A model generated the notes under the pieces. The model ran no database searches. It saw only the letters and a list, made by a program, of their open reading frames with translations, and had not been told where the DNA came from. This document shows positions 1 through 64,000 of a DNA stretch of 64,000 bases, piece by piece. The position numbers and the translations under genes are program-made. This DNA comes from Mesorhizobium sp. 131-2-1 (GTDB lineage Bacteria; Pseudomonadota; Alphaproteobacteria; Rhizobiales; Rhizobiaceae): assembly GCF_016756535.1 (NCBI RefSeq), contig NZ_AP023247.1:1612501-1676500 (forward strand), written 5' to 3'. Positions within the stretch are counted from its first letter, which is position 1. Each line of letters starts with the position of its first letter.

Positions 1-111
1 TGCACAGGATCTGGTTCGGGCGACAATCCCTTCGGGATTGCGCGGACGCTAATCCCGTAAGGGAGTGGCTGAAGCGACGATTTCTTCGAAATCGCGCGAT
101 GGGTATTGGCA
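1..111 (+). other. 3' end of the 16S-23S internal transcribed spacer
   Basis: This stretch directly precedes the 23S gene and has no coding potential. Two perfect small hairpins are visible, at 24-40 and 78-94, each closed by a TTCG-type loop. Such stem-loops are usual in rRNA spacers. No spacer tRNA lies in the visible part; those usually found in rhizobia would be further upstream, outside the window. Confidence 0.7.
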
Positions 112-116
112 ATGAG

Positions 117-2918
<2,802 letters not shown>

Positions 2919-3103
2919 CTCATTCCTAATACTCATCCGACAAGTCGGATGTTTTGTTCTCACTCACGCTTGTTCCGCCCTGCGGGCGGCGCTACGTGGG
3001 TGCGGCGCATCAGCGCCGACGGTCGGTCGACCTTGCGAAGCTTCGCTTCGAAAGGCGCCAGGCCAAAAGAACATCCAAGGCACAAAAAAACAGCTTCTCG
3101 AAC

Positions 3104-3251
3104 AACGTGCGTTTCGCCGACCTGGTGGTTATGGCGGAGCGGCTGCACCCGATCCCATTCCGAACTCGGCCGTGAAACGCTCCAGCGCTGATGGTACTTC
3201 GTCTCAAGACGCGGGAGAGTAGGTCGCTGCCAGGTCTGCCAAACGCACGTT
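3104..3251 (+). other. Processing stem around 5S rRNA
   Basis: An 11-bp perfect inverted repeat (3104-3114 with 3241-3251) encloses the 5S rRNA. This is the expected stem for RNase III/E maturation of the 5S precursor. The spacer 2922-3103 between 23S and 5S has further GC-rich hairpins (for example around 2,976-2,993) and no gene. Confidence 0.6.
3121..3235 (+). rRNA. rrf: 5S ribosomal RNA
   Basis: Typical 5S features are present: paired ends CCTGG / CCAGG, the conserved block CCGATCCCATTCCGAACTCGG and the GCGGGAGAGTAGG segment. The length of about 115 nt fits the alphaproteobacterial form. It lies about 200 nt after the 23S gene in the same operon. The ends are approximate to a few bases. 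Confidence 0.95.
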
Positions 3252-3325
3252 CATCTCACATCCGGATCAAGGCATCCGGATCGAGACAAATCTTCTCATT
3301 ACGATAGGTCCGCCAACGGGATCCC

Positions 3326-3350
3326 GGGCCGCGCAAGCGGCCCTTTCATT
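3326..3350 (+). terminator. Hairpin with T-rich tail after 5S rRNA
   Basis: Arms GGGCCGC (3326-3332) and GCGGCCC (3337-3343) enclose a GCAA loop and are followed by TTTCATTT. It looks like an intrinsic terminator or RNA-processing hairpin between the 5S rRNA and the initiator tRNA. If transcription reads through, the tRNA would belong to the rRNA operon, as is common in rhizobia. Confidence 0.5.
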
Positions 3351-3421
3351 TGGCAGCCACTTGAATCCGGTAAGCGAAAACTTACCTCTAAGGACGCAAG
3401 CTAACGCTTGCTCGTTGTTGA

Positions 3422-3477
<56 letters not shown>

Positions 3478-3498
<21 letters not shown>

Positions 3499-3636
3499 AA
3501 TACAAAAAGGCCCGCCTCGCGCGGGCCTTTTTGTATTTGGTCGTGGTGGCCGGCGATCTTAACCCGCATAAGGGGCCCGCAAGGAGGCAAAGCCGACGCC
3601 GCGGGACAAAAACCAAATCCTGTCCCCGCAACCAAA
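3478..3636 (+). repeat. 23-bp direct repeat of the tRNA-Met 3' end
   Basis: The 23 bases at 3478-3500, covering the T-arm half, acceptor end and CCA of the initiator tRNA, recur without mismatch at 3614-3636. The second copy is followed by its own GC-rich hairpin and T-rich tail (about 3639-3680), so tRNA end plus terminator were copied together. Partial tRNA 3' ends are the usual footprint of tRNA-targeting integrases (att site), but no integrase is nearby. The rest of 3499-3810 holds only these terminators and the leader of the next gene. Confidence 0.75.
3498..3538 (+). terminator. Intrinsic terminator after tRNA-Met
   Basis: An 18-bp perfect stem (3498-3515 with 3521-3538) with a 5-nt loop has A-rich left and T-rich right flanks, a bidirectional intrinsic terminator. 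It ends the rRNA-tRNA operon. Confidence 0.85.
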
Positions 3637-3637
3637 C

Positions 3638-3682
3638 AAAAAACGGCCCGCCAGGCTCCTCGCCCGCGGGCCGTTTTCGTTT
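3638..3682 (+). terminator. Second intrinsic terminator-like hairpin
   Basis: AAAACGGCCCGC pairs with GCGGGCCGTTTT across a loop of about 14 nt, and the right side continues T-rich. It follows the duplicated tRNA end and mirrors the terminator at 3498-3538 in position and style, though the sequence differs. Confidence 0.6.
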
Positions 3683-3810
3683 GTCGCATGGCGCTGGCTG
3701 GACAACCGCGCGCTCTTTTCATCTCGACTTGGCGGGGCTTTGCGGCGATGGTCGCCCGACCCCGCGCTGCGGCATATCCGGCCACCGGGGTAACGCATAA
3801 GGAGCGGAAG

Positions 3811-4452
3811 ATGCGGCAGGCGCTGATCGTATGGGGCGGCTGGGAGGGCCACGAGCCGAAATTGGGGGCGCGCGCCGTCAAGGCGCTGCTTGAGGAGGAA
3901 GGTTTTGCCGTGCGCGTCGAAACCTCGACCGCGGCGTTCGGCGATCCCGCGATCGCCGATCTCAGCCTGATCGTGCCGATCTACACCATGTCCAAGCTTA
4001 CCAAGGCCGAGGAATCCAATCTCACCAAGGCGATCGAGGGAGGTGTCGGCCTTGGCGGCTACCATGGCGGCATGGGCGACGCCTTTCGCGAATCGACGGA
4101 CTACCAGTTCATGTGCGGCGGCCAATGGGTCGCCCACCCCGGCAACATCATCGACTACCAGGTCAATGTCGTCCGGCGCGACGATCCGATCATGAGCGGC
4201 ATCGACGATTTCCCCTACCGCTCCGAGCAGTATTACATGCATGTCGACCCCTCGAACGAGGTGCTGGCGACCACCACCTTTTCCGGCGCGCATGCGCCGT
4301 GGATCGACGGCGTCGTCATGCCGGTGGTCTGGAAGCGCCGGCACGGCAAGGGGCGGGTGTTCTACTCCTCGCTCGGCCACGTGGCCGCGGAGTTCGAGGT
4401 GCCGCAGATGCGGACCATCCTGCGCCGCGGGCTGGCTTGGGCGGCGCGCTGA
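3811..4452 (+). CDS. ThuA-like domain protein
   Basis: This 213-residue protein matches the ThuA-like family, a class I amidotransferase-like fold. Visible features are the N-terminal [13 protein letters not shown] strand, the central [12 protein letters not shown] segment and a C-terminal [12 protein letters not shown] motif, all usual in ThuA domains. In Sinorhizobium ThuA acts with ThuB in trehalose oxidation, but many relatives stand alone and act on other sugar derivatives. No thuB or transporter is adjacent, so the substrate is unknown. The ATG at 3811 has AAGGAGCGG upstream. The gene sits alone just downstream of the tRNA-Met repeat. 4453-4656 holds nothing recognisable. Confidence 0.85.
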
Positions 4453-4656
4453 GTTCGGCGCGGAGATCCGGTGTCGGCCTAAGGTTTTCTATTGCCGCCG
4501 GCCCTTACGAATCATTTCGATCGAACGAGTCGCGTGTCCTTGCTCAATGACGCGCAGGCCGGCGGAACCGGCACGGCACGACCGGTCCCGCTTTCTACGT
4601 CTCGCGGTCGCGTGGGGCTGTCGCGTTTGGACGGCCTCACGCGGCTCGCAATAGCT

Positions 4657-5007
4657 TCATCTGACCGCAAGGCGGACATCGCCGTCGCCGCGAAGGCGAT
4701 CCACGCACAGGGCGCGGAGGACGAGAGCGGCGTCGGCGTAGGTGGTCGTCCTTTCGCCGCCGGAAAGCGGCATGCCGCCGACCGTATCGAGGACATCGGC
4801 CTCGATACGCCAGGGCAGGATGTCGGTGCAGGTGCGCATGCGACCGAAGACCGAGCTGATCGGGATCATATGGCCTTCGAACTCGACTTGCGGCTCGTCC
4901 GTGCCCGGAGTCCAGGCCTGGTAGGCTTCCAGAGCCTCGTCGAAGGCGCCATGCAATTGGATCGGGGCATGGCCCTCATGCAGGGCGGGCAGCAGGCGTG
5001 TGGTCAT
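4657..5007 (-). CDS. Conserved-looking small protein of unknown function
   Basis: This is a 116-residue soluble protein with no signal peptide or membrane segment. I do not recognise a named family. A central segment around GRMRTCTDILPW looks conserved-type, with two cysteines in the protein. A strong ribosome site GAGGAGGAAACCG precedes the ATG, and codon use is like its neighbours, so it is probably real. A micro-ORF lies 71 nt upstream on the same strand; its frame, read past an amber codon, ends in an ATGA overlap with this start. A palindrome at 5216-5240 lies upstream of both. Confidence 0.65.
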   Translation of the reverse strand: MTTRLLPALHEGHAPIQLHGAFDEALEAYQAWTPGTDEPQVEFEGHMIPISSVFGRMRTCTDILPWRIEADVLDTVGGMPLSGGERTTTYADAALVLRALCVDRLRGDGDVRLAVR

Positions 5008-5078
5008 CGGTTTCCTCCTCGATCGCGGCAGATATCCGTGCCGCCCAACGCCCCCGCGCCTTTGATGATTTGGTTGGT

Positions 5079-5144
5079 CTACTGCACCGGCCTGACGGTG
5101 ATGGGATCTGGAACGATCTCCAGAAATGTCTGCGTCATCGTCAT
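5079..5144 (-). CDS. Micro-ORF (21 codons), possible leader or amber-interrupted peptide
   Basis: ATG at 5144 has AGGAG six bases upstream and a second in-frame ATG two codons later. The frame stops at TAG (5081-5079) after 21 codons. Without that stop the frame would run 24 more codons, ending in a TGA that overlaps the ATG of the 116-residue gene as ATGA. This suggests either a leader peptide for translational control or a peptide of about 46 residues that gained a nonsense codon. The function is unknown and the expression evidence is only the ribosome site. Confidence 0.35.
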   Translation of the reverse strand: MTMTQTFLEIVPDPITVRPVQ

Positions 5145-5471
5145 CTCCTGATCATACGAACACGAATGGCGAAAAGGCCAGGCACTGGAAGGGCAGTATG
5201 ACTTGCTCCGACTCAAATGTCTATCAAACTTGTAGACATTCGTTAGGCGAAGCTAAGATGAGCTCAATCGCCCTGTCGCTGACCTTGTCGAGGGGCCGGC
5301 AAGCGTCAGAGCACGCTGAACCGGCATTCGACACCGCACGAAAGCTCGCTCCGTTGAAAACAAAGGCGCTGCCGCGCAGCCTGTTGCCGAGCGGTATCGG
5401 CGGAAAGCAGGTAGAATGGGGCTTCGGAGCGACGATCGTCTCGGGACGACTGTCGCCTGGCATGGTGCTCG
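5145..5471. other. Intergenic region without a convincing gene
   Basis: This 327-bp stretch separates the micro-ORF from the end of the deaminase gene. It holds the palindrome at 5216-5240 and otherwise only short overlapping frames without ribosome sites or family features. A 79-codon frame at 5224-5463 on the minus strand runs across the palindrome and looks spurious. Confidence 0.5.
5216..5240. promoter_or_regulatory. Palindromic operator candidate upstream of the micro-ORF
   Basis: Perfect 8-bp arms AATGTCTA (5216-5223) and TAGACATT (5233-5240) are separated by 9 bp. The site lies about 70-95 bp upstream of the leftward micro-ORF and the 116-residue gene, where a repressor or activator could act. 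No regulator can be assigned from sequence. Confidence 0.45.
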
Positions 5472-5942
5472 TCAGCGCTTCCAGAAATCGCGGTGCGGTG
5501 CGAGCAACTCGTCCGCGAGTTCAGGAAAGGGGCCAAAGACCTCGATCTCTTTCTGGCCGGAGCCGAGTACGGTGCGCGAAGAAAGGCTCATCGTCGGATT
5601 CTCCGGGTGATCCCCGGTGAGCGCCAGGAGGTCGGTCTCCTCGAAGCCGTAGACCAGCCGGCCGATATTCGCCCAGTAGAGCGTGCCCGTGCACATCGCG
5701 CAGGGCTCGCCGGTCGTGACCAGCGTGCAGGTCCAGAGAAACTCCGGCCGATAGGCAGCCGCCGCGCGCCGGGCGAGCTCGGTCTCGGCATGGCGTACCG
5801 TGTCGAGATTGCCCTGCCGCATCAGCACGCGGTCGTCCGGGCCGACCAGCACCGCACCGAACGGATGATGGCCATGCGCGGCCGTTTCGCGGGCAACGGC
5901 GTCGGCGGATCGGAGGTGGGCGAACATCTGATCGCGGGTCAT
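5472..5942 (-). CDS. Cytidine/deoxycytidylate-type nucleoside deaminase
   Basis: This 156-residue protein belongs to the zinc-dependent cytidine deaminase-like fold. The zinc and catalytic motif is HAE (in TVRHAETELA) followed by PCAMC (in GEPCAMCTGTLYW), the pattern of guanine deaminase/TadA-type enzymes; HHPFGAVLV precedes it. Likely chemistry is deamination of a free base or nucleoside. Further in-frame starts exist at 5954 and 5996; 5942 was chosen because the conserved part begins at once, but the ribosome site is weak for all. It lies downstream of the glutamine-synthetase-like gene on the same strand, hinting at a nitrogen-compound degradation unit. Confidence 0.85.
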   Translation of the reverse strand: MTRDQMFAHLRSADAVARETAAHGHHPFGAVLVGPDDRVLMRQGNLDTVRHAETELARRAAAAYRPEFLWTCTLVTTGEPCAMCTGTLYWANIGRLVYGFEETDLLALTGDHPENPTMSLSSRTVLGSGQKEIEVFGPFPELADELLAPHRDFWKR

Positions 5943-6093
5943 GGCAAATCCCATCGCGCGGCTGTTTGCGCCGAGATTGCTGCCGGGGAACGCCATTGGC
6001 AAGAGCCAACCGTCGCTTGAGCGCCCACCTTCGCGACTGCGCGAGGCGTTGGCGCTTCGCCGTGGTTCCACGCTACTCTCGGACGGGGTTACC

Positions 6094-7449
6094 CTAGACG
6101 CTCTCCAGGTAGGTCTCGATCTCGAAGTCGCTGACGTTGAGCGCGAAGGTGTTGAGCTCCTGGCGCTTGCAGGCGACGAAGGACTGGCGCAGCGTGGCGG
6201 GGAAGATCTCCGCCACCAGCGGCCCGCCTTCGAAGCTGGCGATGGCCGAGGCCCAATCCGGCGGCAGCTTCGCCAGCGTAAGCCCTTGTCCCTCGCCGCC
6301 GGTCGGCTCGCCGGGCGACAGCGCCCGTTCGATGCCGACGAGTGCTGCACCCAGGATTGCCGCCAGCACCAGATAGGGATTGGCGTCGGCGCCGGAAACG
6401 CGGTGCTCGATGCGGCGCGCGGCAGACGGGCCGCCCGGAATGCGGATCGCCACCATGCGGTTCTCGTAGCCCCAGGCGACCGCGGTCGGCGCGTAGGAGC
6501 GCGGCCGCAGCCGACGATAAGAATTGAAGTGCGGGGCGAACACCAGCGTGCTCTCGGCCATCGCCGCAAGCAGGCCGCCAACCGCGTGACGCATGGTGTC
6601 GGAGCCCTGGTCGCTGCCGTCATCGAAAATGTTGCGGCCGTCCTTGTCGATGACGCTGAAATGGACATGGAAGCCGTTGCCGGCGCGCTCGCCATAGGGC
6701 TTGGCCATGAAGCAGGCGGCAAAGCCGTGCTTGCGGGCGATGCCCTTGACGGTGCGCTTGAACAGCACGGCGTCGTCCGCTGCGCGCAAGGCATCGGGGA
6801 CATGGTTGAGGTTGATCTCGAACTGGCCGACGCCGTTCTCGGCGATCGCGGTGTCGACGGGGATGCCCTGCATGCGGCAGGCCTCGTAGACGTCGTGGAT
6901 GAAGGCCTCGAAATCGTCGATCTCGTCGATCGAGAGCGCCGCGTCGGAATCGAGGCGCCGGCCGGTGATCGGCGAGACAGGTCCGACGGGCCGCTGTGAG
7001 GTCGGGTCGACAAGGTAGAATTCGAGTTCGGTCGCGGTGACCGGCGTCAGGCCAAGGGCCGCGTAGCGGTCGAGGACGCGGGCGAGCGCGCGGCGCGGGT
7101 CGCCGAGATAGGGCGCGCCGTTTTCATCTGCGAGCCAGAGCGGCAGAAGTGCGGTCGGATGCGCCGTCCAGTCGACCGGCAGGATGCCGCGTCCCGTCCA
7201 TTGGCAAAGGCCGTCGGCGTCGCCGGTCGAGAAGACCTGTGCGTTGCCTTCGATGTCCTCGCCCCAGATGTCCAGCCCGATCAGCGAATAAGGCATGCGC
7301 AGCTTGCCTTCGAGCGCCTTGCGCGCCTGCTCGACGGGTATGCGCTTGCCGCGCATGATGCCGTTGAGATCGCACACCGCAGCCCTCAGGCTCTGGATGT
7401 CCTCTCTGCTTTCAAGCCAGTTCAAAACGTCCGCAATTGCATCGCTCAA
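6094..7449 (-). CDS. Glutamine synthetase family protein, gamma-glutamylpolyamine synthetase-like
   Basis: This is a 451-residue member of the glutamine synthetase fold, PuuA-type rather than GlnA-type. Visible motifs are the N-terminal CDLNGIMRGKRIP segment, QFEINL, FMAKPYGERAGNGFHVHFS and the C-terminal PGADANPYL-type block (here SGADANPYL). PuuA-like enzymes use ATP to join glutamate to an amine. I start at TTG 7449, giving the usual family length; an ATG at 7566 would add 39 residues unlike the family and would cover an inverted repeat at 7478-7493. It follows a GntR regulator gene on the same strand and precedes a deaminase. Confidence 0.9.
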   Translation of the reverse strand: MSDAIADVLNWLESREDIQSLRAAVCDLNGIMRGKRIPVEQARKALEGKLRMPYSLIGLDIWGEDIEGNAQVFSTGDADGLCQWTGRGILPVDWTAHPTALLPLWLADENGAPYLGDPRRALARVLDRYAALGLTPVTATELEFYLVDPTSQRPVGPVSPITGRRLDSDAALSIDEIDDFEAFIHDVYEACRMQGIPVDTAIAENGVGQFEINLNHVPDALRAADDAVLFKRTVKGIARKHGFAACFMAKPYGERAGNGFHVHFSVIDKDGRNIFDDGSDQGSDTMRHAVGGLLAAMAESTLVFAPHFNSYRRLRPRSYAPTAVAWGYENRMVAIRIPGGPSAARRIEHRVSGADANPYLVLAAILGAALVGIERALSPGEPTGGEGQGLTLAKLPPDWASAIASFEGGPLVAEIFPATLRQSFVACKRQELNTFALNVSDFEIETYLESV

Positions 7450-7477
7450 TTTCCAGCCCCTGGTTGCTGAAGGTGCT

Positions 7478-7493
7478 GTAGCCTGACAGCTAC
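7478..7493. promoter_or_regulatory. Inverted repeat upstream of the PuuA-like gene
   Basis: GTAGC (7478-7482) and GCTAC (7489-7493) are separated by 6 bp, 29 bp upstream of the TTG start. It is a possible operator for the FCD-type GntR encoded just upstream. The sequence 7494-7752 holds no other clear signal. Confidence 0.3.
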
Positions 7494-7752
7494 GATATCC
7501 CTTAGTGAAGACAGTCAGTGAGTTTCGAAAAGCCTCTCCGGCGCTTGCCAGAGAAATTTTCGTCATTTTTTCAATTCACTAGCTGGGATATCGGGGGGCA
7601 TTATGAAACCAAATTTCGCGATCTGCGATCGCAACATAGCTGGCTGGCGAGGGAAAGCCAAGCGGGCATTTGAGATTGCCGTCGCCGATGTCATTGCGGA
7701 ACCTGTGCGCACAGGGGCGGGGGCGCGAAGGGTCGCTACCCCCGCCGCGTTC

Positions 7753-8451
7753 CTAATTCCGCATCTCCGGGAACCTGACCTGACCGAGGATGTGCGTGGC
7801 GCCTTCGTCGATGTCGCGCACGATAGCCGCACGGGCCCGTCCGCCGTCGCCCGCTTCGATCGCCGCGACGACTTCCTCGTGATAGTCGATGCCGAGAATA
7901 CCGGCGAGGCCGTCCTCGAAGCCGACCGCCAGGTTCCTCAGAAACGGACCAACCTGCATCCACACCGTCTCGATCAGGAAGATCATCTGCTCGTTGCCGC
8001 AATAGCGGTAGATCGAGAATTTGAAATCGTGGTTCTTGCGCAGATAGTCGTCGATGTCGCCGCTGCGGGCAGCCTGGGTGAGCTCGGCGCAATGGCGGCG
8101 GATGGCGCGCAGATTGTTGCCGTTGATGAATTTGGTGGCGAGTTCGGTGGCCGTGCCTTCCAGGATCGTGCGCACGGCGGTCAATTGCTGGAAGCGCTCG
8201 GCGGAGATCAGCGGCACCTCGACGCTGCCGTTCGGCATAGGGCTCAGTGCCCTTAGCGCCTGTAGCCGCGTGAAGGCGCTGCGCACCGGCATGTCGCTGG
8301 TGCCGAGCTCTTTGGCGAGCTTGCGCGAGGTCAGCTTCTGGCCGGGCTGGAGCTGGCCCGACATCAGCGCCCGCACGAGCTCCAGATAGACTTTCTCATG
8401 CAGTGGAACGGTATCGACAGCGGTCAGCCCGAATCGTGATTTGTCGGCCAT
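7753..8451 (-). CDS. GntR family transcriptional regulator (FCD domain)
   Basis: This 232-residue protein has an N-terminal winged helix-turn-helix (about residues 15-80, with LTSRKLAKELGTSDMPVRSA) and a C-terminal helical FCD ligand-binding domain (about 95-220, with the NHDFKFSIYRYCGN metal-site region). Such regulators repress catabolic genes until a small acid or amine binds. It is followed on the same strand by the PuuA-like ligase and a deaminase, which it probably controls. The ATG at 8451 follows a weak ribosome site. 8452-8612 is a plain intergenic gap. Confidence 0.92.
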   Translation of the reverse strand: MADKSRFGLTAVDTVPLHEKVYLELVRALMSGQLQPGQKLTSRKLAKELGTSDMPVRSAFTRLQALRALSPMPNGSVEVPLISAERFQQLTAVRTILEGTATELATKFINGNNLRAIRRHCAELTQAARSGDIDDYLRKNHDFKFSIYRYCGNEQMIFLIETVWMQVGPFLRNLAVGFEDGLAGILGIDYHEEVVAAIEAGDGGRARAAIVRDIDEGATHILGQVRFPEMRN

Positions 8452-8612
8452 TGGCGATGCGTTGCTTCACGTGTCCTGAAATCTGCCCAGTCGCTCCGTC
8501 GGCAGCCGGGATGCGTTGCCGGCGGCCTTCGCACCACGATAGACGGTTAACGCGCGCTGCCGCAAGCGAGGTCCGGACAGTGGTCCCAACCGCTCTGTTG
8601 CCGGCGACGCCG

Positions 8613-9395
8613 CTATTTCACTCCAATGCCGGCCAGAAGGCCGCCATCTATCCTGTAATCGGCGCCGGTGCAGAAGCTCGCCTTGGACGAGCACAGGAAA
8701 GCGATCAGCTCGGCCACCTCCTCCGGCTCGCCGATCCGGCCTAGCGGGTGGGCTTCGCCGAAGCGCCTGAAGGCCGCCTCGATGTCGGCGTTCGGGTCGT
8801 CGCCGCCCGCGGCCCTTTCGAGGATCGGCGTGCGGACCGACCCCGGGCTGACCGAATTCACCCTGATGCCCTGGCGGGCATAATCGAGCGCCAGCGAGCG
8901 CGTCAGCGTGTGGATGGCGCCCTTGGTGGTGGCATAGGCAGCCACGTTCTCCTGGCAGGCAGTGCCTTGCACCGAAGCCACGTTGACGATGGCGCCGCCG
9001 CGGCGCTTGATCATCTCGGGAATGCCGTAGTGGGCGGTGAGATAGATGGAGCCGACATTGACGGACATCGCCCGGTTCCAGGTTTCGAAATCCGTTGTGG
9101 TAGCTGTGCCATAGGGGTGCACCGCGGCCGAGTTGACGATGACGTCCAGCCCCCCGAAACGGCCGACACCGGCGGCGATCGCCTGGGCAACCTGGTCCGG
9201 CACGGAAACGTCGACGGTCGCCACCAGGGCAGCGGCGCCGGCGTGGTCGAACTCGGCCTGCATCGCCGCATTGGCGCTTTCGTCGATGCCGAGCGCGATG
9301 ATCGCCGCGCCACCCGCCGCCAGGCGCCTGGCGCTGGCCAGGCCGATCCCGGTCGTCCCTGTCACCAGGGCAACCTTGCCATCGAAATCCTTCAT
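8613..9395 (-). CDS. SDR family oxidoreductase, possible mannonate/fructuronate oxidoreductase
   Basis: This is a 260-residue classical short-chain dehydrogenase: TGTTGIG cofactor motif near residue 13, NSAA, catalytic Ser in NVASVQG and YATTK, and a closing IDGGLL. It would use NAD(P)H to interconvert a hydroxyl and a ketone. It is transcribed divergently from mannonate dehydratase, so it may reduce D-fructuronate to D-mannonate in place of UxuB. That role is inferred from position only; family members are very diverse. Confidence 0.9.
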   Translation of the reverse strand: MKDFDGKVALVTGTTGIGLASARRLAAGGAAIIALGIDESANAAMQAEFDHAGAAALVATVDVSVPDQVAQAIAAGVGRFGGLDVIVNSAAVHPYGTATTTDFETWNRAMSVNVGSIYLTAHYGIPEMIKRRGGAIVNVASVQGTACQENVAAYATTKGAIHTLTRSLALDYARQGIRVNSVSPGSVRTPILERAAGGDDPNADIEAAFRRFGEAHPLGRIGEPEEVAELIAFLCSSKASFCTGADYRIDGGLLAGIGVK

Positions 9396-9571
9396 TGCCG
9401 AAACTCCGTGATTGTCCGCCGGGATCTGCAGGCGCGCGAGCCGTTGCGATCCTCATAATGCGCGGGATGACCAGCGACAAGAACACGTGTTCCGCCGGCC
9501 GGCGGCAGGCCGATTTGACTCCCCGTCGTGGCCGACAATAAGGTCCGGCCGGAATAGCGAAAGAGGCGATC
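9396..9571. promoter_or_regulatory. Divergent promoter region with 12-bp perfect palindrome
   Basis: The gap between the leftward SDR gene and rightward mannonate dehydratase holds the perfect palindrome GAACACGTGTTC at 9481-9492, near its middle. A single regulator bound there could control both genes. No regulator gene is adjacent. Confidence 0.45.
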
Positions 9572-10756
9572 ATGGAACAATGCTGGCGCTGGTACGGTCC
9601 GGACGATCCGGTTACGCTCGACCATATCAAGCAGGCCGGCGCGACGGGCATCGTGACGGCGCTGCACAACATCTATGACGGCAGCCCCTGGCCGCTCGAT
9701 GCCATCCTGGAACGCAAACGCATCATCCAGGCGACGGGGCTGACCTGGTCGGTGGTGGAAAGCATCCCCGTCCACAATTCGATCAAGATCGGCGCCGCGG
9801 AACGGCAGCGTTACGCAGGCTGGTACAAGGACACGATCCGGGCGCTGGCCAAGGCCGGCATTTCCACCATCTGCTACAATTTCATGCCCGTCGTCGACTG
9901 GACGCGCACCGATCTCATGTACCGGCTGCCGACCACCGGCTACGCCTTGCGCTTCGATGCGATCGACTTCGCCGCCTACGACGTCTTCGTGCTGAAGCGC
10001 AAGAACGCCGAAGCAAGCTACAGCCCGGCGCGTCTCAAGGAGGCGGAAGCGCGGCTGAAATCCCTGAGCGACGATCAGATCGGCAAGGTGGAACGCAACC
10101 TGATCGCCGGCCTGCCGGCCACCGAACGCAAGTACAATCGCGACACGATGCGCGAGGCGCTCGCCGACTACGACGCGATCGGCCCGGCGGAATTGCGCGC
10201 CAACCTTGCCTGGTTCCTGAACGAGATCATCCCGGTCGCCGAGGAGGTCGGGGCGCGCATGTGCATCCACCCGGACGATCCGCCCTTCTCGTTGTTCGGG
10301 CTGCCGCGGGTGCTCTCCACTGCCGCCGATGCGCGCTTCATCCTGGAGGCGGTCGACAGCCCGGCTAACGGCCTGACCTTCTGCACCGGCTCCTACGGCG
10401 TGCGCGCCGACAACGACCTGGTCGCGATGATCGGGGAATTCGCCGCAAAAATCCATTTCGCGCATCTGCGCAACGTGACGCGCGAGGCGGACGGCTCCTT
10501 CTACGAGGCAGAGCACCTGGAGGGCTCGACCGACATGGCGGCGGTCATCCTGGCGCTGATGCGGGAGGAGGCGCGCCGGCGCAAGGAGGGCCGCTCCGAC
10601 TGGCGCATCCCGATGCGGCCCGACCATGGCCACCTGCTTGCCGACGACATAGGCAAGACTAGGATCAACCCCGGCTATTCGCTGATCGGCAGGCTCAAGG
10701 GCCTTGCCGAATTGCGCGGCATCATGCGCGCGGTGGAGCGGTTCGAGCTGACCTGA
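9572..10756 (+). CDS. uxuA: Mannonate dehydratase
   Basis: This 394-residue protein converts D-mannonate to 2-keto-3-deoxygluconate in hexuronate degradation. It has the family's N-terminal [10 protein letters not shown] segment, HNIYDG, the [14 protein letters not shown] block, the metal-binding MCIHPDDPP motif and the C-terminal MRPDHGH motif. The length matches the E. coli and rhizobial enzymes. The start has AAAGAGGCGATC upstream. Its divergent SDR partner may supply mannonate. No importer for glucuronate is next to it. Confidence 0.95.
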
Positions 10757-10824
10757 GGCGCACCTCCGGAGGCCGGCGGAGCTTGAATTCTCCCGTCGGT
10801 ATCAGGATCCGGCCGGGCCCTCGT

Positions 10825-12657
10825 TCATCTGGAGGGAACGCTTTCCGGTTGCCGGCGCGCCTCGTGGGCCCTGGCGACAAAATTGCGCCAGCCGCCATAG
10901 GCCGAGATATCCGTCGCAGCCAGCAGGCCGGCGGTCTCGGCCAGGAAGCCCTTCGCCGACGTGCCATCGTCGAGATCGATCGTGCCAATGCCGAGCGGTG
11001 GCGGGATGGCGGCGACGAAACGGCCGAAGGCATCGGCGCAAAGCCGCCAGACCTCGACCTCGATCGCCGTGCCGCCGCTGCCGACCCGGATAAGCCCCGG
11101 CTTGGGCGTCGCCTGGCCGGCAAGCTCATAGAGCTTGTAGGAGGGGGTCGTCCGCGTCGCCCTGCAGAAGCGAGCGCCGGCGTCCTTGAGCTGGCCATTG
11201 AGCGGCATTCCCGAAAGATGCGCGCCGACAACCACCAGCTCGATCGTGCCGTCCTTGGCCGACACGCTCGCCGGTTGCGCGCTAGGCTGCCGCCATCCGG
11301 TCGCGCCGAGAGCTAGGCCGCTCGCGGCATGGAGGTCGCGCGCGGTCGCCGCGACGAGGCCGTCCCTTCCGGCGGACGCGAGCACGGTGACGCTCATCGG
11401 CAGGCCATCGGCGCGTGTGCCGGTCGGCACGGCGATGCCGCACATGTCGAGCAGGTTGACGAAATTGGTGTAGGTGCCCAACCGGCTGTTGGTGGCGATC
11501 GGATCGGCAAGCACGGCATCGAGCGTGTAATGGGTTGGCGCGGTCGGCACGCAGAACAGGTCGACGGAGGCGATGACCGGGGCGAGCCGCGCCTTGTAGG
11601 CCTGCAGGGCATAGAGCCCGCGGAAGGCGTCGGCGGCCGACAGGTTTCTGGCGCCGCCGATGATCTTGCGCGTTACCGGATGGAGCGCCGCTTCGTTCGC
11701 CTCGAAGAAATCGCGGATCGCGGCATAGCGCTCCGCCACCCAGGCGCCTTCGTAGAGCAGATCGGCGGTGGCGTAGAAGTCGCCGAATGGAATCTCGACG
11801 AGCCGGCAGCCTAGCCGCGACAGCAAGGCCAGCGACGCCTCGAAACCGGCCTGCATTGCCGCATCGCCGAAGAATTTCCGGTCGGCTTTTGCCGGGATAC
11901 CGACGTTCAGCGCCGGCGGGCGCGGCGCGAGCGATTGGACGGCGATGTCACGCGAATAGGGATCGGCCGCATCGCGCGCGGCGGCGACGGAGAATACAGC
12001 GTAGGCATCGTCGACGGTCAGCGCGAAGACCGAGACGCAGTCGAGGGTCCGGCAGGCCGGCACCACGCCGGTCGTCGACAGCGCGCCGACGGTCGGCTTC
12101 AGCCCGACAATGCTGTTGAGGCCGGCCGGGATGCGCCCCGAGCCAGCGGTATCGGTGCCCAGCGCGAAGGAGACGATACCGCGCGCCGTCGCCACCGCCG
12201 AGCCGGAGGAGGAGCCGCCCGGCACCAGTTTCGGCTCGATCGCATTGCGAGGGATCGGCCATGGCGTGCGCGCGCCGACGAGGCCGGTGGCGAACTGGTC
12301 GAGATTGGTCTTGCCGACGACCAGGGCGCCCGCGGCCTTCAGCCTCGCCACCACGGTGGCGTCGCTCACGGGCGTGTAGGAAAATTCGGCGCAGGCGGCC
12401 GTGGTCGGCATGCCGGCGACGTCGATATTGTCCTTGACGGCGAAGGGGACGCCCCAGAGCGGCCTTGCCACGGGGTCGAACGGACCCAGCGCCTCGGCCT
12501 CGGCCAGCATCTCGGCCCGCGTCGAAAGGTGGATGAAGATGCCGGGATCGTCCGCCGCCGCGATGCGGGCCAGTACCGTATCGATCACCTCGGCGATGCC
12601 GGTGCCGCTTTGGTAGGCCGCGTGCAGGCTGCCAATGTCGAAGTGGATGTCACTCAT
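10825..12657 (-). CDS. atzF: Allophanate hydrolase
   Basis: This 610-residue enzyme splits allophanate (urea-1-carboxylate) into ammonia and carbon dioxide. The N-terminal amidase-signature domain (about 1-450) has the catalytic lysine in VKDNIDVAG, GGSSSGSA, and the nucleophile region GTDTAGSGRIPA. A C-terminal domain (about 480-600, GTIELVVVGAHLSGMPLNG onward) is the allophanate-hydrolase-specific extension, which separates it from plain amidases. The ATG at 12657 has GGGGGAGA upstream and overlaps the cupin stop by 4 bp. It is the last gene of the leftward operon and fits the final step of biuret breakdown. Confidence 0.93.
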   Translation of the reverse strand: MSDIHFDIGSLHAAYQSGTGIAEVIDTVLARIAAADDPGIFIHLSTRAEMLAEAEALGPFDPVARPLWGVPFAVKDNIDVAGMPTTAACAEFSYTPVSDATVVARLKAAGALVVGKTNLDQFATGLVGARTPWPIPRNAIEPKLVPGGSSSGSAVATARGIVSFALGTDTAGSGRIPAGLNSIVGLKPTVGALSTTGVVPACRTLDCVSVFALTVDDAYAVFSVAAARDAADPYSRDIAVQSLAPRPPALNVGIPAKADRKFFGDAAMQAGFEASLALLSRLGCRLVEIPFGDFYATADLLYEGAWVAERYAAIRDFFEANEAALHPVTRKIIGGARNLSAADAFRGLYALQAYKARLAPVIASVDLFCVPTAPTHYTLDAVLADPIATNSRLGTYTNFVNLLDMCGIAVPTGTRADGLPMSVTVLASAGRDGLVAATARDLHAASGLALGATGWRQPSAQPASVSAKDGTIELVVVGAHLSGMPLNGQLKDAGARFCRATRTTPSYKLYELAGQATPKPGLIRVGSGGTAIEVEVWRLCADAFGRFVAAIPPPLGIGTIDLDDGTSAKGFLAETAGLLAATDISAYGGWRNFVARAHEARRQPESVPSR

Positions 12658-13004
12658 CTCGTCTCCCCCAGGATGATCACCGGCAGGTCCCACTGGATCA
12701 GCACGACACAGCCCTCCTTCGTCCACACCGAATGCTCGGTACCGACCGGATTGAGGACCACGCTGCCCGCCGGATAGTCGCCGTTCTCGTCGCTCTGTGT
12801 GCCTTCCAGCACAATGATGGTTTCCAGCCCGGCATGGCGGTGCCGCGGCACGCCGGCGCCCGGTTGGTATTTGAGGACCGCGACGGACGGTTCGACCGGT
12901 CCGCCCCTGAGCAGCCAGTGCACGCCGATGCCGTCGCGGAAAGGCTCGAACGCCAGATCGCGCCAGCCGCCATCAAGCAGGCCGGCAAAACTCAGATTAG
13001 GCAT
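12654..13004 (-). CDS. Small cupin-domain protein
   Basis: This 116-residue single cupin has metal-site motifs [16 protein letters not shown] and, later, GTEHSV. Small cupins of this kind often accompany amide or ureide degradation genes, but no specific reaction can be given. The ATG at 13004 lies inside the end of the isochorismatase-like gene (overlap 8 bp) and its stop overlaps the atzF start by 4 bp, so it is firmly inside the operon. Confidence 0.85.
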
Positions 13005-13665
13005 TCGCAATTCCCTTGAGCACCTGATCGGTCGTCGCCGTCCAGCCGACGATCGCGCCTTGCGCCCTGATCATCGCCAGGGCGGCCGCCTTGAATTCGG
13101 GAAAGTAGCTTTCCGTGGCGTCCTCGGCGACGAGGCACTCGTAGCCGCGGTCGTTGGCCTCGCGCATCGTCGTCTGGACGCAGACCTCGGTTGTCACGCC
13201 GGCGAACACCAGCTGGCGGGCGCCGATCCGTTTCAGCTCGTCGCCGAGGGTAGTCGCATAGAAGGCGCCCTTGCCGGGCTTCTCGATGACGATCTCACCA
13301 GGCAGCGGCGCGAGCTCGTCGAGGATCGCTGTGCCGGGCTCGCCCGCGATCAGCACGCGCCCCATCGGACCGATATCGCCGATGCGGATCGACGGGTTGC
13401 CGCGGTCGCGCTTGGCGGGCGGCAGGTCCGACAGGTCGGGCCTGTGGCACTCCATGGTATGGATCACCGGCAGGCGGGCGGCGCGGAAGCCTTCGATCAG
13501 CCGCTTCACCGTCGGCACGATCGCCACCACCCGACTGACGTCGTTGCCGAGGCTGGCGCCGAAGCCGCCCTGCTCGGCGAAGTCGCGCTGCATGTCGATG
13601 ACGACGAGCGCCGTCGTCTCGGTCTTGAAGGCAAAGGCGAAGGGCTGCGCTGCGATTTCCGCCAT
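12997..13665 (-). CDS. Isochorismatase-like hydrolase, candidate triuret hydrolase
   Basis: This 222-residue cysteine hydrolase carries the family triad: Asp in VVIDMQRDF (Asp24), Lys in EKPGKGAF and Cys in [13 protein letters not shown]. It is a diverged paralogue of the biuret-hydrolase-like protein encoded at 15208-15909. Known operons of this type pair a biuret hydrolase with a triuret hydrolase and allophanate hydrolase, so it may remove the first ammonia from triuret or act on another ureide. RutB-like ureidoacrylate hydrolysis is the alternative. Its start overlaps the ATPase stop by one base (TGATG). Confidence 0.85.
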
Positions 13666-15197
13666 CAGTGATGCCCCGCCATGTGCTCGCCGATCGTCTG
13701 CACGCTCGCCTGGGCGATCGGCGTCTCGTAGACGAGCGCGCCGTCGGACATGACGAGGATGCGGTCGGAAAGCTCCAGCAGCTCGTCGAGGTCCTCCGAC
13801 ATCAGCAGCACGGCAGCGCCGGCATTGCGCGCCTTCATGATGCGGGCGCGGATTTCGGCGACGGCGGAAAAGTCGAGGCCGAAGCAGGGGTTGGAAACGA
13901 TCAGCAGGTCGACCTCGCCCGTCAGCTCGCGGGCGAGCACCGCGCGCTGCACGTTGCCGCCCGACAGCGAGGCGATCGGCGAGGAGAGCGATGCCGTCTT
14001 GACCTTGAACTGCTCGACAAGCCGGGCGCTGAAAGTCTTGATGGCGCCGGCGCTGATCCAGCTCACCGGCCTGCCGCTGCCGTCGACGTCGAAGGTGCGA
14101 AAGGCGATGTTTTCGGCCACCGTCATCCTTGGCGCGCAGGCATTCTTCAGCGGCTCCTCCGGGATCAGCCGCACATTGAGCGCGCGAGCCTCGGCGCGCG
14201 TCGCCGCATAGGCCGTGCCGCGCACCATGACTTCGCCCTGATCGCGGGCGCGCTGGCCGGCCAGCACCTCCAGGAATTCCTTCTGGCCATTGCCGGAGAT
14301 GCCGGCGATGCCGACGATCTCGCCGGAGCGCACGCCGAGATCAGCGATGTCGATCGACTTGAGGCCGGTGCGGTCGGGCGCCTTCAGCGCCTTGACCTTG
14401 AGCACGATCTCGGCGTCCAGCTTCGGCTCGACGCGGCTGTCGAGGGCGGCGATCGGCTGGTCGCCGATCATCATCGCCGCCATCTCTCTGTGAGTAAGGG
14501 CGGAGACCTTGCCGGTTCCGGTGGGCCTGCCCTTGCGCAGCACCGTGATGTCGTCGGCGAAGGCCGTGACCTCATGGAATTTGTGGGAAATCATCAGCAC
14601 GGTGAGATCTCCGGCCTTGGTCATGCCGCGCACCAGGCCAAGCACTTCCTGCGCCTCGCCGGGGGTGAGCACGGATGTCGGCTCGTCCAGCACCAGGAAG
14701 GAGCGGCCAAGATAGAGCTGCTTGATGATCTCAAGCTTCTGTTTCTCGCCGGCGGCGAGCTCGGCCACCTTGACGTCGAGCGGCAGCTTGAAGGGCATGC
14801 GTTCCATGAATTGGGCGAGCGCGCCGCGCTCCTTGCGCCAGTCGATCACGCCGGGCACCTTTTCGCGCGAGATGACCAGGTTCTCGGCGCCAGTCAACGA
14901 AGGCACCAGCGTGAAATGCTGATAGACCATGCCGAGGCCGAGCGCCGAGGCATCCCTGGGGCTGGCGACCGCGACCTCGCGTCCGTCGACCAGCATGTCG
15001 CCGGAGGTCGGGTGATAGAAACCCATCATGCATTTGACCAGCGTCGACTTGCCGGCGCCGTTCTCGCCGAGCAAAGCGTGGAAGGAACCGGCCGGCACCT
15101 TGATCGAGACGTCGTCGAGCGCCGTGAAGGCGCCGAAGCGCATGGTCATGCCGATGGTCTCGACGCCGATCGCTTTCCGATGGGGAGTTCCGCTCAT
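13665..15197 (-). CDS. ABC transporter ATPase, double domain, BMP/nucleoside type
   Basis: This 510-residue protein has two ABC domains in tandem. The first has Walker [10 protein letters not shown], a Q-loop VYQHF, a non-standard signature ELAAGEKQK and Walker [11 protein letters not shown]. The second has a degenerate Walker A (GISGNGQKE), signature [10 protein letters not shown] and Walker B with Asn ([10 protein letters not shown]). This pattern is normal for the importers that use BMP-type binding proteins and for RbsA-type ATPases. It drives the importer formed with the permeases at 15948-18016. Confidence 0.93.
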
Positions 15198-15207
15198 CGC
15201 CGGTTCC

Positions 15208-15909
15208 TCATGGCAACTGGGCGACGAGCGCGGCGGAATTCGACACCGCGCCGAACACGCCGCCCTGCATCTTGATCATCTTGATCGCCGCCAGATGGTT
15301 GCCGTAGTCGGTCGCTCCGCAGCAATCCTCCAGCATCACGCATTCGAAGCCGCGGTCGTTGGCCTCGCGCATGGTGGTGTGCACGCAGACATCGGTGGTG
15401 ATGCCGGTGAGCACGATGTTTGCGATGCCGCGCTGGTTGAGGATAAGCTCGAGGTCGGTGGCGCAGAACGAGCCCTTGCCGGGCTTGTCGATGATCGGCT
15501 CGCCCTCGGCCGGATAGAGGTCGGGGATGATGTCCCAGCCCGGCTCGCCGCGCACCAGGATGCGTCCGCACGGACCTGGGTCGCCGATGCCGGCATTGAT
15601 GCGGCGCGAGCGCCAGCGCTTGTTGGCCGGCAGGTCGGCGAGGTCGGGGCGATGGCCCTCGCGCGTGTGGATGATGGTGTAGCCCTTGGCGCGCATGGCC
15701 GACAGCACCGACTTGATCGGCTCGATCGGCGCCCTGACCAGCGACAGGTCGTAGCCCATGTGGTCAACATAGCCGCCCGGCCCGCAGAAATCGGTCTGCA
15801 TGTCGATGATGATCAGCGCCGTGTTGTCCGGCCTGAGCTCGCCATTGTAGGGCCAGGGATAGGGATCGGCGTCGATGTAGCGCTGGGTGATCTCGGCTCT
15901 GGCGTTCAT
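15208..15909 (-). CDS. biuH: Biuret hydrolase (isochorismatase-like)
   Basis: This 233-residue cysteine hydrolase has Asp in [11 protein letters not shown], Lys in [11 protein letters not shown] and Cys in [13 protein letters not shown]. The N-terminal [11 protein letters not shown] and the [11 protein letters not shown] and [12 protein letters not shown] segments closely resemble the Rhizobium leguminosarum biuret amidohydrolase as I remember it. It would convert biuret to allophanate and ammonia, feeding the allophanate hydrolase at the operon end. The ATG at 15909 has a GGAG site upstream. No alignment was run, so the name is a strong inference. Confidence 0.8.
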
Positions 15910-15947
15910 GGCAAAAACTCCGGTCTCGCGAGCGGTTCCTGGGAGGG

Positions 15948-16874
15948 TCACTTGGTGATCGACAGTTCGCCGGGCGCGCCGGCGAGCGTCCGGCTCGGCG
16001 ACGAGGTGGCGATCATGATGATGAGGGTGAGGATGTAGGGCGCAGCGTAGAACAGGTAGTAGCCCTGCGTGACGCCGACCGACTGCAGCGCCGGACCGAG
16101 AGCGCCGGCACCGCCGAACAGGAGCGCGGCGGCAAAGCAGCCGAGCGGGTTCCAGCGCGCGAAGATGACCAGCGCCACCGCCATCAGCCCCTGGCCGGAC
16201 GAGATGCGCTCGGTCCAGCTGCCGGGATAGTAGAGCGACAGATAGGCGCCGCCGATGCCGGCCAGCGCGCCGCCGACGCCGGTGGCGAGGAGGCGCACCG
16301 TGTTGGGGTTGAGACCCATGGCGCGCGCGGCATCGGCGCTGTCGCCGACCACGCGCACGATCAGGCCGACACGGGTGTTGCGGAAGGCCCACCAGAGGAA
16401 GACGGCAAGGGCGGCGCCGATCAGGAACAGCACGTTGACATTGAGCGCCGCCTGCACCTGCGGGATGTTCGACCAGGCGCCGAAGGGGATCGCCGGCAGG
16501 TCGGGCGCCGAGGGCTGGATGAAGGGCTTGCCGAAGAAGAAGGCGAGGCCGGTGCCGAACAGCATCAGGGCGATGCCGATGGCGATGTCGTTGACCTTCG
16601 GGAATTTGCAGATCCAGCCATGGAAGAGGCCGAAGGAGAGGCCGGCGATTGCCGCGGCAAAAAGGCCAGGCCATGGCGAGCCGGTCATCACCGCCACCGC
16701 GTAGGCGCTCATGGCGCCGAACACCAGCGTGCCCTCGAGACCGAGATTGATGCGGCCGGAGCGCTCGGTGATGGCCTCGCCAAGCGAGACGAAGATGAAG
16801 GGAGTGGAGACGCGGATGGCGCCGCCCAGCATGGCGAGCGGCACGCCCCAGAGGCCGATGTCGGTCGTTTCCAT
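15948..16874 (-). CDS. ABC transporter permease, BMP/nucleoside type
   Basis: This 308-residue polytopic membrane protein has about eight or nine hydrophobic segments and the family block [20 protein letters not shown] near the N-terminus, plus [16 protein letters not shown] in the middle. It belongs to the BPD_transp_2 family. With the permease at 16874-18016 it forms the channel of the importer. The genes overlap by one base (TGATG). Confidence 0.93.
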
Positions 16875-18016
16875 CAGGTGGTCCCCTTCAAGGAATCGGG
16901 CCTCTGCCAGAGGTCCGGGTTGAAGAGCTTGAAGCGGCCGTAGAAGGTCTCGCTGAACAGGATGACGATGAAGAGCATGCCCTGCAGCACCAGCACGGTC
17001 GCGTCGGGCAGGTCCATGCGGCGCTGGATCAGGCCGCCGGAGGCGTCGATGCCGCCAAGCAGGATGGCGACCGGGATGATGGCCAGCGGATTGTGGCGGG
17101 CCAGGAAGGCGACGAGGATGCCGGTGTAGCCGTAGCCGGCGGCAAGCGAGCCGTTGGCGCTGCCTTGCACGGCCGCGACCTCCAGCATGCCGGCAAGGCC
17201 GGCGAAACTGCCGGCCAGCGCGGTAAACCCGACGATCAGCGGCCCGACCGCAAGCCCCTGCACCTGCGCTGCCCTGACATTGCCGCCGGCGATGCGGGCG
17301 GCAAAGCCCCAGCGGGTCTTTTCGATCAGCAGCCAGGAGAGCACGCAGGCGAGGATGCCGACGACGAGGCCCCAATGCACCTCCATGCCCGGAATGTTGC
17401 CGATCCGGTAGATGTCGGCCAGCGGCTGGGTCGAGGGCTTGTTGAGCGAGGCCGGATCGCGCAGCGGTCCTTCCACCAGATGATTCATCAGGGCGATGGC
17501 GATGTAGGCCATCAGCAGGCTGGAGATGGTTTCGTTGACGGCGCGATAATGGCGGAGCGCGCCGACGGCACCAATCCAGATGCCGCCGGCGGCCATGCCC
17601 CCCACGCCCATGAGAGGGATGACGAGAAAAGACGATGCGCCGTTCAACGCCACGCCGACGGCGGCAGCGGCGACGCCGCCGAACACGATCGCGCCCTCGC
17701 CGCCGATGACGACCAGGCCGAGGCGCGCGGGCAGCGCCACGCAGAGCGCCGCAAGCAGGAGCGGAGCGCCGCGCGACAGAGAGTTCTGGATCGAGAACCA
17801 GGAACCAAAGCCGCCCCGCCACATGGTCTCGTAGAGCTGGACAGGCGACTTGCCGACCAGCGCCACGAACAGGCTGAACAGCACCATGCCGACGAACAGC
17901 GCCGCGAGCGGAATGACAAACGCCTCAGCCCGCCTGGCGGTCCATTCGAGCGCCGCCCGATATCTCCTGGCGCCGAGAATGGCCGGCATGTCGGCGCTGC
18001 TCACCGTGTCCGTCAT
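16874..18016 (-). CDS. ABC transporter permease, BMP/nucleoside type
   Basis: This 380-residue BPD_transp_2 permease has about ten membrane segments. Motifs are [21 protein letters not shown] with [10 protein letters not shown], and [15 protein letters not shown]. The longer N-terminus is typical for the first permease of BMP-type systems. It lies between the binding protein (27 bp upstream) and the second permease, and would carry a nucleoside-like or ureide substrate inward. Confidence 0.93.
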
Positions 18017-18043
18017 CGTCCCGTCTCCCTCAGCCGGACCGGA

Positions 18044-19171
18044 TCAAGCGGTCGAGCCGACGACGCCCTCGACCAGATAGTCCATGCTTTCGAGCTCGAT
18101 GGCGGTCTCGACGAAGGCCTGTCCGTCGGTGGCGACGACGACGCCCTTGTTGCTCTTCAGCGGGCCCTTGATGACGGAGAAGCCGCCCTTCATCATTTCG
18201 GCCAGGGTGGCGTCGAATTGCTTGCGGGCCGCTTCGCCGACAGCGGGGCCGAGCGGGCTCATCTTGACGAAGCCGTCGGCCAGGCCGCCGCGCGTGAAAT
18301 TGGGCAGCGGCGTGCCAGCGACGAGGTCGTCTACGAACATCTTGTAGACCTTGGCCCAGTTCCATTCCGCGCCGGTCAGGTATTTCTCCGGCGCCAGCGG
18401 GCTCTGGTTGGCGTGATAGCCGCAGACAAAGGCGCCGCGGCCGGCGGCCGTCTCGACCACCACCTTCGGGCTGTCGACATGGCAGGTGATGACGTCGGCG
18501 CCCTGGTCGACCAGCGCGTTGGTGGCCTCGGCCTCCTTGACCGCCAGCGACCATTCGCCGGTGAAGATCACCTGGCAGGTGATCGTCGGATCGACAGAGC
18601 GGGCGCCGAGCAGGAAGGAATTGATGTTGAGCAGGACCTGCGGGATCGGCTTGGCGGCTACGAAGCCCAGCTTCTTCGACTTGGAAGTGTGACCGGCGAC
18701 GACGCCGTTCAGGTATTGGCCCATGCCGATATAGCCGAAATAGGAACCGGCGTTCATCGGGTGCTTGTCCTTGTTCCACATGCCGCCGCAATGGCGGAAC
18801 TGCACGTCTGGGAACTTCGCGCATATGGCGAGCATATGCGGATCGAAATAGCCGAAGGAGGTCGGGAAGATCAGCGAGGCGCCGTCGAGGTTGATCATCG
18901 ATTCCATCGTCTTCTGGACGTCGACCGTCTCGGGAACGTTCTCTTCCTCGACGACGGAAATGCCTTCGATGCTCTTCAGCGTGGCGGCGCCTTCGGCATG
19001 CGCCTGGTTGTAGCCGTAGTCGTCCTTCGGGCCGACATAGATGAAGCCGACCGTCGCCGAGGCGGCGAGCGCCCTGCGGATCGGAAAGGCCGCCGAGGCC
19101 AGACCGAGCGCCGCTCCGGCGGCGGAGGTCCTGAGCAGATCGCGGCGGCTAAGCATGAATCTCTCGGTCAT
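18044..19171 (-). CDS. BMP family ABC substrate-binding protein
   Basis: This is a 375-residue periplasmic binding protein of the BMP/PnrA-like type. It begins with a twin-arginine signal (LSRRDLLRTSAAG) and a hydrophobic stretch ending near ALAASA, so export by Tat is likely. The mature part begins VGFIYVGPKDDYGYNQAHAEG, the family opening. BMP proteins bind purine nucleosides or related ring or urea-like compounds; given the enzymes downstream, biuret- or triuret-like ligands are plausible. ATG 19171 has AGGGGAG upstream. First gene of the operon that ends with atzF. Confidence 0.92.
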   Translation of the reverse strand: MTERFMLSRRDLLRTSAAGAALGLASAAFPIRRALAASATVGFIYVGPKDDYGYNQAHAEGAATLKSIEGISVVEEENVPETVDVQKTMESMINLDGASLIFPTSFGYFDPHMLAICAKFPDVQFRHCGGMWNKDKHPMNAGSYFGYIGMGQYLNGVVAGHTSKSKKLGFVAAKPIPQVLLNINSFLLGARSVDPTITCQVIFTGEWSLAVKEAEATNALVDQGADVITCHVDSPKVVVETAAGRGAFVCGYHANQSPLAPEKYLTGAEWNWAKVYKMFVDDLVAGTPLPNFTRGGLADGFVKMSPLGPAVGEAARKQFDATLAEMMKGGFSVIKGPLKSNKGVVVATDGQAFVETAIELESMDYLVEGVVGSTA

Positions 19172-19460
19172 ATCGAATGCTCCCCTTTTTGGACCCGATC
19201 CCGGGTCGGTTGATGTTCTCTGGAAAAGTGCATGCAATCACTGTGCCAGTTTCAAAGCTTGGTTTTTTGTAATAAAATCAATGAACGACTTTAGAAGCCC
19301 TGCATAAAGGCGCGGCAAGTGCATGCACTTTCTGCCCGATAAATGACCAATTTGACAGAGAGGTCAAAATATAGGCATACAAGTGCAGCCTTGAGTCGAA
19401 ATTCAGCCCGTGAGCCGTCCACCTCGCGGGCCTGCCTGCAACAAACTGGACGGAGGAGAC
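19172..19460. promoter_or_regulatory. Divergent control region with two GTGCATGCA-type sites
   Basis: A perfect 14-bp palindrome AAGTGCATGCACTT lies at 19317-19330. A second, 11/14 matching copy (AAGTGCATGCAATC) lies at 19226-19239, about 90 bp away and 55 bp upstream of the leftward operon. These are good operator candidates for the GntR regulator encoded at 19461, which would then control both the operon and itself. The region is AT-rich compared with its surroundings. Confidence 0.6.
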
Positions 19461-20162
19461 GTGTCGGCAAAGCGCAGCTTGATCAGGTCGGGCACGACCG
19501 TGGATCAGATGGTGAGGGCGATCGCGGACCGCATCGTCACCGGCTATCTGCGCCCCGGCGAGAGGCTAGACGAGGGCTCGCTCGCCGCCCGCTTCGACGT
19601 CTCGCGCACGCCGGTCCGCGAGGCGCTCGGCCATCTCAGCGCCATGGGGCTGGTCGAGAGGCGGCCCAACCGCGGCGCCATCGTCGCCGTGGTGACGCAG
19701 GAGCATCTCGCCTCGATGTTCGAAAGCATGGCCGAGCTGGAAGCGATCTGCGCGCGCTTCTCGGCCGAGCGCATGACCGGCAGCGAGCGCCGGGCGCTCG
19801 AGATGGAACATCAGGCTTCGGCGCGCCTGGTACAGCTCGGCGCCGAGGAGGACTACGAGTATTTCAACACCGAGTTCCACAGCCGGCTTTACCGTGGCGC
19901 CCACAGCGCGCATATCCAGGACCTGACCGTGACGACCCGCAGCCGGCTGGCGCCGTTCCGGCGCGCGCAGTTCATGCTGCCCGGCCGGCTGGCCAAATCC
20001 TGGCAGGAACACGACCTGATCGTCACCGCGATCATGCGCGGCGACGGCGCGGCGGCGGGCAAGGCCGCCAGGGACCATGTCTCGATCGTCAGCGAGGCGA
20101 GCGCGGTGTTCGCGGCCGCAGAGCCGGCTGCTCCCGCGCTCAGCCGATCTGCGCGTCAATGA
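19461..20162 (+). CDS. GntR family regulator (FCD domain) of the biuret-type operon
   Basis: This 233-residue regulator has a winged helix-turn-helix (about 12-75: LAARFDVSRTPVREALGHL) and an FCD domain (about 85-215, with NTEFHSRLYRGAHS). I start at GTG 19461 because GGACGGAGGAGAC precedes it directly. It is divergent from the BMP importer operon and two palindromes lie between. Its last 23 bases overlap the end of the convergent LuxR-type gene. Confidence 0.92.
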   Translation: MSAKRSLIRSGTTVDQMVRAIADRIVTGYLRPGERLDEGSLAARFDVSRTPVREALGHLSAMGLVERRPNRGAIVAVVTQEHLASMFESMAELEAICARFSAERMTGSERRALEMEHQASARLVQLGAEEDYEYFNTEFHSRLYRGAHSAHIQDLTVTTRSRLAPFRRAQFMLPGRLAKSWQEHDLIVTAIMRGDGAAAGKAARDHVSIVSEASAVFAAAEPAAPALSRSARQ

Positions 20163-20952
20163 TCTCGACGAAGCGGGCGAACAGGCCGGCCTGCGACTTG
20201 ATCTTGAGCTTGCGATAGATGTTGCGGCGGTGGACCTTGACGGTTCCCGGCACGATCCTGAGCGCCCGGGCGATCGATTCCGTCGAGTGACCCTGAAGCA
20301 CGAGGTCGACGACCTGCTTCTCGCGTGAGGTGAGAGACAGGCTCTTCCAGATATGCGCGCGGTCGAATTCGCTGGCGATCGCCACCGCCTCGCCGCGTGG
20401 CGAGGCGGCCGGCGCGTCGACCGGCAGGTTCGGCCAGCGCAGCCTGACCAGGCTGATCACCGCCGGCGCCATGTCGCGCAGCAGCCTGGCGTCGGCGGTC
20501 CCGAACGGCCCCGAGGCGCGAAGGCGCATCAGCGAGAGCACCACCGCATCCTTGCCCGGCAGCGCAACGAAGAAGCCGACCTCCTCGGCGAGCTTCGTCT
20601 GGGTGTAGTAGGAGCGGTAATACTCGCTGGCATAGAAGCGGTCCGGTGCGAGCTCGCGCATGCGCCAGAAACCCTCCTTGCGCTCGACCGCCGCGTGATG
20701 GAATGGGTCGAGCAAGTACGGCCCCTCCTGATAGAGCGCGACGAAGACGTGGCTTTCTGCCGGAGAGAATGTCTCGAACAGCAGCGGCGGGCGCGCGGCG
20801 CCGCGATAGCCGAAGATGACGCAATGATCGAAACCGACATGACCGCGCAGCCAGCCGACCATGGCGCGGCCGAAATGATCGCCGCTTGGTTCCCGCGTCG
20901 CGGCGATGACGGTGCCGAGCCCGTTGTAGTCATCGCTGCGGGAAACGGCCAA
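20140..20952 (-). CDS. LuxR-type regulator
   Basis: This 270-residue protein has a C-terminal LuxR helix-turn-helix (last about 65 residues: LTSREKQVVDLVLQGHSTE and GTVKVHRRNIYRKL). The N-terminal part, about 190 residues, has no response-regulator aspartate pattern and is a sensor of unknown ligand. I start at TTG 20952, after GAGGGGTATGAA; an ATG at 21018 would add 22 residues and run through a palindrome that looks like an operator. It is divergent from the polyamine-type ABC operon and probably regulates it. Confidence 0.85.
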   Translation of the reverse strand: MAVSRSDDYNGLGTVIAATREPSGDHFGRAMVGWLRGHVGFDHCVIFGYRGAARPPLLFETFSPAESHVFVALYQEGPYLLDPFHHAAVERKEGFWRMRELAPDRFYASEYYRSYYTQTKLAEEVGFFVALPGKDAVVLSLMRLRASGPFGTADARLLRDMAPAVISLVRLRWPNLPVDAPAASPRGEAVAIASEFDRAHIWKSLSLTSREKQVVDLVLQGHSTESIARALRIVPGTVKVHRRNIYRKLKIKSQAGLFARFVEIIDAQIG

Positions 20953-20984
20953 TTCATACCCCTCTAAACGATAAAATAGGCTAA

Positions 20985-21006
20985 ATATACCACCTGCGAG
21001 GTATAT
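20985..21006. promoter_or_regulatory. Palindromic operator between LuxR-type gene and ABC operon
   Basis: Arms ATATACC (20985-20991) and GGTATAT (21000-21006) are perfect and separated by 8 bp. A nested palindrome ACCT-GCG-AGGT lies at 20992-21002. The surroundings are AT-rich. It is the obvious binding site for the LuxR-type protein and overlaps likely promoters for both directions. Confidence 0.5.
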
Positions 21007-21064
21007 ACTAGCCGGCATTGGCTCTGGTAGCGTTTCGAAATCAACTCGTCCTGGAGCCCCGCCT

Positions 21065-22201
21065 TTGACTGCAGTGCCCGATATCGAGTTTCGCGCGGTC
21101 ACCAAACGCTATGGCGCGGTCACGGCGGTGAGCGGCATCGACCTCGCCATTCCGCCGTCAGCCTTCGTTGCCTTGCTGGGTCCCTCCGGATGCGGCAAGA
21201 CGACTTGCCTGCGCATGATCGGCGGCTTCGAGCAGCCGAGCGAGGGCCAGGTGTTGATCCGCGGCCGCGACATGGCCGGCACGCCGCCCTACCGGCGGCC
21301 TGTCAACATGGTGTTCCAGCAATACGCTCTGTTTCCGCATCTCGATGTCGAGGACAACATTTCCTACGGGCTGCGCCAGGCGAGGCCGAGGCTGTCGTCG
21401 CGCGAGATCGCCTCGAGGGCCGGCGAGGCGCTCGCCATGGTGCGGCTCTCCGGCTATGGCCGCCGCAAGATCCACGAGCTTTCCGGCGGCCAGCAGCAAC
21501 GGGTCGCGCTGGCGCGCGCGCTGGTCAACAAGCCGGCGGTGCTTCTGCTCGACGAGCCGCTCGCCGCGCTCGACAAGAAGCTGCGCACCGACATGCAGAT
21601 CGAGCTGCAGAACCTGCAGCGCGAGATCGGCATCACCTTCGTGCTGGTCACGCACGACCAGGAGGAGGCGCTGTCGATGAGCGACCTCGTTTGCGTCATG
21701 AATGGCGGGCGCATCGTCCAGCTCGGACAGCCGAACGAGATCTATGACGAGCCGGCCGATCTGTTCGTCGCCGATTTCGTCGGCAAGACCAATCTGTTGA
21801 GCGGGACCGTGGCAGGGCTGTCGGGCGAGCTTGTCGATGTGGCACTTGCCGACGGCACGGTGATCGCCGCGCGCAAGCGGGTGCCGCTCAGCCGGGGCGA
21901 GGCCGTGTCGGTGTCGCTGCGTCCCGAAACACTCAGCCTCGGCCCGGCCGGAAACGGCAGCCTGAAGGGCATCGTGCGCAACCGCATCTTCCTGGGCTCT
22001 ACCGCCGAATATGCCGTCGAGGTCCAGGGCATCGGGTCACTGCTCGCCAAGGCCGATCACCAGGTCGGCCAGGGCAACCTCTTCAAGCCGGGCGAACCCG
22101 TCGCCATCGGCTTTGCCGCCGGGGCGCCGCTGGCGTTTCCGCACCCTAAGAACAACGGGACCAACCAGAGGGAAAGCAACCATGTCGAAATCCTATCGTG
22201 A
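21065..22201 (+). CDS. ABC transporter ATPase, spermidine/putrescine type
   Basis: This 378-residue PotA-like ATPase has Walker A GPSGCGKTT, Q-loop MVFQQYALFPH, signature ELSGGQQQRVALARAL, Walker B LLLDEPLAALD and the H-loop VTHDQEEAL. A C-terminal TOBE-type domain follows from about residue 240. It starts the operon; TTG 21065 or GTG 21074 is the start. Its 3' end overlaps the binding-protein gene by 20 bp. It would energise uptake of a polyamine-like amine. Confidence 0.93.
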   Translation: MTAVPDIEFRAVTKRYGAVTAVSGIDLAIPPSAFVALLGPSGCGKTTCLRMIGGFEQPSEGQVLIRGRDMAGTPPYRRPVNMVFQQYALFPHLDVEDNISYGLRQARPRLSSREIASRAGEALAMVRLSGYGRRKIHELSGGQQQRVALARALVNKPAVLLLDEPLAALDKKLRTDMQIELQNLQREIGITFVLVTHDQEEALSMSDLVCVMNGGRIVQLGQPNEIYDEPADLFVADFVGKTNLLSGTVAGLSGELVDVALADGTVIAARKRVPLSRGEAVSVSLRPETLSLGPAGNGSLKGIVRNRIFLGSTAEYAVEVQGIGSLLAKADHQVGQGNLFKPGEPVAIGFAAGAPLAFPHPKNNGTNQRESNHVEILS

Positions 22202-23345
22202 CGGACTGCCGATAAGCCCCGAGAAATTCGTCGACCAACTGATGCGCCTGAAGCGCGGCTCGATCGGCCGGCGCGAATTCCTCGGCCTCACCGGCCTTGG
22301 CGTCGCCACCGCGGTGATGGCGCGCGAGCTCGGCATCATGCCGACGCCGGCCTACGCCGCGGAAAACCTCGGCGACCGCATGTCGATCGCCACCTGGCCG
22401 AACTATCACGACCCGGCGACGTTCGAGAGCTTCAAGGCCGAGACCGGCGTCGCCGTCGAGGTCAACGTCTTCGGCTCGAACGAGGAGATGCTGGCCAAGC
22501 TGCAGGCCGGCGCTTCCGGCTGGAGCCTGTTCGTGCCGACCAACTACACGATCTCGACCTACAAGAAGCTCGGCATCATCGAGGCGCTCGACATGGCCAA
22601 GCTCGGCAATTTCGACGGCACCCAGGAAGACCCGCGCTTCACTTCGGAAGGCACGATCGACGGGACGATCTATGCCGTGCCGAAGAACTGGGGCACGACC
22701 GGGTTTTCCGTCAACACCAAGAAGCTGACCAAGCCGATGTCGAGCTGGAAAGAATTCTGGGACACCGCCATGGCCGAAGGCGACGGCCGCACTATGGTGC
22801 ATGACTATCAGCTGACCACGATCGGCAATGCGCTGAAATATTACGGCTACTCGTTCAATTCGCTGAAGCAGGACGAACTCGCCAAGGCCGAAGAATTGCT
22901 GCTCAAGGTCAAGCCGCATCTGTTCGCGGTGTCGAGCGACTATCAGCCGTCGATGCGCGCCGGCGATGCCTGGATGACGATGTGCTGGACCAATGACGGG
23001 GCGCAGCTCAATCGCGACATCCCCGAGATCGCCTATGTGCTCGGCAAGGAGGGCGGCGAGATCTGGACCGACTTCTACGCCATCCCGAAGGATGCGCCGA
23101 ACAAGCCGGCCGGCTACGCGCTGCTCAACTACCTGATGAACCCGAAGGTGGCGGTGAAGGAGCATCTGGCCAACGGCGCGCCCTCGATCGATGCGCGCGT
23201 CAACGCGCTGCTGCCCAAGGAGGTGCTGGACAATCCGATCCTCTACCCGGCGGCGGACCTGTTGAAGCCGCTGGAGTTCGGGGCGGCCGCGACGCTGACC
23301 GATCCGGGGCGCGCCGAACTGATGGCCCGCTTCAAGTCGGCTTGA
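22182..23345 (+). CDS. ABC substrate-binding protein, spermidine/putrescine type
   Basis: This is a 387-residue PotD-like binding protein. A Tat signal (IGRREFLGLTGLG) begins unusually late, after about 28 residues, and cleavage is expected near AYAAEN. The mature part has the PotD-like opening MSIATWPNYHDP and the VFGSNEEMLAKLQAG segment. ATG 22182 has AGAGGGAAAGC upstream. The ligand is probably a polyamine or related cation, but this cannot be fixed by eye. Confidence 0.9.
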   Translation: MSKSYRDGLPISPEKFVDQLMRLKRGSIGRREFLGLTGLGVATAVMARELGIMPTPAYAAENLGDRMSIATWPNYHDPATFESFKAETGVAVEVNVFGSNEEMLAKLQAGASGWSLFVPTNYTISTYKKLGIIEALDMAKLGNFDGTQEDPRFTSEGTIDGTIYAVPKNWGTTGFSVNTKKLTKPMSSWKEFWDTAMAEGDGRTMVHDYQLTTIGNALKYYGYSFNSLKQDELAKAEELLLKVKPHLFAVSSDYQPSMRAGDAWMTMCWTNDGAQLNRDIPEIAYVLGKEGGEIWTDFYAIPKDAPNKPAGYALLNYLMNPKVAVKEHLANGAPSIDARVNALLPKEVLDNPILYPAADLLKPLEFGAAATLTDPGRAELMARFKSA

Positions 23346-23392
23346 GCGGCTCCGGCCACAAACACGATCCAGGCAACGCGACCGGCGGGCAG

Positions 23393-24286
23393 ATGCCCGC
23401 CGGCACCGAAGCGGCTTTCTCGATGCGCGGCACTCTCCTTCGCAAGAATCTCATGACCGCGCTGCTGCTTGCGCCGGCGACGCTGTGGCTGGTGGTGTTC
23501 CTCGTGCTGCCGTTCATCGCCATCGCCATCTTCAGCGTCGGCGAGCGGGCGCCGGAGGGCGGCTATCAGGCGGCGCTGACGCTGGCCCAATACGCCAACC
23601 TGCCGGCGCGGGCGACGGCGTTCTGGAACACGATGGTGCTGGCGCCGGTCGGCGCGTTCGCCTGCCTGCTCGTTGCCTATCCGGTCGCCTACTATCTCGC
23701 ATTGCGCGCGCCGGAGCGCTGGCGGCTGATCCTGCTCGCGCTCGTCGTCATCCCGTTCTGGACCAGCTTGCTGATGCGCACCTATGCCTGGATGTATGTG
23801 CTGGGCGGACGCGGCATTCCGGCCCTGCTCGCCTATGTCGGCATCGAGGACGTCAGGCTGATCAACACGCCAGGCGCGGTGTTGCTCGGCATCGTCTATG
23901 GCTACCTGCCGCTGATGATCCTGCCGATCTATGTCAGCCTGGAGCGGCTCGACCGGCGACTGCTGGAGGCGTCCGCCGACCTCGGCGCGACGCCGCTGTC
24001 GACCTTTTTCGGCGTCACGCTCAGGCTGTCGCTGCCCGGCGTGATGACCGGCTTTTCGCTGGTGATGATCCTCTTGCTCGGCGAATACCTGATCCCGACG
24101 CTGCTCGGCGGCGGCAAGGTGTTCTTCATCGGCAACGCGCTGGTCGACCTGTTCCTGCAGTCACGCAACTGGCCGTTCGGATCGGCGATCGCCATCACGC
24201 TGGTGCTGGTCTCGGTGGTGGTGCTGATCGCCGCCAACCGCATCTCGGCCAGGCTGTCGGGCGCGCGCAGGGTGGACCTGATCTGA
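23393..24286 (+). CDS. ABC transporter permease, PotB-like
   Basis: This permease has about six membrane segments, and the cytoplasmic EAA loop is LLEASADLGATPLSTFFGVTL. It contacts the ATPase. I give ATG 23393 (297 residues); TTG 23342, which overlaps the preceding stop as TTGA, would add 17 residues. The next permease begins in a TGATG overlap. Confidence 0.92.
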   Translation: MPAGTEAAFSMRGTLLRKNLMTALLLAPATLWLVVFLVLPFIAIAIFSVGERAPEGGYQAALTLAQYANLPARATAFWNTMVLAPVGAFACLLVAYPVAYYLALRAPERWRLILLALVVIPFWTSLLMRTYAWMYVLGGRGIPALLAYVGIEDVRLINTPGAVLLGIVYGYLPLMILPIYVSLERLDRRLLEASADLGATPLSTFFGVTLRLSLPGVMTGFSLVMILLLGEYLIPTLLGGGKVFFIGNALVDLFLQSRNWPFGSAIAITLVLVSVVVLIAANRISARLSGARRVDLI

Positions 24287-25092
24287 TGCGCGCCTTCGTC
24301 GTTGCCGTCTTTGCCTTCCTCTATCTGCCGATCGCGCTGGTGGTGCTGTTCTCCTTCAACGCCGGCCACCATGCCAGCGAATTCACCGGCTTCTCGGTGC
24401 AATGGTACGGCAAGGCGCTGTCCAACCCGTTCCTGGTCGAGGCGCTGAAGAACAGCCTGTTCATCGCCACCACGAGCGCGCTGCTGGCGGCGGTCGCCGG
24501 CACCGCCGCGGCACTCGGGCTGCAGCGTGTAGGCGCGCGGACGCGGGCGGTCTTCGACGGGCTTTTGGGTGCGGCAATCGTGGTTCCCGGCGTCGTCATC
24601 GGCATTTCGACGCTGGTCGCGCTCGTCCAGCTGTTCGGCGTCGTCAATCCGTTCCTCGCCGAACTGTGGCCTGGCGACCAGCCGCCGCGCTTGGCGCTCG
24701 GCTACGGTTCGATCATCGCCGCGCACGGGCTGTTCTCGATGGCGCTGGTGGCGATGATCGTCGGCACGCGCCTTAGCAGCCTCGACCGCAACCTGGTCGA
24801 GGCGTCGAGCGATCTCTACGCCACGCCGCTGACGACGTTCCGCTCGATCGTGCTGCCGCAGATCATGCCGGCGGTCATCGCCGGCTTCCTGCTCGCCTTC
24901 ACCTTCTCCTTCGACGATTTCATCATCGCCTTCTTCGTCGCCGGCGCCCAGACGACCCTGCCGATCTACGTCTTCGCCTCGATCCGGCGCGGCGTGACGC
25001 CGGAAATCAACGCCGTCGCGACAATCGTGTTGATCGCCTCGGTCCTGCTCGTGGTGCTTGCCCAATGGCAGCTGCGCCGAAGAAAACAGTGA
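24286..25092 (+). CDS. ABC transporter permease, PotC-like
   Basis: This is a 268-residue permease with about six membrane segments and EAA loop LVEASSDLYATPLTTFRSIVL. It pairs with the PotB-like permease; the start overlaps the previous stop by one base. Conserved FDDFIIAFFVAGA precedes the last segments, as in PotC proteins. Confidence 0.93.
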   Translation: MRAFVVAVFAFLYLPIALVVLFSFNAGHHASEFTGFSVQWYGKALSNPFLVEALKNSLFIATTSALLAAVAGTAAALGLQRVGARTRAVFDGLLGAAIVVPGVVIGISTLVALVQLFGVVNPFLAELWPGDQPPRLALGYGSIIAAHGLFSMALVAMIVGTRLSSLDRNLVEASSDLYATPLTTFRSIVLPQIMPAVIAGFLLAFTFSFDDFIIAFFVAGAQTTLPIYVFASIRRGVTPEINAVATIVLIASVLLVVLAQWQLRRRKQ

Positions 25093-25102
25093 AAGACCGA
25101 TC

Positions 25103-25864
25103 ATGATCCTGAAAGATCGCATCGCCGTGGTGACGGGCGCCGGGTCCGGCATCGGGCGCGCCGGCGCCATGATCATGGGCAGGGAAGGGGCGATGGTGGT
25201 GATCGCCGACCGCGACCGGGCCGCGGGCGAAGCCACAGCCTGCGACATCCGCGAAGCCGGCGGCCGCGCCGAAGCGCTTGCGACAGATGTGGGTGACGAT
25301 GCCGCGGTCGAGGAGCTGATCACCGGCACGCTCGGCAGGCATGGGCGGATCGACATCCTGCACAGCCATGCCGGCATCCAGGTCGGCGGCACGCTCACGG
25401 AAGTCGGCGTCGACGGCATGGATGCCTCGTGGCGCATCAATGTGCGGGCACAGTTCCTAGCCGCCAAGTCTGTGATGCCGGCGATGATCGCGCAGGGCGG
25501 CGGCGTCATCCTCAACACCGCCTCGAATTCGGGCGTCTTCTACGACCGCGAGATGATCGCCTATGCGACGTCGAAGCATGCCGTGGTGGCGATGACCAGG
25601 CAGATGTCGCTCGATTATGCAAAGCACAATGTCCGCATCAACGCGCTTTGCCCGGGCTGGGTCGACACGCCGTTCAACGAGCCGTTCATCGCCCAAATGG
25701 GCGGACGCGAGGCGATCGAGCGCTATGTGCGCACGAAAATTCCGCTGGGACGCTGGGCGAGCGCCGAGGAGATCGCCGAAGCGATCCTGTTCCTGGTCTC
25801 CGACCGCTCCTCCTTCATGACCGGGCAGGCGCTGGTGGTCGATGGCGGCGAAAGCATCGGCTGA
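25103..25864 (+). CDS. SDR family oxidoreductase
   Basis: This is a 253-residue classical short-chain dehydrogenase: TGAGSGIG near residue 11, NTASNSG with catalytic Ser, YATSK, and the closing VVDGGESIG. It lies 10 bp after the transporter genes on the same strand, so it probably acts on the imported compound or a product of it. The substrate cannot be named. Confidence 0.9.
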   Translation: MILKDRIAVVTGAGSGIGRAGAMIMGREGAMVVIADRDRAAGEATACDIREAGGRAEALATDVGDDAAVEELITGTLGRHGRIDILHSHAGIQVGGTLTEVGVDGMDASWRINVRAQFLAAKSVMPAMIAQGGGVILNTASNSGVFYDREMIAYATSKHAVVAMTRQMSLDYAKHNVRINALCPGWVDTPFNEPFIAQMGGREAIERYVRTKIPLGRWASAEEIAEAILFLVSDRSSFMTGQALVVDGGESIG

Positions 25865-25888
25865 GCCTGGGCTTCCGCCCCGCTCGCC

Positions 25889-27397
25889 TCACACGTGTTT
25901 GCGGCCGCCAGTGTCGCGGAACCAGCTGTCGGGGTAAGGATACCACCAGCCTTGGATTTCGGGCTTGTGGTCGATGATCACCATCTTCGAGCGGCGGAAG
26001 GCGTCGAGCCCCTGGCGGCCGAGCTCACGGCCGAGGCCCGAGGCCTTCCAGCCGCCGAAAGGCAGCGCGTCGTTGTCGATCAGCGGATTGTTGACCCAGA
26101 CCATACCGGCTTCGAGCCGCTCGGCCGCCTCATGCGCTTCGGCGAGGTCGGTGGTGAACACCGAGGCGCCGAGGCCGAAGGGACTGTCATTGGCGAGCCT
26201 GATCGCCTCGTCGAAATCCTTCACCCGGCAGATCGCGGCGACCGGGCCGAAACATTCCTCGCGAACGATCGCCATGTCTGGGGTTACGCCGGTCAGGATC
26301 GTCGGCTCGTAGAACCAGCCGGTGTTGTGCGCCGGCGGAATGCGCCCGCCGGTCACCGCCTTCGCACCATGGGCGATGGCGTCGTCGACCAGGCGCATGA
26401 CCTTGGCCCGCGCGGCCTCGCTGACCAGCGGGCCGATCTCGGTCCGGTCCAGCCCGTTGCCGATCCTGAGCGCGCGGGTCTTTTCAGCAAAGAGTTCAAC
26501 GAAGCGGTCATGCACGGCGTCGACGACGAAGAAGCGCTCGGCCGAGGTGCAGACCTGGCCGGTGAGGTGGAAGGCGGCGGTGACGGAACCGGCCGCCGCC
26601 ACCTCCAGTGGCGCATGTTTCGTGATGATCAGCGGATCGCTGCCGCCGGCTTCGATGACACAGGGCTTCATGCGTTCGGCGCAAGCGACCGCGACCGCCT
26701 TGCCGGCGGCGACCGAGCCGGTGAAGGCGACGGCATGGGTTCGCTCCGAGGCGATCAGCGCCTGCGCCGTCGCGGCGCCGCCGGGCAGGCAGGCGACGAG
26801 GCCCTCGGGCAACGAACGGAACATGGTCATGTAATCGAGCGTCGACAGCGTCGTCGCTTCAGCCGGCTTGATGACGCAAGCGTTGCCGGCGGCGAGCGAG
26901 GCGGCCACCGTCCAGCACATCAACAGGATCGGGAAATTGTAGGGCATGATGTGGACGGAGACGCCGTAGGGTTCGTAGCGCGCGTACTGGAACGAGCCCG
27001 CCTGCGTCGTGCCGGCGACCTTGCCGGCCTCGTCGCGCGCCATCTCGGCATAGTAGCGGAAGATCGGCGCACAATTGGCGATCTCGCCGATCGCTTCCGG
27101 ATAGGGCTTGCCCATCTCGCGCACCATCAGTTCGGCGCAGCGGGTGAAGTCGGCCGCCTCGATGGCATTGGCCACGGCATGCAGATGCTTGGCGCGGCTC
27201 TTGGCATCGAGTTTCTTCCACGCCGCCTGCGCCCTGGTCGCGGCGGCAAGCACGGCATCGATCTCACTGTTGCTGGCGGCAGCGATGGTGCCGACCGTCT
27301 CCAGCGTCGCCGGATCGATCACCGGTTTTTGCGCGCCGGCCATCGGCCGGTAGTCCGGATTGACGAACAAGGTGGGCCGGTCGGGTGAGAATTCCAT
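25889..27397 (-). CDS. Aldehyde dehydrogenase
   Basis: This 502-residue NAD(P)-dependent aldehyde dehydrogenase has the catalytic Cys in TGQVCTSAERFFV, the general base Glu in VIEAGGSDPLI, FTGSVAAGK and EECFGPVAAI. The usual GGK after Glu is GGS here. Given the PuuA- and PuuB-like proteins of the same gene island, it may oxidise a gamma-glutamylated or free aminoaldehyde, a PuuC-like role. ATG has AGGAGGACAAA upstream. It is the last gene of the leftward unit that starts near 33,782. 27398-27552 holds no gene. Confidence 0.92.
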   Translation of the reverse strand: MEFSPDRPTLFVNPDYRPMAGAQKPVIDPATLETVGTIAAASNSEIDAVLAAATRAQAAWKKLDAKSRAKHLHAVANAIEAADFTRCAELMVREMGKPYPEAIGEIANCAPIFRYYAEMARDEAGKVAGTTQAGSFQYARYEPYGVSVHIMPYNFPILLMCWTVAASLAAGNACVIKPAEATTLSTLDYMTMFRSLPEGLVACLPGGAATAQALIASERTHAVAFTGSVAAGKAVAVACAERMKPCVIEAGGSDPLIITKHAPLEVAAAGSVTAAFHLTGQVCTSAERFFVVDAVHDRFVELFAEKTRALRIGNGLDRTEIGPLVSEAARAKVMRLVDDAIAHGAKAVTGGRIPPAHNTGWFYEPTILTGVTPDMAIVREECFGPVAAICRVKDFDEAIRLANDSPFGLGASVFTTDLAEAHEAAERLEAGMVWVNNPLIDNDALPFGGWKASGLGRELGRQGLDAFRRSKMVIIDHKPEIQGWWYPYPDSWFRDTGGRKHV

Positions 27398-27552
27398 TTT
27401 GTCCTCCTAGCGGAGCCTTTTTGAGAATTCGCCCTGCCGAGGCAGATGGCGCGGCTTTCGAGAACCGGAGCGCAGCGGACATCTGGTCCGTGAGCACCGG
27501 AAGCGGAGAAAGTCGCGTCAGGTGTCCGGCAGGGTAGAATTATCAAGAAGGC

Positions 27553-27897
27553 TCAGCGGATCATGTAGACCTTCTTGATGGTCTCATGGACGGTGCAGAC
27601 GCCCTTCCAGTCCTGCGGAAAGAACGCCGCCGTGTCGGGTTCGATCTCGATCACCTCGCCGGATTCATGCACATAGGTGCAGCGCCCTTCGAGGAAGTGG
27701 CAGAACTCGTCGCGCGTGACGTGGCAGTGCCATTTGCCGGGGGTGCAGACCCATAGGCCGCATTCGGAACGGCCTTCTGGCCCCTTGTACAAGAGCTTGC
27801 CGGAGGTGTGGGACTGTCCCTCGATCATGGTTGGGATGACGCCCCAGTCGACGAGGTCGGTGATGGCGAGCGGCGATTTCATGACAGGTGTGGTCAT
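27553..27897 (-). CDS. Cupin protein, tandem copy 3 of 3
   Basis: This is a 114-residue cupin of the Cupin_3/DUF861 type, the fold also used by ureidoglycine aminohydrolase. Shared marks are TDLVDWGV, ECGLWVCTPGKW, RDEFCHFLEGR and CTVHETIKKVYMI. It is clearly paralogous to the next two genes upstream. Ribosome site AGGAATAGACCG. The function is unknown; it could modify or sense the substrate handled by the unit. Confidence 0.88.
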   Translation of the reverse strand: MTTPVMKSPLAITDLVDWGVIPTMIEGQSHTSGKLLYKGPEGRSECGLWVCTPGKWHCHVTRDEFCHFLEGRCTYVHESGEVIEIEPDTAAFFPQDWKGVCTVHETIKKVYMIR

Positions 27898-27924
27898 CGG
27901 TCTATTCCTGGGTTCGTTGGCTGC

Positions 27925-28266
27925 TCACCGGCACATGAAGGCCTTGGTCAGCGTTTCGGTGATTTCGGAGGTGCCGGTCCAGCCGGCGGGAAAGAACACC
28001 AGCGTTCCGGCCTCGACCGGGATCGCCTCGCCATTCTCGTGGATGTAACTGCCGCGCCCAGACAGGAAATGGCAGAACTCGTCGACGGCGAAGGTGATGT
28101 GACGCGTGCCCGGCGTGCAAGACCAGAGGCCGCATTCGCTCGATCCGTCGGCGTGCTGGAACAGGATCTTGCCCGAGGCGCGCGGCGAGCCGGCGATAGG
28201 GTTGGCACCGGCACCCCAGTCGTCCAGTTCCACAGTCGAGGCCTTCGGCCAGTGCGGTGTCGGCAT
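27925..28266 (-). CDS. Cupin protein, tandem copy 2 of 3
   Basis: This is a 113-residue Cupin_3-type protein, the most diverged of the three (ECGLWSCTPGTRHITF, VDEFCHFLSGRG). It keeps the spacing and the W-x-C-T-P-G and DEFCHF motifs of its neighbours. It has a strong GAGGAGCC ribosome site and lies 27 bp from copy 3. Confidence 0.88.
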   Translation of the reverse strand: MPTPHWPKASTVELDDWGAGANPIAGSPRASGKILFQHADGSSECGLWSCTPGTRHITFAVDEFCHFLSGRGSYIHENGEAIPVEAGTLVFFPAGWTGTSEITETLTKAFMCR

Positions 28267-28283
28267 GTCGTGAGGCTCCTCGC

Positions 28284-28634
28284 TCAGGCCAGCATGTAGA
28301 CGTTGCGCATGGTCTCATGCACGGTGCATTCGCCGGTCCAGCCGGCCGGGAAGAGCACCACCGTCTCGGCGGTCACCTCTGTCACCTCGCCGTCGTCGGA
28401 TTTGTAGGTGGCGCGACCTGAAACGAAGTGACAGAGCTCGTCGCGCGGGATCTTGAGCCGCCAGCGCCCAGGCGTGCAGACCCAGATACCGGACTCCGGC
28501 TGATTGTTCGGTCCCTTGTGCACCAGCCGCCCTGTCGAATGCGAAGCGCCTTCCAGCGCGTCGGGCTGCACGCCCCAGTCGACGAGATCGGTGCGGGTGG
28601 AGGCCTGGTGGAGATGCGGTGCGGAGGAGGTCAC
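28284..28634 (-). CDS. Cupin protein, tandem copy 1 of 3
   Basis: This is a 116-residue Cupin_3-type protein with GIWVCTPGRW, RDELCHFVSGR and CTVHETMRNVYM. It begins at GTG 28634, overlapping the stop of the glycosyltransferase-like gene by 4 bp (GTGA), which argues for coupling. It is closer to copy 3 than to copy 2 by eye. Confidence 0.87.
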   Translation of the reverse strand: MTSSAPHLHQASTRTDLVDWGVQPDALEGASHSTGRLVHKGPNNQPESGIWVCTPGRWRLKIPRDELCHFVSGRATYKSDDGEVTEVTAETVVLFPAGWTGECTVHETMRNVYMLA

Positions 28635-29905
28635 AGCAATTTCTCCAGCAGCCCGGCCGCCTTCTCGGGGCCGTTCTGCGACTGCATCTGCGCCGATGCC
28701 TTGGCGAGCTTCGCCTTGATCGCCGGGTCGGTGAGGCAGGCCTCGATCCTGGCGATCAGTTCGGCATCGCTCCAGTCGTAGCGGGGCATGCCGAAGCCGC
28801 AGCCGATCTCGCCGACGCGGGTGGCGTTGTCGTGACCGTCCCATACATAGGGCATGATGATCGCCGGCTTGCCGAAATAGAGGCACTCGGTGAAGGAGTT
28901 GTTGCCGCCATGGTGGATCACCGCATCGACCTGCGGGATCACCGAAGGCTGCGGGAACCAGCTCTCGACGATCACATTGCCGGGCACGTCCGTGTACTGG
29001 TCCTTGTAGCCGCCGACATTGACCAGCGCCCGGTAGCGCGTCTTGCCGAGTGCAGCGATGATGCGCTTGAGAAGGTCGACGTCGCCCGCCCCCAAGCTGC
29101 CGAAGGAGACGTAGAGCAGCGGCCCGTCATTGTTCCTGGCAAAGGTCGGTATTGCGTAGGGCTTCTCCTGCCGCACGCAGCCTTCGAGATACTGGAATTT
29201 GGCCGGGTCGAGCGGATGCCGGCGGTTGAACTTCGCCGCCTGCGGATAGAGTAGCAGGTTGAGATAGGGCGAGGCCTCGAAGAACTGGCCGATCGGATAG
29301 GGCGCTTCGCCATTGGCGGCGAGGAAGGCGTTGAAGTCGTCGTGGATCGGCTTGATCACCGCGTTGAAATGGTCGCGGTAGCGCTGGTGTCCGGCATGGT
29401 CGTTCTCGGCGCAGCCGGAAAGATGCGGCGGGATGTCCTCGTCCTCGATCTCGTTCTCCGAGCAGGAGATGACCCGCACCCAGGGCTTGCCGTACTGCTT
29501 GATCGCCGGGAACAGGATGACGTTGTCGACCGAGATGACGTCGGGCCTGATCTTCGCAAGCACGCCGGGGAGATCCTTCTGCGCCCATTTGGCGCTGTCG
29601 ACGATCGCCGTCCAGCAATCCTTCACGTAATTGTCGACCTGGTCGTAGGGCGATTTGCGGAAGTTCGGGATGTGGCCGTTGATGAAGTCTTCCCAGAATT
29701 TTGCCATCTGCTCCGCCGGCATAGGCTCGGAGAGGTTTACCGGATGCGCCTCGAAGCCGTAGCCCTTGTAGACGTCGACGAAGCCGGGGTCGGACAGGAA
29801 CACCGCCCTGTGGCCGCGCGCCTCGACCGCCTGGGCGATGCCGACGGAATTGAGCGCCGGGCCAAAGGCCGCTTCCGGGAAAAACGCGATCGTCTTCTGC
29901 GCCAT
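28631..29905 (-). CDS. GT1-like glycosyltransferase without the usual catalytic histidine, copy A
   Basis: This 424-residue protein has the GT-B layout of UDP-glycosyltransferase-like (MGT/YjiC) enzymes. The donor-side motif is present: HHGGNNSFTECLYFGKP followed by MPYVWDGHDNATR. The N-terminal loop that normally reads G-H-x-x-P reads AAFGPALN, so the catalytic base histidine is not there. SFGSLGAGD and WFPQPSVI are also family marks. It is similar along its length to the protein at 34967-36250. It sits between an amine-type importer and cupins, so an amine-containing acceptor is plausible. ATG 29905 follows GGAGAGAC. Confidence 0.87.
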   Translation of the reverse strand: MAQKTIAFFPEAAFGPALNSVGIAQAVEARGHRAVFLSDPGFVDVYKGYGFEAHPVNLSEPMPAEQMAKFWEDFINGHIPNFRKSPYDQVDNYVKDCWTAIVDSAKWAQKDLPGVLAKIRPDVISVDNVILFPAIKQYGKPWVRVISCSENEIEDEDIPPHLSGCAENDHAGHQRYRDHFNAVIKPIHDDFNAFLAANGEAPYPIGQFFEASPYLNLLLYPQAAKFNRRHPLDPAKFQYLEGCVRQEKPYAIPTFARNNDGPLLYVSFGSLGAGDVDLLKRIIAALGKTRYRALVNVGGYKDQYTDVPGNVIVESWFPQPSVIPQVDAVIHHGGNNSFTECLYFGKPAIIMPYVWDGHDNATRVGEIGCGFGMPRYDWSDAELIARIEACLTDPAIKAKLAKASAQMQSQNGPEKAAGLLEKLL

Positions 29906-29919
29906 GGTTTGTCTCTCCA

Positions 29920-30993
29920 TCAATCTGCGAAAATTCTGACGTCGGCGGCGTCCCAGCCGAGCTCGATCCGGTCGCCCGCCGCGACCGGCCGGCGGTCGGC
30001 GGCGTCGGCGGTGACGCGCACCAGGAACGGTTTTTCCGACAGCGCGGTGCGGACATGCACCTGCAGGTCGAGGCCCTGATAGGCCAGCGCCTCGACCGTG
30101 CCGGCGACGCGGTTGGCGGTGTCGGGCGCGGGGAACAGCCGGATGCGCTCGGGCCGCACCGCGGCGACCGCGGCGGCACCCGACGAAAGCGTCGCCGGCA
30201 CCTTGCCGGTGATCCTGGTGCCATTCGCCGCCTGGACCCCGTTGGCATCGGCGCGGCCGGGGACGAAATTCATCACGCCGATGAAGTCGGCGACGAAGCG
30301 GTCGGAAGGATGCTCATAGATCGCGTGCGGCGTGTCGCATTGCAACAGCCTGCCGTCCTTCAGCACCGCCATGCGGTCGGCCATGACCAGCGATTCCTCC
30401 TGGTCATGCGTGACGATGACGAAGGTGATGCCGACTTCGTGCTGCAGGCGCTTCAGCTCGAGCTGCATGGCGCCGCGCAGCTTCTTGTCGAGCGCGCCGA
30501 GCGGCTCGTCGAGCAGAAGCAGTCGAGGCCGCTTGACCAGGGCGCGGGCAAGCGCGACGCGCTGCTTCTGGCCGCCCGACAATTGCTCCGGCTTGCGGTC
30601 GGCGAAGGGCACCAACTCGGTGGTCGCCAGGATGGCGTCGACGCGGCTGCGGATCTCGGTCGCCGGCAAACGCTCCATTTCGAGGCCGTAGGAGACATTG
30701 GCCCTGACACTCATATGCGGAAACAGCGCATAGGACTGGAACATCAGGTTGACCGGCCGCTTGTTGGGCGGCGTGCGGGCGATGTCGCGCCCGTCGAGCA
30801 GGATCTGGCCGTCGCTGGGAGTCTCGAAGCCGGCCAGCATGCGCAGCAGCGTGGTCTTGCCGCAGCCGGAGGGGCCGAGCAGGGCGAAGAACTCGTTCTC
30901 GCGGATGTCGAGCGAAATGCCGTCGACGGCCCTCACGCGGCCGAAATTCTTCGACACGCGATCGATCTGGAGCAGCGTGCGCGGTTCGCTCAT
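29920..30993 (-). CDS. ABC transporter ATPase, spermidine/putrescine type
   Basis: This is a 357-residue PotA-like ATPase: Walker A GPSGCGKTT, Q-loop LMFQSYALFPH, signature QLSGGQKQRVALARAL, Walker B LLLDEPLGALD and H-loop VTHDQEESL, with a TOBE-type C-terminal part. ATG 30993 overlaps the permease stop by 4 bp. It energises the second polyamine-type importer in the window. Confidence 0.93.
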   Translation of the reverse strand: MSEPRTLLQIDRVSKNFGRVRAVDGISLDIRENEFFALLGPSGCGKTTLLRMLAGFETPSDGQILLDGRDIARTPPNKRPVNLMFQSYALFPHMSVRANVSYGLEMERLPATEIRSRVDAILATTELVPFADRKPEQLSGGQKQRVALARALVKRPRLLLLDEPLGALDKKLRGAMQLELKRLQHEVGITFVIVTHDQEESLVMADRMAVLKDGRLLQCDTPHAIYEHPSDRFVADFIGVMNFVPGRADANGVQAANGTRITGKVPATLSSGAAAVAAVRPERIRLFPAPDTANRVAGTVEALAYQGLDLQVHVRTALSEKPFLVRVTADAADRRPVAAGDRIELGWDAADVRIFAD

Positions 30994-31784
30994 TGGCCGA
31001 TGACCCCACGATTGAGCCGCTGCGAAAGGGTGAGCGCGGTGATGCTGACCGCCATGACAATGGTCGCCAGTGCGTTGATCTCCGGCGTGATGCCGAAGCG
31101 GATCATCGAATAGATCTGCATCGGCAGGGTGGTCGAGGCGCGCCCGGCGCCGGCGGTGAAGAAGGCGATGATGAACTCGTCGACCGACAGTGTGAAGGCG
31201 AGCAGCGCCCCAGCGACCACCGCCGGCAGGATGACCGGCAATGTCACCCGCCGGAAGGTGGTGAGCGCGGAGGCGCCAAGATCGGCGGATGCCTCGACGA
31301 TCGACCAGTCGAAGCTCTTCAGCCGCGCGCGCACCACCGAGCAGACAAAGGCAAGGTTGAAGACAACATGGGCGAGGATGATGGTGTGCAGGCCCATTGT
31401 GACATTGAGCATCGAGAAGAACGACAGCAGCGCGATGGCGAGCACGATGTCTGGAATGATCATCGGCGCGAAGATCAGCGCTTCCAGCCCCTTGCCGTAC
31501 TGTCGGCGCATCTCGATGCCGATCGCCAGCAACGTACCGAGCAGCGTGGCGATGGCGGTCGAGACCAGCGCCACGATCAGCGTGTTGAGGGCGGCCTGCA
31601 GGATCGCCGCATTGCCGGCGAGCGAGGCGTACCATTTCAGCGAAAAGCCCGACCATGCCGTCGGCAGTCCGCCGGCGTTGAAGGACAGAGCCACCAGCAC
31701 GGCGATCGGGATGTAGAGGAAGGCGAAGACCAGGACGAGCACGAGCCAGAGCCCGCGCCGGGTACCGGGGGAGCGCTCAGCCAT
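30990..31784 (-). CDS. ABC transporter permease, PotC-like
   Basis: This 264-residue permease has about six membrane segments, with EAA loop IVEASADLGASALTTFRRVTL and VDEFIIAFFTAGA before the last segments. ATG 31784 overlaps the end of the PotB-like gene by 8 bp. Confidence 0.92.
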   Translation of the reverse strand: MAERSPGTRRGLWLVLVLVFAFLYIPIAVLVALSFNAGGLPTAWSGFSLKWYASLAGNAAILQAALNTLIVALVSTAIATLLGTLLAIGIEMRRQYGKGLEALIFAPMIIPDIVLAIALLSFFSMLNVTMGLHTIILAHVVFNLAFVCSVVRARLKSFDWSIVEASADLGASALTTFRRVTLPVILPAVVAGALLAFTLSVDEFIIAFFTAGAGRASTTLPMQIYSMIRFGITPEINALATIVMAVSITALTLSQRLNRGVIGQ

Positions 31785-32685
31785 CGGCGCCTCCGCTGGC
31801 TTCCCTGGCACGACCAGCGGCGCGGTCGGCAAGCAGCGCCTGCGCCATCAGGACCACGAGCATGATGGCGATCAGCGCCATGGCGAGCGCGGCTCCGAAC
31901 GGCCAGTCATTGGCGGTCAGGAACTGGTCGTAGACGAGGTTGCCGATCATCTGGAAGCGGCCGCCGCCGAGCAGAGCGGGGGTGACGAAATTGCCGATCG
32001 ACAGCACGAAGACGAAGACCGCGCCGGCGGCGATGCCAGGCACCGTCAAGGGCAGGATGATGCGGCGAAAAGTGGTGAGAGCCGACGCGCCGAGATCGCG
32101 CGAGGCTTCGGCCAGTTCGGGGTTGAGGCGCGATAGCGGCGCGTAGCAGGCGAGGATGACGAAGGGCAGGTAGTTGTAGACCAGGCCGGCGATGACGGCG
32201 CCCTCAGTGTAGAGCATCGACGGCGGCTCGCCCGCATAGCCCATCCAGCGCAGTAACTGGGTGACGAGGCCCTCGCGGTTGAGCAGCACGATCCAGGCAT
32301 AGGTGCGGATCAGGTAGTTCGACCAGAACGGCAGCACGGCGAAGAACAGGAACACCGGCTGCAGCCGGCGAGGCGCCGCGGCAATCGCATAAGCGGCGGC
32401 GTAGCCGATGATGACGGCGATCAGGGTCGCGGTGCCGGCGATGCGCGCCGAATTGAGGAAGATGCCGGCATAGAGCGGGTCGAGGACCTGGCCGAAATTC
32501 TCCAGCGTGAAGGTGTATTCGATGCCGCCATAGATGCCGCGCCGGAAAAAGGCGAGCGCCAGCACCAGCGCGCATGGCACGACCATCAGGGCCGTCAGCC
32601 AGGCCAAAGCCGGCGCCATCAGCAGGTTGGAACGAAGTCTGGTCTGGGACAATTTTCGATACCGCTCAGCGGCCGATGGCGGCAC
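31777..32685 (-). CDS. ABC transporter permease, PotB-like
   Basis: This is a permease of about 302 residues with six membrane segments and EAA loop LAEASRDLGASALTTFRRIIL. I start at GTG 32685, 35 bp after the binding protein stop; shorter starts are possible because the conserved part begins around residue 20. It partners the PotC-like permease. Confidence 0.9.
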   Translation of the reverse strand: MPPSAAERYRKLSQTRLRSNLLMAPALAWLTALMVVPCALVLALAFFRRGIYGGIEYTFTLENFGQVLDPLYAGIFLNSARIAGTATLIAVIIGYAAAYAIAAAPRRLQPVFLFFAVLPFWSNYLIRTYAWIVLLNREGLVTQLLRWMGYAGEPPSMLYTEGAVIAGLVYNYLPFVILACYAPLSRLNPELAEASRDLGASALTTFRRIILPLTVPGIAAGAVFVFVLSIGNFVTPALLGGGRFQMIGNLVYDQFLTANDWPFGAALAMALIAIMLVVLMAQALLADRAAGRAREASGGADG

Positions 32686-32720
32686 GCCGCCACCGGCTGT
32701 TGTCTCTGGCCTGTCAGCGC

Positions 32721-33782
32721 CTACTGCGCGGCCTTGATCTCGCTGACGATCTTGGAATAGTCGCGCTGGGCGTCGCCGACGTCGCGCAGCTGCTCGAACT
32801 TGACGAGGTCGGCCACCGGCATCGCCATGTTCGGGAACTTGGCCAGGAAGTCGGCCGGCAGGCTCTCCATCGCCGGCTTGTTCGGCACCTTGTAGTCGAT
32901 GTTCTGGGCCGCCCAGGCGTGGTTCTTGGCGTCGAGCATGAAGTTGATGAACTTGAAGGCGGCATCCTTGTGCTCGGAAGCCTTCATCACCACCATCGTG
33001 TCGACCCAGAGATCCGAGCCTTCCTTCGGAATGACGTATTTGATCTCGGGCTTTTCGGCGATGCCGTAGTTGCACCAGCCGTCCCAGGCCTGCACCAGCA
33101 ACGCCTCGCCGGAAACCAGCTTCGAATAGAAGGTGGTGTCGTCATAGGCGAGCAGGGTCTTCTTGGCCGAGATCAGCAGATCCTTGACCTCGGCCATCTT
33201 GGCCGGGTCGGTCTCGTTGACGGAGAAGCCCTTGTCGAGCTGGCCGGCGGCGAGCAGCCAGCGGTCGGTAGCCAGCATGGTGGTCTTGCCCTTGAGGTCG
33301 TCGGCAGGCGCAAGCAGGTCGCTCCAGCTGGTCGGCGCCGTCTTGACCAGGTCCGAGCGGTAGCAGAGGCCGGTCGTGCCCCAGGTGTAGGGGACGGAGA
33401 AGGCATTGCCGACATCGTGCGGCAGCTTTGTCGCCTCCGGGTAGAGATTGGCGAGGTTGGGGACCTTGGCGTGGTCGATCGGCTCGGTCAGGCCAAGCTT
33501 GTTCAGCACCTCGGCAAAGGGCGAGGAGACGAAGACCACGTCATAGCCCTTGCCGCCGGAGGCGACGAGCTTGCCCATGATCTCCTCATTGGTGGCGTGG
33601 ACCACGACCTCGCCGGAAACACCCGTCGCGGTCTTGAAGGCGGCCATGGCGTCCGGCGCCATGTAGCCGTCCCAGTTGGAGATGACGAGGTCGGCGGCGG
33701 CGGCCGGCGCCGAAAGCACCAGTGCGAGGCCAAGCGCGATTGAAGACGTTCTGAGCGAACGGTGCCGCAGGGCGGTGTTCAT
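32721..33782 (-). CDS. ABC substrate-binding protein, spermidine/putrescine type
   Basis: This is a 353-residue PotD-like binding protein with a Sec signal peptide (hydrophobic core LGLALVLSAP, cleavage near AAAADL). The mature part starts DLVISNWDGYMAPD and contains ATNEEIMGKLVASGG. The start has a GGGAG ribosome site. It is the first gene of the leftward unit and faces the GntR gene across 234 bp. Confidence 0.92.
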   Translation of the reverse strand: MNTALRHRSLRTSSIALGLALVLSAPAAAADLVISNWDGYMAPDAMAAFKTATGVSGEVVVHATNEEIMGKLVASGGKGYDVVFVSSPFAEVLNKLGLTEPIDHAKVPNLANLYPEATKLPHDVGNAFSVPYTWGTTGLCYRSDLVKTAPTSWSDLLAPADDLKGKTTMLATDRWLLAAGQLDKGFSVNETDPAKMAEVKDLLISAKKTLLAYDDTTFYSKLVSGEALLVQAWDGWCNYGIAEKPEIKYVIPKEGSDLWVDTMVVMKASEHKDAAFKFINFMLDAKNHAWAAQNIDYKVPNKPAMESLPADFLAKFPNMAMPVADLVKFEQLRDVGDAQRDYSKIVSEIKAAQ

Positions 33783-34016
33783 GACAGACTCCCATTCCGG
33801 TTGATCGTCGAATTCGTTGCCGGATCGGCATTCGCGGTTCCCGCCGCGGGCTCGATCCTGTTCCCCGGTCTTTTGTCGCCGATTGCAATGACAGTACTAT
33901 TGCAGAAAAAAGTACGTCAATCCATAATTTGACAGGCGGCTCCGGAATCTGGCCGATTGCGTCGGTAGGGACGGTCGGCCAAACCGGGGCATCACGCCCG
34001 TTCACGAGAACAAGTC
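33783..34016. promoter_or_regulatory. Divergent control region of the GT/polyamine-type island
   Basis: This region lies between the two divergent units. An imperfect inverted repeat TGACAGTAC (33889-33897) / GTACGTCA (33912-33919) is centred in an A-rich stretch, with two ATTGCA words beside it. It is a likely operator for the GntR protein encoded at 34017 and may control both directions. Confidence 0.4.
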
Positions 34017-34955
34017 ATGCAAGCGGCAGCCAGGCGACCTCGCACCAACCATCTCGATCTCGCGCAGCGGATCCTGGACGTCGCCAGGCAGCGCGGCTTC
34101 GAGCCCGGTGCCCATCTTCCCGAACAGCAGATCGCCTCGCTCTGCAGCGTTTCGCGGACTCCGGTGCGGGCGGCATTGCGCCTGCTCACGGAACAGGGCG
34201 TGGTGCGCTGGGAAGCCGCCACCGGCTATCGCCTCGCCGTCGACCTCACGACGCAGGCGACCGTCGCCACCGAATTGCCGAATACGGAGGAAGACGAGCT
34301 GGCCGAGGCGATCCTGCGCGATCGCTCGGCGCGGCGGTTGGACCAGACGGTGACCGTAAGCGGGCTGATGCGCCGGTACGATGCGGGTCGCAAGACGGTA
34401 CTAAAAGCGCTTCAGAGACTGACGGAAGAAAATCTCGTCGACCGCGCGCCGGGCCAGTCCTGGCTGTTTCGCCGCACCCCCGACGATCCCGAGGCGCAAG
34501 GCGAGAGTTACGAGTTCCGTCTTTTGCTGGAGCCCGCCGCCATCCTGACGCCGGGGTTCCAACTCGACGGCGCGCGGGCGGCGGCACTTCGCCAGAGCAT
34601 GGAGGCGCTGACGGGGCAGGCCGACGCGGCTTTCGACATCAAGGAGTTCCAGCGGCTGGACATCGAGTTCCACGGCATGATCGCCGACGGCTCGGCCAAC
34701 CGCTTCGTCACCGACGCGCTGTCGGATCATCTGAGGCTGCGCCGGCTGCCCGGGGTCTATGCCGGCGTCAACGTGTTCCGACTGAAGCAGTCGCTGCGCG
34801 AGCACCTCACCATACTCGACCATCTGGAAAACCGGCAGTATGAGGTTGCCGCCGACCTGCTGCGCGTGCATCTGAGGCTGTCGCGCAGCCAGCGGCCGCG
34901 GGCGGCCAGCCGCGGCGCTCCGGCGCTGTTCGGCATGATCAGCCGGCCGGATTGA
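34017..34955 (+). CDS. GntR/FCD regulator with two winged-helix domains
   Basis: This 312-residue protein is longer than a usual FCD regulator (about 220-250). Residues about 12-78 form one GntR-type winged helix (QQIASLCSVSRTPVRAAL). Residues about 93-155 look like a second one (AILRD, VSGLMRRYDAGRKTVLKALQRL, WLFRR). The FCD domain follows (about 165-295, FRLLLEPAAIL). Two DNA-binding units in one chain could allow binding to spaced sites. It begins the rightward unit; the next gene follows after 11 bp. Confidence 0.88.
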   Translation: MQAAARRPRTNHLDLAQRILDVARQRGFEPGAHLPEQQIASLCSVSRTPVRAALRLLTEQGVVRWEAATGYRLAVDLTTQATVATELPNTEEDELAEAILRDRSARRLDQTVTVSGLMRRYDAGRKTVLKALQRLTEENLVDRAPGQSWLFRRTPDDPEAQGESYEFRLLLEPAAILTPGFQLDGARAAALRQSMEALTGQADAAFDIKEFQRLDIEFHGMIADGSANRFVTDALSDHLRLRRLPGVYAGVNVFRLKQSLREHLTILDHLENRQYEVAADLLRVHLRLSRSQRPRAASRGAPALFGMISRPD

Positions 34956-34966
34956 CCGAGGACATC

Positions 34967-36250
34967 GTGACGCGCAAAGCCAGCCCGACCATAGCGCTGT
35001 TCCCCGAAGCGAGCTTCGGCGCGGCGCTCAATTGCGTCGGCATCGCGCAGGCACTGCGCGCGCGCGGTGCCCGGCCGGTCTTCATCTGCCATGCCGGCTT
35101 TTCCGGCGTCTTCGCCGACTACGGCTTCCAGGAATACCAGTTGCCGACCGACGACCCGCTCAGCGACAGCGAGCGGCAGAGCTACTGGCAGGCCTTCGTG
35201 CGCCGCCATCTGCCGCATTTCCGGCTGAGCCCCGTCGACCAGCTCGAAACCTACGTCGCCCCGACATGGCAGGCGATCGTCGACACGGCGGTCCAGGCCG
35301 AGGCGCCGCTCAGGCAATTGCTGGCGCGGCTGAAGCCCGACGCGGTCGTGCTAGACAACGTCATCATGTTTCCGGCGCTCGCCGCAGCCGGCTGCCCGTG
35401 GGTGCGCGTCATCTCCTGCGCCGAGACGGAGCTGCCCGATGCCGAGGTGCCGCCCTATCTGTCCGGCCTTGCCGCCGACGACCCCGAGCGTGCCGCCTTC
35501 GAGGCGCGCTATCTCGCAGCGGTCGCTCCGGCGCATGAGCGGTTCAACCGGATGCGCGCGGATGCGGGCCTCGCGCCGCTGCCGAAGGGGCTGTTCCTGG
35601 AGGCGTCGCCCGACCTCAACCTGCTGTTGACGCCGGCCATCGTGCGTCGCGAGCGTGCCGAGCCGCTCGACGCCGCGCGCTTCACCTATCTCGAGGGCTG
35701 TGTCCGCTCCGAAGGGCCATTCGAGGTTCCGGTCTTTCCGCGCAACAAAGGGCCGCTGGTCTATGTCAGCTTCGGCAGCCTGGGCGCCATGGATGTCGGG
35801 CTGATCCAGCGCATGCTGGCGGTGTTCGACAGGCTGCCCGCCCGGTTCATCGTCAATGTCGGCGGCCTGCGCGATGCCTACCGCGCGGTGCCCGACAATG
35901 TCTATCTCGATGCCTGGTTCCCGCAGCCCTCAGTGGTGGCGAAATCGGACCTCTTCATCCATCACGGTGGCAACAACAGCTTTTGCGAGGCGCTGCGCTT
36001 CGGGGTGCCGTCGCTGATCATGCCCTATTGCTGGGACGGGCACGACAATGCGCGACGCGCCGAGGAGACCGGTGTCGGCAGCCATATCGGCCGCGACGGC
36101 TGGACCGAGGGAGTATTGGAGAGAGCGATTCTCGGCCTGCTGGCCGACGATGCGATGCGCGCCCGCCTGAAGGACAATGCAGCGCAAATGGCGCTGAAGC
36201 CTGGAACGGATGTGGCCGCCGAAGCGATCCTCTCTTTGATACGGACATGA
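34967..36250 (+). CDS. GT1-like glycosyltransferase without the usual catalytic histidine, copy B
   Basis: This 427-residue paralogue of the protein at 28631-29905 shows donor motif HHGGNNSFCEALRFGVP and MPYCWDGHDNARR, with SFGSLGAMD and WFPQPSVV. Its N-terminal loop reads PEASFGAALN, again without the catalytic histidine of GT1 enzymes. GTG 34967 follows CCGAGGACATC. It is followed after 4 bp by a PuuA-like gene, so the two products probably act on the same compound. Confidence 0.87.
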   Translation: MTRKASPTIALFPEASFGAALNCVGIAQALRARGARPVFICHAGFSGVFADYGFQEYQLPTDDPLSDSERQSYWQAFVRRHLPHFRLSPVDQLETYVAPTWQAIVDTAVQAEAPLRQLLARLKPDAVVLDNVIMFPALAAAGCPWVRVISCAETELPDAEVPPYLSGLAADDPERAAFEARYLAAVAPAHERFNRMRADAGLAPLPKGLFLEASPDLNLLLTPAIVRRERAEPLDAARFTYLEGCVRSEGPFEVPVFPRNKGPLVYVSFGSLGAMDVGLIQRMLAVFDRLPARFIVNVGGLRDAYRAVPDNVYLDAWFPQPSVVAKSDLFIHHGGNNSFCEALRFGVPSLIMPYCWDGHDNARRAEETGVGSHIGRDGWTEGVLERAILGLLADDAMRARLKDNAAQMALKPGTDVAAEAILSLIRT

Positions 36251-36254
36251 AAGA

Positions 36255-37640
36255 ATGCCTGAAAACCATATGATGACCCTGCCGCCGATGAGCGGCGCCA
36301 ATGATCCGAAAAGCTGGCTGGCCGCGCACGCGATCAGCGAAGTCGAATGCCTCGTGCCCGACATGAACGGCGTGCTGCGCGGCAAGGCCCTGCCGGCGGC
36401 GAAATTCCTCAAGGCGCTGGAGGATCGCGCGCTCTATCTGCCGAGCAGCGCCTTCCTGGTCAGCATAGACGGCCGCTATTCCGGCTCGATCGACGAAGGG
36501 TTCGCCTATCAGGATCCGGACATGCGCATGATGCCTGATGTCGGCACACTTTGCCTGGCGCCCGGCGGCGGCCCGGGCAAGGCCTATGTGTTTGCCGATG
36601 CCTTCCACATGGACGATCGTCCCTGGATGGCCTCGCCGCGTCATGTCTTGCGGGCGGTGCTCGATCTCTATCGCCAGCGCGGCTGGCGGGCGGTGGTGGC
36701 GCCGGAGCTCGAATTCTATCTCACCGCGCCAAACCCCGACCCCGATCGTCCGCTGACCGCGCCGGCCGGGCGCAACGGCCGCGCCGAAAGCGTGCAGCAT
36801 CCCTATGACATGGCGGCGCTGGAGGAGTTCGAGCCGGTCATCCAGCGCATCTACGCGCATGCGGCGGCCGCCGGGTTGCCCCTCGATACGCTGATCCATG
36901 AATCGGGTACGGCGCAGCTCGAGATCAACTTCCTGCATGGCGACGCGCTGACGCTGGCCGACAAGGTGCTGCTGTTCAAGCGCCTGACCAGGCAGGCGGC
37001 GCAGCAAAGCGGCATGCACGCCACTTTCATGGCGAAGCCCATCGCGGCGCAGGCCGGCAGCTCGATGCATCTCCACATGTCGGTTGTCGACGAGGCCGGC
37101 AACACGCTTTTCGCCGGAAGCGACGATGCCGACACTGCAATGTTTGGGCATTTTATCGGCGGTCTGCAGAAATACGTCCCTGAAATCATGCCGCTGTTTG
37201 CGCCGAACGTGAATTCGTATCGTCGCATCCGCCCCAACCACAGCGCGCCGGCCAATATCGAATGGTCGCACGACAACCGCTCATGCGGCCTGCGCGTGCC
37301 GGCCGGTGGCCGCGCCGCGCGGCGGGTGGAGAACCGGCTGCCGGGAGCCGATGCCAATCCCTATCTGGCGATCGCCGGCTCGCTTCTCGCAGGCTATCTC
37401 GGCGTGGAGGAGAAGATCGCGCGCTCGGCGGAAGCATCGGGCAATGCCTACAAGATCAAGAGCACACTGCCGAAGACCATGGAGGAGGCGCTCGACCGGT
37501 TCACCACCTGCGCGCCGGTGCGGGCGCTGCTCGGCGAGGATTTCTTCCAGACCTATCTGCGCGTCAAGAGCGTCGAGCTCGACCTGTTCCAGAGCGTCGT
37601 GACGTCCTGGGAACGCGACCACCTTTTGCTCAAGGTGTGA
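36255..37640 (+). CDS. Glutamine synthetase family protein, gamma-glutamylpolyamine synthetase-like
   Basis: This is a 461-residue PuuA-type member of the glutamine synthetase fold: VPDMNGVLRGKALP, QLEINFLHGDAL, FMAKPIAAQAGSSMHLHMS, and LPGADANPYLAIAG. It would ligate glutamate to an amine using ATP. It is a distinct paralogue of the protein at 6094-7449. It is 2 bp from the PuuB-like oxidase, the classical PuuA-PuuB pairing. Confidence 0.92.
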   Translation: MPENHMMTLPPMSGANDPKSWLAAHAISEVECLVPDMNGVLRGKALPAAKFLKALEDRALYLPSSAFLVSIDGRYSGSIDEGFAYQDPDMRMMPDVGTLCLAPGGGPGKAYVFADAFHMDDRPWMASPRHVLRAVLDLYRQRGWRAVVAPELEFYLTAPNPDPDRPLTAPAGRNGRAESVQHPYDMAALEEFEPVIQRIYAHAAAAGLPLDTLIHESGTAQLEINFLHGDALTLADKVLLFKRLTRQAAQQSGMHATFMAKPIAAQAGSSMHLHMSVVDEAGNTLFAGSDDADTAMFGHFIGGLQKYVPEIMPLFAPNVNSYRRIRPNHSAPANIEWSHDNRSCGLRVPAGGRAARRVENRLPGADANPYLAIAGSLLAGYLGVEEKIARSAEASGNAYKIKSTLPKTMEEALDRFTTCAPVRALLGEDFFQTYLRVKSVELDLFQSVVTSWERDHLLLKV

Positions 37641-37642
37641 CG

Positions 37643-38944
37643 ATGGTTTCCAGTTCGACGGGTTTCAATTCCGGTCTCGATATCGGCAAATCCTATTATG
37701 TCGCCACCGCCAATCCGGCGCCGGATCATCCGGCGCTCATCGGCGATGTCGAGGCCGACCTGGTGGTGGTCGGCGGCGGCTGCACCGGCCTGTCGGCGGC
37801 GCTCCACGCTGCCGAGCGCGGGCTGAGGGTGGTGCTGCTCGAAGGCGGCAGGATCGGCTGGGGCGCATCGGGCCGCAATGGCGGCCAGATGATCCCCGGC
37901 CTGCGCAAGGGCGCCAAGGGTCTGGTCAAGGCCTACGGGCCGGAACGGGCGAAGGCGCTGTTCGACCTCGCCTTCGAGGCGCGCGGCCTGGTGCTCGACA
38001 TCATCGGGCGTCACGCCATCGACTGCGACCTCAGGCTCACCGGCCATCTGGTCGGCGCGGTGAACAGCTCCGACCTCAAGGACCTGGAAGACGAGGCCGA
38101 GTGCCTGGCCAGGGTGATGAATTTTCGTGACGTCGAGATCCTGTCGGCCGCGGAAGCACGCGGCAAGGTCGACACACCCTATCACGGCGCCATGTACGAG
38201 CCGCTCGGCGGCCACATGCATCCGCTGAACTACACGCTCGGCCTTGCCCGTGCGGCGGTCGCGGCAGGCGTCGTCATCCACGAGAACTCGGTCGCTTTGC
38301 GGCTGGAGCGGGAGCCTTCAATCAGGGTCTCGACGGCAAAGGGATCGGTGCGGGCGAAACATGTCGTGCTGGCCGGCGACGCGCTGCTGCAGGGACTGGA
38401 GCCACGCGTCAACAGCCGCATCATGCCGGTCGGCAACTACATCGTCGCCACCGAGCCGCTGGAGGGCAAGCGCAGTGTCATCCCGGCCAATGTCGCGGTG
38501 TCCGACACGCGCTTCGTCGTCAACTACTACCGGATGTCGGCGGACGGGCGGCTGCTTTTCGGCGGCGGCGAGCGCTACACACCGTCGCCGCCGGCCGACA
38601 TCGCCGGCTTCGTGCGGCCGCATATGGAACAGACCTTCCCGCAATTGAAGGGCTGCCGCATCGATCACGCCTGGGGCGGCCTGGTGTCGGTGACGACGTC
38701 GCGCTTGCCGCATGTCGGGCACTATGGCGAGGTCTATTTCGCGCATGGCTATTCCGGCAAGGGCGTCATCCTGTCGACGCTGTCCGGCAAGCTGCTGGCC
38801 GAGGCGATCACCGGCGATTCCGCGCGGCTCGACCTGTTCGCGACGCTCAGCCCGCTGCCGTTCCCCGGCGGCACGGCGCTGCGCGGTCCGCTCTATGTGC
38901 TGGGCATGCTGTGGTACGCGATGCGCGACCGCATCAAGCACTGA
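37643..38944 (+). CDS. puuB: FAD-dependent oxidoreductase, gamma-glutamylputrescine oxidase-like
   Basis: This 433-residue DAO-family flavoprotein has a dinucleotide motif VVVGGGCTGLSAALHAAERG at about residues 39-58 and the GWGASGRNGGQMIPGLR segment typical of PuuB. The GYSGKGV segment lies near the C-terminus. It would oxidise a gamma-glutamyl amine to the aldehyde with release of ammonia. ATG 37643 directly follows the PuuA-like stop. It ends the rightward unit. Confidence 0.88.
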   Translation: MVSSSTGFNSGLDIGKSYYVATANPAPDHPALIGDVEADLVVVGGGCTGLSAALHAAERGLRVVLLEGGRIGWGASGRNGGQMIPGLRKGAKGLVKAYGPERAKALFDLAFEARGLVLDIIGRHAIDCDLRLTGHLVGAVNSSDLKDLEDEAECLARVMNFRDVEILSAAEARGKVDTPYHGAMYEPLGGHMHPLNYTLGLARAAVAAGVVIHENSVALRLEREPSIRVSTAKGSVRAKHVVLAGDALLQGLEPRVNSRIMPVGNYIVATEPLEGKRSVIPANVAVSDTRFVVNYYRMSADGRLLFGGGERYTPSPPADIAGFVRPHMEQTFPQLKGCRIDHAWGGLVSVTTSRLPHVGHYGEVYFAHGYSGKGVILSTLSGKLLAEAITGDSARLDLFATLSPLPFPGGTALRGPLYVLGMLWYAMRDRIKH

Positions 38945-38959
38945 ACCGCCGGGGTTGCC

Positions 38960-39466
38960 TTAGCCGGCATCCCTGTTGGTCAGCGCGATGTGGCAGCAGC
39001 CGGAACCGTGGCCCGGCGTCCAGGTGACGTTGTCGAAGCGCACGCCGGTCGCCTCGAACAGGCCACGGTCGAAGGCGCCGGCGATGCGGCAGAGCGTGGC
39101 GAGCTTTTCCTCGCCGACGCCTGCCTCGACCCAGGCGTCCTTCAGCGGACAGCGCTTCACTCTGAAGGCGATGTGGGTCGCGTTGCGCTCGACATCGGTC
39201 GGGTACATGTGGCCGCCATCCGGGCTTACGGCCAGAAACGCCTCGCCGATCGCCCGCGCATCGTTGGGTCCGAAATCGGCGAAGGCCACCGCCGCCACTT
39301 CCCTGCCGCGCTGCTCGATGGTGCGGATCATCACCGCCTCGGCCCTCTCGGCGCCGAGCTCCGCGGTCAGTTCGTCGAGGAACAGACGGTAGAGATCGGC
39401 CCGGTTGCGGAAAGCGGAGTCGAGCTCGCGCGACAATTTTTCGGCTCTGGCCTCGGGGTCGGTCAT
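38960..39466 (-). CDS. L-2-amino-thiazoline-4-carboxylate hydrolase family protein
   Basis: This 168-residue protein resembles the ATC hydrolase family (AtcB-like), which opens the 2-aminothiazoline-4-carboxylate ring on the way to cysteine. Visible marks are VKRCPLKDAWVEAGV, LATLCRIAGAFDRG and a closing GHGSGCCHIAL segment, with conserved cysteines. It is the last gene of the dipeptide-type operon, overlapping the ATPase stop by 4 bp, so its substrate may be what the importer brings in. Family placement is by memory of motifs. Confidence 0.7.
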   Translation of the reverse strand: MTDPEARAEKLSRELDSAFRNRADLYRLFLDELTAELGAERAEAVMIRTIEQRGREVAAVAFADFGPNDARAIGEAFLAVSPDGGHMYPTDVERNATHIAFRVKRCPLKDAWVEAGVGEEKLATLCRIAGAFDRGLFEATGVRFDNVTWTPGHGSGCCHIALTNRDAG

Positions 39467-40248
39467 AGTGCTGGGTTCCTATCCAGTCTTGGCGTCGCTG
39501 CCACCAGCGCCTTGCCGATCGCCGATTGCGGTGCCGCAATGACGGCGCGGGCGTCGCCGGTCTCGGCGATCCGCCCGGCGTCGAGAATGGCGAGGCGATG
39601 GGCGATGGCGCGGACGACGCCGAGATCATGCGAAATGAACAGATAGGCGATCCGTTCCGTGGCTTGCAGGTCGAGCAGCAGGTCCAGGATCTGGCCGCGC
39701 ACCGAGACGTCGAGCGCCGAGACGGCTTCGTCCAGCACGATCAGCGAGGGATTGGTCGCAATAGCGCGCGCGATGGCGACGCGCTGGCGCTGGCCGCCGG
39801 AGATTTCATGGATGGCGCGCGGCGCAAGATCGGAAGCCAGGCCGACGCGTTCCAGCAGGGCGGCAATGCGGCGCGGGCGCTCAGTGCGCGAGGCGAGGTC
39901 ATGGATGCGCAACGGATCGTCGAGCACGCGCGCCACGGTGGCGCGCGGGTTGAAGGCAGCGAGCGGATCCTGGAACACCATTTGCAGCCGCGCGCGCTTT
40001 GCGCGCAGGGCCGCTCCGCCCAGCGAGCGGAAATCGCCGCCTTCGAACTGGATGGTGCCGGCGTCCGGCTCGATCAGCCTTAGCACCAGCCGCGCAATGG
40101 TCGATTTGCCGCTGCCGGACGGGCCGGCGAGCGCCAGCGTCTCGCCGGGCTCGATCGCGAAGGAAACGTCGTTGACGGCGGAGACCGCCTTGCCACCGCG
40201 GCGATAGCGCTTGGTCAGGCCGGAAACGGCCAGCAATGGCGTGCTCAT
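39463..40248 (-). CDS. ABC transporter ATPase, dipeptide/oligopeptide type (DppF-like)
   Basis: This is a 261-residue ATPase with Walker A GPSGSGKST, Q-loop MVFQDPLAAFNP, signature EISGGQRQRVAIARAI, Walker B IVLDEAVSALD and H-loop ISHDLGVV. It is the second ATPase of the system, overlapping the DppD-like gene by 4 bp. Unlike its partner it has no insertion. Confidence 0.93.
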   Translation of the reverse strand: MSTPLLAVSGLTKRYRRGGKAVSAVNDVSFAIEPGETLALAGPSGSGKSTIARLVLRLIEPDAGTIQFEGGDFRSLGGAALRAKRARLQMVFQDPLAAFNPRATVARVLDDPLRIHDLASRTERPRRIAALLERVGLASDLAPRAIHEISGGQRQRVAIARAIATNPSLIVLDEAVSALDVSVRGQILDLLLDLQATERIAYLFISHDLGVVRAIAHRLAILDAGRIAETGDARAVIAAPQSAIGKALVAATPRLDRNPAL

Positions 40249-41234
40249 GCCGGCGCTCCGGTGCGCCGCAGAGGCCCGGTGTCGAGGCCGAGATGGGCGT
40301 CGAGCAGTGCGCGCGTGTAGGCGTGGCGCGGGGCGTTGACGATCTCCGCCGTCGTGCCGAGCTCGAGCAACTTGCCATGGCGGAATACGGCAATGCGTTC
40401 AGCAAGCTCGGCGGCGAGCGCAATGTCGTGGCTGATGAACAGAAGCGTCATGCCGTCCTCGGCCACCAGCCGCCGGATGAGCGACACGATCTCGGCCTGC
40501 ACGATGGTGTCGAGTGCGCTGGTCGCCTCGTCGGCGATCAGCAGTCTTGGCCCGGCGGCAATTGCCGCGGCGATCGCCACGCGCTGCTTCTGGCCGCCGG
40601 AAAGCTGGTGCGGGTAGGCGCGCATGGCGGCGCCAGGGTCAGGCAAGCGGACGCGTTCGAGCAGGGTTCTGGCTTTGGCGTAGGCTCGAGGCCAGCCGAG
40701 GTTGAGATGCGTGTGGGCGACTTCGGCGATCTGCTTGCCGATCGGCATGACCGGGTCGAGGCTGGCGGAGGGATCCTGGAAGACGAAGCCGGTGTCGCGG
40801 CCGAGGAGGGGAACGAACTTAGGCTGGAGTTCCTTCACACCCCCCTCTGTCCTGCCGGACATCTCCCCCGCAAGGGGGGAGATTGAGCTGTCATCGCTGC
40901 TTTCGCCAATCTCCAACGTTGCAGGAGGAGAGCCAACGGCGAAGGTGCTGATCTCCCCCCTTGCGGGGGAGATGTCCGGCAGGACAGAGGGGGGTGCCTT
41001 GGCACCCGCGCTTGATGGCAAGAACCAATCGATCTGCCCCTCAATCCTGGCAGACCCCGGCAGCAACCCAGCGATCGCCAGCGCCAGCGTGCTCTTGCCA
41101 GAACCGCTTTCGCCGATGATGGCCAGGCGCTCACCGGCCTCGATCTCCAGGCCGACGCCCTGCAGCGCCGGCACCTCAACGCCATTGCCGCGGTAGGCGA
41201 CCGAAAGGTCGCGGATTGAAAGCAGCGCCGTCAC
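40245..41234 (-). CDS. ABC transporter ATPase, DppD-like, with in-frame palindromic insertion
   Basis: This 329-residue ATPase has Walker A GESGSGKST (about residues 41-49), Q-loop FVFQDPSASLDP (about 151), signature QLSGGQKQRVAIAAAI, Walker B LIADEATSALD and H-loop ISHDIALA. Between Walker A and the Q-loop, residues about 80-132 are encoded by a 159-bp palindromic repeat (40838-40996) and are proline/serine/glycine-rich. The frame stays open, so the protein could be made with an extra surface loop. The rest matches DppD. It overlaps its neighbours by 4 bp on both sides. Confidence 0.92.
   Translation of the reverse strand: MTALLSIRDLSVAYRGNGVEVPALQGVGLEIEAGERLAIIGESGSGKSTLALAIAGLLPGSARIEGQIDWFLPSSAGAKAPPSVLPDISPARGEISTFAVGSPPATLEIGESSDDSSISPLAGEMSGRTEGGVKELQPKFVPLLGRDTGFVFQDPSASLDPVMPIGKQIAEVAHTHLNLGWPRAYAKARTLLERVRLPDPGAAMRAYPHQLSGGQKQRVAIAAAIAAGPRLLIADEATSALDTIVQAEIVSLIRRLVAEDGMTLLFISHDIALAAELAERIAVFRHGKLLELGTTAEIVNAPRHAYTRALLDAHLGLDTGPLRRTGAPA
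40838..40996. repeat. Palindromic repeat element, copy 1, inside an ABC ATPase gene
   Basis: Perfect 32-bp terminal inverted repeats lie at 40838-40869 and 40965-40996. Each end also folds into a smaller hairpin with arms ATCTCCCCC and GGGGGAGAT. The whole is 159 bp, exactly 53 codons. It shares both the arms and much of the centre (around CATCGCTG and CGCCAATCTCCAACG) with the copy at 43095-43254, so it is a mobile or dispersed repeat family and not part of the ancestral gene. Confidence 0.93.
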
Positions 41235-42061
41235 GACAGGCTTCTCCGCACCGCAGTCGTTTCGACGACGCCTTCGCCGGCGAGGTAGACACCGAGCACG
41301 GTCAGCACCAGGGCGATGCCGGGAATGATCGACAGGGAAGGCGCGGTGCGCAGCACGGCGCGGCCTTCCGCGATCATGCCGCCCCAGGTGACGCGGTTGG
41401 GGTCGCCTAGCCCGAGAAAGGAAAGTGCTGCCTCGGTGAGGATCGCCGCCGCGACGATCACCGACGACAGCGCCAGCACCGGCGGCAGCGTGTTGGGCAG
41501 CACTTCGCGAAAGGCGATCTCGAGCGGATGCATGCCGATGACGCGGGCGCCGGCGACATAGTCGCGCTCGCGGATCGACAGCACCTCGGCGCGCGCGACG
41601 CGCGCCGGTCCGGTCCAGGCACCGAGCGCGATGGCCGCGACGACGACGCCGAGCGACGGGCCGACAATGCTGACGAAGGCGAGTGCCAGCAGGAAGCCGG
41701 GCACCGTCTGGAAGGCGTCGGTGACGCGCATCAGCACCTCATCGGCGAGGCCGCCGGCAAAGCCGGCCAGCGTTCCGATCACCACGCCGATGATAAGGGC
41801 GGCAGCGGACGCCGCCAGACCGACGGCCAGCGAGGTGCGGGCTCCATGAAAGAGCTCGGCAAGCACGTCACGGCCGAGCCGGTCGGTGCCGAACGGCAGC
41901 GACCAGTCCTGGAAGGGCGGCAGCAGAGCCGGACCTGCGATTGCCTGCGGGTCGCCGGGAAAGATCAGCGAAGCGGATAGCGCCATGGCGAACAGCACCG
42001 CCAGGATGATTGCGCCGGCGACTGCCTCCGGCGTGCGCAGCAAACGGCGAAGCCCGTTCAC
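41231..42061 (-). CDS. ABC transporter permease, DppC-like
   Basis: This is a 276-residue permease with about six membrane segments; FGTDRLGRDVLAEL near residue 58 and the EAA loop GMHPLEIAFREVLPNTLPPVL are DppC marks. GTG 42061 overlaps the DppB-like stop as GTGA, and its own stop overlaps the DppD-like start by 4 bp. Confidence 0.93.
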   Translation of the reverse strand: MNGLRRLLRTPEAVAGAIILAVLFAMALSASLIFPGDPQAIAGPALLPPFQDWSLPFGTDRLGRDVLAELFHGARTSLAVGLAASAAALIIGVVIGTLAGFAGGLADEVLMRVTDAFQTVPGFLLALAFVSIVGPSLGVVVAAIALGAWTGPARVARAEVLSIRERDYVAGARVIGMHPLEIAFREVLPNTLPPVLALSSVIVAAAILTEAALSFLGLGDPNRVTWGGMIAEGRAVLRTAPSLSIIPGIALVLTVLGVYLAGEGVVETTAVRRSLS

Positions 42062-43044
42062 GCTCCGGCCTCGCTGGCGCCGACGCGCGGATCGAGCACG
42101 GCATAGGCGAGGTCGACCAGCAGGTTGATCAGGATGACGAGCACGGCGCTGGTGAGAATGATGCCGAGAAGCAGCGGCGTGTCGCGTCCCGCGACAGCTT
42201 CCTGCGCCAGCCGGCCGAGGCCGGGCACGGCAAAGACGCTTTCGATGACGACGCTGCCGCCCAGCATCTGCGCCGACTGCAGCCCGAGCATGGTGACCAA
42301 GGGCAAGAGCGCGTTGCGGGCGACATGGGCGAGCACGATACGGCGGCGCGACAGGCCCCTGGCGCGGGCTGCGAGGACGAAGTCCTGCCGCCAGGCCTCG
42401 GCCATGCCGGCGCGCATCATGCGCAGATAGAGCGCGAGATAGATGAAGCCGAGTGCCGACACCGGCAGCACGAGGTGGGTGGCGATGTCGGCGGCGCGGT
42501 CGAGGCCGGTCTTGCCTGAGGCGATGGTCTCGATGCCGCCGATCGGCAGCCAGCGCAGGTCGACGGCGAAGACAACGATCAGCACCAGGCCGAGCCAGAA
42601 GCCGGGCACGGCATAGAGCGCCAGCGAGCCGATCGACAGGAAGCGGTCGCGAAGGCTGCCTGGTCGCGCGCCTGCATAGATGCCGAGCGCCGAGCCGAGG
42701 CCGAAGGACAGCGCGGTGGCGCTGCCCATCAGGATGAGCGTGGTGGGCAAGCGTTCGAGGACGACGTCGCGGATCGGGCGCGAGAAGGTGACGGACTGGC
42801 CGAGGTCGAGATGGCAGAGCGCCCAGAGATAGTTGGCGAGCCGCGTCAGTTCCGACTGGTCGAGACCCCAGCGATGGCGCAGCACCTCGATCAGGCCGGC
42901 ATCGCCGCCGGTCGAGACGATGTAGGCATCGACCGCGTCGCCGGGGGCCGCCTCGAGCAGAAGGAAGGTGCCGATGACGACGATCAGGAGCACGAAGACG
43001 CTGCCGACGAGACGGCGGCGGATGAGGGCGAGGGCGCGGTTCAT
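42058..43044 (-). CDS. ABC transporter permease, DppB-like
   Basis: This is a 328-residue permease with an N-terminal membrane segment, a periplasmic region containing WGLDQSELTRL and five further segments. The EAA-like loop is ARARGLSRRRIVLAHVARNAL. It partners the DppC-like permease. Upstream, 275 bp with a palindromic repeat separates it from the binding-protein gene. Confidence 0.93.
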   Translation of the reverse strand: MNRALALIRRRLVGSVFVLLIVVIGTFLLLEAAPGDAVDAYIVSTGGDAGLIEVLRHRWGLDQSELTRLANYLWALCHLDLGQSVTFSRPIRDVVLERLPTTLILMGSATALSFGLGSALGIYAGARPGSLRDRFLSIGSLALYAVPGFWLGLVLIVVFAVDLRWLPIGGIETIASGKTGLDRAADIATHLVLPVSALGFIYLALYLRMMRAGMAEAWRQDFVLAARARGLSRRRIVLAHVARNALLPLVTMLGLQSAQMLGGSVVIESVFAVPGLGRLAQEAVAGRDTPLLLGIILTSAVLVILINLLVDLAYAVLDPRVGASEAGA

Positions 43045-43094
43045 GGGGAAGGGGCGATTGCGCTAGAGCCAAACTCGCAAGGTTGAGCTCTACG

Positions 43095-43254
43095 GCGCCC
43101 CCCTCTGTCCTGCCGGACATCTCCCCCACTTCGGGGGAGATCGGTTGTCATCGCTGCCTTCGCCAATCTCCAACGTCGCAGGATTGAGTTAGGCGCGGGA
43201 CCTGCTGATCTCCCCCCTCGTGGGGGAGATGTCCGGCAGGACAGAGGGGGGCGC
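43095..43254. repeat. Palindromic repeat element, copy 2, intergenic
   Basis: Perfect 33-bp inverted repeats lie at 43095-43127 and 43222-43254, total 160 bp. It has the same arms and similar centre as copy 1 within the DppD-like gene. It lies between the binding-protein gene and the DppB-like gene, where its hairpins could end or protect the transcript and so lower permease expression relative to the binding protein. The remaining parts of 43045-43319 hold nothing else. Confidence 0.93.
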
Positions 43255-43319
43255 GAAGGAACGCTCATCGTCAAACCTGAGCACCCGGACACGCGAACCG
43301 CAAGCCTGTAGAGCTGCGA

Positions 43320-44930
43320 TCAGCCGGCCAAATAGGTGTCCGCCCAGTTCGAGACTGCCCAGCGCGGGTTGTTGGCGATATTCCCCACCGTTTCGCGGGC
43401 GACGCTGATAAAACTCCATTCGGCGACGTTGATCAGCGGCAGGTCGGCCGCCACCTTCTTCTGGAATTCCTTGTAGAGGTCGGTGCGCGCCGATGTGTCG
43501 AGCGTCTCGGAGGCCTTGGCGATGAGCGCGTCGAGATCCGCGTTCTTGTAGCCGCCCTGGTTGGAGAAGGGCACGCCGTCGGGAATGCCGCTCTGCACCA
43601 GGATGGTGGTCGAGATCGCCGGGTCGCCGCGGAACACCGGCGGGCCGACGGCGAGGTCGAAGGCATGGTCGGTGTAGACCGCCTTGATGTGGGCTGGAGA
43701 ATCGTTGTTGACCAGTTCGGCGTCGATGCCGATTGCGGCCAGCGCCTGGCGCAGATAATCGCCGAACTGCTTGGTCTCGTTGAAGTAGGGCGCCGGCAAA
43801 AGTTTCAGCGAGAAGCGCTTGCCGTCGGGGCCCTTCTTGTAGCCGGCCTCGTCGAGAAGCGCATTGGCCTTGGCGACGTCGAAGGCATAGGTCGGCACGT
43901 CGGCGGTGTAGAATTGCGGATCGTTCTTCGGCACCGGGCCGGTCGCGGTCGCGGCGTAGCCGAGGAAGATCGTCTTGACGACGAAGTCCTTGTCGATGGC
44001 ATGGGCGATCGCCTGCCGGACCTTGATGTCGGCTAGCTCCTTGCGGCGATGGTTGATCTCGACGACGAGCTGGTAGGTCAGCCCCTCATAGCCCTTGGTG
44101 ATCACCTTCAGGCCCGCCACCTTGGAGATGCGGTCGAGATCGGCGAGCGGCACGGCGGAGAAGGCGGCGAGCTGGATCTCCTCCGCTTCGAGCGCGGCCG
44201 CGGCCGAGCCACGGTCCGGCAGCACCTGGTAGACGATCTCGTCGAGATAGGGCTCGTCCTTCCCCCAATAGTCGGCGTTCTTAGCCAGCCGGTAATACTG
44301 GCCGGCCTTGTATTCGGCGAATTTGAACGGGCCGGTGCCGACCGGCGCGTTGTTGGCCGGGTTCTCCTCGATCTTGCCGTTCTCGTAGACGTGCTTCGGC
44401 ACCACGCTGCTCAGTGCGGGCAAGGCGTTGCGGATCAGCTGGAACGGCGTCGGCTTGGCGAATTTGAAGACGGCGGTCAGTTCGTCCGGCGTTTCGACGG
44501 CTGCCAGGTCCTTGAACACGGTGCGGCCGAGATTCTGCAGCGGCTTCCACACCTGCAGCGCCGAGAAGGCGACGTCGGCGGAGGTGAAGGGCTTGCCGTC
44601 ATGCCACTTGACGCCATCGCGCAATTTGAACGTCACCGACAGGCCGTCGGCGGCGCCTTCCCAGGAGAGTGCGAGGCGCGGCTGGAGTCCGTCCTTGCCG
44701 TCGAAGGAGGCCTCGGCCAGCGTCTCCACGACCTTGCTGGAGATAAAGAAGACGCCGTTGGAAGCGACGATCGCCGGGTTGAGGTTGCGCGGCTCGGAAT
44801 CGGCGGCGACGACCAGCCGGCCGCCCTTCTTTGGCGTCTGCGCGCGACCGATCGCCGGCATGGCGGTGGAGGCGAGCAGCGCCGCCGAACCGGCAAGCAC
44901 GCTGCGCCTGGAGATGGTGAAAGCTGACAT
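43320..44930 (-). CDS. ABC substrate-binding protein, family 5 (dipeptide/oligopeptide type)
   Basis: This is a 536-residue binding protein of the DppA/OppA family. A Tat signal (ISRRSVLAGSAALL) precedes cleavage near GRAQTP. Family marks are GGRLVVAADSEPRNLNPA, LRDGVKWHDGKPFTSADV and GTGPFKF. ATG 44930 has GGAGGTCGATC upstream. Such proteins bind peptides, but also many other compounds; the ATC hydrolase at the operon end hints at a thiazoline or cysteine-like ligand. Confidence 0.93.
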   Translation of the reverse strand: MSAFTISRRSVLAGSAALLASTAMPAIGRAQTPKKGGRLVVAADSEPRNLNPAIVASNGVFFISSKVVETLAEASFDGKDGLQPRLALSWEGAADGLSVTFKLRDGVKWHDGKPFTSADVAFSALQVWKPLQNLGRTVFKDLAAVETPDELTAVFKFAKPTPFQLIRNALPALSSVVPKHVYENGKIEENPANNAPVGTGPFKFAEYKAGQYYRLAKNADYWGKDEPYLDEIVYQVLPDRGSAAAALEAEEIQLAAFSAVPLADLDRISKVAGLKVITKGYEGLTYQLVVEINHRRKELADIKVRQAIAHAIDKDFVVKTIFLGYAATATGPVPKNDPQFYTADVPTYAFDVAKANALLDEAGYKKGPDGKRFSLKLLPAPYFNETKQFGDYLRQALAAIGIDAELVNNDSPAHIKAVYTDHAFDLAVGPPVFRGDPAISTTILVQSGIPDGVPFSNQGGYKNADLDALIAKASETLDTSARTDLYKEFQKKVAADLPLINVAEWSFISVARETVGNIANNPRWAVSNWADTYLAG

Positions 44931-45313
44931 GATCGACCTCCGTCCTCCGCGCCACCGGTCGGGCGCCATTCCCCTCGGCGCTAGCGGGTCCGCGAGCGTC
45001 GTTGCGGCGGCGATTATGGCCCTTGCCAAGGGTTTCGCCAGAGACGGATTTGGCGCATTCTGGCGTGGCTTTGAAATTTCCGTCCGCTGGACCAGTTGCT
45101 GAGCAAGCGGCCCGATCGGCAAGTCTGGTAGGACCAGATATCGCGATCGACGGCCGATGCGCGGCAATGTGAAGTCTGACGGGGCCGAAAGGCCCATTTC
45201 TGGCTGGACCAGAGTGGGCAAGATGGTGCAGATTTGGATGACAGCCAGACGATCAGCAACCAGCGCAGCCGGCGAGCCGGCCCGATCGGCCGGCACATTC
45301 AGGGAGAGAAAGA
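44931..45313. promoter_or_regulatory. Divergent control region with three CTGG-CCAG palindromes
   Basis: This 383-bp region separates the leftward binding-protein gene from the rightward M24 gene and has no gene. It holds TCTGGTAGGACCAGA at 45124-45138 (perfect 6-bp arms) and two CTGGACCAG palindromes at 45087-45095 and 45204-45212. The first motif recurs at 49909-49923. These are good operator candidates for one regulator of both directions. Confidence 0.55.
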
Positions 45314-46501
45314 ATGAACATCGCTCCGGGCAAGAATGCCGCCGCCATTCCGTTCGACCAGGCGAGGCTGGACGGGCTGATGGAGGAGGCCGGCATCGAC
45401 GTGCTGCTCGCCACCTCCAAGCACAACACGCAGTATCTGCTCGGCGGCTACAAGTTCATCTTCTTCGCGGCCATGGACGCGATCGGCCACAGCCGCTACC
45501 TGCCCATCGTCGTCTATGAGAAGGGCGGGCCGGATCGTGCCGCCTATATCGGCAATCGCATGGAGGGTGCCGAGCATCAGAACAACCCGTTCTGGACGCC
45601 AACCTTGCACGCCGCCTGCTGGGGCACGCTCGATGCCGCCAATCTCGCCGTCGAGCATGTGCGCAAGATCGGCAAGGATGGAGCCCGCATAGGCATCGAG
45701 CCGGCCTTCCTGCCGTCGGACGCCTACGCGCTGATCCGCAAGGCGCTGCCGGACGCGAAGCTCATCGATGCGACCGGCATGCTGGAGCGAATGCGCGCCA
45801 TCAAGACCGACGCCGAGCTCGAAAAGCTGCGCATCGCTTCCGAGCTGATCACCGATTCCATGCTGGCGACCATCCAATGGGCGCGCGAAGGCACGACCAA
45901 GACCGAGATCATCGAGCAGCTCAGGCGCGAGGAGACCAATCGCGGCGCGCATTTCGAATATTGCCTGCTGACGCTCGGCTCCAGCCACAACCGGGCGGCC
46001 TCGCCGCAGGCGTGGAAGAAGGGTGAGGTGCTGTCGATCGATTCCGGCGGCAACTATCACGGCTATATCGGCGATCTCTGCCGCATGGGCATCCTCGGCG
46101 AGCCGGACGCCGAGCTGGAGGATCTGCTGGCCGAGGTTGAAGCGGTGCAGCAGGCGGCCTTTTCCAAGGTCAGGGCGGGCACGCTCGGCGGTGACATGAT
46201 CTCCTACGCGGAAGCCGTGCTGAAAGCCTCGAAGGTGGCCCCCTACACCGATTTCTTCGCCCACGGCATGGGGCTGATCACGCATGAGGCGCCGTTCCTG
46301 ATGACCAACCATCCGGTCACCTATGAAGGCACCTATGCGACAAAGCCGCTGGAGACGAACATGGTGCTCTCGGTCGAGACGACCATGCTCCATTCAAGGC
46401 GCGGCTTCATCAAGCTGGAGGACACGGTTGCGGTGACGGACACCGGCTACGTGATGTTCGGCGACCGGGCCAGGGGGTGGAACAGGGGTGGGACGGCTTA
46501 G
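45314..46501 (+). CDS. M24 family metallopeptidase / creatinase-like protein
   Basis: This 395-residue protein has an N-terminal creatinase/prolidase domain (about 1-160) and a C-terminal pita-bread domain. Metal ligands visible are the two Asp in DSGGNYHGYIGDL, His in AHGMGLITHE, and Glu in VETTML and KLEDTV, so it is a true Xaa-Pro dipeptidase-type metalloenzyme; creatinases lack some of these. Ribosome site AGGGAGAGAAAG. It may cleave an N-terminal dipeptide-like bond in a compound imported by the adjacent dipeptide-type system. Confidence 0.9.
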   Translation: MNIAPGKNAAAIPFDQARLDGLMEEAGIDVLLATSKHNTQYLLGGYKFIFFAAMDAIGHSRYLPIVVYEKGGPDRAAYIGNRMEGAEHQNNPFWTPTLHAACWGTLDAANLAVEHVRKIGKDGARIGIEPAFLPSDAYALIRKALPDAKLIDATGMLERMRAIKTDAELEKLRIASELITDSMLATIQWAREGTTKTEIIEQLRREETNRGAHFEYCLLTLGSSHNRAASPQAWKKGEVLSIDSGGNYHGYIGDLCRMGILGEPDAELEDLLAEVEAVQQAAFSKVRAGTLGGDMISYAEAVLKASKVAPYTDFFAHGMGLITHEAPFLMTNHPVTYEGTYATKPLETNMVLSVETTMLHSRRGFIKLEDTVAVTDTGYVMFGDRARGWNRGGTA

Positions 46502-46512
46502 CCAGCGTTCCC

Positions 46513-46932
46513 TTACTTCCCAGCCGGCGGCAGCAGCCTGAAGTCCGGCAGTTCGCGCAGCGCCAGTTCAGGGCCGGTGGGAGAATAGACGACGAAGAGC
46601 TGCATAGGCTGGTCGCCGGTGTTCAGCGTCGAATGGAAGCGGCTCTCGGGCACGTAGACGGTGCAGCCGGGGCCGACCTTCGCCACCACCGGGTTACCGT
46701 TCTCGTCTTCGACCATCTGCTCGCCATGCCCCGAGATGACGAAGATGATCTCCTCGGCGCCCGGATGGTTGTGGCGGGTGTGGCCCTTGCCGGAGGGCAG
46801 GTCGACGACGCCGCCGGAAAAGCGCTCCGCACCATTCACTTCTGGCGCGACCGTGAGGGCCAGCCTGCCCCAGTCGAAGCCGAAGGCGCTGACGTCCTTC
46901 GGGTACACGAACACCTTGCTCTTGTCGGTCAT
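46513..46932 (-). CDS. Cupin-domain protein
   Basis: This is a 139-residue single cupin: HTRHNHPGAEEIIFVISGHGE holds the two histidines and glutamate of the metal site, and ESRFHSTLN gives the third histidine. The ribosome site AAGGGATGAGTCG precedes the ATG at 46932. It is 4 bp downstream of the TIM-barrel gene on the same strand, so it belongs to the Tm-1-like unit. No specific substrate can be given. Confidence 0.88.
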   Translation of the reverse strand: MTDKSKVFVYPKDVSAFGFDWGRLALTVAPEVNGAERFSGGVVDLPSGKGHTRHNHPGAEEIIFVISGHGEQMVEDENGNPVVAKVGPGCTVYVPESRFHSTLNTGDQPMQLFVVYSPTGPELALRELPDFRLLPPAGK

Positions 46933-46936
46933 CGAC

Positions 46937-47803
46937 TCATCCCTTCTTTTTCTTTGCATTCGTTTTCGCGCCGCCGATCGATACCGCCTTGAAATCCGCG
47001 GTCTGTCTTGCGATCGCCGCTTCAGCCGGCAGCCGCTCCATCGAGCTCGCGCCATAGAAACCGTGCAGCCCTTCGCAGCGCTCCAGGATGTAGCGCGCGT
47101 CGTCCGGCATCGAGATCGGACCGCCGTGGCAGAGCAGGATCACGTCCTTGCGCACCAAACGCGCGGCCGCCGCGATGGCGTCGATCTCCTTTACGCAGTC
47201 GTCGAGCGACTTGGCCGAGGTGGCGCCGATGGAGCCGCCTGTCGTCACGCCCATATGGGCGACGATGATGTCGGCGCCGGCTTTCGTCATGGCGCGCGCT
47301 TCGTCCGGGTTGAAGACGTAAGGGGTCGTAAGAAGATCGAGCTTGCGAGCCTCGGCGATCATGTCGACCTCGAGCCCGAAGCCCATGCCGGTCTCCTCGA
47401 AGCTTTGCCGCATGGTGCCGTCGAACAGGCCGATGGTGGGGAAGTTCTGAACACCGGAAAAGCCCATCGTCTTCAGCTCGGCCAGGAACAGCGGCATGAT
47501 GACGAAGGGATCGGTGCCGTTGACACCGGCTAGTACCGGCGTCTTCTTCACCACCGGCAGCACCTCGTAGGCCATCTCCTTGACGATCTCGTTGGCATTG
47601 CCATAGGCGAGCAGGCCGGCGGCCGAGCCGCGACCGGCCATGCGGTAGCGGCCGGAATTGTAGATGATGATGAGGTCGATGCCGCCGGCTTCCTCGGCCT
47701 TGGCCGACAGGCCGGTGCCGGCGCCGCCGCCGACGATCGGCGTGCCATCGGCGATCATCTTGCGGAATTTTTCCAGGATTTTCTTGCGCGGTATGGCGGC
47801 CAT
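46937..47803 (-). CDS. Phosphoenolpyruvate hydrolase-like TIM-barrel protein
   Basis: This 288-residue protein matches the family annotated as PEP hydrolase or TIM-barrel signal-transduction protein. Marks are [35 protein letters not shown] and [12 protein letters not shown]. In plants and fungi this domain is fused behind a Tm-1-like domain; here the Tm-1-like gene is separate, 12 bp upstream. The biochemical role is poorly known. A lysine-rich C-terminus is present. Confidence 0.87.
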
Positions 47804-47815
47804 GCTTGTCGGATC

Positions 47816-49012
47816 TCACTTGCTGGCGATGTCGAGGAAGGCCGCTGTTGCGGCCCTGGCGAATTCGGGATCGTTGATGTGCAGCGGCAGGCGCGTCACC
47901 CGCCGTGTTGCCGTCGGTCGGATCGTGCGTTCGATGGCCTCGAACAGCGCGGCATCCGCTTCCTGATCGAAGAAGGCGCCGCCTTCGATGTCGAGCGCCG
48001 AGACGCCCTTTTCAGGGATCAAGAAATGGACCGGACCGTCGCAGCGGCTCAGCCTTTCGCCGATCCATGCGCCGATCGCGCGGCATTCGTCAGGTGTCGT
48101 GCGCATCAGCGTCACGTTGGAATTGTGCTCGTAGAAGAGGCGACCACGAAAGCGCTCGGGAATGGTCGGCGGCGCCCAGAAGTTGACCATGTCGAGCGCG
48201 CCGACCGAGCCGACATAGGGCAGCTTCGTGCGGGCGACGGCGCCAAACCGATCCTCCGTCGCCGGCAGCACGCCGCCAAACAGGAGGTCGCAAACCTCCG
48301 TTGTGGTGATGTCGATGATGCCAGCAAGCAGTCCTGAATCGGCAAGCTTCTCCATGGTGCGGCCGCCGGTGCCGGTGGCGTGGAAGACCATGCAGTCATA
48401 GTTGGCGCGCAGCTGGTCGGCGATGGCCGTCACGCAAGGCGTGGTGACGCCGAACATGGTGAGCCCGAGCGACAGCTTGCCGTCGGCGGACGGCGCCGGG
48501 CTCCGCGCCATGCCAGAGATCGCCTGGGCGGCATTGTGCAGCACGACGCGCGACAGGCGGTTGAGGCCGGCCATGTCGGTCACCGACGGCACCATGACGA
48601 TGTCGGAGACGTCGACATAGGGCGCGGTGTCGCCGGAGGCGAGCGTCGAGACCATGATCTTGGGCAGGCCGAGCGGCAGCGCGCGCATGCCCGCCGTGAC
48701 GATCGAGGTGCCGCCGCCGCCGCCGATGCCGATCATGCCGGATACGTCGCCTCGCGATTGGACGAAGCGGGCAAAAGCGGTGGCCATCGCCGCGACCGAC
48801 CTGCCGCGGTCGTCGATGCCGAGCACGGCCGTTTGGCCATCGGGATGGTGCCCGGCGACCGCTTCGGCCGTGACATCGACCGGCACGGTGGCAGTGCGCG
48901 TTCCGACGTCGACGCGGGTCACGGTGGCGCCCGTGGCGGTGATCGCGTCCGCCAGGAAGCCGAGTTCCTCGCCCTTGGTGTCGGCGGTGCCCACCACATA
49001 GATACGCTTCAT
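47816..49012 (-). CDS. Tm-1-like (UPF0261) ATP-binding domain protein
   Basis: This is a 398-residue protein of the Tm-1-like family. Marks are VVGTADTKGEELGFLAD at the N-terminus, GIGGGGGTSI, LASGDTAPYVD and FHATGTGGRTMEKL. The tomato Tm-1 protein has this domain with a TIM barrel; the bacterial pair probably forms an enzyme or complex of unknown reaction. ATG 49012 has GGGGAAACGCG upstream. It is divergent from a TetR regulator, which probably controls it. Confidence 0.88.
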   Translation of the reverse strand: MKRIYVVGTADTKGEELGFLADAITATGATVTRVDVGTRTATVPVDVTAEAVAGHHPDGQTAVLGIDDRGRSVAAMATAFARFVQSRGDVSGMIGIGGGGGTSIVTAGMRALPLGLPKIMVSTLASGDTAPYVDVSDIVMVPSVTDMAGLNRLSRVVLHNAAQAISGMARSPAPSADGKLSLGLTMFGVTTPCVTAIADQLRANYDCMVFHATGTGGRTMEKLADSGLLAGIIDITTTEVCDLLFGGVLPATEDRFGAVARTKLPYVGSVGALDMVNFWAPPTIPERFRGRLFYEHNSNVTLMRTTPDECRAIGAWIGERLSRCDGPVHFLIPEKGVSALDIEGGAFFDQEADAALFEAIERTIRPTATRRVTRLPLHINDPEFARAATAAFLDIASK

Positions 49013-49117
49013 CGCGTTTCCCCGGTCGTCAATGCGGCCGACGTTGTCGTCGGCTTCTGCCAGCCGTCGGCAAGCAAAGGCCATTGCAAATTTTTGAGAC
49101 GCGCGTACCGTATTGAC
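49013..49117. promoter_or_regulatory. Divergent promoter region of the Tm-1-like unit and TetR gene
   Basis: This 105-bp gap has an inverted repeat TGAGAC (49095-49100) / GTCTCA (49124-49129) whose right arm lies in the first codons of the TetR gene. If the site is an operator, translation may begin later, for instance at GTG 49145. Confidence 0.3.
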
Positions 49118-49765
49118 ATGGATGTCTCACGTCAACAAGCCACAGTGAACGACGAGGCTGACCAGGCCGCCAAGCGTGGACCCCGTGCGCGCACAAAGCG
49201 GCTGATGCTGGAGACGGCAACGAGGCTGATGCAGGCTGGCGTCACCCCTTCGGTCAGCGAGGTCGCGGAGGCCGCGCAGGTTTCCCGCGCCACCGCCTAT
49301 CGTTATTTCCCGAGCCAGGCGGCTTTGGTGCAGGCGGTGGTCGACGAGGGGCTGGGACCGATCCTCACCTGGCAATCGAGCTCGGTCGATCCCGAGCGCC
49401 GGGTGGCCGAACTGTTCGACACCGCCATGCCGCGCATCGAGGCTTTCGAGGCGACGTTCAAGGCGGCGCTGAAGCTGTCGCTCGACCAGTGGGCCCGCCA
49501 GCAGGCAGGCACGCTGGGTGGCGAGCCGGCCTTCACACGCGGCCATCGCATAGACCTGCTGGAGGATGCGCTTGCGCCACTGAGGGGCGAGCTGCCGCCG
49601 CGCGAATTCGAGCGCCTGGCGCAGGCGCTGTCGCTGATTTTCGGCGTCGAACTGCTGATTGTGCTGAAGGACATCTGGGGCCTGGACAGCGGCAAGACCC
49701 TGGCCGTCGCCCGGTGGGCGGCCTCAGCGCTGGTGCGCCAGGCGCGACTCCGGACGCCATCCTGA
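49118..49765 (+). CDS. TetR family transcriptional regulator
   Basis: This is a 215-residue regulator with an N-terminal TetR helix-turn-helix (about residues 27-75: VSEVAEAAQVSRATAYRYFPSQAALVQAV). The C-terminal helical domain would bind a small ligand. It is divergent from the Tm-1-like, TIM-barrel and cupin genes. No clear ribosome site precedes ATG 49118, so the transcript may be leaderless or the start may lie downstream. Confidence 0.9.
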   Translation: MDVSRQQATVNDEADQAAKRGPRARTKRLMLETATRLMQAGVTPSVSEVAEAAQVSRATAYRYFPSQAALVQAVVDEGLGPILTWQSSSVDPERRVAELFDTAMPRIEAFEATFKAALKLSLDQWARQQAGTLGGEPAFTRGHRIDLLEDALAPLRGELPPREFERLAQALSLIFGVELLIVLKDIWGLDSGKTLAVARWAASALVRQARLRTPS

Positions 49766-50204
49766 CCAGGGGTGGTGGCGGCGTGAGTTGGGCATGGAGG
49801 AGGGCTGGACGAAAGCGGATGCAGGATATGAGACTTCTCCCGACGCGGACCGGATTGGGGGGTCGTCGAGGGGAATCCGAGGCGGTCGCCGCGGTAGCTC
49901 GGAGCGAATCTGGTTCGACCAGATTTGAAGGTCGGCGATTTCAGTGATTTTGAGGATTGGCGTTTTGCGAACGGTATGAAGGTGGAGAATTGCCAAAAAT
50001 GAAGGAAATACCAACATATAGCGGACGTTTTCAGCTTATTTTGGTGACGGCAAATTTTAAGAAAGCGCTTGACGAGCATCTTAAATTGGTAATACCAGAT
50101 TAGGAAAGAAAAGGCGGATCGGGAATGACAGCAGCAGTCCATTTCGGCAGGGCGAGGAGGATCACACGGATGGCGCGTGTTCCGTCCGCACGAGGTGGCG
50201 CATC
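49766..50204. promoter_or_regulatory. Intergenic control region before the sugar-type ABC operon
   Basis: This 439-bp region has no convincing gene. It holds AATCTGGTTCGACCAGATT at 49907-49925 (8-bp perfect arms), the same core as the site at 45124. A second palindrome TGGTAATACCA lies at 50087-50097, overlapping a possible -10 (TAATAC) with a TTGACG word 15 bp upstream. The stretch 49930-50110 is much more AT-rich than the genome around it, as expected for promoters. Confidence 0.5.
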
Positions 50205-51317
50205 GTGACGCAGACGTCGCCTCGCGCCAGTGCCGGCAAGGGGATTGCGCTGCGCCTCGATGGGCTCAGCAAAGCCTATGGATCCGTGCGCGCCATCAAC
50301 GACCTGAGCTTCGCCGTCGACGAAGGCCGCTTCTTCGTACTCTTCGGGCCGAGCTCGGTTGGCAAGACGACGACGCTGCGCACTATCGCCGGCCTCGTCC
50401 AGGCCGACTCCGGCACGCTTGAGATCGGCGGCCGCGACATGACCCATGCGCCGATCGCCGGCCGCGGCATCTCGATGGTCTTCCAGTCTTTCGCGCTTTA
50501 CCCCCACCTCACGGTCTACGACAATCTCGCCTATCCGCTGCGCGAGGAGAAAGCCGCGCGCGCCGAGATCGACAAGCGGGTGAAAGAGACCGCCGAGATC
50601 CTGAAGCTGACACACCGCCTGAAGGCCAAGCCGGCAACCCTGTCCGGCGGAGAGCAGCAGCGCGTCGCGCTCGGCCGCTCCCTGATCCGCCGGCCAAAGA
50701 TTCTTCTCCTCGATGAGCCGCTCACCAATCTCGACGCCAAGCTTCGGCACGAGACGCGCGCCGAGCTGAAGCGGCTGCACCGCCAGTTCGGCATGACCGT
50801 GATCTATGCCACGCCCGACGAGCTCGAGGCTCTCTCGATGGGCGAGACGATCGCCGTCATGCGCGATGGCGGCATCGTCCAGATCGGCACGCCGGACGAG
50901 CTTTACGAGCAGCCGATCCATACCTATGTCGCCAGCAAGATCGGCTCGCCGCACATGAATCTGTTCACGGCCTCGGTGCGCGCCGACACCAGGTCTTTCG
51001 ACACGCCGCTCGGGACTCTGGTTCCGGCGACGGCGCCAAAGACTGCCGATGCCGGCGAGGCCGCGCTGATCGGCATTCGCCCGAGCGACATTCGGCTCGC
51101 CGCCAAGGGCGAAGCCGGGGTTGCCTCGAAGGTGCATCTGGTCGAACCGCTCGGCGACATCACGGTCGTCTCGGTCGAGGCCGGCGGCGAGATGTTGCGC
51201 ATGGTGCTGCCGGAAGCGATCGCCGCCAGCATCAGGACCGGCGATTCGGCATCGATCGCCATCGATAACAGGAAAATCCACGTCTTCCGCGCCGTGAGCG
51301 GCCAGGCAATGACCTGA
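50205..51317 (+). CDS. ABC transporter ATPase 1 of a CUT1-type importer, H-loop His missing
   Basis: This 370-residue MalK-like ATPase has Walker A GPSSVGKTT, Q-loop MVFQSFALYPH, an intact signature TLSGGEQQRVALGRSL and Walker B LLLDEPLTNLD. The H-loop reads YATPDELEAL, where a His is expected at Pro. TOBE-type domains follow from about residue 235. The second ATPase of the operon (54883-55971) has the opposite defect. GTG 50205 follows CGAGGTGGCG. The operon carries a carbohydrate-type importer. Confidence 0.9.
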   Translation: MTQTSPRASAGKGIALRLDGLSKAYGSVRAINDLSFAVDEGRFFVLFGPSSVGKTTTLRTIAGLVQADSGTLEIGGRDMTHAPIAGRGISMVFQSFALYPHLTVYDNLAYPLREEKAARAEIDKRVKETAEILKLTHRLKAKPATLSGGEQQRVALGRSLIRRPKILLLDEPLTNLDAKLRHETRAELKRLHRQFGMTVIYATPDELEALSMGETIAVMRDGGIVQIGTPDELYEQPIHTYVASKIGSPHMNLFTASVRADTRSFDTPLGTLVPATAPKTADAGEAALIGIRPSDIRLAAKGEAGVASKVHLVEPLGDITVVSVEAGGEMLRMVLPEAIAASIRTGDSASIAIDNRKIHVFRAVSGQAMT

Positions 51318-51363
51318 CGCGAACGGCGAGAAGCAATCCGGTTAACCAAGGGAGGAAACGCGA

Positions 51364-52797
51364 ATGACGGCGATGACCAAAGTGAAAGGGCTAGCGACAG
51401 CCGCAAGCTTCGCTGCCACGCTACTGGTGGGAGGCGTGACCTATGCCTCTGCCGAAGAAGTGACGTTGACGATGGCGGTGCCGGATTGGCCCCCGACCCG
51501 CATTATGAAGAAGTTCTTCGACGAGCAGTACAAGCCCAAGTCTGGCAATACCGTGAAGCTCGATGTCGACTTCATTCCGTGGCCGGATTTCTACACCCGC
51601 GTCAACGCCTCGTTGACCTCGGGCGAAAAGAAGTACAACTTCATCGTGTCGGACTCGCAGTGGCTGGGCGCCTTCGTCGAAGGCGGCTACTTCCGCAAGA
51701 TCAACGATCTCATCGATGCCGACCCGGAACTCAAGGCGACGATGGAGTCGATGCATCCCGCCGTGCTCAACGCCTACTCGACCTATCCCAACAGCACGCC
51801 GAACTACTACGGCTTCCCGCAGTTCCCGGACGTGCTGGTCACCTACGGCCGCAAGGACGTGCTCTGCAACGACGACGAGCAGGCCGCCTTCAAGGCGAAG
51901 TACAATGAGAAGCTGCCCTGCACCGGCGAAGAAATCGACGCCATGGACTGGAACACGTTCGAGCATGTTGGCGAATTCTTCCAGCGCAAGAAGGGCGACA
52001 AGCTCGCCGGCCAGGTGCTGGATGACGATTTCTACGGCATCGCCTATCAGGCAGGCAAAGGCTACGACTTCTCGACGAGCTCGGTTCACACGTTTGTCTG
52101 GCAGCATGGCGGCGGCATCTGGGATGAAACCAAGGCCCCGACCGGACATGCCGAAGGCGTCGTAAACTCCCCGAAGTCCATCGAGGGCATGGAGCATTTC
52201 CTCAAATTGCTGAAGTACATGCCGCCGGTGGTCAAGACCGGCACCATGGACATCTTCGTCTCGGACCAGTTGTTCCGTGAAGGCAAGGTGGCCATGAACA
52301 TAGACTGGATCGGTCTCGGCGAAGCCTCGCTCGATCCCAAGACGTCGAAGGTTGCCGACAAGCTGGTGTTCGGATTGGCGCCAGGCCTGCGCGGCCCCGA
52401 CGGCAAGGTGAATCGTACGTCACAGATCGGCGGACAGCCTTTCGTTCTCACCACCTGGACGACGCCTGAGCAAATCAAGGAAGCGGTGGGCTTCGTGAAG
52501 TGGTGGCTCTCGCCCGATATCCAGCACCAGTTCGCCGCCGGCGGCGGCCAGTCCGCGATCAAGTCGGTCTACAGCGATCCGAAATACGTGACCTATCGTC
52601 CGTGGGACCGCGCCTGGGCGAACTCGCTCGACTGGCAGAAGGACATGTGGCACGTGCCGCAGTTCTTCGAACTGCTCACCCAGCAGCAGGACCAGTACGA
52701 CCTAGCCATCACGGGCAAGCAGGACGCCAAGACCACCCTGGATAACATCGCCAAGTTCCAGGAGGACCTCCTGAAGAACGCTGGCCTTATCCAGTAA
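51364..52797 (+). CDS. ABC substrate-binding protein, carbohydrate type
   Basis: This is a 477-residue family-1 (MalE/UgpB-like) binding protein with a Sec signal peptide (cleavage near ASAEEV). Segments such as FIVSDSQWLGAFVEGGYF and GKVAMNIDWIGLG are typical of CUT1 proteins. It has cysteines near residues 179 and 195. Ribosome site AAGGGAGGAAACGCG. The ligand may be a sugar, a polyol or a sugar derivative. Confidence 0.9.
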   Translation: MTAMTKVKGLATAASFAATLLVGGVTYASAEEVTLTMAVPDWPPTRIMKKFFDEQYKPKSGNTVKLDVDFIPWPDFYTRVNASLTSGEKKYNFIVSDSQWLGAFVEGGYFRKINDLIDADPELKATMESMHPAVLNAYSTYPNSTPNYYGFPQFPDVLVTYGRKDVLCNDDEQAAFKAKYNEKLPCTGEEIDAMDWNTFEHVGEFFQRKKGDKLAGQVLDDDFYGIAYQAGKGYDFSTSSVHTFVWQHGGGIWDETKAPTGHAEGVVNSPKSIEGMEHFLKLLKYMPPVVKTGTMDIFVSDQLFREGKVAMNIDWIGLGEASLDPKTSKVADKLVFGLAPGLRGPDGKVNRTSQIGGQPFVLTTWTTPEQIKEAVGFVKWWLSPDIQHQFAAGGGQSAIKSVYSDPKYVTYRPWDRAWANSLDWQKDMWHVPQFFELLTQQQDQYDLAITGKQDAKTTLDNIAKFQEDLLKNAGLIQ

Positions 52798-52814
52798 CCT
52801 TCCGACATAGCTGC

Positions 52815-52839
52815 GGGGAGCGGGCAAAAGCCGCTCCCC
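52815..52839 (+). terminator. Hairpin between binding-protein and permease genes
   Basis: GGGGAGCGG (52815-52823) pairs perfectly with CCGCTCCCC (52831-52839) across a 7-nt loop. No long T-run follows, so it is more likely an attenuating or 3'-protecting hairpin that keeps binding-protein mRNA in excess, as is common in ABC operons. Confidence 0.6.
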
Positions 52840-52877
52840 ATCATTGCCACGTCACGCGCTCCATATTTCGGACTCCC

Positions 52878-53939
52878 ATGACCGCTGTTTCAAGTACGCT
52901 GCTGACACCACGCCTTACCGCGGTTGTTGCCCACAACTGGAAACTCGCCATCGCTGTCGCTGTCGTCGTGTCGGCCATATCAATGGCGGGCTTGCCGGCG
53001 GCTGTCTCCTTCTGGGTGGTGGGCGCCGCGGCGGCGTTGGTCGCGGCCGCATTTACCGTCAACGCGTATCGCCGCCACTACTTCGGCGCCCTGCTGGTCG
53101 CTCCGGCAATCGCCGTTCTGTTTGTGATGAATATCTTCCCCCTGCTGTGGTCGCTGGGCCTTTCGTTCTTCGCCTACCAGGCAAACCAGCAGACGATCCG
53201 CTTCGTCGGACTCGGGAACTACGTTCGGATCCTTACCAACGATCTCGCTGCTCACGCGACTTGGGGCGCGCTGATCAATACCGCCATGTTCGTCGTGTTC
53301 ACCGTCTCCGCGCAGATGATCGTCGGCTTTCTGCTGGCCATCCTGTTCGCCAAGCAATTTCCGCTGCGCAAGTATTTGTTGATCCTGGTGCTGACACCGA
53401 TGATGCTTTCGGTTGTCGCCTCTGGCGTGTTCTTCACCTACTACTATGACCCGACATTCGGGATTCTCAGCTACGTCATCAATTCCATCTCCGGCAACCA
53501 GTTCATCCTGATGAGCAACAAAGTCGGTGCCGTGGCGGGAATCGTTTTCGCCGACGCATGGATGTGGTCGCCCTTCGTCATGCTCCTTGTGCTGGCGGGC
53601 CTCGTCTCGGTGCCGAAATACCTTTACGAGGCCGCTGCCATCGACCGTATTTCCAGCTGGCGGCAATTCTGGATGATCACCTTCCCCTACATCCGCGGCC
53701 TTCTGATGTTGGCCCTTCTCTTCCGCACCATCGAGGCATTCAAGCTGGCGGATCTCGTCATCCTCCTCACCAAGGGCGGCAACGACACACTGACGATCTC
53801 CTATCACTTGATCCGCATCGCCAACGAGCAGAACAAGACGAGTGAGGGCGCGGCGATCTCCTATCTGATGCTGTTCATGGTGATCGTTCTCACCAACCTC
53901 TACCTGTACCTCGCAAACCGCCGTACGCAGGGAGCCTGA
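52878..53939 (+). CDS. ABC transporter permease, MalF/UgpA-like with N-terminal extension
   Basis: This 353-residue permease is longer than the usual 290-310. Two extra hydrophobic segments (about residues 22-60) precede the standard six-segment core that begins near ALLVAPAIAVLFVMN. EAA loop: LYEAAAIDRISSWRQFWMITFP. It pairs with the next gene, 3 bp away. Confidence 0.9.
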   Translation: MTAVSSTLLTPRLTAVVAHNWKLAIAVAVVVSAISMAGLPAAVSFWVVGAAAALVAAAFTVNAYRRHYFGALLVAPAIAVLFVMNIFPLLWSLGLSFFAYQANQQTIRFVGLGNYVRILTNDLAAHATWGALINTAMFVVFTVSAQMIVGFLLAILFAKQFPLRKYLLILVLTPMMLSVVASGVFFTYYYDPTFGILSYVINSISGNQFILMSNKVGAVAGIVFADAWMWSPFVMLLVLAGLVSVPKYLYEAAAIDRISSWRQFWMITFPYIRGLLMLALLFRTIEAFKLADLVILLTKGGNDTLTISYHLIRIANEQNKTSEGAAISYLMLFMVIVLTNLYLYLANRRTQGA

Positions 53940-53942
53940 CCC

Positions 53943-54881
53943 GTGGCCGAATCGATATTGGGAAAGCTCGGCTTCGGCAGGGCCAGCGGAGTAGACAAGG
54001 CCGGCTGGGGGCGGACGCTCGCCGTGGCCGTCGTCGCCTTTATCTATTTTCTGCCGGTGCTGTTCATCATATTCACCGCCTTCAAACCGCAGGGCGACGC
54101 GCTCCTGGTGCCTCCGACGCTGTCGCCCACGTCGCTGTTCGGCTTGATTCCGGACCATTTTGTGTTCAAGCCCACGCTCGAAAATTTTGGGTCCGTCTTT
54201 TCCCGCTCGATGACGCCGGACGGTGCCCCGGAAGCGACAGGATTCGACCGTTATTTCTTCAACTCGATCTTCATCGCCTCGGCGTCGGTGCTGCTGGCGC
54301 TGGTCATCGGCACCCTGGCGGCCTTCGGCTTCTCGCGCTATCCGCTGAAAGGCAATGACACCTACCTGTTCATCATCCTGACCACGCGCATGCTGCCGGC
54401 GATTGTGGTGATCATTCCGGTGATCCTGATGTTCCGTGTAGTGGGCCTGTCGGGCTCGTATCTCGGCATCATCATGCTCTACACCGCCTTCAACCTGGCC
54501 TTCACCATCTGGATGATGAAGAGCTTCTTCGATGAATTGTCGCCAGACGTCGAGGATGCCGCCCGCATCGACGGATCGTCCGGAATGCGGGTGTTCTTCA
54601 AGATTTGCCTGCCCCAGGTCATTGCCGGGCTCGCCGCCACGTTCGTGTTCGGCCTGATCCTCACCTGGAACGAGTTCCTCTTCGCCCTGTTGCTCTCGGG
54701 GCCCGACACGAGAACGGTCCCGGTCGCCATGAACCAGGCCGTGTCGTCGGGTGGACGCGGCACCGACTGGACTTTGCTTGCCGCCATCGAAACCCTGTTC
54801 CTCGTCCCAGTCTTCCTAGTCACCTTCTTCTTGCAAAACCATCTGTTGCGCGGCGTTACCTTCGGCACCGTGAAGCGCTGA
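53943..54881 (+). CDS. ABC transporter permease, MalG/UgpE-like
   Basis: This is a 312-residue permease with six membrane segments and EAA loop VEDAARIDGSSGMRVFFKICLP. GTG 53943 follows the preceding stop by 3 bp. The ATPase 2 gene starts one base after its stop codon. Confidence 0.92.
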   Translation: MAESILGKLGFGRASGVDKAGWGRTLAVAVVAFIYFLPVLFIIFTAFKPQGDALLVPPTLSPTSLFGLIPDHFVFKPTLENFGSVFSRSMTPDGAPEATGFDRYFFNSIFIASASVLLALVIGTLAAFGFSRYPLKGNDTYLFIILTTRMLPAIVVIIPVILMFRVVGLSGSYLGIIMLYTAFNLAFTIWMMKSFFDELSPDVEDAARIDGSSGMRVFFKICLPQVIAGLAATFVFGLILTWNEFLFALLLSGPDTRTVPVAMNQAVSSGGRGTDWTLLAAIETLFLVPVFLVTFFLQNHLLRGVTFGTVKR

Positions 54882-54882
54882 G

Positions 54883-55971
54883 ATGTCAACCATCGAACTC
54901 CGCAAAGTCACCAAGCGTTTCGGCTCCTTCACCGCGGTCAAGGACGTTGACCTGTCGGTGGCCGCCGGTGAGGTCGTCTGCCTTCTCGGCCCGTCCGGCT
55001 GTGGCAAGACGACGACCCTGCGCGTCATCGCCGGGCTGGAAAGCGTCACTGACGGCGAGGTCGTCATCGCCGGCAAGGTGATGAACAACCTGCCGCCCGA
55101 AAAGCGCGACATCGCCATGGTGTTCCAGTTCTACGCGCTCTACCCGTCGGCATCGGTCGGCGAGAACATCGCCTTCCCGCTCTATCATGACGGCATTTCC
55201 AGGGCTGAGCGGACTGCCCGCGTCAACCGCGTCGCCGCGATCCTCCACTTGGAGCACGTTCTCGACCGGCTGCCGAACCAGATATCCGAGGGCGAAAAGC
55301 AGCGCGCCGCCATGGCCCGCGCCATCGTCCGCGACCCCAATTGCTTCCTCTTCGACGAGCCCTTGTCGCGTCTCGATGTCGAACTGCGCCAGAGCATGCG
55401 TGGCCAGATCAAGGAAGTGCTGCAGGGCCTCTCCAAAGCGACCGTGATCGTGACCCATGACCAGCTCGAAGCGCTCACCATGGCCGACCGCATCGCCATC
55501 ATGAAGGACGGCCTGATCGAGCAAGTCGGCTCACCGCACGAGGTTTTTGCCAAGCCCGCCAATGCTTTCGTGGCGAGCTTCATCGGCACGCCGCAGATGA
55601 ATCTTCTCGAGGCCGACCTCAAGACCTTCGCCGATGGCACGGCGGAGATGACCGTGGCCGGCATTAATCTGGCGATCCGCACGGACGCGGCGGTCGCGCG
55701 CCTGCAGCCCGGCAAGGTGACGATCGGTGTCCGCCCCCGCGCCTTCACCGCGACCGATACGGGGGACCGTGGCACCATCTCCGCCCGGGCCGAGCTCATC
55801 GAGCCCATGGGCGCCGAAACCCTTATTCATGCCCGCACGGCGGCAGGCGCCGACATCCGCGTCGTGGTGACGAGAAGCCAGCGGGTCAAGGTCGGCGAGG
55901 CGCTGAATCTACGCCCCGATCCCAGGCAAACCCATGTCTTCGATGGCGCTGGAAAGGCGGTGCGGTCATGA
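54883..55971 (+). CDS. ABC transporter ATPase 2 of a CUT1-type importer, degenerate signature
   Basis: This 362-residue MalK-like ATPase has Walker A GPSGCGKTT, Q-loop MVFQFYALYPS, Walker B FLFDEPLSRLD and an intact H-loop VTHDQLEAL. The signature, normally LSGGQ, reads ISEGEKQRAAMARAI. Combined with ATPase 1, one composite site would be fully canonical and the other doubly defective. Its stop overlaps the small membrane protein start by 4 bp. Confidence 0.9.
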   Translation: MSTIELRKVTKRFGSFTAVKDVDLSVAAGEVVCLLGPSGCGKTTTLRVIAGLESVTDGEVVIAGKVMNNLPPEKRDIAMVFQFYALYPSASVGENIAFPLYHDGISRAERTARVNRVAAILHLEHVLDRLPNQISEGEKQRAAMARAIVRDPNCFLFDEPLSRLDVELRQSMRGQIKEVLQGLSKATVIVTHDQLEALTMADRIAIMKDGLIEQVGSPHEVFAKPANAFVASFIGTPQMNLLEADLKTFADGTAEMTVAGINLAIRTDAAVARLQPGKVTIGVRPRAFTATDTGDRGTISARAELIEPMGAETLIHARTAAGADIRVVVTRSQRVKVGEALNLRPDPRQTHVFDGAGKAVRS

Positions 55972-56408
55972 GCGACAGTTCTTCCGGCATGAGCCGGGCC
56001 GGCGCGTACTGCCTCGAGGTCTTCATCATTGGCCTCGGCGTCATGGCGCTGGTGCTGATCTTCCAACCCTTTTCCATCGGCCTGTACGCGGTCGGCAGCG
56101 GTCTCGTGGTGCTTGCCGGACTCATCAACAACCTGCTGCCGTTGGCCCAGCCGGGCGTCAAGGTGCGCAGTGTGGTGACCGTAGCGCTGGTCGTGGCGCT
56201 GGTCTTCTGCATTGCGCTGCTGGTTTCGATCACGGCGGCGCATCTCTACGGCGTCTTCTTCCTCAATCCACCGGACCCCAACACTCTCGCCGGCAAGGCG
56301 CAGCTCGCCACGCCGCCTTTCTACAAGCAGGCTTTCGTGTGGGAAATCGCCGCCGCGGCGGTGATTCTCGCGCTCGTCGTCACCGCTCTCAACAAGACAG
56401 CGCGATGA
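55968..56408 (+). CDS. Small membrane protein of the sugar-type ABC operon
   Basis: This is a 146-residue protein with three or four hydrophobic segments (about 17-40, 42-60, 68-92, 122-142) and a proline-rich stretch before the last. I do not recognise its family for certain. Rhizobial two-ATPase importers of the glycerol type also include a small membrane protein, so it may be an accessory of the transporter. ATG 55968 overlaps the ATPase 2 stop by 4 bp. Confidence 0.75.
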   Translation: MSDSSSGMSRAGAYCLEVFIIGLGVMALVLIFQPFSIGLYAVGSGLVVLAGLINNLLPLAQPGVKVRSVVTVALVVALVFCIALLVSITAAHLYGVFFLNPPDPNTLAGKAQLATPPFYKQAFVWEIAAAAVILALVVTALNKTAR

Positions 56409-56494
56409 CCAGCAGCTGACGCTATACGGCAGGTCGCGCTCGCGCCGGTCCGCGACGGTCGGTGTGCGTCGCCCTCCCAACTGTCACGCCGTCA

Positions 56495-56515
56495 TCCTCC
56501 GGCTTGACCGGAGGA
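56495..56515. repeat. Short REP-like palindrome at a gene truncation point
   Basis: Arms TCCTCCGG (56495-56502) and CCGGAGGA (56508-56515) enclose 5 bp. GTCATCCTC-CGG-type palindromes of this kind are common dispersed repeats in Rhizobiales as I recall. It lies immediately before the point where homology of the truncated ATPase begins. Confidence 0.6.
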
Positions 56516-56522
56516 CCCGACG

Positions 56523-57280
56523 CCGAGATCAAGGATCGCGTCGCACGCGCCGCCCGCACGCTGCGGATCGAGCATCTGCTCGACCGCAAGACCGACCGGC
56601 TGTCCGGCGGCGAGATGCAGCGCGTCTCCATCGGCCGGGCCATCGTGCGCAAGCCGCGCGTGTTCCTGATGGACGAGCCGCTGTCCGCGCTCGACGCGAA
56701 GCTGCGCGAGGCGCTGCGTACGGAACTCAAGAACCTGCAGATGCAGCTCGGCGCCACCTTCCTGTTCGTCACCCACGACCAGATCGAGGCGATGTCGATG
56801 GGTGACAAGGTCGGCGTGCTCAACCATGGCCGCATCGTCCAGACCGGTACGCCGCAGGAGATCTACAACAATCCGCGAGACACCTATGTGGCGAGCTTCG
56901 TCGGCTCGCCGCCGATGAACCTTATGGACGGCAAGCTGGTCGATAACCGGGCGGTGATGGCGCCAATGAGTTTCGAGCTGCCGCTTGCGGGGGGAGCCAA
57001 GACCGGCAATGCGGCCGACGGTCGCCCGCTCGTCTTCGGCATCCGTCCCGAGGACGTCTATCTGGAGAGCGGCGCGCCGGTCGAGGCACGCGTCCACGAC
57101 GTCGAGAATCACGGCGTCGAAAAGATCGTAACGCTGAGGGTCGGCGACGCGATGCTGAGAGCCACCGTGCCGGCAAGGACCGCCGTCGAGATCGAGCAGC
57201 CGGTGCGCTTTGCCTGGAATCCGGACAAGGTGGTGATGTTCGACAAGGGCAGCGGCGTGAGCCTTAGGCACGCCGGTTAG
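56523..57280 (+). pseudogene. N-terminally truncated ABC ATPase (MalK-like)
   Basis: The frame encodes the C-terminal two thirds of a MalK/UgpC-like ATPase: signature RLSGGEMQRVSIGRAI, Walker B FLMDEPLSALD, H-loop VTHDQIEAM and TOBE-type domains ending near HAG. About the first 110 residues, with Walker A and the Q-loop, are missing. Upstream of the break is the REP-like palindrome and then the small membrane protein gene. It cannot bind ATP in the normal way. The frame is open from 56462, but the extra residues are repeat-derived. Confidence 0.85.
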
Positions 57281-57330
57281 ACGGCCCCGTCAAGTTGCGC
57301 CTGGACTGGCGCATCGGCGCCTTTGCCAGG

Positions 57331-57764
57331 CTATTTCGGCAGGTAGGTCTGGTAGGGCGTGTCGTTGATCAGGAGGATCACGCACTCCGTGTCCGACAGA
57401 GGCAGGCATCGTCATGCATCTCATCGGCCTTCTGGGTCCAGTACGACCCGGGCGGCAACTTGACCTTGGTCGCTTCGCCGCCCTGCATTTGCCAGTGCGC
57501 CCACAGCCCCTTGATGACCACGGCGCGATAGTCGGCGGTGTGCGCATGGACCGGCGCGCGCCAGTTGCCGGGAACTTTCAGCAACGTGCCGGCCGGCCCC
57601 TTCGCCCGTTCGCCCCATAGCGGGCCGAGGCGCTGCGGCTGGTCAGGCGCTTCGACGACATAAGGGATCTTGTCGGCCGGCAGGTAGCTGTCTTCGAGAG
57701 CGAAGGCTCGTCCGGGAAGGACGGCGAGCGCGGCGAGCACAAGCGGTGCGAGACGATTGGCCAT
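57331..57764 (-). pseudogene. Frameshifted DUF4437/cupin-like secreted protein
   Basis: The frame from ATG 57764 gives a signal peptide (LAPLVLAALAVLPGRAFA) and a cupin-like body with VPGNWRAPVHAHTADYRAVV and LPPGSYWTQKADEMHDDAC. It then stops early at 57378 after 128 residues. A shift near 57397 (two bases extra or one missing) restores SDTECVILLINDTPYQTYLPK-like residues up to a TAG at 57331. That restored tail looks like the true C-terminus, so the gene carries a recent frameshift, or the sequence an error. Neighbour of an AraC gene on the same strand. Confidence 0.75.
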
Positions 57765-57873
57765 GGCGGTTTCCTCCGCCGGCCAGCTTATGCGGCCTCC
57801 GCCGGCCGGGAATGGCCCGTCGTCCAAAAGATTTGGCAATTCCTCCAGTCCGATGGGGCCTGCCGCCGCGACG

Positions 57874-58845
57874 TCAGGCGTGGTCGTCGCTGTCGCCTGT
57901 ATTGCGCAGATGGCTCGGCGCGATCCCCATGACGCGCTTGAAGGCGCGGCTGAAGGAGGCTTCGGAATCGTAGCCCAGCTTCGCCGCGGCCACTGAAACG
58001 CGCATGCCGTCGCGGGCCAGCCATTGCCGCGCCTGGTGCATGCGTACGCTGAGCACATATTTGGCCGGCGTCTCTCCGACCACGCTGGCGAAGCGCTGGG
58101 CGAAGGCGGATCGCGATGCTCCCATCATGCGGGCCAGCGACTCGACCGTCCAGTCGCGGTCCGGCTGCAGGTGGATGGCGGCAAGCACCTTGCCGACATC
58201 GGGATTGCGGACGGCGGCGATCCAGCCGGTGGCGTCGCCGCAGCCGTTCTCCACCCAGGAGCGGATGATGGTGGCGGCAAGCACATCGGCAAGGCGGGCG
58301 AGGATACCGCCGGAGCCGACTCGGTCCATCGTCACCTCACCGGCCATGGCGTCGAGCAGATGCTGGATGCCCGGCGCGTTCGCCATCAGCTTATGCGCCT
58401 GCATCAGGTCGGGCATCATGTCGAGCAGCGGATGCGAGCCGTCGAGATTGAAATGCATGCTGCCGCAGAACAGCAGCGTCTTGCAGCCATCACAGCCGTT
58501 GGAGACGTCATAGATGTTTTCGCAGACCGGCTCGATCGTGTAGCGGCCGATCGGCACGGGAGGCACGCCCGGCGCGCTGGCCAATATGTGCTCGTCGCCG
58601 CGCGGGATCAGCAGCGCGTCGCCGACCGACAGTTGGGTCCATTCCTTCGCCGGCGTAAACAGCCAGCAGCCCTGCTGTCCAATGAAATGGAACCGCGCCG
58701 CCTTCTGCGCGGGAAAGGACACCGCCCAGGGTTCGCCGAGAACGCAACGGCCATAATCGACCCCGTCCAGGCGCAATCCCCGCAGCATGTCGGTGAGCGG
58801 ATCGCCGGAAGCCGGCAGCGCTGTTTTGGACGAATTGTAATTCAT
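57874..58845 (-). CDS. AraC family transcriptional regulator with cupin sensor domain
   Basis: This is a 323-residue regulator with an N-terminal Cupin_6-type domain (about 20-210, with FHFIGQQGCWLF and GDALLIPRGDEH) and a C-terminal AraC DNA-binding domain (about 225-315: VESLARMMGASRSAFAQRF and AAKLGYDSEASFSRAFKRVMG). Three nearby cysteines (about 141-151, NGCDGCKTLLFCG) could sense redox or metal. I start at ATG 58845; GTG 58881 is possible. It is divergent from an MFS exporter, which it probably controls. Confidence 0.9.
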   Translation of the reverse strand: MNYNSSKTALPASGDPLTDMLRGLRLDGVDYGRCVLGEPWAVSFPAQKAARFHFIGQQGCWLFTPAKEWTQLSVGDALLIPRGDEHILASAPGVPPVPIGRYTIEPVCENIYDVSNGCDGCKTLLFCGSMHFNLDGSHPLLDMMPDLMQAHKLMANAPGIQHLLDAMAGEVTMDRVGSGGILARLADVLAATIIRSWVENGCGDATGWIAAVRNPDVGKVLAAIHLQPDRDWTVESLARMMGASRSAFAQRFASVVGETPAKYVLSVRMHQARQWLARDGMRVSVAAAKLGYDSEASFSRAFKRVMGIAPSHLRNTGDSDDHA

Positions 58846-58906
58846 TTCGGAGTTTTTAGCATGGAAACTCCAACCGGTCACTCCCTATGTTGCACTGCAG
58901 CCAAAT

Positions 58907-58919
58907 GTTGCGCCGCAAC
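58907..58919. promoter_or_regulatory. Palindrome between AraC and MFS genes
   Basis: GTTGCG-C-CGCAAC is a perfect 13-bp palindrome in the 172-bp divergent gap. It is 62 bp upstream of the AraC start and about 100 bp upstream of the MFS start, so it could be an operator for either. Confidence 0.3.
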
Positions 58920-59017
58920 CAGACCGAGCTGACGAGCCGTCCGCCAAGCATGTAACGGGTGGGAGCCCAGGCCGGTCATCTCTTAGGTGGCGCTGCAGAC
59001 AGATCGGAGAATTTGCC

Positions 59018-60232
59018 ATGACCGAACCCGCCACGGGCGTTGTCGACGCCGCTGTTCTCGACAGAATCGAACCGGAGGAACGAACGGAACCGGCATGGGG
59101 GGCGGTGGTGTCGCTGGCGCTCGGCGTGTTCGGCCTGGTGACGGCGGAATTCCTGCCGGCCAGCCTGTTGACGCGGCTGGCGCAGGACCTCGGCGTCAGC
59201 GAGGGCGCCGCCGGGCAAGCGGTGACGGCGACGGCCGTGGTCGGCGCGATCGCCGCGCCGACCATGGCCATCATCACCAAGCGGCTCGACCGCCGGCTGG
59301 TGATGTGGATGCTGACCATTCTGCTGATCGTTTCCAATCTGCTTGCCGCCTTTGCTTCCTCGCTCACGATGCTGCTTCTGGCCCGAGTGGTTCTCGGTGT
59401 CGCGCTCGGCGGCTTCTGGTCGATGTCGGCGGCGATGGCGCTCAGGCTCGTGCCGATGCGGCTGATGCCGCGCGCCATGTCGATCATCCTCACCGGCGTC
59501 TCGGTCGCCACCGTCACGGCGGCGCCGGTCGGCGCCTTTGTCGGCGATGTCTGGGGCTGGCGCACCGCCTTCATGATCGCGGCCGTTGTCGGCGCGCTGG
59601 CGCTGCTGGTGCAGCTTGCCACCATTCCACGGCTGCCGCCGGCCGGCGTTGCCAGCGTGCGCACCTTGCTGGAGGTGTTGAAGCGGCCGATGATCAGGGC
59701 AGCGCTGCTGGTCGTGCTGCTGGTCGCCTCGGGGCATTTCGCCGGCTTCACCTATGTGCGTCCCTATCTCGAGGTGGTTCCGGCGCTGCCGATCGAGACA
59801 ATCTCGCTGGTGCTGTTCGGCTACGGCATTGGCGGGTTCTTTGGCAATTTCGCCGGCGGCTTCCTGGCCGAGCGCAACCTGAAGGCCGCGGTCGCCCTGG
59901 CGCCCCTGCTGATTGCCTTGTCGGCGCTGGTGCTGCTTACCCTTGGCGCTTCACCGGTGACGGCGGCAATCGCCGTCGCAGCCTGGGGCTTTGCCTTCGG
60001 CGCGGTGCCGGTCGGGCTGCAGACCTGGCTGGTGCGCGCCGCGCCGGACGAGGCCGAGAGCGCCGGCGGGCTGATGGTCGCCACGTTCCAGGTGGCAATC
60101 GCGCTCGGCGCCGTCTTCGGCGGCCTGCTGGTCGACAATGCGGGTGTTGCCAGCGCCTTTGCCTATTGCGGCATCGCCACGCTGCTGGCCGCCCTGGTGG
60201 CGCTCGTGATGGGGCCGAAGCGCGCGGACTAG
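59018..60232 (+). CDS. MFS transporter, DHA1 family, NepI/arabinose-efflux-like
   Basis: This is a 404-residue protein with twelve predicted membrane segments. Family marks include LGVFGLVTAEFLPASLLTRLAQDLGVSEG near the start, the loop KRLDRRLV between segments 2 and 3, and VVLGVALGGFWSMSAAMALRLVP. The pattern is that of drug:H+ antiporter-1 exporters such as the purine ribonucleoside exporter NepI. It probably exports a metabolite or toxin sensed by the AraC protein. Confidence 0.9.
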   Translation: MTEPATGVVDAAVLDRIEPEERTEPAWGAVVSLALGVFGLVTAEFLPASLLTRLAQDLGVSEGAAGQAVTATAVVGAIAAPTMAIITKRLDRRLVMWMLTILLIVSNLLAAFASSLTMLLLARVVLGVALGGFWSMSAAMALRLVPMRLMPRAMSIILTGVSVATVTAAPVGAFVGDVWGWRTAFMIAAVVGALALLVQLATIPRLPPAGVASVRTLLEVLKRPMIRAALLVVLLVASGHFAGFTYVRPYLEVVPALPIETISLVLFGYGIGGFFGNFAGGFLAERNLKAAVALAPLLIALSALVLLTLGASPVTAAIAVAAWGFAFGAVPVGLQTWLVRAAPDEAESAGGLMVATFQVAIALGAVFGGLLVDNAGVASAFAYCGIATLLAALVALVMGPKRAD

Positions 60233-60254
60233 CCAGCCCCCTGCACGATCATCC

Positions 60255-60860
60255 TTACGTCGGCCCGGCAACCGTTCGGGCCGACGTTGTCGTGATGGCC
60301 GCCACGAAACGCTTCAGGCTATGCTCGACATAGGCAGTGAGTTCCATGGCGTCAGGGTCGAAGCTCCACCACAGCAGTGAACCCTGCCAGTGGGCCGCCA
60401 TCAGCAAGCCGATGTCCTCAGGCACGCCGGGAACATTGGCAAAGCAATCGGCGAGCACCTTGCTCAATGCCGCCTTCCAGGCGGCGCCGCGCGCCCGCAG
60501 CACTGGGTCGCGCAGATCCTCGCGCAGGACCAGCAAACCTTCGGCGTAGGATTCGATGTCGCCATAGCCGCTGGACAACGCGACCAGCAGTTGGATGGCG
60601 CCGGCCGGCGTCTTCAAGGCCGAACCGGACAGCTCCCCGGTTTTCCGGTCGAGCAAATCCCAGGCATAAAGCAGCGTGCGCTGCTTCAGCTGCGCCTTGC
60701 TCTTGAAACGCTGCACCAGTGTCGATCCCGAAAGGCCGCACGCCCGCGCAAGCCGCTCGAAGGTCAGCGCCTCCGGGCCTTCCGCATGCATCAGCCGGTA
60801 AGCCACCTCCAGCACCTGCTGGTCGGACTGGGTCTTCGGCCGGGTCATCTTGACATCCAT
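60255..60860 (-). CDS. TetR family transcriptional regulator
   Basis: This is a 201-residue regulator with helix-turn-helix LTFERLARACGLSGSTLVQRFKSKAQL at about residues 33-60. The ligand domain is helical with two tryptophans in GSLLWWSFDP. Starts at 60860 or 60848 are both possible. It is divergent from the SDR gene; a long palindrome between them is its likely operator. It shares 60233-60254, a short gap, with the convergent MFS gene. Confidence 0.9.
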   Translation of the reverse strand: MDVKMTRPKTQSDQQVLEVAYRLMHAEGPEALTFERLARACGLSGSTLVQRFKSKAQLKQRTLLYAWDLLDRKTGELSGSALKTPAGAIQLLVALSSGYGDIESYAEGLLVLREDLRDPVLRARGAAWKAALSKVLADCFANVPGVPEDIGLLMAAHWQGSLLWWSFDPDAMELTAYVEHSLKRFVAAITTTSARTVAGPT

Positions 60861-60886
60861 TTATAAACGAATGATCATTTATAAAT
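60859..60886. promoter_or_regulatory. TetR operator candidate
   Basis: Arms ATTTATAAA (60859-60867) and TTTATAAAT (60878-60886) are perfect over 9 bp, with an inner palindrome AATGATCATT (60870-60879). The AT-rich site lies between the TetR and SDR starts and touches the TetR start codon, a classic autoregulatory arrangement. Confidence 0.6.
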
Positions 60887-60939
60887 GAGGAGCGAGGCGG
60901 GCGCCAGCCCTCGTGTGGTGTTTTGTCTGGGAGGTTTCG

Positions 60940-61848
60940 ATGACGCTTGAAGGAAAGGTGGCGCTTGTCGCCGGCGCGACGCGCGGCGCGGGCCGTGGAA
61001 TCGCGGTTGAGCTCGGCGCTGCCGGCGCAACCGTCTATGTCACCGGGCGCACGACGCGGACGCAGCAGTCGGATTATCACCGTCCGGAGACCATCGAGGA
61101 GACGGCGGAGTTGGTCACGGCGCAGGGCGGCAAGGGCATTGCCGTCCAGGTCGACCATCTGATCGCCGACGATGTCCGCAAGTTGGTCGAACGCATCCGC
61201 GCCGAACAGGGCCGCCTCGACATCCTGGTGAATGATCTCTGGGGCGGCGAAAAACTGTTCGAATGGAACAAACCGGTCTGGGACCACAATCTCGAGAACG
61301 GCTTGCGCCTGCTGCGCCTGGCGATCGATACGCATCTGATCACCGCGCACCATGCGCTGCCGCTGATAGTCGAACGGCCGGGCGGGCTGCACATCGAAGT
61401 CACCGACGGCACCGCCGAATACAATGCCGACCACTACCGGCTCTCGCCCTTCTACGACCTTGCCAAGGTGGCGGCGACGCGCATGGCATGGGCCCATGCC
61501 AAGGACCTCGCTCCGCACGGTGCCACCTCGGTTTCGCTGACGCCCGGCTGGCTGCGTTCCGAAATGATGCTGGAAGCCTTCGGCGTCAGCGAGGAGAACT
61601 GGCGCGCGGCGACCGAACGGGTGCCGCATTTCATCATCTCGGAGACGCCGCGCTTCGTCGGCCGCGCGGTTGTGGCGCTGGCCGCCGATCCGGACCGGTC
61701 GCGCTGGAGCGGACAATCCTTGTCGAGCGGCGGGCTTGCGCAGATCTATGGCTTCACCGATCTAGACGGCTCGCGCCCCGATGCCTGGCGCTATGTCCCG
61801 GAGGTCCAGGATGCCGGCCGGCCGGCCGACGCTACGGGCTACCGATAG
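60940..61848 (+). CDS. SDR family oxidoreductase
   Basis: This is a 302-residue short-chain dehydrogenase: VAGATRGAGRGIA cofactor motif near residue 9, an altered NDLWGG in place of NNAG, and a catalytic region EVTDGTAEYNADHYRLSPFYDLAK where Tyr and Lys are spaced as YxxxK (YDLAK). It is like DHRS1-type SDRs with a longer C-terminus. GGGAGGTTTCG precedes the ATG. It is probably repressed by the divergent TetR protein. Confidence 0.88.
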   Translation: MTLEGKVALVAGATRGAGRGIAVELGAAGATVYVTGRTTRTQQSDYHRPETIEETAELVTAQGGKGIAVQVDHLIADDVRKLVERIRAEQGRLDILVNDLWGGEKLFEWNKPVWDHNLENGLRLLRLAIDTHLITAHHALPLIVERPGGLHIEVTDGTAEYNADHYRLSPFYDLAKVAATRMAWAHAKDLAPHGATSVSLTPGWLRSEMMLEAFGVSEENWRAATERVPHFIISETPRFVGRAVVALAADPDRSRWSGQSLSSGGLAQIYGFTDLDGSRPDAWRYVPEVQDAGRPADATGYR

Positions 61849-61855
61849 GTGGTTT

Positions 61856-62203
61856 CTAGGCCGAGCGGCCGTCGAAGTCGAAAATCTCGACGGCCGCGAG
61901 ATCGAGGTCCTCAAGCCAATTGATGTTGACATAGGCGCTTCGCTCGCCGCCTTCGCCGACGTCCTCGGCAAAGGGATGGATGCCGCAGGTGCGGCAGAAG
62001 CGGTGGGCGATGGCGCGCCTGCCGAACGTGTACCGGCCAAGGTCGTCGCCCCAGGCGACGAGGTTCAGCCGGTCATGCGGCACGGCCCACAGCAGTGCGC
62101 CCTTGCGCGCGCAGATCGAGCAGTTGCAGCGCACGACTCCAGCCAGTTCGCCCTCGACCTCAAACGCCACCTTGCCGCAGTGGCAGCCACCTTTGTAGAG
62201 CAT
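61856..62203 (-). CDS. GFA family zinc-binding protein
   Basis: This 115-residue protein of the glutathione-dependent formaldehyde-activating (GFA) family has zinc motifs GGCHCGKVAFEVEG, RCNCSICARKG and FCRTCGIHPF. Members are implicated in glutathione-adduct chemistry, but most have no proven substrate. ATG 62203 has GGGAGAGAAGCAACG upstream. It converges with the SDR gene 7 bp away. Confidence 0.9.
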   Translation of the reverse strand: MLYKGGCHCGKVAFEVEGELAGVVRCNCSICARKGALLWAVPHDRLNLVAWGDDLGRYTFGRRAIAHRFCRTCGIHPFAEDVGEGGERSAYVNINWLEDLDLAAVEIFDFDGRSA

Positions 62204-62290
62204 CGTTGCTTCTCTCCCTTCGGCCCGGTAGGTGCAAACTTGCCTCGGCCGGGTTATTGCTTCGCGCAAGCCAGATGCTGGCTCTGGCTT

Positions 62291-62388
62291 GGATCAGGAT
62301 GACGTTGCGTTGAATCGTCATCCTGATCCAACTCTTGTTGGAGCATGATCTTTTCCGAAAACCGGTTCCCACTTTTCGCGATCATGCC
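62291..62388. repeat. Composite palindromic repeat region
   Basis: Three adjoining hairpins: a 14-bp perfect stem (62291-62304 with 62316-62329), a small CCAAC/GTTGG hairpin (62328-62341), and a long palindrome with GCATGATC (62343-62350) / GATCATGC (62380-62387) and inner CGAAAA/TTTTCG arms. The last unit, around CCGAAAACCGGTTCCCA, is a dispersed intergenic repeat that I recall as very common in Rhizobiales genomes. It lies between the divergent GFA and amidase genes. Confidence 0.75.
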
Positions 62389-62425
62389 CTAAAGACGTTG
62401 CAGCCATCCGGAGTCCGACACCGAA

Positions 62426-63724
62426 GTGCAGTCAGTCCGCGATCATCTCGAAATTCTGCTGTCGCGTCTCGCGGCTCGTGCGAACGACGAAAGCGTGTTC
62501 GTGAGACTTTATCCGGAGGCGGCGCGAGCAGCGGCCGACGCTAGCGATGCGCGCAAGCGGGCCGGTGTGACGCTTGGACCGCTCGACGGCACGATCGTCT
62601 CGATCAAGGATCTGTTCGACGTTGCCGGCGAGCCGACCACGGCCGGCTCACTGATGCTGAAGACCGCCGCGCCCGCCTTGCGCGACGCCGCCATCGTCAG
62701 CCGGCTGCGCCAGGCCGGCGCGGTCATCCTCGGCAAGACCAACATGACCGAATTCGCCTTCACCGCGATCGGCGATAACCAGCATTACGGTACGCCCGGC
62801 AACGCCACCGACGCCAGCCTGATACCGGGCGGCTCGTCATCGGGCGCCGGCGTTTCCGTCGGCGAAGGCACCTGTGACATCGCTATCGGCTCCGACACAG
62901 GCGGCTCGGTGCGCATACCGGCATCGCTCAATGGTGTCGTCGGCTTCAAGCCAACGGCACGGCGCGTGCCATTGGCCGGCGCATTTCCATTGTCCGCTAC
63001 TTTGGATTCGATCGGCCCGCTGGCGCTGAGTGTCGCCGCGTGTGCCGTCGCCGATGCGGCAATGGCGGCTGAGGAGATGCCGCCACTACATCTGCCGTTG
63101 CCGCTTGCCGGGCTTCGTGTCGGCATCCCGCGCGGTGTTCTTTTCGACGATACCGAAGGCGAGGTCGCGACCGCCTTCGATCGATGCCTGGGCAAGGTCG
63201 AACAGGCCGGCGCGCGGGTCGCGGACCTGTCGATCGACGACCTGCTTGCCGAGATGCGTGCCGCGACCAGGCGCGGCACGATCGCCTCGATGGAGGGCGC
63301 TGAGGTCCACGCCGACTGGCTTGCGACAGGCGCTTCCGTGCCGGTCGATCCGCATGTCAGCGGGCCGTTGTCGCGCGCGCTGGCCATCCCTGCTTCGGTC
63401 TATATCAGGACAATCCGCCGCCGCACGGCGCTGGCCGCCGCGATGGACGAGCGTCTGGCCGCCGTCGACGTGCTGGCCCTGCCGACGACGCCGGTGACGG
63501 CGCCGACCATCGCCTCGATGGCAAGCGACACGGCGCTGCGCGATCGGACGGAAGGCCTGCTGCTTCGCAACACCCAGGTCGCCAATCAGTTCGATCTCTG
63601 CGCGATCTCGTTGCCGATGCCGGGAACGGCGCGCCCGGCCGGACTGATGCTGGTGGCGCGCAATGGCCATGACCGGCATCTGCTGCGCGTCGCGGCGGAA
63701 GTTGAGCGGCTGCTCGGTGCGTGA
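62426..63724 (+). CDS. Amidase (amidase signature family)
   Basis: This 432-residue amidase-signature hydrolase has catalytic Lys in IKDLFDVAG, GGSSSGAG, and nucleophile Ser region GSDTGGSVRIPA. It lacks the C-terminal extension of the allophanate hydrolase at 10825-12657. The substrate is unknown; AtzE/GatA-like amides and aryl amides are all possible. It begins at GTG 62426 without a strong ribosome site. Confidence 0.9.
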   Translation: MQSVRDHLEILLSRLAARANDESVFVRLYPEAARAAADASDARKRAGVTLGPLDGTIVSIKDLFDVAGEPTTAGSLMLKTAAPALRDAAIVSRLRQAGAVILGKTNMTEFAFTAIGDNQHYGTPGNATDASLIPGGSSSGAGVSVGEGTCDIAIGSDTGGSVRIPASLNGVVGFKPTARRVPLAGAFPLSATLDSIGPLALSVAACAVADAAMAAEEMPPLHLPLPLAGLRVGIPRGVLFDDTEGEVATAFDRCLGKVEQAGARVADLSIDDLLAEMRAATRRGTIASMEGAEVHADWLATGASVPVDPHVSGPLSRALAIPASVYIRTIRRRTALAAAMDERLAAVDVLALPTTPVTAPTIASMASDTALRDRTEGLLLRNTQVANQFDLCAISLPMPGTARPAGLMLVARNGHDRHLLRVAAEVERLLGA

Positions 63725-63736
63725 CCGGTGTGCGTA

Positions 63737-64000
63737 TCAGCGCGACGAACAGTGCTTGCGTTCGCTGTCCTTGGCGGTCCGTTCAATGCCGGTCGCGACC
63801 AGCGTCGGCAGCCAGTGTTGCTTGCCGTTGAAGGTCTGGGGCCGGTTCTCGATCGCGCCGGCAATCACGAGCTTGCCGGCATAGAGCTTGTCCTGGAGGT
63901 CGAGCGCCTTGTCTTCCTGCGGCAGGCCATCGACGTCGATCGCGACGCCCTTGATGATCTTGCCGGTGGCGAGGTCGAGCGCGCTGTTCGAAGGGCAGGG
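63737..64000 (-). CDS. C-terminal part of a hypothetical protein (cut by the window edge)
   Basis: An open frame of 87 codons runs in from the right edge and stops at TGA 63739-63737. It reads PCPSNSALDLATGKIIKGVA at the edge and ends KHCSSR, with a conserved-looking NGKQHWLPTLVATGIE segment. Codon use is like the neighbouring genes. I do not recognise the family; an N-terminal signal or further domains would be outside the window. Confidence 0.65.
   Translation of the reverse strand, partial: PCPSNSALDLATGKIIKGVAIDVDGLPQEDKALDLQDKLYAGKLVIAGAIENRPQTFNGKQHWLPTLVATGIERTAKDSERKHCSSR

Follow-up and report, generated by a model that had tools for sequence, protein, structure and literature searches.

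How does a gene for an ABC transporter ATPase come to hold a long palindrome inside its reading frame, and what has kept it there? The question is raised by a DppD-type gene of Mesorhizobium sp. 131-2-1 that lies in the window analysed here (the whole 64,000-nt stretch of contig NZ_AP023247.1). The gene product matches PF00005 (5.3e-25) and, under its gathering score, oligo_HPY (1.4e-4) in Pfam. Its protein matches are DppD chains (best E 2.1e-90), and a Foldseek search with the predicted model placed E. coli DppD (8z1w_C, E 2.5e-25) first among solved structures. Its neighbours, named from Pfam and from resemblance, encode a binding protein (the gene ends at 43320 on the minus strand), permeases and a DppF-type ATPase. 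The coordinates of all features are given in the table.

The element lies between the Walker A motif and the Q-loop of DppD and, as the first-pass annotation had stated, leaves the frame of the gene uninterrupted. The same annotation described perfect inverted ends of 32 bp; the arms measure 46 nt instead. Each arm is made of two small hairpins, which in the left arm read TGTCC-tgcc-GGACA and ATCTCCCCC-gcaa-GGGGGGAGAT. The reported length of 53 codons is right for the 159-bp palindrome but not for the whole extra sequence: Walker A and Q-loop are 101 residues apart here and 36 in most empty orthologues, a difference of 195 bp, so that about 36 bp outside the perfect palindrome seem to be part of the insert. 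The linkers of filled and empty orthologues are highly variable and do not fix the insertion point or define a target-site duplication. Folded as RNA, the element reaches -135.5 kcal/mol (z -12.8 against shuffles). In the AlphaFold model the insert has a pLDDT of about 32 and the rest is a confident ABC fold; the insert is thus predicted to be disordered.

Within the window, the 23-nt arm core has four matches at up to 3 mismatches, and none of 100 shuffles had any. The nearby intergenic second copy that had been reported was found, between the binding-protein and first permease genes. Six relatives (G008, G011, G017, G029, G034 and G047) likewise have an element no more than about 3 kb from dppD, and this intercistronic copy may therefore be conserved. 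Rfam gave no match at the element; its sole hit, elsewhere, scored 21 bits where the gathering score is 40 and was taken as chance. Separately, at 3478–3652 of the window, a direct repeat with 39-nt units (92% alike at a distance of 136 nt), unrelated to the dppD insert, overlaps an 85% complementary inverted repeat at 3483–3553.

Table 1. Positions of the dppD element, its host gene and related insertions (window coordinates, or locus:range for other sequences).
Feature	Position	Strand	Basis or remark
DppD-type dipeptide/oligopeptide ABC transporter ATPase gene, carries the insert	40245..41234	-	ORF, 329 aa, open throughout
Walker A GESGSGKST, precedes the insert in the protein	41088..41114	-	translation; invariant in orthologue alignment
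Q-loop FQDP, follows the insert in the protein	40770..40781	-	translation; orthologue alignment
Palindromic element, 159 bp = 53 codons, in dppD frame	40838..40996	.	sequence, inverted-repeat search
Left arm, 46 nt, 100% complementary to right arm	40838..40883	.	inverted-repeat search
Loop, 67 nt, directional, orientation A relative to the gene; + strand has GCTTTCGCCAATC	40884..40950	.	
Right arm, 46 nt	40951..40996	.	inverted-repeat search
Stretch with pLDDT <50, residues 74-138, approximately the extra sequence relative to the empty site	40821..41015	-	AlphaFold
Second ABC ATPase gene, DppF-type, without insert	39463..40248	-	PF00005 3e-33
Permease gene, BPD_transp_1, adjoins second element copy	42058..43044	-	Pfam
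Second element copy, between binding-protein and first permease genes	~43095..43254	.	arms 48 nt, 94% complementary
Family B in frame at CobN linkers, other species	L211:2908-3045, L226:1363-1509, L315:2962-3135		
Palindrome, 62-nt arms (57 paired), in frame at CobN site 2, another genus	L311:2905-3144		
Frame-disrupting copies, G031	L339:870-1012, L339:3684-3827, L250:2859-3004		cobG, cobN, nitrate reductase
Frame-disrupting copy, dppD, G011	L086:1357-1500		minus-strand count

We searched 99 genomes of the genus Mesorhizobium and took 90 orthologous dppD loci, leaving out nine genomes with weaker, paralogue-like or partial matches. Five loci were not read whole: L079 and L105 meet contig ends, L084 and L101 have N in or beside the element, and L086 is frame-broken. 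Among the 85 others, 48 carry the element in frame, 16 hold in-frame remnants and 21 are empty. This coexistence of filled, remnant and empty sites among orthologues identifies the dppD element as an insertion. The first-pass annotation had argued for insertion over gene evolution and suggested aligning DppD across Mesorhizobium to find the empty site; the 21 empty orthologues of 85 bear out the argument, and since empty sites exist, homologues do not all carry an unrelated loop of the same length. Nor are intragenic copies confined to broken genes, as the 48 filled dppD genes are open and L086 is broken. On a tree of the flanking sequence, L114–L120 fall outside the rest and are all empty, as is L113 near the base; with the outermost rows empty, the empty state is probably ancestral. 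On this tree, sites must have switched between filled and not filled at least 20 times. Losses often leave remnants, such as APPSVLP-EMSGRTEGG in both dppD and cobG, and these are consistent with deletions at the hairpin base.

The element is not restricted to dppD. In its own genome it also stands in frame in CobG (PF03460, PF01077), CobN (PF02514) and a molybdopterin nitrate reductase (PF00384, PF01568, PF04324), the last of which uses another frame of the element; in all three, Pfam domains flank or surround it. This survey considered full copies and covered 21 long frames over own-genome copies, of which ten plus dppD were scanned with Pfam, and further genic copies may exist. No Pfam domain was found in the frames of L020, L019, L028 (two), L029 and L006. 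The VWA_CoxE domain of L138 lies far downstream of the element, and this frame was not counted; in G016, only L306 of seven scanned frames had a domain (M24 peptidase), again far downstream. The acetolactate-synthase-like protein P0098, with the element at its N-terminus only, possibly through a miscalled start, was likewise not counted. Across genomes, the alignment spanned the insert for CobG in 41 of the 60 genomes that matched (G042 aside), for CobN at site 2 in 32 of 61 (two of these with another repeat) and for the nitrate reductase in 16 of 53. Rows that align only in two halves exist for cobG, cobN and nasA, and several that were viewed are remnants or empty. A protein-database query with the insert only returned 534 proteins, and ABC ATPases and precorrin-3B synthases of Mesorhizobium make up most of the 120 matches listed; NCBI names such insert-bearing proteins ABC transporter ATP-binding proteins. 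One database protein, the pyruvate dehydrogenase E2 P0048, has two in-frame copies, and a query with the CobN insert returned 29 proteins, all with a CobN domain. The search for in-frame intragenic copies elsewhere, proposed at first pass, thus places the element in several unrelated conserved genes: DppD, CobG, CobN, nitrate reductase and pyruvate dehydrogenase E2.

We then counted frames at dppD without requiring an open one (86 evaluable loci; L056 and L099 fell outside the motif patterns). Both arms were found between Walker A and the Q-loop in 47 loci, and 45 of these elements keep the frame and contain no stop; the other two are L084, with N at an assembly join, and L086 of G011, whose frame breaks past the right arm. 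The dppD elements mostly belong to a 143-nt length class, and a 143-nt core with similar boundaries is present in 43 of the 45 filled sites. Among 57 copies outside recognised genes (28 from the own genome, 29 from G016), most measure 142 nt, six have the dppD length class, and the dppD frame would accommodate 6 of 114 copy-by-orientation combinations. All 43 of the 143-nt dppD cores, whose genes were selected as open, are open in the gene frame, and the other two frames are open in 23 and 15 of the 43; the gene frame is open in 64 of the 114 combinations outside recognised genes. The length class is also uniform in cobG (29 of 29) and at cobN site 2 (28 of 28), which is partly circular because these genes were picked for an uninterrupted frame. 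In nasA, one of 17 elements has a different left frame (probably L250). For two-half rows of cobG, cobN and nasA on one contig, the open-frame length is equal for both halves except in G031 (cobN and nasA) and G040, whose cobN breaks at about residue 780, at a distance from the element. Frames are broken at or beside the element in cobG, cobN and nasA of G031 and in dppD of G011, for which one-base homopolymer assembly errors at C/G runs are a possible cause.

Outside these genes, the element belongs to a dispersed family. The arm core has 83 matches in the 7.1-Mb own genome (up to 2 mismatches; reversed control 0), corresponding to about 50 places, from which 32 complete copies were recovered. 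Arm hairpins fall into subtypes with paired changes (TGTCC/GGACA, TGGCC/GGCCA and TGCCC/GGGCA). The 159-bp query matched 60 of 61 genomes of the genus, and relatives occur on 160 plasmid records, mostly of Sinorhizobium (66) and Rhizobium (54) but also of Shinella; the Sinorhizobium relatives are about 70–74% identical. Among the 60 plasmid records listed, seven of them without annotation, none has an annotated feature under its best match, so the usual home of the repeat looks intergenic. With its inverted repeats, multiple copies and a length too short for a transposase, the element shows these traits of a MITE. The ends of own-genome copies L001–L030 vary modularly (GTTCCTTCGC, GGGACAGC, CCAAGGCA and similar, beside the C/G runs of the arms), resembling mosaic elements. 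At several own-genome places the arms stand inside out, about 120–150 nt apart (for example G000:C1:1804629-1804779, 4415884-4416030 and 4662265-4662409).

Between the arms, the loop is directional, and both of its orientations are found at the same site. The 48 filled dppD loci comprise 32 with orientation A and 16 with orientation B (L062, L071 and L074, with tied scores, were assigned by peptide, and L081, L117 and L118 by eye; L072, without a full loop, was excluded from loop comparisons). Where both arms were recognised, the two orientations stood at 29:16 in dppD, 15:14 in cobG and 12:16 at cobN site 2, and the 16 B rows of dppD require at least 15 orientation changes on the tree. Filled dppD pairs that differ by less than 0.15 at 4-fold sites, which come from few clusters and are not independent, have the same orientation in 8 and opposite orientations in 6 of 14 cases, with loop identities of 0.64–0.81 and one of 0.97. 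Conversely, L035/L046 and L059/L064 are 0.29–0.30 apart at 4-fold sites and their loops are 0.99 identical. Loop identity is therefore decoupled from flank divergence, which rejects purely vertical evolution of the loop. Loop identity is 0.70–0.71 at the same site in different genomes, 0.696 between different sites and 0.690 between genic and other copies; because about 0.70 is the family background, identities of distant pairs say little. Donors for swapped loops within genomes were mostly not found: different sites within one genome show a small excess (0.711 versus 0.696, reached by 11 of 1,000 permutations), and one cobG/cobN pair in G027, at 0.94, is perhaps a donor case. The two orientations, and a turnover independent of the flanking gene, suggest that replacement or inversion affects the whole loop at once.

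CobN offers a view of other palindromes, as two of its linkers (sites 1 and 2) take such elements. The 30 best-scoring loci each were taken for cobG, cobN and nasA, a choice that skews these samples to filled sites. At CobN site 2, 28 of the 30 loci hold the dppD-element family and two (L210, L211) a distinct palindromic family, B; at site 1 there are 8 of the dppD-element family, 9 of family B, 2 remnants of the dppD element and 11 with neither, some of which may be family B remnants. Family B encodes peptides like SPSPLWGGS...PPHKGEG and VPLPLEGRVRPQAGGGV...PPLEGEG and the own genome yields no more than six matches to it, all weak. CobN matched in 36 of 121 genomes from other genera of the same bacterial family, giving 28 new loci with the pattern resolved in 16, and more palindromes were found at the same sites (L311, L313, L314, L315). 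Seven CobN-linker inserts gave inverted-repeat scores of 14.5–49.5 against shuffle maxima of 9.5–11.5 (15 shuffles each). Three of the seven are repeated in the genomes searched; family B is sparse in G057 and frequent in G177. The L311 palindrome has 82 matches in its genome, G162 (40 of 129 candidates scored), and 151, mostly partial, in the own genome. Several linker palindromes share a CCTCATCC...CTTCTCCC layout.

Finally, we compared substitution patterns in host and insert. The ratio of codon position 1+2 to 4-fold differences in the host domain is 0.28 for filled genes and 0.20 for empty ones, values that show purifying selection on the DppD host domain in both; the slightly higher ratio of filled genes may mean that the insert carries a mild cost, or that genes under less constraint tolerate it. 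All 48 filled genes have Walker A and the LSGGQ signature, 46 have Walker B (strict pattern) and 39 have ISHD. Within the insert, mean differences at codon positions 1, 2 and 3 are 0.072, 0.042 and 0.038 in the left arm, 0.332, 0.229 and 0.318 in loop A and 0.224, 0.302 and 0.298 in loop B. Neither arm nor loops of filled dppD show a third-position excess, and the arm peptide is without conservation at the protein level.

Together, these data make it probable that tolerated selfish palindromes, filtered for frame, occupy disordered linkers and that the dppD copy comes from the dispersed family. A dispersed palindromic repeat would have inserted into the dppD-type gene early in the genus and been retained where its length and frame suited the gene and its peptide fell in a linker that tolerates a disordered loop, with selection acting on frame and the absence of stops only. 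We infer that the insert is translated in DppD. It is highly improbable, by contrast, that dppD has been inactivated by the insertion and is now decaying as a pseudogene; the broken frames in dppD of G011 and in three other genes of G031 would fit, but the 48 filled genes are open with their ATPase motifs, their host domain is under purifying selection and NCBI lists such proteins as ATP-binding proteins of ABC transporters. The extreme mRNA hairpin lends something to the idea that the mature protein lacks the insert, with RNase III cutting the 46-bp RNA hairpin or the ribosome bypassing it, and RNase III handles hairpins in alphaproteobacterial rRNA. Yet removal would need neither an open frame nor a fitting length, and 45 of 47 dppD loci keep both, against the 6 of 114 combinations that set the expectation, which makes this reading very unlikely. 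Hardly more credit goes to domestication of the loop, in which selection would maintain it for a role in the protein, for instance as a surface through which the transporter is regulated or interacts with partners. Its persistence in 48 of 85 orthologues and the recurrence of other palindromic families at the same CobN linkers would agree with a function, whereas the 16 remnants, the repeated filled/not-filled changes, the lack of a third-position excess in arms and loops, the two loop orientations and the predicted disorder argue against it.

Within the reading as tolerated selfish palindromes, the loop differences have two candidate origins. The loop could be replaced by recombination through the palindromic arms, which may pair either way, or by repeated insertion; exchange through the arms is the mechanism we prefer. 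Its rival, in which the element is lost and a new one inserts at that site again and again, retains a substantial though lesser probability: distinct palindromic families at CobN linkers in different species imply that fresh insertion at one linker happens, and clean empty dppD sites exist. On the other hand, the losses observed in dppD and cobG often leave remnants, and similar boundaries with a 143-nt core in 43 of 45 sites are more readily maintained through exchange inside the arms. A broader proposal, to which we give somewhat less than an even chance, is that such linkers are landing pads for several palindrome families, whose arms would allow the loop to be exchanged or inverted with dispersed copies; selection for an open frame would filter the products and thereby supply new disordered segments, in either orientation, at fixed positions of metabolic enzymes.

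In-frame palindromes have precedents. Rickettsia palindromic elements (RPE), as portrayed in the relevant parts of PMC2229807 and PMC10969869 (section 13), measure 105–146 bp, occur in many copies in and between genes, and stand in frame in unrelated conserved proteins that tolerate the insert; a title in the reference list of the former points to such elements in Wolbachia. Less striking in-frame fusions are recorded for ERIC, the 107-bp Correia element and the Coxiella QMITE (sections of PMC2229807, PMC5896051 and PMC10969869), and in-frame palindromes or hairpin repeats are discussed in a part of PMC3733652. The dppD element shares with RPE and the Wolbachia elements a multi-copy palindrome of about 100–160 bp, an in-frame position and orthologues without it, and works like RPE, a likeness of function drawn from descriptions and not of sequence. 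It differs from RPE in that the host is a rhizobial genus with genomes mostly of 6–8 Mb, a single site can hold the loop in either orientation, distinct families share protein linkers, and genic copies have a length class unlike most other copies. Like RIME and the S. meliloti palindromes, it is a dispersed rhizobial repeat with dozens of copies; by the account in parts of PMC2573895, rhizobial palindromes, RIME included, are intergenic, whereas the dppD element is also genic, a comparison of descriptions in which the Sinorhizobium plasmid relatives are only a lead toward RIME. With MITEs (ERIC, QMITE, Correia) it shares shortness, inverted ends and, at times, in-frame fusions, but its arms are longer than those in the table of PMC2229807; with GTAG- and CGTC-tagged REP elements, as covered in part of PMC3733652, it shares hairpin modules and abundance.

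The first-pass annotation had called a protein-making rhizobial repeat undescribed beyond a Rickettsia precedent. Among the papers listed by a full-text literature search, from which subscription journals were mostly absent, no report of in-frame palindromic elements in rhizobial proteins was found; the kind is known beyond Rickettsia, in Wolbachia, ERIC, Correia and QMITE, and the phenomenon is less novel in kind than was implied. For comparison, section 13 of the 2024 review PMC10969869 treats similar protein shaping in other prokaryotes as only conceivable.

In-frame palindromes, best known from Rickettsia, thus occur widely in a genus of culturable rhizobia, nitrogen-fixing soil bacteria, where at least five protein families carry them, and empty sites, remnants and frame-filtered copies coexist in Mesorhizobium. 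With these states side by side in organisms that can be cultured, how selfish repeats add protein sequence becomes a question testable by genetics and proteomics.
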